In this document: positions 1 to 26,924 of the stretch, piece after piece | Layout: each line of letters begins with the position of its first letter | Numbering within the stretch: position 1 is the first letter of the stretch | Source: a virus | Direction: 5' to 3' (one strand) | DNA length: 26,924 nt | Virus record (IMG/VR): IMGVR_UViG_3300030098_001191 | Location: 1-26,924 of that record | Program-made: the position numbers and the translations under genes | The notes under the pieces: generated by a model | What the model was told of the DNA's origin: nothing | The model's database searches: none | The model's input: only the letters and a program-made list of their open reading frames with translations

Positions 1-2
1 CA

Positions 3-551
3 GCATCTCCAGGTCCAGAGCCAGGTGGTACTCAGATTGAATTGGGTGCAACCAAGGAGTACAATGCACAAGCACTAGTGGATGCCTTCTTCGAGGCAGC
101 TGCAGTTCTTGATGAAAAGAACCTTCCTAAGACAGGCCGTACAGCCGTGCTAAACCCACGTCAGTACTACGCTCTAGTATCACAGGTTTCTTCTAACATC
201 CTCAACAGAGACTATGGTAACTCACAAGGTAACCTAAACTCTGGTGAAGGTCTAGTTGAAATTGCTGGTATTTCTATCAAGCGTTCTAACAACCTACCAT
301 TCTTGGCAGGTACTGTTAATGCACAGAGTGGTGAGAACAATGCCTACAATGGTGACTTCTCTACTCACTGTGGTTTGATCTATCAGCGTGATGCAGCTGG
401 AATTGTAGAGGCAATTGGCCCTCAAGTCCAAGTAACGGGCGGCGACGTATCCGTACTGTATCAGGGTGATGTACTCGTAGGACGTCTTGCAATGGGTGTA
501 GGTACACTTAACCCTGCAGGCGCAATCGAACTAACCTCAGCACGTAGCTAA
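3..551 (+). CDS. major capsid protein, C-terminal part (T7 gp10-like), 5' truncated
   Basis: The reading frame is open from base 3 and enters from outside the window, so only the last ~182 residues are seen, about half of a T7-like capsid protein. The visible part holds the capsid signature around VLNPRQYYALVSQV followed by NRDYG and a late VEIAGISIKRSNNLPF stretch, as in gp10 of marine T7-like phages. This family forms the icosahedral shell by an HK97-type fold. The gene is the first of a capsid-tail block and is followed within 2 bases by a small ORF, then by a strong terminator at 937-963, as in T7. The internal TTG at 42 is simply a codon. Identification rests on recalled family patterns plus the T7 gene order. 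Confidence 0.9.
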   Translation, partial: ASPGPEPGGTQIELGATKEYNAQALVDAFFEAAAVLDEKNLPKTGRTAVLNPRQYYALVSQVSSNILNRDYGNSQGNLNSGEGLVEIAGISIKRSNNLPFLAGTVNAQSGENNAYNGDFSTHCGLIYQRDAAGIVEAIGPQVQVTGGDVSVLYQGDVLVGRLAMGVGTLNPAGAIELTSARS

Positions 552-553
552 TT

Positions 554-721
554 ATGTCTCTTAATCCTGGAACAAGTGTAACAATAACCAGGGAGAAAGG
601 TCAATCTAGTACTCTTAGTGGTATTGGTACAGTTGATAAATCAATAACCAAGAACCCAGCTACTCCTTTAGAGTATGGTAGGAAGCATCTTACCCCTGCT
701 AATATTGGCACCGTTTCTTAA
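554..721 (+). CDS. small protein of unknown function, 55 aa, downstream of capsid gene
   Basis: A 55-codon ORF starts with ATG two bases after the capsid stop and ends with TAA. The product is polar, rich in Ser, Thr and Gly, with no signal peptide or membrane segment. I do not recognise a family. It sits between the capsid gene and the terminator at 937-963, so it should be co-transcribed with the capsid gene and could be a minor or decorating virion protein. That is inferred from position only. No clear Shine-Dalgarno sequence precedes it, which suggests coupling to capsid translation. Confidence 0.55.
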   Translation: MSLNPGTSVTITREKGQSSTLSGIGTVDKSITKNPATPLEYGRKHLTPANIGTVS

Positions 722-733
722 CAATAAAATATT

Positions 734-931
734 ATGGCAGTCCCAACAGCAGTAGGTGAGTACGGTTCCTGTCAAGGTACAGAAACCCGTATCTCTCCTT
801 CAGATACAAGTGGCTCAGGCACCCCTTCAGCGGTTGCCTCCACAACTAAAAACTTACGCCTAGCATATGCCACAGTTGGCAGCACAGGTACAGTTGACAC
901 ATGCGCTGTAGTAACAGCACAATATAACTAA
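734..931 (+). CDS. small Ser/Thr/Gly-rich protein of unknown function, 65 aa
   Basis: A 65-codon ORF lies 12 bases after the previous one and ends 6 bases before the terminator hairpin. The protein is rich in Thr, Ser, Ala, Val and Gly, has two Cys (in GSCQG and DTCAV), and has no signal peptide or membrane segment. The composition resembles small phage structural proteins. Being the last gene before the capsid-module terminator, it is likely expressed at high level with the capsid protein. A role as a head decoration or other virion protein is an inference from place and composition. No SD sequence is evident before ATG 734. Confidence 0.55.
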   Translation: MAVPTAVGEYGSCQGTETRISPSDTSGSGTPSAVASTTKNLRLAYATVGSTGTVDTCAVVTAQYN

Positions 932-936
932 CTAAT

Positions 937-963
937 AAGGGGGTTCTCACGCCCCCTTTTTTT
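937..963 (+). terminator. intrinsic terminator after the capsid module
   Basis: A perfect 7-bp stem AAGGGGG / CCCCCTT with an 8-base loop is followed by a run of seven T. It lies in the gap between the capsid module and the tail tubular A gene. This is the position of T-phi in T7, which lets capsid mRNA be made in excess of tail mRNA. The structure is seen directly. The regulatory role is by analogy. Confidence 0.9.
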
Positions 964-983
964 CTTCACAAATATTTATACCT

Positions 984-1616
984 ATGACTACTACAACCGT
1001 TGATATCGATACCGAACTATCCGCAGTCAATGCGATCTTGGGTAGCATAGGTCAGTCACCTATATCACAAATAGACTTCACAAACCCTGAAATATCTTTT
1101 GTTTATAATTTACTTAAAGAATCTAATCAAGATGTTCAAAGTGAAGGTTGGACATTTAATGTTGAATACCATATAAAAGAAAACGTCAACGCTAGTGACA
1201 ATAAAATCATCATTGCATCTGATGTTATCCGTATAGATAATACAGATGAGTGGGATAGAACACGTGACTTTGTAAGAAGAAAAGATAGTGATGGAATTTG
1301 GAAGATGTATGATAGAGTAAATCATACCTTTGAATATCCAGACGATGATTACTTCTATGTAAACAAAGTAAGACTACTTAATTTTGAAGATATACCTACA
1401 GTATACCAAAGGTATATTACATATAAAGCATGTGGTAGAGCTGCTGTACAATTAGTATCTAATGCTAATCTACAAAAGATGCTTTCAACATTTGAAACTC
1501 AAGCAAGAGCAGCTTGTATGGAGTATGAATGTAATCAAGGTGACCATAACTTCATGGGTTGGCCTGATGAATCTGCCTATCAATCTTATAAACCTTATAC
1601 AGCCCTGAGACGCTAA
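984..1616 (+). CDS. tail tubular protein A (T7 gp11-like)
   Basis: The 210-residue product matches T7-like gp11 in length (T7 gp11 is about 196 aa) and pattern. An N-terminal part with AVNAILGSIGQSPI is followed by the EGWTFN motif, a central acidic and aromatic region, and a C-terminal YITYKACGRAAVQL segment, all typical of the family. Tail tubular protein A forms the upper ring of the short tail, between the portal and gp12. The gene begins just after the terminator at 937-963, so it probably needs read-through or its own promoter. No SD is visible before ATG 984. The stop codon overlaps the start of the next gene by one base (TAATG). Confidence 0.88.
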   Translation: MTTTTVDIDTELSAVNAILGSIGQSPISQIDFTNPEISFVYNLLKESNQDVQSEGWTFNVEYHIKENVNASDNKIIIASDVIRIDNTDEWDRTRDFVRRKDSDGIWKMYDRVNHTFEYPDDDYFYVNKVRLLNFEDIPTVYQRYITYKACGRAAVQLVSNANLQKMLSTFETQARAACMEYECNQGDHNFMGWPDESAYQSYKPYTALRR

Positions 1617-4600
1617 TGGCCAGTGTAACGCAAAAAGTTAATAACTATGTCTTAGGAATTTCAACGCAACCTGACGAACAAAAAATTCCTGGCCAAGTTG
1701 TTGACTTAGTAAATGGTGTACCGGACGTAGTAACTAACTTAACTAAACGTCCTGGTAGTACACTAGTAAAAGATATCACTACACAAACAGCTCATTCTAC
1801 AACATTTGCTGTAGATACTGGAGCAAATTCAAAATGGTTTAGTATTTATACAAATGATTCGGAACAATATATTGGGCAATGTGCTGCAGATGGTGATGTT
1901 AAAGTATGGAGATGTAGCGATGGTGTATCAATACCCGTTGATTATGCTAATGTTCCTGGTTCAGGTGTTGCAACTTATTTAGATAATACTGCTGAATCAG
2001 ATGAGAAGTCTTCTGATATACAAGTTCTTACTATTAATGAAACTACTTTCTTTGTTAATAGGAAAAAGAATACTGCAATGAAAACAGATGCAAGTTCTAA
2101 ATCACCTCCTGCAATAAATGAAGCATATATAGAACTTGATACTATTTCATATGGTAAGCAATACGCACTAGATATATACGACCCAGACGATAACACAACT
2201 TATTCATATACACGTGCTACAAGTATAGCTGTTTCAAAATCTTGTACTTTTGGTGGAGTCACAGCTGGTTCAGGAGAACCTGGTGATGGTTCATGTGAAG
2301 GTATGGGTAGAGAGACTGTTACTGCAAATACTGGAACAGCTATATGGTCTACATCTCCTCCTAATGCAGGTTCAGGTGGTAAGACTAATCTCAGATATGA
2401 AATGGATACACGTTGTACTCCTCAACCTAAAGATCAAACTGGAGATATTGAAGGTGATGATTATTATGATGCATATGCTCCATATGCTAAATTACAATTT
2501 GGTGGAGAAGGATGGGCAACTAATGATACTCACTCCTATACCTCACAAAAGGGTGTCACAACACAAATAACTGTTAAAAATCATTCGACAGTTACATCAA
2601 GAGCTAATCTAGCATTAGTACGTCCAGAACCTACTTCCTCAACTGCTGATGAGCATGTATCAGCAGCAGCTATATTAGGTGATCTTAAGGCTAGTATAGA
2701 TGCTATATCTGGTCATGGTATAACAGCTACTATTGTAGGTAATGGTATCCATTTGTATAGAAAAGATGCGTTTGGTGTAACTTCACCTGAAAGGAATTTA
2801 TTAAATATTGTTACTAGTGAGGCTAATAATATAGCCGATCTACCACGCACTTGTCGCCATGGTTACGTTGTTAGAATTGTTAACAGTGGTGAGGATATGG
2901 ATGATTATTATCTTAGATTTCAAGCAGAAAATATTGCAGCAGATATAAGCCAAACAGGAACATATGCTAGATCTGGAACTACAGTTACTGTAACAGCAGC
3001 TGGACATGGTTTAAGTGCAGGTGATGATGTTATATGTGACTTCACTAGTGGTGCAGCAACTGATGGTTTCTATGAGATTACCAGCGTAGCTGATGTTAAC
3101 ACTTTTACTATTACTGATTCAGCGTCAGGCACTATCTCTGCAGGTGAAACAGTTTCATTCACTCCAGCTCGCTTCGGAGAGGGCGTGTGGGAAGAGGTAG
3201 CACAACCAAATATAGATATTACTATTGATAAGGATACGATGCCTCTGAAGCTCACCAGAGTACTTCCTGGTACGTTCTCTATTAATGGAGGTGGTGCTAC
3301 TTCTTATGCTAATGGTGCTTTTAGATTTGATTATCCAGATTGGGGTGTACGTGATGTAGGAGATGATATAACTAATCCTGCTCCTTCTTTTATAGGATAC
3401 CCTATTCAAAAGATGTCATTCTTTAGGAACAGAATAGCTCTGCTTAGTGCAGAAAACGTCATACTATCTAGAACTAATGACTTCTATAACTTCTGGGTTA
3501 AAACTGCTATGGCTATTTCCAATGCAGACCCTATTGATTTACAGTCGAGTTCTACATTCCCAACTAAACTCTATGATGCAGTCGAAGCAAATACAGGTCT
3601 AGTTATCTTCAGTGCAAATGAACAGTTTTTATTAAGTTCTGGAGCTGAAGCTTTACTTACTCCTGAAACTGCTAAGATTACTTACTTATCATCATATGCT
3701 TTTAATCCTGATTCTAGTCCTGTATCATTAGGAACTACTATAGGATTTTTAAATAGCACTGCAAAGAATGCTAGATTTTATGAAATAGCTAATGTCAATG
3801 CAAGAGAACAACCTGACATAATTGAACAAAGTAAAATTGTAGGTGAATTATTCCCTACAAATACTACAATGATCTCTGAATCAAATGAAAATGATTTAAT
3901 TTTATTTGGCACAGATAGTACATTACATACTGCTACAAATGAAGTATGGGGATATAAGTATTATGAGGCTGGAAATAAACGTGCTCAATCAGCTTGGTTC
4001 AGATGGACTATGCCTAATAACGTTATTTATCATACAATACTAGATGATGTATATTATGCAGTACTTAATACAGGCTCCACATATACCCTAGAAAAATTTG
4101 ACATAAAATTGAAATCAGATACCTTATTAATAGGTACTGAACCTGACGTTAATAGGGTATTTTTAGATACCAAAAAAACTATTGCATCAGGTGATATGAC
4201 TTATAATGCTGCAACTGATGTGACTACATTTACATTAGGTGCAGGGTATTATAGTTCACGCACACTTACAGCATATTGTATAACAGCAGGTGATTCAGCA
4301 GGTAAGAGTTATGACATTCCGAGTTCAGCTATTACTGGTACTGCTCCTAATGAAACTGTTACTCTCCCTGGTAATTGGAAAACAAGTACTAGCGATGGTA
4401 GCTCAATTAATACAGACGTAGTGATAGGATATGAATATGAGTTTGAAGTAGAGTTTCCTAAGATATATATGACTAGAGCTGAAGGGGAAAAAATTAGATC
4501 TGAAACTAGAGGATCACTTGTATTACATCGGATGAATTTTGATTTCGGTGATGTAGGAGTTATTGACGTCACTCTACAACGTAAAGGTAGAGATGATTAT

Positions 4601-4804
4601 ACTTATACCGTAGAATCTCTTGAATGGGATAATATTAATGCTAGTGAAGCAGCTATAGCAAAAAGTTATTTACATACTATACCTGTATATGATAGAAATA
4701 TAAATACTACAGTATTCTTAAAATCAAATCACCCATCTCCTGCTACCATTTTTTCAATGAATTGGGAAGGAGATTACTCACCACGATACTATCAACGTGT
4801 CTAA
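1616..4804 (+). CDS. tail tubular protein B / nozzle (T7 gp12-like)
   Basis: The product is 1062 residues, longer than T7 gp12 (794 aa) but usual for marine relatives. The N-terminus has the family pattern with NNYVLGISTQPDEQK, VNGVPD and KRPGS. The middle has the conserved FFRNRIALLSAENVILSR and a later QFLLSSG segment. Gp12 forms the tail nozzle below gp11 and holds the fibres. Residues ~443-518 look like an inserted beta-rich domain (TVTVTAAGHGLSAGDDV ... DGFYEIT ... TFTITDSASG), a module seen in other marine phage virion proteins. ATG 1616 overlaps the gp11 stop by one base, and the 3' end overlaps the next gene by 8 bases, so translation is probably coupled. Confidence 0.9.
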   Translation: MASVTQKVNNYVLGISTQPDEQKIPGQVVDLVNGVPDVVTNLTKRPGSTLVKDITTQTAHSTTFAVDTGANSKWFSIYTNDSEQYIGQCAADGDVKVWRCSDGVSIPVDYANVPGSGVATYLDNTAESDEKSSDIQVLTINETTFFVNRKKNTAMKTDASSKSPPAINEAYIELDTISYGKQYALDIYDPDDNTTYSYTRATSIAVSKSCTFGGVTAGSGEPGDGSCEGMGRETVTANTGTAIWSTSPPNAGSGGKTNLRYEMDTRCTPQPKDQTGDIEGDDYYDAYAPYAKLQFGGEGWATNDTHSYTSQKGVTTQITVKNHSTVTSRANLALVRPEPTSSTADEHVSAAAILGDLKASIDAISGHGITATIVGNGIHLYRKDAFGVTSPERNLLNIVTSEANNIADLPRTCRHGYVVRIVNSGEDMDDYYLRFQAENIAADISQTGTYARSGTTVTVTAAGHGLSAGDDVICDFTSGAATDGFYEITSVADVNTFTITDSASGTISAGETVSFTPARFGEGVWEEVAQPNIDITIDKDTMPLKLTRVLPGTFSINGGGATSYANGAFRFDYPDWGVRDVGDDITNPAPSFIGYPIQKMSFFRNRIALLSAENVILSRTNDFYNFWVKTAMAISNADPIDLQSSSTFPTKLYDAVEANTGLVIFSANEQFLLSSGAEALLTPETAKITYLSSYAFNPDSSPVSLGTTIGFLNSTAKNARFYEIANVNAREQPDIIEQSKIVGELFPTNTTMISESNENDLILFGTDSTLHTATNEVWGYKYYEAGNKRAQSAWFRWTMPNNVIYHTILDDVYYAVLNTGSTYTLEKFDIKLKSDTLLIGTEPDVNRVFLDTKKTIASGDMTYNAATDVTTFTLGAGYYSSRTLTAYCITAGDSAGKSYDIPSSAITGTAPNETVTLPGNWKTSTSDGSSINTDVVIGYEYEFEVEFPKIYMTRAEGEKIRSETRGSLVLHRMNFDFGDVGVIDVTLQRKGRDDYTYTVESLEWDNINASEAAIAKSYLHTIPVYDRNINTTVFLKSNHPSPATIFSMNWEGDYSPRYYQRV

Positions 4805-5324
4805 TTATATTCACCCAATTACAATGGAAGCTGCTGTTGAGGTAGCTTCTAATCTTCGAGAGGATGATTATAGAGAAGTGTTTGAAGGCCACGGTCATTT
4901 TCCACTTCTCTATCTTCCCCTCGCTGCTTTCAATGGAGACACAGTTTGGTTCGAAGTGCCTAACGGCAAGACTGCCGGTATGGCGGGAGTGCAGGAAGGT
5001 GGAAAGATCTGGATGTTATGCACACCAGCTATTCATGAGTACCCTCTCACTTTTGCACGTGAAGCTAAACGATTTATAGAAAGCAGACAAGAAGAACTTC
5101 TTTGGAACATTGTAGATAAACGGAACACCGCTCATCTAAAACTTCTAAAGTTTCTAGGATTCAAGTTCTTACGGGAACTTAAACATGGTCCTAACCAATT
5201 AACCTTTATAGAATTTTGCCGTGTGCGAACCAGTATCAATAGCGATGGGCGTAATGCAGGGTGCAGGCCAGATAATGCAGCACCAAGAGCAAGGCCGAGC
5301 AGTCGGTCGCCGCAACCGACGTAA
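4797..5324 (+). CDS. internal virion protein A (T7 gp13-like, GNAT-like)
   Basis: A 175-residue ORF starting with GTG 4797 inside the end of gp12. An alternative is ATG 4824. It resembles T7 gp13 (138 aa): the stretch LLWNIVDKRNTAHLKLLKFL lines up with the T7 segment around LWNYV..GNTSHIRFLKTIG, and the family ends near FIEF. The fold is acetyltransferase-like (GNAT), but no enzyme activity can be claimed. In T7, gp13 is needed for particle assembly. After FIEFCRV the frame continues for 32 more residues rich in Arg, Pro and Ser, and this tail overlaps the start of the gp14-like gene by 104 bases. The tail is likely non-conserved read-on sequence forced by the overlap. Confidence 0.72.
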   Translation: MSNYIHPITMEAAVEVASNLREDDYREVFEGHGHFPLLYLPLAAFNGDTVWFEVPNGKTAGMAGVQEGGKIWMLCTPAIHEYPLTFAREAKRFIESRQEELLWNIVDKRNTAHLKLLKFLGFKFLRELKHGPNQLTFIEFCRVRTSINSDGRNAGCRPDNAAPRARPSSRSPQPT

Positions 5325-6072
5325 ATTAAAAAATTTTGAAGAGCAGAACAAGCAGTACAAACGTGAAGTAATGCTCGACAATAATGAGTGGAAGAATGAG
5401 GTTCAAGTTCAAGACATTGAACAAGACCAAATATATCAAGCTATGATTCGACAATGGTCGGAACAAGATCAACAACTTGATAAAATCTTTGCTCAAGGAG
5501 ATCAAAAGATAGAGAAAGCTATAGTTGAAATGTATGAGAATGATTATGCTGGTACAGGAACAGGACGGACTGCAGCTCGATTAGCAGGTAAAAGTGCTAA
5601 GAAGTTAGGTCAATACAAGTCTGAAGTACTGCATAATATGATGATGTCTAAAGATGACGCCCAACTGAATAAAGAATCAGCCACAGCATCAGCCCAAACT
5701 CAGTCGTGGAATGCTTATGAGAAGATACGATTCTCTCCTATACATGGTCACACACCAATAGCTCCAGAGCTTGAAGCTAAACCTGGTATGGGTGGTTTAT
5801 TGGTAGGGTTAGCAGGTACAGCATTGACATCAACAATGGCTGGTATGAAACTTAAAGCACCGAAAACAGGACTGGGTGATATAAAGGATCGTATAAAAGA
5901 TTGGAATCCAGATGTTGCTTCAGGAGGTTTCAGTGGTACTGGTGAAGGCCTACTGAAAATGCCTGACTTTGGTAATCCAAATTATGATGTAAGTGGACTA
6001 GCATCTAGATTCACTGCCCCATCAACACCAACTCCTGTTACCGATCCGTTCTCTATGAAACTTAATGAGTGA
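5221..6072 (+). CDS. internal virion protein B (T7 gp14-like)
   Basis: The product is 283 residues (T7 gp14 is 196 aa). It begins at GTG 5221, giving MCEPVSIAMGVMQG, the usual start of marine gp14-like proteins, with Cys at position 2 also seen in T7. This conserved start is why GTG is preferred over ATG 5245, even though it lies 104 bases inside the previous gene. The rest is Gln/Glu/Lys-rich and probably helical, with a YAGTGTGRTAARLAGKSA segment and a hydrophobic Gly/Ala stretch near residues 190-210. In T7, gp14 is ejected with gp15 and gp16 and forms a pore in the outer membrane. The stop overlaps a GTG that could start the next gene. Confidence 0.8.
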   Translation: MCEPVSIAMGVMQGAGQIMQHQEQGRAVGRRNRRKLKNFEEQNKQYKREVMLDNNEWKNEVQVQDIEQDQIYQAMIRQWSEQDQQLDKIFAQGDQKIEKAIVEMYENDYAGTGTGRTAARLAGKSAKKLGQYKSEVLHNMMMSKDDAQLNKESATASAQTQSWNAYEKIRFSPIHGHTPIAPELEAKPGMGGLLVGLAGTALTSTMAGMKLKAPKTGLGDIKDRIKDWNPDVASGGFSGTGEGLLKMPDFGNPNYDVSGLASRFTAPSTPTPVTDPFSMKLNE

Positions 6073-6077
6073 TAGCT

Positions 6078-8486
6078 ATGTCATATTCAAGAAATATCGC
6101 AAGGTTGAAAGAGACCTCTAGGGCGAACACTCGCCAACGGATGCAAAACAACATTGACCAAGCTACTTATGAAAATGCAGCTGGTCAAAAGGAAGCTGAG
6201 AACATAGCTACTGCTTTATCTGGATTCTCCAAACATCTACATGATTGGAAAGTTAAGGATATAGAAAAGAAAAAGCAGCAAGGTAAGATAGCAGCAAGGC
6301 AACATGAAACTGCAGACGCTGAAAAGATAGCAGCTCTTGCAGAAGAGTTGAAAATAACTAAACAAGAGGATACAAGGTACCAAGAGATTAAAGCAGAGAT
6401 GCTTAAACTTGGTGGTGCTAGTGTTTATCCTGATGCTGATCGTGTAGCTAATCTATCCCCTTGGCAACAGGTAGGATATGCTAAAGAAAAGCTACGTGCT
6501 TTTAATGAAACCTTTGATGATAAGCTTGCTCATGCTATGCAAAATAGCGAGAAAGCTATCACTATATCAGGAGTAACCTTTACACCAAAAGAGTTACGTG
6601 AAAATAATATAACAGGTTTACCATTTAAAGAAGCAGCAGTTAAGGTATTATCAGAAGATATTAGAGAAGCAGCTCAGGTAGATAGATTCTCTCCTGAATT
6701 ACAGTCTTTATCCGGTACACATGAAGCCATCATTAAAGCCCAAGAAGGGCAGATGGATAAGTATAGAGAAAGATATAATATAGATTCTTCCCATAATACT
6801 AGAATAAAAGCTCAAAAAGAATGGGCTACTTCAGCTAGATCAGGTGAAGATCTACATAGATTATTTCTTATACAATCTAACACAGTTAATGATAAGAATG
6901 AACTTCTAGGTAATACTGGTGGTTGGGATTCAGTAATGGGTATATTACAGGATGAAGGTGTTAAATCTGGAGATCCTTTTTATGCAGAGAAATTAGGATC
7001 ATTAGAACTACCTCCTAGTCTTAGAGCACAAGTAGGAGCTAAAGCAGGTACTACATTTGCCCAACAATGGCCTGGTAGATTTACAAAACTTAAGTCTGAT
7101 ATTAAATCAGGTATAGTTTCTGCTAATAATGAAGAGTTAAAATTCCAAGAAACTGCAGGTACTGCATTACAAGTGGAGTTCATAGAAGCAGCTAGAAAAG
7201 GAGATCTTTCTACTGCACAGGTTAATCAGTATAAGAGACGCTTTGGTGAACTAGGTCTTACTATACCATCTAGCGTTACTAACTATGAGACTGCTACGAT
7301 GAGAGATGAAAGAGAAGATAAGCAACAGATTGAATATCTCATGGCTAGTCAAGATGGTTATATATCCAATGAACAATTAGATCGATTCCATCCTAAAGCT
7401 GCTCTAGAATTCAGAGAAAAAGCCACTAGAATGGAAGAGAAAGCTATTAAAGCACATGATTCTGAAGCTAAAATTAAATCTTATTTAGATACCGCATTCA
7501 CTAATATGGGTATCAAAGCTAATGAGAAAAGCCCTGCCTATGTAGAAGCTATGTCTAATGCTAAGGCTGATTATGCTGAAAAGTATAATCGTTATATTGC
7601 TATGAATTATAGTTCAGCAGAAGCTAGTAGGTTAGCCTTACATGCTAAAGAAGTTAAAGATAAAGAAACTGGTGAAGTAATACCTGATTCAATGGGTGTA
7701 CTTACTGAGATAGAACAATTTGGTGAAAAGAGTAAGTATGTTATAGAAGGTCAGGCAATCGAAAAAACAATGAAAGCTGGACATCTTAGAGTAGCTAGGG
7801 TTGCTAGTGGTAAACGTGAGATGCTAAATGATCCTGATATAATTTTCAATGGAACTATAGGTGGTGATTATGGTCATCGTCAATTAACTTCTGTAAAGAA
7901 CAACATTGAAAAGTATGGTGCTAGAAAAGGTTTAAGGATGGACAAAGGTGCTATGCAATATTACAAAGGTTTAGCACGTGGTAGAGATGATAACTGGATG
8001 GGTCTATTAGATAAACAATTAAAAGCTACAGGACATCCAGGTTTATGGGAAGAAGAACGTCCTGCAGCAGTGGACTTATTATCAGGTGAAAATGGTAAAG
8101 GTGAGAAACTTGAAGATCCTAATAACCTAATTGGTTTAACTAAGAGTGCAAACCAAGCCTTCAATTATCCATCAGTAAATTCCTATTTATATGGTATGAA
8201 TCAATTAAAAGAAGGCTCTAATTATGGTAGATCACCTATCTCTATATGGGATCAACAACGTCTTGGATTTGGAGAAAAAAAACCTGAAGTGACAGACGAA
8301 TCTTACTTAAAGGAAATAGAAGGAATCTTGTCTGGTAGAATACCGCCTCCAATTGGTGGACCAACACCACCTCCAACGCCACATAGACGTGATCCCCGTA
8401 TAATGACAGGAATCCATAACCTTGACCCTATGACATTCCCAGACAGGCCATCTGGACCTGTTTCTGTTAAAACAGGAGGGTATTAA
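6078..8486 (+). CDS. internal virion protein C (T7 gp15-like)
   Basis: About 802 residues (T7 gp15 is 747 aa), mainly charged and predicted helical, between the gp14- and gp16-like genes. In T7 this protein is part of the internal core, is ejected into the cell and spans the periplasm with gp16. Sequence identity within this family is low, so the call rests on size, helical Lys/Glu/Ala-rich character, position and the familiar SYSRNIARL-type start. ATG 6078 is chosen. GTG 6069, three codons upstream and overlapping the previous stop, is the alternative. The C-terminus has a proline-rich linker (PPPIGGPTPPPTPHR, near 8345-8385). The next gene follows 2 bases later. Confidence 0.78.
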   Translation: MSYSRNIARLKETSRANTRQRMQNNIDQATYENAAGQKEAENIATALSGFSKHLHDWKVKDIEKKKQQGKIAARQHETADAEKIAALAEELKITKQEDTRYQEIKAEMLKLGGASVYPDADRVANLSPWQQVGYAKEKLRAFNETFDDKLAHAMQNSEKAITISGVTFTPKELRENNITGLPFKEAAVKVLSEDIREAAQVDRFSPELQSLSGTHEAIIKAQEGQMDKYRERYNIDSSHNTRIKAQKEWATSARSGEDLHRLFLIQSNTVNDKNELLGNTGGWDSVMGILQDEGVKSGDPFYAEKLGSLELPPSLRAQVGAKAGTTFAQQWPGRFTKLKSDIKSGIVSANNEELKFQETAGTALQVEFIEAARKGDLSTAQVNQYKRRFGELGLTIPSSVTNYETATMRDEREDKQQIEYLMASQDGYISNEQLDRFHPKAALEFREKATRMEEKAIKAHDSEAKIKSYLDTAFTNMGIKANEKSPAYVEAMSNAKADYAEKYNRYIAMNYSSAEASRLALHAKEVKDKETGEVIPDSMGVLTEIEQFGEKSKYVIEGQAIEKTMKAGHLRVARVASGKREMLNDPDIIFNGTIGGDYGHRQLTSVKNNIEKYGARKGLRMDKGAMQYYKGLARGRDDNWMGLLDKQLKATGHPGLWEEERPAAVDLLSGENGKGEKLEDPNNLIGLTKSANQAFNYPSVNSYLYGMNQLKEGSNYGRSPISIWDQQRLGFGEKKPEVTDESYLKEIEGILSGRIPPPIGGPTPPPTPHRRDPRIMTGIHNLDPMTFPDRPSGPVSVKTGGY

Positions 8487-8488
8487 AA

Positions 8489-11400
8489 ATGGACGTATTA
8501 AACTTAACACCTGATGCTGTACCTACAGCTGATACTACCCAAAATATAGAAGGGTATGAGGATCATGTAGAAGATATTCAAAAGGCATATCCAGAAGAAG
8601 ACTGGAGAACACCTGCTGAAATAGAAGCAGAAGAACAAGCTACAATGCAGCAAGCTTCTGATGATGCATTTAACCCAGGTAGTGTAGCTCAAGAGCAGCC
8701 ATTAGGAGTTGCTGAACAACCAGAAGTTACAGCTGAACAACCTGAAGTAGTAGAGCCTGAAGTAGTAGAACCAGTTAAACTTCATTATCAAGTAAATGAA
8801 GATAACACTATGGATCTAGATTCATATCAAGATTATGATGGTAACTATGTCTTCCGAGGTGAACACGGTAGAAAGGTTGCTAACTATTTTAAAGCTAGTA
8901 TTATTAGAAATGATGAAGAGGAAGGAGCTTTAAAAGACTTATTTGAGGATGGATTAAATCTACAATCTCAAATAAAAGCTTTCAATATGATTCGTAATAG
9001 TCCTCATCTCAGTGCAGTACATGATACGAACGGTGATGGAGAAATTACTTATGATGATTTCCATGACACTACACACATGGAAGAATGGGATGAAGAGCTT
9101 GGTAGATTAAACCCAGAAACAGATGCTGAACTAACTCAAGAATGGATCAATGGTCTCGAAACTGGAGATCTAGGTTCAAGAGCTAGAGCCTTATGGCAAC
9201 AAGCTGGACCTGGCCAAAACATGGCAAGGTACATTAACCTTAGAAGACAACATTTATTTGCTCCACAAGACCAGATAGATACCGGAGAAGACTGGAGACA
9301 GAATCTAAGTGGTGGTATATTTAATGCTGGACAACAAGAACTAGGATTCTGGGGAAGTGTAGGACAAATGCTGAATGGAGAGAATCCATTATCAAATACT
9401 ACATGGGATGACGAATTAACACAATATAAGAATCCTCAGTCATTAGAATTTGGTATAAATAATGAAATTAAAAGGCTTCGTGGTTCAGGAGCCGCAGGAC
9501 ATCTAGGTTACTGGCCTACAACTGGTTTCTTTACTTGGCTTAAACTAAAAGGTGTTGCATTAACTGGTGGAGCTGTTGCTCCTGCATTAGGACTTAAAGC
9601 TGGAGCAGTTAAAACAGCTGTGATGAGTCCTCTTACTTGGAAAAAAGGAGTAGGAATTAAACACGCTTTAGGCCAAGCAGGTAAGGTAACAATTGCAGAA
9701 ACTTTACCACAAGCTGCGTTTGCTGACCTTCAAGCTGATGGTTGGAATCATATGCGTGAAGATGGTGCATTACATGGTCTTGCTAATTTATACCCTGAGA
9801 CAGCGATATTTGGACCACAAGTAGCTCAAGGAATAGAATCTCCTATATTTAAACAGGCTGATTTTGTTGTAAGTGAAGTAGCTGGTGGTGCTGGAGCTAT
9901 AGCAGGTTTTGCTGGATTAGGACATATTATAACTAAATCAGCTCCAGAAGCTTTTACATGGATGGTTAAATCTGGTGTAAAATTTGCAGGAAAGCAAAGA
10001 GAGGCTATGGGTGTAAGTGCTAAAAATATATCAAATGCTATAGAAGCTCCATTAGCTGACCAAGCTCATTGGTTTGCAAAACAGCAAACTCAATTAAAAG
10101 ATTGGACTGAGGCTGGTAGAGTTCAAATGGGCAAAGCTTATGAAGGTGCTAGAAATGCTTTCAATAGTTCTTTAGATGCTGAAGATGGTATACTACGTTC
10201 AGGCTATGGTGTATATAAAGATGGTCAGAAAATGTGGGGTCAAGGTTTAACCAAGGCTAGAAGTGGTATACGACAAGCTATTAATGATTTAGATGAAATC
10301 AGAAATACTATCGGTATAGGTAAGAAAGGTAGTACAGACTCACTGTTTAGCCAAGTTGATATGGCAAACGCTGTTAAACGAGGCGTTGATGAAAAACAAC
10401 TCGATTTATTCAGAGACGAGTTGATGAATGATAGTGTTTGGAAACAACAAATAAAGAATCTTAACCCTCTTAAGAGGACTAGAAGAGTTGTATCTGAAAG
10501 CTCAGAACTAGGTATTAGAGAAGTACTGGGTAGAGATGCTGCTAGTTTAAGTCCAGACGCATTCTGGGGTAAAACTATATTAGATCAACCTTTAGATGTA
10601 AAAGATTTTTCTAAGGCAACAGACTTTGAAAAGTGGGCTATAAAGAATATAGAAGTACAAGATGCTGTTAATGAATCTCTTTTACTTCAATTAAGAGACT
10701 CTGCTATGGCTGGTGGTGAACTGATTGACCATACAGATATATTTGCCATCGATGGTACTATGAGGAAGATAGCTGATAATCTTGTTGTAGGTTTAGGTCA
10801 AGTCAAGAAGACTCAACACACTTGGGATCTTGCTCGTCAAATGATGAGAGAAGGAGATGGTAAATTATCTCAAGAACAACTTATTGATCTTGCAGCTCAA
10901 GTAGGTAAAAGATCTTCAGAATCTCATAATCAAACCAAACGTAGTGTTCAATCAATGTTGAACATGATGATGGAGCAACCTGATAATGAATTTGCTAAAG
11001 CTTTATTAGATGTAGTTAAAGCATCTGATGAAGTTCATAACTTAAAAGATTTAGATGCTTTTATGCATCAAAAGCTTGTAGGTGGTGAGTTTGCTGGTAA
11101 GGTTAAAACAGGTGCATTGATTTCTGATCTACAGCAAGTCATGGTTCAAAGCATATTAAGTGGTCCTAAAACTCCACTTAGAGCTATGCTTGGTACTACA
11201 GTTAATACATATGCAAATGCTATAAATGAAGCCTTCGGTGCAATGATAAGATCACCATTTACAGGTGATATAGCTAGTAGAAAAGCTTCTGTAGCTAAGT
11301 TACGAGCATATTTTGGGCAGATTCCTGAAGCATATAAAGTATTTCAAAAGTCATGGAATTCTAAATTTGATGCAGATATTGCTGATATCAAAACTAGATT

Positions 11401-13162
11401 TTCTGATGGATCTACTGTAAGTAAAGGAGATAAGTTATTTGAAGCTGAAGGTAGATGGGTTGAATTAAGAGGTACTCCAGGCGAAAAAGCTGCTTATTAT
11501 GGACATAACATTACTAGAAACTTAGTTAATAACAAACTATTTGGATGGTCTCCAAGAGCTTTAGCCGCTGTTGATGATACCTATTTATGGTTGATGGCTA
11601 GGACAAGATCTAAAGAACTAGCTATGAGAGAAGTATTAGAAGCTGCTGGAGATAGTCATGTAAAAATTACACCTGAATTATTGAAAAAAGCTGAAGATAT
11701 TCATTATAATCGTTTATTAGATGGTAATGGTAATATAGATATAAGAAAGGATTCTTGGTTTGCAAAACAATTTGAAGAAGTAACATTAACTTCTCCATTA
11801 AAAGGGACTGCAGCTAAGTTAGATGATGTATTTAATTCAATGCCATTAATGAAACCATTCTATCTATTTGCTAGAACTGGTATCAATGGACTGAATTTTA
11901 GTTTCAAAAGCACACCATTATTAGGTGCTTTACATAGAGAATCTTTAGATATTCTTAGCCATAAAGGAACTGATTTTACAAAATTAGCTAAGTATGGTAT
12001 TGAAAATGCTAATGATTTAGCTAATGCTAGGAACTTATTTGCAGGTAGGCAAGCAGTTGGTGCAGCAGCAGTTACAACCTTTGCTGGTATGTACATGGCT
12101 GGACAGTTAACTGGTAATGGTCCTGCTGATAGGCAGCTTAAACAGCAATGGATTAATGCTGGTTGGAAACCTAATCATTTCTATATTGGTGATGTAGGAT
12201 TCGATTATACTACTTTAGAACCTTATAATGTTATATTCTCTGCTATTGCTGATATCGGTGATAATATGGAACTCATGGGTTCTGAGTGGGCTGAGAAACG
12301 TTTACAAGCTGCTGCATTTGTTATAGGTAGAGGTTTAACTGGTAAAACATATATGTCTGGGTTAGATCAGATGATGCAAATAGCACAGATGAAACCTGGT
12401 GCGTTAGAAAAAGGTGTTGGTAATATTATGAATAACAGCATACCTTTAGCAGGTATGAGAAATGAATTTGGTAAATGGGCTAATCCACATATGAAAGAAT
12501 TAAACTCTAGTATGTGGGATTCTATTAGAAATAGAAACCAAGCTACTGAATTCTTAGCAGGTGAAGGAGCATTACCAGCAAAAAGTGATTTATTAAATGG
12601 TAAACCTATTAAAAATTGGAATATCATAAGTCGTTCATTTAATGCTGTTTCTCCAGTATCCTTAGATATTCGTAATGATACTCCTGGTCGAAGACTTTTA
12701 TTAGATAGTCATTATGACTTGAAATCTACAACCTATTCTTATGGGGGATATTCTTTTGTTAAAGATAACCATGTGAGAGCACATTTCCAGAATGCAATAG
12801 GTACTGTTCCAATTACGGTTGGATTTAAAAAGTTTAAAAATGTAGAAGAAGCTTTGAACCACTTAGCATCAAGAACTGATGTTAAAAATTCTATGTCTAA
12901 AATGAGAGAGAATAGTAAAAATCCAGCATTATGGGATGTAGATCCCAACGATTATCCCCATAATACTTTGATTGATAACGTTATGGATCAAGCAAGATCT
13001 AAAGCTTGGGCAAAGATCAATGATCCAAGCCATAAAGGTTATGCACGACTTCAAACATTAAAATCAGAGCAAGACGGGAAAGATGCTAGGACTAGAGATA
13101 CCAGATCTGAACTCTTAGAATTAAACTACCCATCAAAACAAGTAGAACAATTCCCGAAGTAA
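8489..13162 (+). CDS. internal virion protein D (T7 gp16-like), very large
   Basis: 1557 residues with a good SD (AGGAGGG at 8474-8480). By size (T7 gp16 is 1318 aa) and place it is the large ejection protein that helps pull DNA into the cell. T7 gp16 has an N-terminal lytic transglycosylase. Here I see no transglycosylase motifs. The N-terminus is acidic, with a short EQPEV/VVEPE repeat at about residues 76-95, and residues 179-190 read DTNGDGEITYDD, a good EF-hand-type Ca2+ loop (Asp, Asn, Asp, Glu, Thr at positions 1, 3, 5, 7, 9, but Asp not Glu at 12). Gly/Ala-rich hydrophobic segments occur later (for example AGGAGAIAGFAGLG and AVGAAAVTTFAGMYMAG) and may insert in the host membrane. Confidence 0.82.
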   Translation: MDVLNLTPDAVPTADTTQNIEGYEDHVEDIQKAYPEEDWRTPAEIEAEEQATMQQASDDAFNPGSVAQEQPLGVAEQPEVTAEQPEVVEPEVVEPVKLHYQVNEDNTMDLDSYQDYDGNYVFRGEHGRKVANYFKASIIRNDEEEGALKDLFEDGLNLQSQIKAFNMIRNSPHLSAVHDTNGDGEITYDDFHDTTHMEEWDEELGRLNPETDAELTQEWINGLETGDLGSRARALWQQAGPGQNMARYINLRRQHLFAPQDQIDTGEDWRQNLSGGIFNAGQQELGFWGSVGQMLNGENPLSNTTWDDELTQYKNPQSLEFGINNEIKRLRGSGAAGHLGYWPTTGFFTWLKLKGVALTGGAVAPALGLKAGAVKTAVMSPLTWKKGVGIKHALGQAGKVTIAETLPQAAFADLQADGWNHMREDGALHGLANLYPETAIFGPQVAQGIESPIFKQADFVVSEVAGGAGAIAGFAGLGHIITKSAPEAFTWMVKSGVKFAGKQREAMGVSAKNISNAIEAPLADQAHWFAKQQTQLKDWTEAGRVQMGKAYEGARNAFNSSLDAEDGILRSGYGVYKDGQKMWGQGLTKARSGIRQAINDLDEIRNTIGIGKKGSTDSLFSQVDMANAVKRGVDEKQLDLFRDELMNDSVWKQQIKNLNPLKRTRRVVSESSELGIREVLGRDAASLSPDAFWGKTILDQPLDVKDFSKATDFEKWAIKNIEVQDAVNESLLLQLRDSAMAGGELIDHTDIFAIDGTMRKIADNLVVGLGQVKKTQHTWDLARQMMREGDGKLSQEQLIDLAAQVGKRSSESHNQTKRSVQSMLNMMMEQPDNEFAKALLDVVKASDEVHNLKDLDAFMHQKLVGGEFAGKVKTGALISDLQQVMVQSILSGPKTPLRAMLGTTVNTYANAINEAFGAMIRSPFTGDIASRKASVAKLRAYFGQIPEAYKVFQKSWNSKFDADIADIKTRFSDGSTVSKGDKLFEAEGRWVELRGTPGEKAAYYGHNITRNLVNNKLFGWSPRALAAVDDTYLWLMARTRSKELAMREVLEAAGDSHVKITPELLKKAEDIHYNRLLDGNGNIDIRKDSWFAKQFEEVTLTSPLKGTAAKLDDVFNSMPLMKPFYLFARTGINGLNFSFKSTPLLGALHRESLDILSHKGTDFTKLAKYGIENANDLANARNLFAGRQAVGAAAVTTFAGMYMAGQLTGNGPADRQLKQQWINAGWKPNHFYIGDVGFDYTTLEPYNVIFSAIADIGDNMELMGSEWAEKRLQAAAFVIGRGLTGKTYMSGLDQMMQIAQMKPGALEKGVGNIMNNSIPLAGMRNEFGKWANPHMKELNSSMWDSIRNRNQATEFLAGEGALPAKSDLLNGKPIKNWNIISRSFNAVSPVSLDIRNDTPGRRLLLDSHYDLKSTTYSYGGYSFVKDNHVRAHFQNAIGTVPITVGFKKFKNVEEALNHLASRTDVKNSMSKMRENSKNPALWDVDPNDYPHNTLIDNVMDQARSKAWAKINDPSHKGYARLQTLKSEQDGKDARTRDTRSELLELNYPSKQVEQFPK
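9023..9058 (+). other. EF-hand-like calcium-binding loop within gp16-like protein
   Basis: The 12 codons encode DTNGDGEITYDD, residues 179-190 of the 1557-residue protein. Positions 1, 3, 5, 7 and 9 carry oxygen ligands, position 6 is Gly and position 8 is Ile, as in EF-hand or dockerin-type loops. Position 12 is Asp rather than the usual Glu. Only one loop is seen. Ca2+ binding is inferred. Confidence 0.55.
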
Positions 13163-13167
13163 ACTAA

Positions 13168-16100
13168 ATGGCACATACAAAAGTAACAAAAACTTATTCC
13201 CAGAATACTGGGACAGCTAATACATTTAGCTACTCTGGGAGTTTTGATGTTTTCAAAGCAACAGAAGTAGTTGCATTATTAGACAATGTAGCGCTAACAT
13301 ATACAGCGTCTACGATTAATGAATCCGCCTCCCCACGTGAATACTCTGTAGATACTACTGCTAAAACCATACATATTGGTGGAGCTGACTTATCTAGTGG
13401 TACAATTATAATAAGACCTGAGACCGATATGGGAGCTCCTACACCAAGAGCTACATATACTCCAGGTGCCTCTATTACATCTGCTGATCTTAATAATAAC
13501 CAGAAGCAGTTAATGCGTAAGTGTATGGAGTATGATGAAACTCTACTCTCTACAACTGGTGGTACAATGACAGGTGACCTCACTATGGGTGAGGATACTA
13601 CACTTATATTTGAAGGTGCTACTGACGACGCATATGAGACCACTCTTACTGTTGCTGATCCTACAGCTGACCGTACTATTACCATACCTAATGTCACAGG
13701 TACAGTAGTAACAACAGGAGATACTGGTACAGTTGCACATGCTATGTTAGCAGGTGATGCTGTAGATGGAGACAATATAGCCGATGATTCTATCAATTCT
13801 GAACATATTGCTGATGGTTCTGTTGATCTTGCTCATATGTCGGCTAATTCTGTAGATAGCGATCAGTATGTAGATGGATCTATAGACCATGTACATCTAG
13901 CTAATGATATAATAGACGGTGATAATATACAAGATGATGTAATTAATTCTGAACATATAGCTGCAGGTGCTGTTGATCTTGAACATATGTCTGCTAACTC
14001 AGTAGACAGTGATCAGTATGTAGACGGTAGTATTGACCTTGCTCATATGTCAGCTAACTCAGTTGACAGTGACCAATATGTTGATGGATCAATTGATCAT
14101 GTACACTTAGCAGCCGATGCAGTTGATGGTGATAATATAGCAGACAACTCTATTGATTCTGAACATTATGTAGATGGTTCTATTGATAATGAGCATTTAG
14201 CAGATGATGCAGTAGGAGCAGATGAATTAGCAGCTAATGCTGTAGTTAACGCTTCTATAGCAGCTGGTGCAGCGATTGCTCATAGTAAACTAGCAAACGT
14301 AACTGATGGTCAAATACTTGTTGGTAATGGTTCTAACGTTCCAACTGCAGTAGCAGTATCAGGTGACGTAACTATTGCTAATACAGGTGCTGTAACAATT
14401 GCTAATGATGCAGTTGAAATCGGTATGATAGGTTGTGAGCAAACAACTATCTCTGATAGTGACTCACATATTCCTACTTCTGGAGCTGTTGTAGATTATG
14501 TATCAAGTGTAATTGCACCTATTGGTGGTCTTGAAGTTATAGCAGATGATGAATCATTTCCTAACACAATTCCAGCAGCTGGTGTTGTAATTAGTATAAC
14601 TGATGCAGCTGGATTACAAGTTAACTCTAGTGGTGTATCTACTAATGGTGATGCACTTGATAACTCAACTATAACCATTAATGGATTCCCTAGTGAATTA
14701 AGAGGTGGTGTAGGATCAAACCCTGATCCTTATGTATTCCAGTCTGGTGCTGGTTTGATGGTTGTATCTACTGGATCAAGTCAGACTTATAATTATCACC
14801 AAGCAATGATAAGAGAGTCAGACTTTGTACAGTTAAGTGATGATATCAATGACTTTAATAATAGATACCGTGTAGCAGCTGGAGAACCTGGGTCTGATAA
14901 TGATGAAGGTGATTTAGTATTTGATACTAATGCCAATAAGATGAAAGTCTATGACGGATCATCTTGGGGTGAAGTAACATCTACTGGTGACTTTAAGTAT
15001 CTAGTACTATGTAATGCAGGTACAACTAATGCTGCTACTTATGGTTCTGCTTCTTCTTTTGATTTAAAAGAAACCTCAACAAGTGGATCTGCAGCTTCTG
15101 TAACATCAGCAGCTCAATTAATTGTTAGTGTTAACGGTGTTATACAGAAAGCTAGTACTGGAACAAGTGCTCCAGCTGAAGGTTTTGCAATGTCAGATGC
15201 TGATACTATTATATTTAGTGCAGTACCTCCAGCTAATTCTAGTGTATTCGTTGTGCAAATAGGTTCAGCTGTAAGCATTCCTACACCAGGAGATGGTACA
15301 GTAAGTGCAGCTAAGATTGCTGCCGGTGCTGTAATTGCAGCTAAGATAGGTACAGGTGCAGTAGAACATGCTAAACTAGCAGCTGATGCTGTAGACGGTG
15401 ATAACCTTGCTGACAATGCATGTGATTCTGAACACTACACAGATGGAAGTATAGATCACGTTCATTTAGCTAATGATTGCGTAGACGCAGATAATATAGA
15501 TGATAATGCTGTAAATCTAGCAGCAATGGAGCATGGTACTCAAGGTGATATACTTTATTATGGATCTGGTGGAGCTCCTACACGTTTAGGTGCTGGTACC
15601 GACGGTTACTTCCTAAAAACACAAGGTGGAAGTGCGAACCCAGTATGGGCTGAATCTGGAGGAACTTTTACTTTAGATGGTGATAATAATCTTTTTGCTG
15701 GAACTAATGCAGGAAATGTAGGTACATGGAGTGGAGCAACCCACAACTTTTGTGCGGGATACGATGCTGGCACTGATCTAACAAACGGCGATAACAACAT
15801 ATTTATCGGCCGAAATGCAGCGATGAATGCCACTGAAGCTGTAGAAAATGTTGTTATTGGTGACGGTGCTTGGGAAAACGTAACTTCAGCTCATAGGAAT
15901 GTTGTTGTAGGACATAATGCTTGTCAAGATTTTGAAGCAGGTTGGGGTAATGAAAACGTATTTATAGGTGCTGACGCAGGTAAAGAAGTTACAAGAGGAG
16001 CTGGATGGGTCGTTATTGGTGGTTATGCTGCTGATAAAGGTGTTGGTACAGGTTCTGGAGGATCTGCTAACAATACAATAATTGGTTATGCTGCAGCTCG

Positions 16101-16833
16101 TGATATCACTTCAGGAGTAGATAATACTCTGATAGGCATGAATGCTGACGATGAAATCACTACCGGAAGTTACAATACCATGGTCGGATCTATGGTAGGT
16201 AATAAGAACGAAACTGGCAGCAATAACACTTGCGTAGGCTATAACGCTATGGGTGAAACTGGAGCAGATGCTGATAAAAATACTTGTATCGGGCAGAATA
16301 CCGGAACATCTATTACAGCGGGCGGTAATAATACATTTTTAGGTTATCGTGCAGGATCAGCTCAGTCTCCCGGTGGAGGATCTAATACTTCTGATACTAT
16401 AATTTTAGGTGATAATGATGTCACTGCTCTATATTGTGCTGATACATCTATTTCATCATCTGACCAACGTGATAAAACTGATATAACAAACTTTACTCCA
16501 GGCTTAAGTTTTGTAAAAGATTTAAGACCTGTTACTTATCGTTGGGATAAACGTAGTTGGTATAATGAATATAACGCTTCAGATCAGTTAGTTAAAGAAA
16601 ATACTCCTGATGGAAGTAAGAAAAAGACTAAACAACATATTGGTTTCTTAGCTCAAGAAGTATTAAAAGTAGAGCAAGATCATGGGTTTGCAGATAGCAA
16701 AGATAATATGCTTACTGTTAATTTACAAGCTGATGATTATGCATACGGTATAAAATATGAAAGATTAATACCAGTACTTGTAAACGCAATAAAAGAATTA
16801 GAAGCTAAAGTTGCAGCATTAGAAGCTAAATAA
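13168..16833 (+). CDS. tail fibre with T7 gp17-like N-terminus and C-terminal S74 intramolecular chaperone
   Basis: 1221 residues. Residues 1-~120 resemble the T7 gp17 N-terminal domain that attaches to the tail. Residues ~195-360 and ~730-790 contain VDGSIDHVHLA / DGDNIADD-type repeats. A second gp17-like module (LIVSVNGVIQ) lies near residue 650. Residues ~840-1080 hold many Asn-x-x-x-Gly repeats (NTIIGYAA, NTLIGMNA, NTCVGYNA) typical of trimeric beta-helix or adhesin heads. The C-terminus is a peptidase S74 chaperone: S1098-D-Q-R-D-K1103 matches the Ser/Lys self-cleavage site, and it ends with YERLIPVLVNAIKELEAKV. Cleavage before S1098 would release ~124 residues. It is the likely receptor-binding protein. 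No SD is evident at ATG 13168. Confidence 0.92.
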   Translation: MAHTKVTKTYSQNTGTANTFSYSGSFDVFKATEVVALLDNVALTYTASTINESASPREYSVDTTAKTIHIGGADLSSGTIIIRPETDMGAPTPRATYTPGASITSADLNNNQKQLMRKCMEYDETLLSTTGGTMTGDLTMGEDTTLIFEGATDDAYETTLTVADPTADRTITIPNVTGTVVTTGDTGTVAHAMLAGDAVDGDNIADDSINSEHIADGSVDLAHMSANSVDSDQYVDGSIDHVHLANDIIDGDNIQDDVINSEHIAAGAVDLEHMSANSVDSDQYVDGSIDLAHMSANSVDSDQYVDGSIDHVHLAADAVDGDNIADNSIDSEHYVDGSIDNEHLADDAVGADELAANAVVNASIAAGAAIAHSKLANVTDGQILVGNGSNVPTAVAVSGDVTIANTGAVTIANDAVEIGMIGCEQTTISDSDSHIPTSGAVVDYVSSVIAPIGGLEVIADDESFPNTIPAAGVVISITDAAGLQVNSSGVSTNGDALDNSTITINGFPSELRGGVGSNPDPYVFQSGAGLMVVSTGSSQTYNYHQAMIRESDFVQLSDDINDFNNRYRVAAGEPGSDNDEGDLVFDTNANKMKVYDGSSWGEVTSTGDFKYLVLCNAGTTNAATYGSASSFDLKETSTSGSAASVTSAAQLIVSVNGVIQKASTGTSAPAEGFAMSDADTIIFSAVPPANSSVFVVQIGSAVSIPTPGDGTVSAAKIAAGAVIAAKIGTGAVEHAKLAADAVDGDNLADNACDSEHYTDGSIDHVHLANDCVDADNIDDNAVNLAAMEHGTQGDILYYGSGGAPTRLGAGTDGYFLKTQGGSANPVWAESGGTFTLDGDNNLFAGTNAGNVGTWSGATHNFCAGYDAGTDLTNGDNNIFIGRNAAMNATEAVENVVIGDGAWENVTSAHRNVVVGHNACQDFEAGWGNENVFIGADAGKEVTRGAGWVVIGGYAADKGVGTGSGGSANNTIIGYAAARDITSGVDNTLIGMNADDEITTGSYNTMVGSMVGNKNETGSNNTCVGYNAMGETGADADKNTCIGQNTGTSITAGGNNTFLGYRAGSAQSPGGGSNTSDTIILGDNDVTALYCADTSISSSDQRDKTDITNFTPGLSFVKDLRPVTYRWDKRSWYNEYNASDQLVKENTPDGSKKKTKQHIGFLAQEVLKVEQDHGFADSKDNMLTVNLQADDYAYGIKYERLIPVLVNAIKELEAKVAALEAK
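13750..14250 (+). repeat. in-frame repeats in tail fibre (VDGSIDHVHLA / DGDNIADD type)
   Basis: The coding sequence repeats units of roughly 10-20 codons with variants of SANSVDSDQYVDGSID, DLAHMSANS and VDGDNIADDSI. Neighbouring copies share long nucleotide stretches, so slippage or recombination could change the number of units. A shorter second block lies at about 15358-15540. The repeats probably form a thin fibrous shaft. Confidence 0.7.
16441..16833 (+). other. S74 intramolecular chaperone domain of the fibre
   Basis: Residues 1092-1221 of the fibre form the self-releasing trimerisation chaperone. The SDQRDK motif (S1098 and K1103, five residues apart) matches the Ser/Lys dyad of endosialidase-type chaperone domains, in which cleavage occurs just before the Ser. 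The final helix carries heptad-like hydrophobic spacing. The dyad is seen directly, and self-cleavage is by family knowledge. Confidence 0.85.
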
Positions 16834-17228
16834 TGAAAATACCCTCCGCTAATCTACCCAAACCTCTATACATCCCTCAGATGTATCTGAGACAGCCTAC
16901 AGCAGACGTTCCAGCCTTCCGCCCTATCGTCATACCCCCAGCTGATTTAGAGCGCCCTGAGGAGACACAGGCGGAGGAGAAGGAAGAGAAGACAGAGACA
17001 CCCGAACAACCCACCTTAAAGATACCGGTCATTGACATACAGATGCCCATACCGGAAACAGCGGTAGTAGTGACTGCTGTGACAACAGCTGTTATTGCAG
17101 TAACAACTACAACTGTTACTCAATCCTTATTTGAACCTATTAAAAAGAAAGTTCAAAAACAACTACAAGCTAAAGTCAATAAATGGAAGGAAAACCGGAA
17201 GAAAAAAAAGGACTCCTCGGAAAGCTGA
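16833..17228 (+). CDS. membrane-anchored protein of unknown function, 131 aa
   Basis: ATG 16833 overlaps the fibre stop by one base (TAATG). The protein has a proline-rich N-terminus (LPKPLYIP, RPIVIPP), a Glu/Pro-rich segment at residues 40-60, one likely membrane segment at residues 76-96 made of Val, Thr and Ala, and a very basic C-terminus with several Lys runs. Proteins of this pattern occur next to fibre and holin genes in marine cyanophages, but I know of no assigned function. Place and topology suggest lysis or envelope work. The first ~200 bases use C-rich codons unlike the AT-rich neighbours. The end overlaps the next gene by 46 bases. Confidence 0.65.
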   Translation: MKIPSANLPKPLYIPQMYLRQPTADVPAFRPIVIPPADLERPEETQAEEKEEKTETPEQPTLKIPVIDIQMPIPETAVVVTAVTTAVIAVTTTTVTQSLFEPIKKKVQKQLQAKVNKWKENRKKKKDSSES

Positions 17229-17488
17229 AAGATGCTGCTGAGGATCAAGAACACCAAATCCAGATCCTTGGAACATTCGTCAGACTTGGCGTAGTTGTTT
17301 GGAGTGGTTTCATTATAACAATGAATTACATAGAAATACCTATGGTGAAGAAATCTGGTAACTCAGATATCACGTTCGTGGCTAGTGTGTTTACTGGTGC
17401 ACTTGCCACTTTTGGCTTGACCACTGGTAATTCTAAAGGTAAAGGACCTGTAAACTGCCCTATGGCAACTAAAAAGAAGGAAGAATGA
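17183..17488 (+). CDS. putative holin, two membrane segments, 101 aa
   Basis: A 101-residue protein with a charged N-terminus (residues 1-26, Lys/Glu-rich), two likely transmembrane helices (residues 31-50, TFVRLGVVVWSGFIITMNYI, and 62-80), and a short Lys-rich C-terminus. Size, topology and position directly after the fibre match a class II holin such as T7 gp17.5 (67 aa), which opens the inner membrane at lysis. I see no sequence motif that proves this, and no endolysin gene lies nearby. The start is set by ATG 17183 inside the previous gene, and the stop overlaps the next start (ATGA at 17485), so the genes are translationally coupled. Confidence 0.6.
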   Translation: MEGKPEEKKGLLGKLKDAAEDQEHQIQILGTFVRLGVVVWSGFIITMNYIEIPMVKKSGNSDITFVASVFTGALATFGLTTGNSKGKGPVNCPMATKKKEE

Positions 17489-17856
17489 AGAAATGGCTTT
17501 TCCTCTTCCTACTGTTATCCCCCTCGGTAGCAAGAGCAGAGTTAGTAACCCCGCAATTTACGCAGGGTTCGATGAACTCGACAACAACAACGACTCAAGA
17601 GATCGTGGAGGATATAACCATCACGACTTATGGGTCAGCATTAAACAAATGGTCTGGGGACAATATAACCCATACCTCAACATCGTCAGGAGGGATAGCG
17701 GATTCAGATTCGGTATTCAACATGACAACAGCTGGATCAGACTTTACACTAGAGATAGTAACAAGAGCAGCCAGCCAGGTACTGGAAGTAACGGAGATCG
17801 AAAGAGAAATCGACACCTCCTCTACTACGGTATCATTATCAGTATTCTCGCAATAG
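17485..17856 (+). CDS. secreted protein of unknown function, 123 aa
   Basis: ATG 17485 overlaps the previous stop (ATGA). The N-terminus is a textbook signal peptide: two Lys, a Leu/Phe-rich core, then ARA before ELVTPQ, with likely cleavage after residue 18. The mature part is small, polar and Ser/Thr-rich, with a run of Thr and a YGSALNKWSG motif. I know this type from marine phages only as a hypothetical protein. It should act in the periplasm or on the outer envelope, perhaps in lysis. A second ORF in another frame covers this gene completely (see 17493-18404). Codons are richer in C and G than in surrounding genes. Confidence 0.6.
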   Translation: MKKWLFLFLLLSPSVARAELVTPQFTQGSMNSTTTTTQEIVEDITITTYGSALNKWSGDNITHTSTSSGGIADSDSVFNMTTAGSDFTLEIVTRAASQVLEVTEIEREIDTSSTTVSLSVFSQ

Positions 17857-18404
17857 GAACCCCAAGTTATGCTGAAGAGGGAGAAACCAACAATACTTCA
17901 AACCCTGTGGCAGCAGCTACAGGAAACGTTACAAATCAAGCCGTCCAATTCCAGAACAATGGAGCCCCAAGTCGTCAGATTATCGGGCCGAATATAAGCT
18001 GTAATGGCGCAACAATGACGTTTAGCCCATTTTATATGGGCAATCATACCACTCCTTATGATGACACTATGACTCAACAGAGTTATACTGTCGCTGAAAA
18101 CTGGGGCGGTCAATTGAATTTCATGGTACCCCTTGATGGCTCTCTTGTGGAACGCTGTAAAGCAGCAGCTTCTAGACAGATAGCTAAGATGAAACTTGAC
18201 TACGAACTAGTTAGAGTTAAAAATTGTGCAGAATTACAGCAGAAAGGTTTTATGTTACGCCCTGGCTCACGTGTATATCACATGTGCCAAGATGTAATAC
18301 CTATAGCTGCATTCAAAGCGGAAGTTGCGAAAGCTCAAGCTGCAAAACTTCCACCACCACCACCTAAGAAATGGTGGCAGAAACTTAACCCCCTAAACAA
18401 ATGA
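17493..18404 (+). CDS. secreted protein of unknown function; start unresolved
   Basis: The open frame is 303 codons, but only about 17796-18404 looks like a protein. There a basic stretch (DRKRNRH) is followed by a hydrophobic core (LLYYGIIISILAIGTPSYA), a likely cleavage before EEGE, and a ~176-residue mature domain with four Cys, GNVTNQAVQFQNNGAPSRQ, FMVPLDGSLVERC and PGSRVYHMC, ending in a proline run and KKWWQKLNP. Everything upstream mirrors the overlapping 17485-17856 gene. No ATG, GTG or TTG occurs in this frame between codon 53 (ATG 17649) and the signal peptide. Start options are ATG 17493, ATG 17649, a rare non-AUG codon, a -1 frameshift from the overlapping gene, or an assembly error. 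Function is unknown, probably in the envelope. Confidence 0.6.
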   Translation: MAFPLPTVIPLGSKSRVSNPAIYAGFDELDNNNDSRDRGGYNHHDLWVSIKQMVWGQYNPYLNIVRRDSGFRFGIQHDNSWIRLYTRDSNKSSQPGTGSNGDRKRNRHLLYYGIIISILAIGTPSYAEEGETNNTSNPVAAATGNVTNQAVQFQNNGAPSRQIIGPNISCNGATMTFSPFYMGNHTTPYDDTMTQQSYTVAENWGGQLNFMVPLDGSLVERCKAAASRQIAKMKLDYELVRVKNCAELQQKGFMLRPGSRVYHMCQDVIPIAAFKAEVAKAQAAKLPPPPPKKWWQKLNPLNK

Positions 18405-18535
18405 GTAAATTATCAGAAGCTGATGAACTGATTTTAGCAGATACTCCTAGTTTTCAAAGAGACGCTCGCCGTAAAGAACTAGAAGCTAAGTACGCTAAAA
18501 CTGAAACAAAGAAAACCACTACCACTGAAGAATAA
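18401..18535 (+). CDS. small charged protein of unknown function, 44 aa
   Basis: A 44-codon ORF whose ATG overlaps the previous stop (ATGA) and whose stop overlaps the next ATG (TAATG). The product is highly charged and probably helical (Glu, Asp, Lys, Arg), with a C-terminus rich in Lys, Thr and Glu. There are no membrane or secretion signals. The tight stop-start overlaps on both sides support real translation as part of a coupled chain. I do not recognise a family. Confidence 0.55.
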   Translation: MSKLSEADELILADTPSFQRDARRKELEAKYAKTETKKTTTTEE

Positions 18536-18690
18536 TGATCCTAATTATCAAGCCCATCCTATTCGCCTTCTTGAAGTCGGAGTCTGTTAAAAAACTAGTT
18601 GTTGATCTACTAGAAGCTTATGTCGCTAGAACCGATAATAAACTAGATGATCAAGCATTAGCAATTGTAAAAGACAAACTATTTAGTTAA
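18535..18690 (+). CDS. small protein with hydrophobic N-terminus, 51 aa
   Basis: ATG 18535 overlaps the previous stop by one base, and TAA ends at 18690, two bases before the small terminase gene. The N-terminus (MILIIKPILFAFLK) is hydrophobic enough to sit on or in a membrane, and the rest is an amphipathic helix (SVKKLVVDLLEAYV) and a charged tail. Similar short proteins appear in marine cyanophages without a known role. It could be a peripheral membrane peptide linked to lysis. This is inferred from composition and place only. Confidence 0.55.
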   Translation: MILIIKPILFAFLKSESVKKLVVDLLEAYVARTDNKLDDQALAIVKDKLFS

Positions 18691-18691
18691 A

Positions 18692-18940
18692 ATGAAGAAA
18701 GCCACTGAAACCCAATTCAATGAATTACATAATCTCGTTACTAAAGAATTCCTGAAAAGGGTTAAAAGTGGCGAAGCTTCTACCCAAGATCTAAAAGCAG
18801 CTTGTGAATGGTTAAAGACTAATGACATTACAGGTATTGCTTATGATGGAAATCCATTAGATAAACTGAATAAAATGCTACCTAAAGTAGATCCTGAACT
18901 TGTCCAACGGAGGTTATATGGCACCAAAGCGGTCTCGTAA
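18692..18940 (+). CDS. terminase small subunit (T7 gp18-like)
   Basis: 82 residues, close to T7 gp18 (89 aa). The pattern TETQFNELHNLVTKEFLKRV, then SGEASTQDLKAACEWLK and NDITGI, matches the DNA maturase A or small terminase family of marine T7-like phages. It would bind concatemer DNA and guide the large subunit (21704-23443) to the packaging site. It is an all-helical, acidic and basic mix with no membrane segment. The 3' end overlaps the next gene by 23 bases, and that gene's SD lies inside this one. In T7 genes 18 and 19 are near neighbours. Here three genes separate them. Confidence 0.75.
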   Translation: MKKATETQFNELHNLVTKEFLKRVKSGEASTQDLKAACEWLKTNDITGIAYDGNPLDKLNKMLPKVDPELVQRRLYGTKAVS

Positions 18941-19187
18941 CCCTGGAAAGACATCCCGTTACTATCAATCCAAGAAAGGGCGGAAGTCTTATCTCAAACA
19001 GAAACGTAAACAAAAGAAGATTAATAGTACGGCTGCTAAGAGAGCATACCGTAGATTGTTATCCCGTAGGCGGCGTAAGCTTGGCATTATGGGTAAAGGT
19101 GGGAAGGATGTCTCACACAGAAGAGGCAGACTAACACTTGAAAGTGTCAAGAAAAACAGAGCACGTGGAGGCGCTAAACGGAGGTAA
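18918..19187 (+). CDS. small highly basic protein, probably nucleic-acid binding, 89 aa
   Basis: ATG 18918 is chosen over TTG 18900 because a strong SD (GGAGG, 18909-18913) lies just before it. The 89-residue product is extremely rich in Lys and Arg, begins PKRSRNPGKTSRYYQSKKGR, and contains MGKGGKDVSHRRG and a KKNRARGGAKRR tail. I recall the same layout (GKTARYY near the start, KDxSH in the middle, RARG tail) in small proteins of many marine phages, where function is not known. It must bind nucleic acid or other polyanions. A role in packaging or DNA condensation is plausible from its place between the terminase subunits, but this is inference. Confidence 0.7.
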   Translation: MAPKRSRNPGKTSRYYQSKKGRKSYLKQKRKQKKINSTAAKRAYRRLLSRRRRKLGIMGKGGKDVSHRRGRLTLESVKKNRARGGAKRR

Positions 19188-19189
19188 TT

Positions 19190-20140
19190 ATGGCAGAAAG
19201 ATTAGAGTTAAAACCAGGTATTTATCGTAATGGTAAACTTATAGCTCGTAATAGAGATAGATCTAATTACACAGCACAACCTGGAGATATTGAAGTAAAA
19301 TCAGGTTCTTTTGGACGAAATCCAGTTATAAGGAGGTTTAATGGCAGTAAATGGCCAGCATCTCCTACACGACTAACTAACGCTAAAGATGTACCTGATT
19401 CATTAAGATCTCATACTCAACAAGTAACAAGCACAGGTAGTGGTAGGGCTAAAGAAATAATAAAAACACCACTTGATAAACAAGTGGGCGGCTTAAGCTT
19501 CGCTGAATCATTACGAATTAGTCCAGGCGCATCGCAATCAACTCTGAAAATAGGTAAGAAGAAATCAACAAAGAAACCTATAGAGTACTCACCTAGTGGA
19601 GATTTAATACCTAGTGAAACAGACAAAGCTGCTAAATGGAATCAAGGTGCAGCCAACATTTATGATAAGAGGAAGAAAACTGAAGCAGAATTAGTAGCTC
19701 GTGTAAATGTAGCAAGGAGTATGCTCAATAATAGCAGACTTCATCTTACTAATAGTACCGAAGGAAAGGACAATCAGACTAAAGCTGTTGCGGCAGCTCA
19801 GGTATTTGTTGATAAGAGTCAAGAAGAATTAGACGCTTCAAGAGGCGGAGATTGGGAACCAACTACTGTCTTTACTAGACATTATAAAACTGGTGAAGCT
19901 CTCGGTGTAATGACCAAACGTCAAAGAGCAGCTTACGAGAAAGAGGCACTGGGTGAAGATGGTAAGCTTAGAACTTTCGAAGGTGAAATGGAAAAAGCTG
20001 GCCTTGCTAAAAACGATCCAAGACGTGAAACTAAATACACAAGTGCAGCTTGGCAGCGTAGGCAGTTACAAATTGCAGAAGCTGAGAGATTAAAAGACGA
20101 AAAGGATAGCAAGAAAGACCTGCTTATTGAGCCAGCATAG
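19190..20140 (+). CDS. protein of unknown function, 316 aa
   Basis: A good SD (GGAGG) precedes ATG 19190, two bases after the previous stop. The protein is basic at the N-terminus (ELKPGIYRNGKLIARNRDRS, then FGRNPVIRRFNGSKW) and Lys/Glu/Gln-rich and helical in the second half (AERLKDEKDSKK). There is no signal peptide, membrane segment or catalytic motif I can name. It sits in the packaging block together with the basic protein and the nuclease-like protein, all with strong SDs, so it may be a virion or packaging accessory. I do not recognise the family. Confidence 0.65.
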   Translation: MAERLELKPGIYRNGKLIARNRDRSNYTAQPGDIEVKSGSFGRNPVIRRFNGSKWPASPTRLTNAKDVPDSLRSHTQQVTSTGSGRAKEIIKTPLDKQVGGLSFAESLRISPGASQSTLKIGKKKSTKKPIEYSPSGDLIPSETDKAAKWNQGAANIYDKRKKTEAELVARVNVARSMLNNSRLHLTNSTEGKDNQTKAVAAAQVFVDKSQEELDASRGGDWEPTTVFTRHYKTGEALGVMTKRQRAAYEKEALGEDGKLRTFEGEMEKAGLAKNDPRRETKYTSAAWQRRQLQIAEAERLKDEKDSKKDLLIEPA

Positions 20141-20150
20141 GAGGTAGAAC

Positions 20151-21692
20151 ATGTCATATTTAGAACAACGCCGTAGGCAGAAACAATTAGAATACTACCA
20201 AGATCTAGAAGCTCAAGATCAAGATTACACTCCTTTAGGTACAAATCTTAAAAAAGGTACACTTAGTAATCTTGAAAAACTAACGACAATGGCCAAAGCG
20301 GATGATGCTCGTGGAGCTATAATGCGTGGTGTAGGTACAGGTCTTCAAGGTATTGGTACAGCTTATAATTGGATAACTGAACCTTTGATATATGCTGCAG
20401 AAGACCCTTCAAGAGCAGGTAGTGGTGAAGCTATTTTAGGGACCGTACTTAAGGGTGTTGAAGGACTCACTAAAATGGGTGGTAGAGGCTCTGAGATGTG
20501 GGCAACTGGAGCTGATATTCAGAATCCAATTACTAAGCAACCTATGGGTAACCTACCTCGTAGAGAAGATGGGCAACCATGGGTTGATCCTGATGTAGCA
20601 AGAGTTACTGGTGAAGTATTAACAGGTGCGGTAATAGAAGGAGGAGTTACTAAAGGTGTTAAACAACTAGGTAACCTTACTCAAAGTTTAAAAATTGCTA
20701 AGTTGTCAAATACTTTAACACCGTCTCCTGTAGGAGTTACAAGAGATGGTTTAAAAATAAAGCCTAATATACCTGATATGATAGACCCATCTAAACCTCT
20801 TCAAATTGCTTCTAATTTACAAGCAACACCTAGAGTTGGTCGAACTACATATGGTTCTCTTAGGACTTTGGTCAGAAACGGTGACCCTCAAAGTTTAGTA
20901 CAAGCGAGAAAAATACTTGAATCAGGTTGGGGCGGTAAATTAAGTAAGAAGAATACCTTGGTTCCTATCGATAAGTTAGTAGGTACTGATGAAGGTAAGG
21001 TTATTCTTAATAGATTGATGAATAGATCTGAATCAATTGACAAAAGATTTGCAAAGTACTATGAAAAATTAGGACGTAAAGCAAAGAGTACAGAACTAGC
21101 TCAAAGAGAGTTGTATGATGTAGCTGCTAAAAATCTTTACGATGCTTCAGAGCTTATTTACGGACAAAAAGGTGCTAGAAAATATTTATCTGATCTAACT
21201 AAATGGTTTACTAAAGACGAATGGCATCATATCTTTGGTAATAAAGAAGCTGGTGAATTCTTATTAAGTCAAGTAGCACAAGACCCTGTTGTAGCTGTTA
21301 ATTTATTTAAAAAGATGGATAATTTAGGATTATTCAGTTCTGGTATTGCTAAAAATATAGCTGTAATGAAACAAGCACCTCATAAAGCATTACATAGATG
21401 GTATGTTAAACATGGTTTCCAAGGTGGAGCGGCTGACTTTGGTGAGTTAGGGCGTGAACTTGGAGAGGCAGTTGTTGCAGGTAAAGCTGATGTTAATGAT
21501 TTATTTAGAATGTTGGAGTTACACTCTGACTTTAATAAACATGTTAGAGGTTTAATAAAATCAGGTAAATTTGGTAAATATGGAGACGAAGTAAAATTAT
21601 TAGATGAGATACCAGAAGGTGTAGGTAAAGCACTTCAAATTGGAGGATACCGTGCTAGAGGCCCTTCTAAGGTCGATGCTTTTTATAGATAG
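20151..21692 (+). CDS. protein with C-terminal WHH/HNH-type nuclease-like motif, 513 aa
   Basis: SD GGAGG lies at 20140-20144. The N-terminal half is Lys/Gly-rich and unrecognised. Residues 357-418 carry an E-W-H-H-I-F-G core, then N402 (KNIAVM), then PHKALHRWYVKHGF (H411, H415, Y418). A His-His pair, a downstream Asn and a closing H-x3-H-x2-Y is the layout of treble-clef HNH nucleases of the AHH/LHH/WHH kind found in bacterial toxins and some phage proteins. The substrate would be nucleic acid. The gene lies between the small and large terminase genes, 11 bases before the latter, so it may help resolve or process DNA at packaging, or be ejected to attack host DNA. The nuclease call is a motif reading by eye. 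Confidence 0.6.
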   Translation: MSYLEQRRRQKQLEYYQDLEAQDQDYTPLGTNLKKGTLSNLEKLTTMAKADDARGAIMRGVGTGLQGIGTAYNWITEPLIYAAEDPSRAGSGEAILGTVLKGVEGLTKMGGRGSEMWATGADIQNPITKQPMGNLPRREDGQPWVDPDVARVTGEVLTGAVIEGGVTKGVKQLGNLTQSLKIAKLSNTLTPSPVGVTRDGLKIKPNIPDMIDPSKPLQIASNLQATPRVGRTTYGSLRTLVRNGDPQSLVQARKILESGWGGKLSKKNTLVPIDKLVGTDEGKVILNRLMNRSESIDKRFAKYYEKLGRKAKSTELAQRELYDVAAKNLYDASELIYGQKGARKYLSDLTKWFTKDEWHHIFGNKEAGEFLLSQVAQDPVVAVNLFKKMDNLGLFSSGIAKNIAVMKQAPHKALHRWYVKHGFQGGAADFGELGRELGEAVVAGKADVNDLFRMLELHSDFNKHVRGLIKSGKFGKYGDEVKLLDEIPEGVGKALQIGGYRARGPSKVDAFYR

Positions 21693-21703
21693 ATAAAACA
21701 TAC

Positions 21704-23443
21704 ATGACTGATACTTTAACCGCCCTACAGGACGATTTCAAGCTGTTTCTGCAAGCATTATGGGAGCAGCTTGACCTACCTTCCCCAACACGAGCACAAT
21801 ATGCAATTGCAGATTATCTTCAAAGCGGTCCCAAGCGATTACAAATCCAGGCGTTTCGTGGAGTTGGTAAGAGCTGGATTACTGGTGCTTTTGTTTTATG
21901 GACTTTATTTAATGACCCCGAAAGAAAGATAATGATTATATCAGCCTCCAAAGAGAGAGCTGATAACATGTCAATTTTCCTACAAAAACTAATCATTGAA
22001 ACCCCATGGCTAAGTCATCTTCAACCGAAATCAGACGACTCTCGCTGGAGTCGCATCAGCTTCGACGTAAACTGTTCTCCACACCAAGCCCCAAGCGTAA
22101 AGTCGGTGGGCATCACTGGACAGCTAACAGGAAGCAGAGCAGATTTAATGATTTTGGACGATATAGAAGTTCCTGGAAACTCCATGACTGAGTTGATGCG
22201 TGAAAAACTTTTACAATTATGTACGGAAGCCGAGTCTATCCTTACCCCCAAAAGCGATAGCCGTATTATGTATCTCGGGACTCCTCAGACTACTTTTACT
22301 ATTTATCGTAAGTTGGCAGAGCGTAACTACCGTCCGTTCGTTTGGCCAGCAAGATATCCCCGTAAAGGAAACCTCTCAAAATATGACGGACTATTAGCGC
22401 CACAGATCCAAGAAGATCTAGATATGGGTGCTGAAGAGTGGGGTTGTACTGACCCTGATAGGTTTGATGATGAGGATTTAATACAACGTGAAGCTTCAAT
22501 GGGTAGATCTAACTACCTATTGCAGTTTCAATTAGACACAAGCCTTAGCGATGCAGAGAAATTCCCTCTTAAAATGGCTGATTTGGTCGTCACTAGCGTT
22601 AACCCTGTTTCAGCTCCAGAAAACTGCATATGGTGTTCCGATCCAGCGAACGTCATCAAAGACGTCCCAACAGTTGGACTCCCAGGAGATTACTTTTACT
22701 CTCCTATGCAGTTACAAGGAGAGTGGGGCCCTTACACAGAAACAATTTGCAGCGTGGATCCCTCTGGAAGAGGAACAGATGAAACAGCTGCCGCCTATAT
22801 ATCCCAAAAGAATGGGTTCCTATACCTCCATGAAATGCGAGCTTATAGAGACGGATACTCCGATAGCACACTATTAGATATTCTTAAAGGATGTAAAAAA
22901 TTTAATGTTACTAAGTTGGTTATTGAAACTAACTTTGGTGATGGTATGGTAGCTGAGTTGTTTAAAAAGCATCTTATACAGACCAAACAACATGTAGATG
23001 TAGAGGAAGTTCGTGCAAACGTTAGGAAAGAAGATCGTATCATTGATTCAATGGAGCCTATTCTTAATCAACATCGTCTTATATGTGATAAGTCGGTTAT
23101 TGATTGGGATTATAACTCTAATAAAAATGCAGCTCCAGAAGAACGTCTTCAGTATATGCTTTTCTATCAGATGTCTAGGATGTGTAGAGAAAAAGGAGCT
23201 GTCAAACACGATGATAGATTGGATTGTTTGGCCCAAGGCGTCAAGTATTTCACAGATGCACTCTCTATCTCTGCCAATCAAGTCATTGTAGACCGTAAAA
23301 GACAAGAATGGAATGATATGTTAGAGCAATTTATGGATGATCCACAAGCTTCTGCTAACCATATGGTGCTAGGAATGGACTTAGACCAACGTAGAGAAGC
23401 TAATTTGAAGAAAGGTAAAAAGGTATACCATACCTGGACTTGA
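21704..23443 (+). CDS. terminase large subunit (T7 gp19-like)
   Basis: 579 residues, close to T7 gp19 (586 aa), with clear end-to-end similarity. The Walker A region reads QAFRGVGKSWITGAF (K56, S57). It is followed by IISASKERAD, SVKSVGITGQLTGSRADLMI and Walker B LDDIE (D152, D153, E155), then YLGTPQT. The nuclease part includes SVDPSGRGTDETA and later EKGAVKHDDRLDCLAQG, supplying the acidic metal ligands. It is the ATP-driven motor that cuts concatemers and fills the capsid through the portal. The start ATG 21704 gives the family's usual N-terminus, and a second ATG is not needed. No strong SD is seen. It is the last large late gene before a hairpin terminator. Confidence 0.96.
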   Translation: MTDTLTALQDDFKLFLQALWEQLDLPSPTRAQYAIADYLQSGPKRLQIQAFRGVGKSWITGAFVLWTLFNDPERKIMIISASKERADNMSIFLQKLIIETPWLSHLQPKSDDSRWSRISFDVNCSPHQAPSVKSVGITGQLTGSRADLMILDDIEVPGNSMTELMREKLLQLCTEAESILTPKSDSRIMYLGTPQTTFTIYRKLAERNYRPFVWPARYPRKGNLSKYDGLLAPQIQEDLDMGAEEWGCTDPDRFDDEDLIQREASMGRSNYLLQFQLDTSLSDAEKFPLKMADLVVTSVNPVSAPENCIWCSDPANVIKDVPTVGLPGDYFYSPMQLQGEWGPYTETICSVDPSGRGTDETAAAYISQKNGFLYLHEMRAYRDGYSDSTLLDILKGCKKFNVTKLVIETNFGDGMVAELFKKHLIQTKQHVDVEEVRANVRKEDRIIDSMEPILNQHRLICDKSVIDWDYNSNKNAAPEERLQYMLFYQMSRMCREKGAVKHDDRLDCLAQGVKYFTDALSISANQVIVDRKRQEWNDMLEQFMDDPQASANHMVLGMDLDQRREANLKKGKKVYHTWT

Positions 23444-23461
23444 CACCGCCTCTAACTATAC

Positions 23462-23490
23462 AGGGGGAGAGAAGGGTGGACTCGCCCCCT
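23462..23490 (+). other. GC-rich hairpin after the terminase gene
   Basis: AGGGGG (23462-23467) pairs with CCCCCT (23485-23490) around a 17-base loop, starting 18 bases after the terminase stop. There is no T-run directly after it. It stands beside a second hairpin at 23493-23526, and the two may act together as a terminator or as an mRNA 3' end stabiliser. Confidence 0.5.
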
Positions 23491-23492
23491 AT

Positions 23493-23536
23493 GAGGAAGT
23501 TGTCGTCTTTCAGACAACACTTCCTCTTCTTATATT
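23493..23536 (+). terminator. probable terminator after the late operon
   Basis: GAGGAAG plus TTGTC (23493-23504) pairs with GACAA plus CTTCCTC (23513-23526), 12 base pairs with a 2-base bulge and an 8-base loop, followed by a T-rich tract (TTCTTATATT). It lies 50 bases after the terminase stop and before the next gene. This fits the end of the main late transcript, like T7 terminators near gene 19 and the genome end. Confidence 0.65.
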
Positions 23537-23603
23537 ACTTATTTTCCCTTAAAGAACATAATAATATACCTAATACACCTACTCTAACATTAATAAACCA
23601 TCC

Positions 23604-23828
23604 ATGACCGCCCCTAAACAACATAAACAAAGATATTACTATATATTCTGGAGTATTGCAACGTTGAGTGTAGTGATAGGACAGATTAATATAATTAATA
23701 CTTATAACCGCCTGTCAGATAATTTAGAAGTGATTTTAATTGAACAAGCAAGAGAAAAAATACATAAAGCTTCAAAAGAAAGCTCAGAAGTGTATAACAA
23801 GAGAGAAAGCTCAGAAGATACTCAGTAA
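23604..23828 (+). CDS. small single-pass membrane protein, 74 aa
   Basis: A basic N-terminus (PKQHKQR) is followed by one hydrophobic segment at residues 11-32 and a polar, probably helical C-terminal part with Glu, Lys and Ser. This is an N-in, C-out topology like a small i-spanin or the T7 gp19.5 membrane protein, which also lies after gene 19. The helix is too short for a typical spanin, so function stays unknown. No SD is evident. The ATG follows the string AACCATCC, which also stands before an ATG at 26790. The next gene starts 2 bases after the stop. Confidence 0.55.
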   Translation: MTAPKQHKQRYYYIFWSIATLSVVIGQINIINTYNRLSDNLEVILIEQAREKIHKASKESSEVYNKRESSEDTQ

Positions 23829-23830
23829 AC

Positions 23831-24424
23831 ATGAGAATATTAGACAATCTTCTTCATGAAGATGACTTTAAACCTATACAGACTTACTTCTTAAATAAGT
23901 TACCTTGGGCTTACCTAGATCATATTGTAGGTACCACTGGAGTAGAAGAAGAGAATGAGGACTGCTATCAGTTTGTTCATACTTTTTATAGTGCAAAGGA
24001 TCCGTATTTAGAACGGAAGACTTCCGAACATTCTCATATTATTAAGCCTATATTATTCAAACTTGCTCCTTGGCTTGTATTGCGTGTTAAAGCTAACTTA
24101 CGACCCTTTACACCTGAACATATTCACAGTGCCTTTCACACCGATCTGAAGGACGCTGGACAGCTTACTGCTATCTACTACCTAAACACGTGTAATGGTT
24201 ATACGATGTTTAAAGATGGGACTAAGGTTGAGAGTGTTGAGAATAGAGTGTTGATTTTTGATGGTAGCGAGTTACATTGTGGTGCATCTTGTACTGATGA
24301 GAAAGCACGATTCGTGTTGAATATAAACTACTTACCTGGAACGTTAGACGATGGCTCCAAGTATATTCCCGATGATAAAACGTGTGGTCTTCCTACCCTG
24401 TTAAATTTTGGCAAAAATGTCTGA
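23831..24424 (+). CDS. 2OG-Fe(II) oxygenase-like protein
   Basis: 197 residues with the iron-binding set of the 2-oxoglutarate dioxygenase fold: H103 and D105 in AFHTDLKD, H149 in GSELHCGA, and R160 (KARFVLNINY) for the 2-oxoglutarate carboxylate, with a typical YYLN strand and a VLIFDGSELHC strand. Such genes are common in marine cyanophages. They use Fe(II), O2 and 2-oxoglutarate to hydroxylate an unknown target (protein, nucleic acid or small molecule). The gene lies after the late terminator and before the gene-free junction, with the 74-aa membrane protein just upstream, so it is probably an accessory host-directed gene. Motif spacing is good, but the substrate cannot be read from the sequence. 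Confidence 0.82.
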   Translation: MRILDNLLHEDDFKPIQTYFLNKLPWAYLDHIVGTTGVEEENEDCYQFVHTFYSAKDPYLERKTSEHSHIIKPILFKLAPWLVLRVKANLRPFTPEHIHSAFHTDLKDAGQLTAIYYLNTCNGYTMFKDGTKVESVENRVLIFDGSELHCGASCTDEKARFVLNINYLPGTLDDGSKYIPDDKTCGLPTLLNFGKNV

Positions 24425-24487
24425 AGTCATAGCCTTATTGAGAACGGTTCGCAATACCCCCCATGCCCCCCTTCAAAAGCTGAGAAC

Positions 24488-24512
24488 CCGCTCGAGGCTT
24501 CGCCTCTCGCTC
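24488..24512 (+). repeat. palindromic element, copy 1
   Basis: The element has outer arms CCGCTCG and CTCGCTC around an inner hairpin AGGC-TTC-GCCT. It is GC-rich in an AT-rich setting. Copy 2 at 24573-24595 is in inverted orientation with the same outer arms and loop but a different, still complementary, inner stem. Confidence 0.75.
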
Positions 24513-24572
24513 TATTTAATGATGCATAACACGTGATGTACGGCCACTAAATGTGCAACAGTGGCGCTGATT

Positions 24573-24595
24573 GAGCGAGTGCGAAGCACGAGCGG
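24573..24595 (-). repeat. palindromic element, copy 2 (inverted)
   Basis: Read on the minus strand, the arms are CCGCTCG and CTCGCTC around TGC-TTC-GCA. Both arms match copy 1 exactly, and the inner stem differs with its pairing kept. The two copies can also pair with each other over 7 + 7 bases to make a larger cruciform of about 108 bases. Confidence 0.75.
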
Positions 24596-24666
24596 ACATA
24601 TTAGCATTGCTTATGTGTAACATTGTGTGCTTATCTGTAGCGCTATGTGTTAAGTAATAGACACAC

Positions 24667-24680
24667 AGTTACTATCATTA
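24667..24680 (+). repeat. 14-bp inverted repeat, left copy
   Basis: AGTTACTATCATTA is the exact reverse complement of 25254-25267. The pair flanks the first early module (promoter 1, the 55-aa ORF, the terminator and the 89-aa ORF). The copy lies directly before the operator-like repeat at 24681. Confidence 0.65.
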
Positions 24681-24693
24681 TTACAGAGTGTAA
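24681..24693. promoter_or_regulatory. operator-like inverted repeat TTACA-N3-TGTAA, copy 1
   Basis: TTACA GAG TGTAA is a perfect 5-bp inverted repeat that lies exactly 17 bases upstream of the -35 box at 24711. The same repeat, with centre GAA, lies exactly 17 bases upstream of the second promoter (25299-25311). Matching sequence and spacing suggest a binding site for an activator or repressor. The protein is unknown. Confidence 0.55.
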
Positions 24694-24710
24694 CGATCTA
24701 TTGATTATAC

Positions 24711-24739
24711 TTGACTTTACACGTGATCCGTGCTATATT
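24711..24739 (+). promoter_or_regulatory. sigma70-type promoter 1 (extended -10)
   Basis: TTGACT (24711-24716), a 17-base spacer, then TGC directly before TATATT (24734-24739), an extended -10. It drives the 55-aa ORF at 24768 and lies in a gene-free region. It is closely similar to promoter 2 at 25329-25357. A host-type promoter fits early transcription by host RNA polymerase. Confidence 0.82.
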
Positions 24740-24767
24740 AAGAATGTAAATAAATGAGGTACATTAA

Positions 24768-24935
24768 ATGTTACTGAACAAAGAACAATTAGCAATGAAT
24801 TTATGTTATCTTGCTAAGGATGATTACAGTCTATTAAATGAGATCATCGTTGATTATGTTATGAACAAAATTGATAACAATGAGTTCAATCATTACGAGG
24901 ATTACGTTAACACTGAGATGAGGTCAATTCACTGA
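24768..24935 (+). CDS. small early protein of unknown function, 55 aa
   Basis: ATG 24768 has an SD-like TGAGGT (24755-24760) and lies 28 bases after the -10 box of promoter 1. The 55-residue product is acidic (many Asp and Glu), probably helical, with Asn/Tyr-rich patches and no signal peptide. The stop codon lies in the stem of the terminator at 24921-24943, so this is a single-gene transcript unit or one with controlled read-through. The promoter, SD and terminator strongly support expression. Early proteins of this size in T7-like phages often bind and alter host proteins, but here the role is unknown. It has the same length as the gene behind promoter 2 but no clear similarity to it. Confidence 0.72.
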   Translation: MLLNKEQLAMNLCYLAKDDYSLLNEIIVDYVMNKIDNNEFNHYEDYVNTEMRSIH

Positions 24936-24943
24936 CCTTTTTT
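24921..24943 (+). terminator. intrinsic terminator after the first early gene
   Basis: AGGTCA (24921-24926) pairs with TGACCT (24933-24938) around a 6-base loop and runs into a stretch of six T. The TGA of the upstream gene is inside the second arm. The stem is short, so read-through into the gene at 24987 is likely in part. Confidence 0.72.
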
Positions 24944-24950
24944 ATTACTA

Positions 24951-24986
24951 ACTGTACACTCACTAATTAACACAAACCGTACCATC
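24951..24986 (+). promoter_or_regulatory. repeated leader element, copy a
   Basis: The segment contains TGTACACTCACTAATTAA followed by CACAAACC and reaches the ATG at 24987. It has no SD. Related sequences precede the starts at 25647, 25865 and 26270 and the tRNA at 26155. It may be an mRNA leader, a processing site or a phage RNA polymerase promoter. Confidence 0.55.
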
Positions 24987-25256
24987 ATGAAACTATCAAG
25001 AATCGGATACAATCAGACTCTAGTTGTTCTCAACAATGACGTTGAAATATTCTTCAGTTATGATACACCAGTTGCTGGAAGATCTGCTGATTTAGAATAT
25101 TTTAAAACTGATACATTTTATAGCAAAACAACATCGAGACACATTAATAAATATCTCGATACTATAAACAATGTCAGTGTAATTCCTCAAGAGGTTATTG
25201 ATAATCTATCGATGGAATTACCAGCTAATATAACATCAACTGAGCACAACAGTTAA
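24987..25256 (+). CDS. small phage protein of unknown function, 89 aa
   Basis: The ATG follows leader copy a, without an SD. The pattern SYDTPVAGRS near residue 24 and YSKTTSRHINKYL near residue 45 recalls a family of small phage proteins with an SYxTPVA ... YSxTTSxHINKxL signature, which I believe is DUF8033, though the number is from memory. No function is known for that family. The sequence is mostly beta-type in the first half, with no membrane or secretion signal. It lies just after the terminator of the first early gene, and its expression may depend on read-through or on the leader element. The following 14-base inverted repeat copy starts just before its stop. Confidence 0.68.
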   Translation: MKLSRIGYNQTLVVLNNDVEIFFSYDTPVAGRSADLEYFKTDTFYSKTTSRHINKYLDTINNVSVIPQEVIDNLSMELPANITSTEHNS

Positions 25257-25267
25257 TGATAGTAACT
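25254..25267 (-). repeat. 14-bp inverted repeat, right copy
   Basis: TAATGATAGTAACT is the exact reverse complement of 24667-24680 and covers the stop codon of the 89-aa gene. With the left copy it frames a 600-base module. Confidence 0.65.
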
Positions 25268-25298
25268 CACAGTCAATCCGCTGCACTAAGTATAATGA

Positions 25299-25311
25299 TT
25301 ACAGAATGTAA
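25299..25311. promoter_or_regulatory. operator-like inverted repeat TTACA-N3-TGTAA, copy 2
   Basis: TTACA GAA TGTAA ends exactly 17 bases before the -35 box of promoter 2. Copy 1 at 24681-24693 has the same arms and the same spacing to promoter 1, and the 17 bases between are also similar (CGATnTAT ... TTnTAC). A shared regulator is likely. Confidence 0.55.
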
Positions 25312-25328
25312 CGATGTATCATTTGTAC

Positions 25329-25357
25329 TTGACTTTTCACCGATTATGTGCTATACT
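25329..25357 (+). promoter_or_regulatory. sigma70-type promoter 2 (extended -10)
   Basis: TTGACT (25329-25334), a 17-base spacer, TGC and then TATACT (25352-25357). It is a near-duplicate of promoter 1 and drives the ORF at 25390, which has a strong SD (GAGGAG, 25375-25380). Confidence 0.83.
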
Positions 25358-25389
25358 AATAGTATAAAACAATCGAGGAGTAATCACTC

Positions 25390-25557
25390 ATGAAAACTAA
25401 TAACAAACTCATTCCAATCTTCAACGGTTCAGTATTAGTGAACGAGACAGCATTACATGATCAAGCTATCATGAATGTATTGAAATCTTCTTCACTAAAT
25501 AACTTTGAATACAAGTCAATTGATTCTAGTTATTATAACATCTCTGATAGAGATTAG
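25390..25557 (+). CDS. small early protein of unknown function, 55 aa
   Basis: Promoter 2 and the SD GAGGAG (25375-25380) lead directly to ATG 25390. The 55-residue product has a short beta-type N-terminus (KLIPIFNGSVLV) and a Ser/Asn/Tyr/Asp-rich C-terminus. There is no signal peptide, membrane segment or known motif. The TAG stop is also the first three bases of the acceptor-like stem of the tRNA-like element at 25555-25602, so translation and folding of that RNA would interfere. I do not recognise a family. Strong expression signals make it a good candidate for an early host-takeover protein, but that is inference from position. Confidence 0.68.
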   Translation: MKTNNKLIPIFNGSVLVNETALHDQAIMNVLKSSSLNNFEYKSIDSSYYNISDRD

Positions 25558-25602
25558 CCTGATGTTTAAGACATTTAGTAGGTGCAATTCCTACCCAGGT
25601 TA
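25555..25602 (+). ncRNA. 48-nt tRNA-like element (acceptor-like stem, short arm, T-arm)
   Basis: TAGCCTG (25555-25561) pairs with CAGGTTA (25596-25602), 7 bp with one G-T. Inside, ATGT/ACAT makes a 4-bp arm with a 5-base loop, and GTAGG/CCTAC makes a 5-bp T-arm with loop TGCAATT, close to the tRNA T-loop. There is no D-arm and no proper anticodon arm. The first three bases are the stop codon of the gene before. It is followed by a hairpin and leader like those after the true tRNA. It may be a deleted tRNA, a tRNA mimic or a processing signal. Confidence 0.45.
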
Positions 25603-25621
25603 TTGATACTTTATGTATCAA
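25603..25621 (+). other. hairpin after tRNA-like element
   Basis: TTGATAC pairs with GTATCAA around a 5-base loop, a perfect 7-bp stem directly after the tRNA-like element. It has no T-run and so is not a standard terminator. The hairpin at 26228-26245 after the true tRNA has the matching place, with paired changes in the stem. Confidence 0.65.
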
Positions 25622-25628
25622 ATTGTCC

Positions 25629-25646
25629 AACTAATTAACACAAACT
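25629..25646 (+). promoter_or_regulatory. repeated leader element, copy b
   Basis: AACTAATTAACACAAACT ends directly before ATG 25647 and shares CTAATTAACACAAAC with copy a. There is no SD. It is preceded by TTGTCC, as copy e is preceded by CTGTCC. Confidence 0.55.
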
Positions 25647-25829
25647 ATGTGGTACCTTGTTCAACAAGATCCAGGCGAAACTGTCGCTCTTGGATGTTAT
25701 GAAGACTACGAAAAAGCTAAGTTTGTATTAATGAACAAGCAAAGATTTAATAGTCATTGTTTCTATGAAATCTTGCATAGTTCGGACTTAATGTATCAAG
25801 TTCCTTATGAGAATTTGGTAACTAACTAA
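25647..25829 (+). CDS. small protein of unknown function, 60 aa
   Basis: A 60-codon ORF whose ATG directly follows leader copy b. The product starts MWYLVQQDPGE, is rich in Tyr, Glu, Asn and Val, and looks like a small globular alpha/beta protein, with EDYEKAKFVLMNKQRF as a probable helix. There is no signal peptide or membrane segment, and I recognise no family. Support for translation comes from the repeated leader and the spacing to the next gene, which has the same kind of leader. It would be made from read-through of promoter 2 unless the leader is itself a promoter. Confidence 0.55.
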   Translation: MWYLVQQDPGETVALGCYEDYEKAKFVLMNKQRFNSHCFYEILHSSDLMYQVPYENLVTN

Positions 25830-25864
25830 CACAAACTGTACACTCACTATTTATCACAATCACC
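25821..25864 (+). promoter_or_regulatory. repeated leader element, copy c (double)
   Basis: ACTAACTAACACAAAC is followed by TGTACACTCACTATTTATCA and a short tail up to ATG 25865, so both halves of the leader motif occur one after the other. The second half shares TGTACACTCACTA with copy a. The first bases overlap the end of the 60-aa gene. Confidence 0.55.
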
Positions 25865-26098
25865 ATGCAATCACTCAACGTTAAATCTTCTGCCGTTAAC
25901 CAGCTAAATGTTGACGAACTCGAAAGAATCGCTCAAGTTGAATTCACAAACGGTAAGAAGTATACATACTTTGATGTAGCATCTGATGCAATTCGTGAGC
26001 TATTGTTTAACTCTAAGCCTGATACATCTATAGGCAAATGGGTTAACACTAATTTACTAAATGCTGAAAGACCTTATCAATTAGGCTTCACTGATTAG
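25865..26098 (+). CDS. KTSC-domain protein, 77 aa
   Basis: The 77-residue product is almost entirely a KTSC-type domain: VKSSAVNQL at the start, RIAQVEFTNGKKYTYFDV in the middle and a C-terminal helix with IGKWVNTNLL, matching the family layout SS-x-I, V-x-F-x-x-G-x-x-Y-x-Y, G-x-x-x-N. KTSC domains occur alone in many phages and bacteria and at the C-terminus of some lysyl-tRNA synthetases. Their role is unclear, and nucleic-acid binding has been suggested. A tRNA-Asp gene begins 57 bases after this gene. The start is set by leader copy c, and no SD is seen. Confidence 0.7.
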   Translation: MQSLNVKSSAVNQLNVDELERIAQVEFTNGKKYTYFDVASDAIRELLFNSKPDTSIGKWVNTNLLNAERPYQLGFTD

Positions 26099-26101
26099 TC
26101 T

Positions 26102-26127
26102 CACTAATTAACATTCACAATCGCACG
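26102..26127 (+). promoter_or_regulatory. repeated leader element, copy d, before the tRNA
   Basis: CACTAATTAACATTCACAAT followed by CGCACG links the leader motif to a 14-base string TTCACAATCGCACG (26114-26127). The same 14 bases occur at 26900-26913 near the window end. This copy lies 27 bases before the tRNA, not before a start codon. Confidence 0.5.
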
Positions 26128-26154
26128 GCTAAGTAACATTAACTGTGCTTTCCT

Positions 26155-26225
26155 GGAGCTATAGATTAACGGTTAAATCATGTGCCTGTCACGCATAAGA
26201 TAAGGGTTCAATTCCCTTTAGCTCC
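26155..26225 (+). tRNA. tRNA-Asp (anticodon GTC)
   Basis: A full cloverleaf fits 71 bases. The acceptor GGAGCTA / TAGCTCC is perfect (7 bp). The D-arm is GATT/AATC with a loop containing GG. The anticodon stem is TGTGC/GCATA with loop CTGTCAC (T33, anticodon GTC, A37). The variable loop has 4 bases, and the T-arm AAGGG/CCCTT has loop TTCAATT. The 3' CCA is not encoded and the discriminator is G. It decodes GAC and GAT, which are frequent in the phage genes here. A hairpin follows 2 bases later. Confidence 0.93.
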
Positions 26226-26227
26226 GT

Positions 26228-26245
26228 TGACACTAATATGTGTCA
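26228..26245 (+). other. hairpin after tRNA-Asp
   Basis: TGACAC pairs with GTGTCA around TAATAT, starting 2 bases after the tRNA discriminator base. With no T-run it is not a standard terminator. Its counterpart at 25603-25621 has GATAC/GTATC in place of GACAC/GTGTC, so a base pair has changed on both sides. A role in 3' processing is possible. Confidence 0.65.
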
Positions 26246-26247
26246 TT

Positions 26248-26269
26248 CTGTCCACTATTTAACAACAAC
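26248..26269 (+). promoter_or_regulatory. repeated leader element, copy e
   Basis: CTGTCCACTATTTAACAACA and two more bases reach ATG 26270. It shares the CTGT ... CACTA-TTAACA skeleton with copies a-c. There is no SD before the ATG. The A/C-rich end should be free of RNA structure. Confidence 0.5.
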
Positions 26270-26719
26270 ATGAGCAAACAGTTTGAATCAGCTTATGACG
26301 AAATCATTGAGACAATTGATTACAAGGAAGCAAAGGAAATCGTTGATCATGGTTGTCAATCTGGTGTGTGCAGCCAATACATATATTATGCTGACACCAT
26401 CAAGTTCTTTGATAACTATGAAGAAGAGATTACCGACTACATTATTACCTGTTGCGGTTCTGAGATCTTAGCTAACATTTTCTTAGATAATAATTGCAGC
26501 ATTGATATGTATAAAAACGAGGCAACTTGGTGCTACATTGAGTTAATTTGTTCTCAAATCGTTGACAAGTATGAGTATGAATCTACAACATGTGAAGAAT
26601 TATCTGATTTAGATGATGATGAATCAATCAAATTGTATGCTGATTATTCTAAAGAAGAAAAGCAAGCAATTATTGACTCTGATTGGGGTAAAAAACATTT
26701 AGTTTTTGTTAACGCATGA
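26270..26719 (+). CDS. strongly acidic early protein, 149 aa
   Basis: ATG 26270 after leader copy e is chosen over GTG 26240, which would read through the hairpin. The 149-residue protein has about 34 Asp/Glu, 11 Lys and no Arg, and about eight Cys. The pattern HGCQSGVCSQYIYYADTIKF then FFDNYEEEI recalls a phage hypothetical family (HGCxSG ... IYYxDTxxFF), possibly DUF7222, from memory. It ends with a DWGKKHLVFVNA tail. Strong acidity in an early gene is also a feature of DNA-mimic proteins such as T7 Ocr, but no sequence link to these is seen. The stop overlaps the next ATG (ATGA). Confidence 0.75.
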   Translation: MSKQFESAYDEIIETIDYKEAKEIVDHGCQSGVCSQYIYYADTIKFFDNYEEEITDYIITCCGSEILANIFLDNNCSIDMYKNEATWCYIELICSQIVDKYEYESTTCEELSDLDDDESIKLYADYSKEEKQAIIDSDWGKKHLVFVNA

Positions 26720-26793
26720 CTTCATTCGTTGTCTTAATTTGTATCATCATTCTTCTTTATATATTCTTGAAGAATACAATCAACCATCCATGA
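26716..26793 (+). CDS. possible 25-aa membrane microprotein
   Basis: ATG 26716 overlaps the stop of the acidic protein (ATGA). The 25 codons give a short N-terminus, a strong hydrophobic helix (FVVLICIIILLYIF) and a small polar tail, ending in TGA that overlaps another ATG at 26790. The hydrophobic run and the stop-start overlap support real, coupled translation, but at this size chance is possible. It would insert in the inner membrane. I do not recognise it. Confidence 0.4.
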   Translation: MTSFVVLICIIILLYIFLKNTINHP

Positions 26794-26820
26794 TTCACTC
26801 TCTAAATATAGTAGCATCCA

Positions 26821-26924
26821 ATGGGTAAGACATGCTTTCTTACAACAATCATTGAGTATAAGTCTACTTTATTTACTGAGTGGTTCTTATCACTCTCTTT
26901 TCACAATCGCACGCCTTATGTGTA
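26821..26924 (+). CDS. possible partial ORF running off the window
   Basis: An open frame from ATG 26821 (MGKTCFLTTIIEYKS) continues to the end of the window. A 12-codon ORF from ATG 26790 precedes it. There is no SD, and the frame passes through the 14-base repeat TTCACAATCGCACG (26900-26913), which elsewhere is non-coding and lies before a tRNA. It may be non-coding. Confidence 0.2.
   Translation, partial: MGKTCFLTTIIEYKSTLFTEWFLSLSFHNRTPYV
26900..26913 (+). repeat. second copy of TTCACAATCGCACG
   Basis: This is an exact 14-base match to 26114-26127, which precedes the tRNA-Asp. The window ends 11 bases later, so what follows cannot be seen. Confidence 0.6.

Follow-up and report, generated by a model that had tools for sequence, protein, structure and literature searches.

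Anticodon-less tRNA mimics probably mark the points at which host enzymes split the messages of T7-like cyanophages

Why should a phage place a complete tRNA-Asp ahead of one early gene and, ahead of another, a 48-nt element with only the acceptor stem and T arm of a tRNA, each followed by a hairpin of the same kind? Both arrangements are found in the window, by which we mean the whole stretch of DNA analysed here, a 26.9-kb IMG/VR contig of a T7-like cyanophage with matches to tail protein and terminase, the latter 82-85% identical to that of cultured T7-like cyanophages. Our analysis suggests that such tRNA-like elements (mimics) probably mark points at which host enzymes that process tRNAs cut the viral message, because real tRNA genes occupy the same sites in sister phages.

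The sequence-only reading had described the 48-nt element with its hairpin (TTGATAC/GTATCAA), TTGTCC, the leader CTAATTAACACAAAC and the ATG at 25647, and the tRNA-Asp with its hairpin (TGACAC/GTGTCA), CTGTCC and the ATG at 26270, and all of these are present (Table 1). The tRNA copy has a leader as well, but the sequence given for it, 'ACTA-TTAACA', is really ACTATTTAACA, with an offset of one base relative to the other copy. The leader had been counted as part of a cassette; since the same motif recurs at 24961 and 25820 with neither tRNA nor mimic, it lies outside the cassette. At all three of its positions (24961, 25629 and 25820) CTAATTAACACAAAC stands ahead of early ORFs and lacks a Shine-Dalgarno sequence, unlike several structural genes, which use GGAGG.

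Table 1. Features of the two early cassettes and their surroundings, in window coordinates.
Feature	Coordinates	Strand	Basis
Sigma-70-like promoter of the early transcript (TTGACT, 17 nt, TATACT)	25331..25362	+	sequence reading
Short upstream ORF, 55 aa; its UAG stop supplies bases 1-3 of the mimic	25390..25557	+	
tRNA-like element without anticodon arm, 48 nt	25555..25602	+	fold, covariation, covariance model match of 86 bits
Hairpin TTGATAC-TTTAT-GTATCAA, 7 bp, beginning right behind the discriminator base	25603..25621	+	
ATTGTCC and unstructured leader CTAATTAACACAAAC, without Shine-Dalgarno sequence	25622..25646	+	
Early ORF P0001, 60 aa, behind the mimic	25647..25829	+	
Hairpin GCACGG/CTGTGC and TTTCCT, upstream of tRNA-Asp	26120..26153	+	sequence reading
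tRNA-Asp (GUC); a mimic instead in L002 and L003	26154..26227	+	ARAGORN, Rfam; 70 bits
Hairpin TGACAC-TAATAT-GTGTCA, TTCTGTCC, leader	26228..26269	+	
Early ORF P0002, 149 aa, behind tRNA-Asp	26270..26719	+	

The mimic consists of an acceptor (AGCCTG/CAGGTT), a D-like arm (ATGT-TTAAG-ACAT), a T arm (GTAGG-TGCAATT-CCTAC) and the discriminator A25602; counted as in a tRNA, its acceptor is AGCCUG/CAGGUU plus an A.C pair adjoining the T stem. Folded alone with RNAfold, it forms a three-way junction of acceptor, D-like hairpin and T arm (-12.8 kcal/mol), to which the program adds one or two further pairs; the folding z-scores are -2.2 for the mimic, -3.3 for mimic plus hairpin and -5.8 for the hairpin alone. 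The discriminator of the tRNA-Asp is a G, and its hairpin (UGACAC-UAAUAU-GUGUCA) is placed as it is behind the mimic. ARAGORN, which the sequence-only reading had proposed, and Rfam each returned the tRNA-Asp as their sole detection and left the mimic unreported, and no Rfam family matched 25555-25602 above the gathering threshold or at a lax one; a weak match to the DUF2693 RNA (Rfam, E 1.6) was rejected as chance. Compared with a functional tRNA, the mimic has the acceptor stem and T arm and is devoid of an anticodon arm, and therefore cannot decode.

The early promoter region, 90 nt with sigma-70-like boxes, exists in two copies (73%; 24666-24755 and 25284-25373), the promoter at 24707 being the partner of that in Table 1, and in relatives ATTATTACAGAGTGTAAC precedes the promoter-region copy. 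The stem of the hairpin upstream of the tRNA-Asp varies with pairing kept in L004 and L002 (GCAC/GTGC, GCGC/GCGC), and this TTTCCT hairpin precedes either tRNA or mimic at the P0002 site (window, L004, L002). We found no homologues of P0001 in cultured phages by tblastn. Elsewhere in the window, 23831-24421 carries the PHROG label 'DNA endonuclease V' and looks like a 2OG-Fe(II) oxygenase.

Mimics and tRNAs at shared sites in T7-like cyanophages

Among related contigs, gathered through protein neighbours, the 48-nt fold is kept and its stems vary with pairing. At the P0001 site, the mimics of L003/L005, L006, L009 and L012 differ in the sequence of acceptor, T stem and hairpin and keep the pairing intact, and RNAalifold gave the same structure for 14 members, with two-sided changes in 9 of the 17 pairs. 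The paired change between the two window hairpins (GATAC/GTATC versus GACAC/GTGTC), to which the sequence-only reading had drawn attention, is real and one among many. At the same site, L002 (about 800-940) and L007 (about 3680-3800) have no mimic and carry another conserved element, GATCCTTTCCTAATAACATTCACAGTC..GAAGGGTTCAT..CTTC; L008, like these two, has an element other than a mimic there.

Mimics share sites and flanks with tRNA-Asp and tRNA-Gly. Before P0002, the window, L001 and L004 have the tRNA-Asp, and L002 and L003 a mimic (GATCTCA, AGAGGTGCAATTCCTCT, TGAGATC); the flanks of the two versions are homologous and their hairpin, TTGACACTAATATGTGTCATTCTGTCC, is identical. At the site ahead of the major capsid gene, a tRNA-Gly is annotated in NATL1A-7, and S45C4, P-SSP2, P-SSP3, P-SSP7 and S-TIP37 have mimics, with a downstream leader, GATACC..GACGGTGGGA(T/A)AGACC, common to these phages. 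In L211 a tRNA-Asp is directly followed by TTGATACTTTATGTATCAAAT, the hairpin of the window mimic. The same hairpin behind either element and the swap of tRNA-Asp for mimic at one site bear out the earlier proposal that tRNA or mimic plus hairpin form one cassette, and because real tRNAs occupy the same sites in sister phages, the mimics may descend from tRNAs.

Searches of IMG/VR for a T arm plus hairpin gave 69 matches in the right register, 15 of them with a perfect T stem (one, in L087, looks like chance), against 0 of 37 perfect T stems in a control with the register shifted by one base, that is, with 13 rather than 12 bases between T arm and hairpin. A second pattern, with a canonical T loop, recovered tRNAs as well as further mimics, the hairpin being placed in the same way. 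Matches to a pattern of leader plus TGTCC were mostly unrelated coding sequence, and the mimic pattern with a TTGTCC tail had no match across 84,980 bacterial genomes.

A strict scan (T stem of 5 bp, acceptor of at least 6 bp) detected mimics in 8 of 13 complete T7-like cyanophage genomes; on reversed sequence it gave two matches in 1.27 Mb, neither with a hairpin. With covariance models, the count rose to 11 of 18 T7-like cyanophage genomes or early regions, with up to four mimics per genome: S-TIP37 at 620, 983, 1439 and 20510, S45C4 at 2848, 3182, 29524 and 30946, and the model phage P-SSP7 at 600, 999 and 20629, the one at 999 having a clear T arm and hairpin and a weak acceptor. The first model, R1, was trained on window-type sequences, NATL1A-7 and L092, and independently found P-SSP7, S45C4, P-SSP3, P-SSP2, S-TIP37 and S-RIP2 with weak E-values (0.013 to 0.88). 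The second, R2, built from R1 matches, produced 27 matches at E up to 0.3 in 654 kb of cyanophage DNA (including the window tRNA-Asp) versus one in 633 kb of control DNA from T7 and unrelated IMG/VR contigs, an excess that is partly by construction, since R2 was trained on several of its own matches. It had no match in the T7 genome. The mimic at P-GSP1 12635 comes from the pattern scan and is not among the R2 matches at this threshold. The sequence-only reading, which had suggested building such a model, thus understates the extent of the element family.

The mimics are distributed over nine genera (Cheungvirus, Tangaroavirus, Sednavirus, Lingvirus, Tiamatvirus, Igirivirus, Tritonvirus, Lirvirus and Ashivirus), and no match was obtained in the whole genomes of S-CBP4, S-RIP1 and S-B28 or in the early regions of DSL-LC07, WH11-B, S28-C3 and S-CBP1. 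All lie on the gene strand, at early-gene junctions, before psbA or before the major capsid gene, and annotated positions are intergenic or extend over a stop codon; the exception, P-SSP2 7276, shares bases with two small predicted ORFs. Most have 10-20 nt between acceptor and T arm, with a single small D-like arm. A third type, with a longer middle arm and a large-loop hairpin, is found just upstream of the early promoter (L106 6316-6418, L131 9853-9955, L003 2175-2268, L007 3183-3279).

A predicted role in splitting the viral message

Our preferred reading, to which we assign a probability of roughly 0.7, is that the mimics are minimal substrates of host RNase P and RNase Z that punctuate the polycistronic mRNAs of T7-like cyanophages, leaving a hairpin at the 5' end of the downstream product. 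The mimic retains the features read by both enzymes, namely the acceptor/T-arm stack, the D-loop/T-loop contact and the absence of an encoded CCA. Host RNase P would cut on the 5' side, where the preceding ORF has its stop codon, and host RNase Z on the 3' side, behind the discriminator base. The new downstream mRNA would then start with a stable hairpin, its 5'-monophosphate end shielded from RNase E, followed by an unstructured leader for ribosome loading, and a true tRNA would fill the same role at sister sites. In 6 of 8 mimics that had been found without any hairpin requirement, a hairpin with a stem of at least 6 bp begins 0-2 nt past the discriminator, versus 5.4% of random positions, which fits a structured new 5' end; S-TIP37 1463 and the S45C4 capsid-gene mimic are without such a hairpin right behind the discriminator, and the hairpin is therefore not universal. 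None of the mimics has CCA behind it, and where CCA is unencoded RNase Z cuts behind the discriminator. Bacterial RNase P accepts extensively truncated tRNA (PMC4919922) and cuts acceptor-T-arm minihelices (PMC11143913), and the cyanobacterial enzyme prefers CCA-less substrates (PMC4264200).

In the window, the acceptor stem contains the stop codon with which the upstream ORF ends, and a reading of the sequences shows the same overlap at NATL2A-133 43112 and at S45C4 29571 and 30946. A 5' cut would delete that stop, and we therefore kept as a rival the variant in which the mimic is cut on its 3' side only, or is not excised, and caps the 3' end of the upstream mRNA against exonucleases, possibly after CCA addition, the hairpin capping the downstream mRNA. 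True tRNAs at the same sites need both cuts to work, and we consider this variant unlikely. Less likely still would be a cis-regulatory element, a translation operator or attenuator that binds a protein or the ribosome and involves no cleavage. The location of the mimics in leaders would suit such an element, as would the stop-codon overlap, which could couple translation with folding, but full tRNAs substitute at the same site, the downstream genes differ (early ORFs, psbA, the capsid gene) and the window mimic has no U-run for termination.

Selection on the stems and the elbow contact

Could the mimics be tRNA genes on their way out, which have retained their structure through recency alone? 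The real tRNAs that sister phages carry at these sites might suggest so, and the sequence-only reading had left room for it. Across 39 distinct sequences, in an alignment that was fitted to the covariance model and so favours its own score, 93.8% of cells are paired versus 66.6% (sd 1.2) after shuffling, 13 of the 17 pairs show two-sided changes, and the covariation score is 0.67 versus 0.157 (sd 0.016) shuffled and at most 0.14 after a one-column slide. The acceptor is less regular (88.7% of cells paired, some acceptors having just 5 bp or mismatches), and the T stem is perfect in every member collected. Independently of this alignment, a swap test on 22 hand-collected mimics gave 6.2 of 7 acceptor pairs with a mimic's own halves versus 3.4 with swapped ones (0 of 20,000 permutations), a comparison that also favours own halves in that the script selects the best-pairing 5' strand of each mimic; for L012 this strand differs from the one in the alignment.

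The loops change in a coupled manner as well. Mimic T loops are of two kinds, U54-U55-C56 and U54-G55-C56, and tRNAs have G18 G19 in the D-loop. The segment past the acceptor contains GG in 16 of 16 U55 mimics versus 7 of 21 G55 mimics (p 2e-5; 37 distinct mimics), and A/U-A-G in 20 of 21 G55 mimics versus 3 of 16 U55 mimics (p 2e-6), both p-values being nominal, because the rule was first seen in part of the set, segment borders were drawn manually and the relatives are not independent. The D-like loop often ends in AG, adjoining the 3' strand of the D-like stem. This pattern suggests that G18-U55 was replaced by A18-G55, with G19-C56 kept. Perfect T stems, covariation of the stems across no fewer than nine genera and coupled changes that keep a loop-loop contact leave the decayed-tRNA reading largely refuted and, in our estimate, very improbable.

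Integration into tRNA-Leu by some T7-like cyanophages (PMC8776855) recalls a further origin, recombination at a host tRNA gene that left an attP or some other remnant, which we rejected as having next to no likelihood: the known attP, which matches the first half of tRNA-Leu, lies elsewhere, downstream of the integrase (PMC8776855), a search of 84,980 bacterial genomes with the 25-nt 3' half of the mimic returned nothing, so that no host tRNA identity was found, and mimics occur in phages without an annotated integrase (NATL1A-7, NATL2A-133, S-RIP2, P-GSP1).

Relation to known systems

No report of tRNA-like elements or RNase P in cyanophages, or of tRNA punctuation in phages, was found in the literature within reach, which included few subscription papers, and Rfam holds no family for the mimics. 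In T7 the early mRNA is split at RNase III sites; the mimics would share this role in splitting an early polycistronic transcript, with a tRNA-like fold in place of a long RNase III duplex. The C4 antisense RNA of phages P1 and P7 is cut by RNase P, which probably recognises it as a tRNA mimic, a likeness to our elements, but C4 is an antisense regulator, whereas the mimics match no Rfam family. The model minihelices used with RNase P (acceptor stem, T stem and T loop) have the same minimal architecture (PMC11143913); they are synthetic, whereas the mimics are natural and have in addition a D-like arm and a loop-loop contact. In plant mitochondria, RNase P and RNase Z cut t-elements at mRNA ends (PMC11658184), and there, as in mitochondrial tRNA punctuation, tRNA-like structures stand at mRNA ends as the mimics do, the cuts at t-elements defining the transcript ends (PMC11658184). 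The mimics have a tRNA-like fold at mRNA junctions and by analogy resemble t-elements in function, although membership in that class depends on cleavage; t-elements are organellar tRNA homologues, whereas the mimics form a family in phages, lack the anticodon arm, are followed by a hairpin and trade places with real tRNAs, and their cutting we infer.

More broadly, and with a little more confidence than doubt, we propose that T7-like cyanophages have a tRNA-punctuation system of their own, in which anticodon-less mimics, one class with A18-G55, precede early genes, psbA and the capsid gene and host RNase P and RNase Z would shape the transcriptome, most products carrying a hairpin cap at the 5' end. 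The mimics represent an RNA family missing from the annotation of well-studied genomes, those of P-SSP7 and S-TIP37 among them, are a likely phage counterpart of the T7 RNase III sites, and as putative natural minimal substrates of RNase P and RNase Z offer a re-encoded tRNA elbow contact to test. If true, this would be mitochondrial-style tRNA punctuation in lytic DNA phages, and would explain how early, photosynthesis and capsid messages are processed in some of the most abundant marine viruses.
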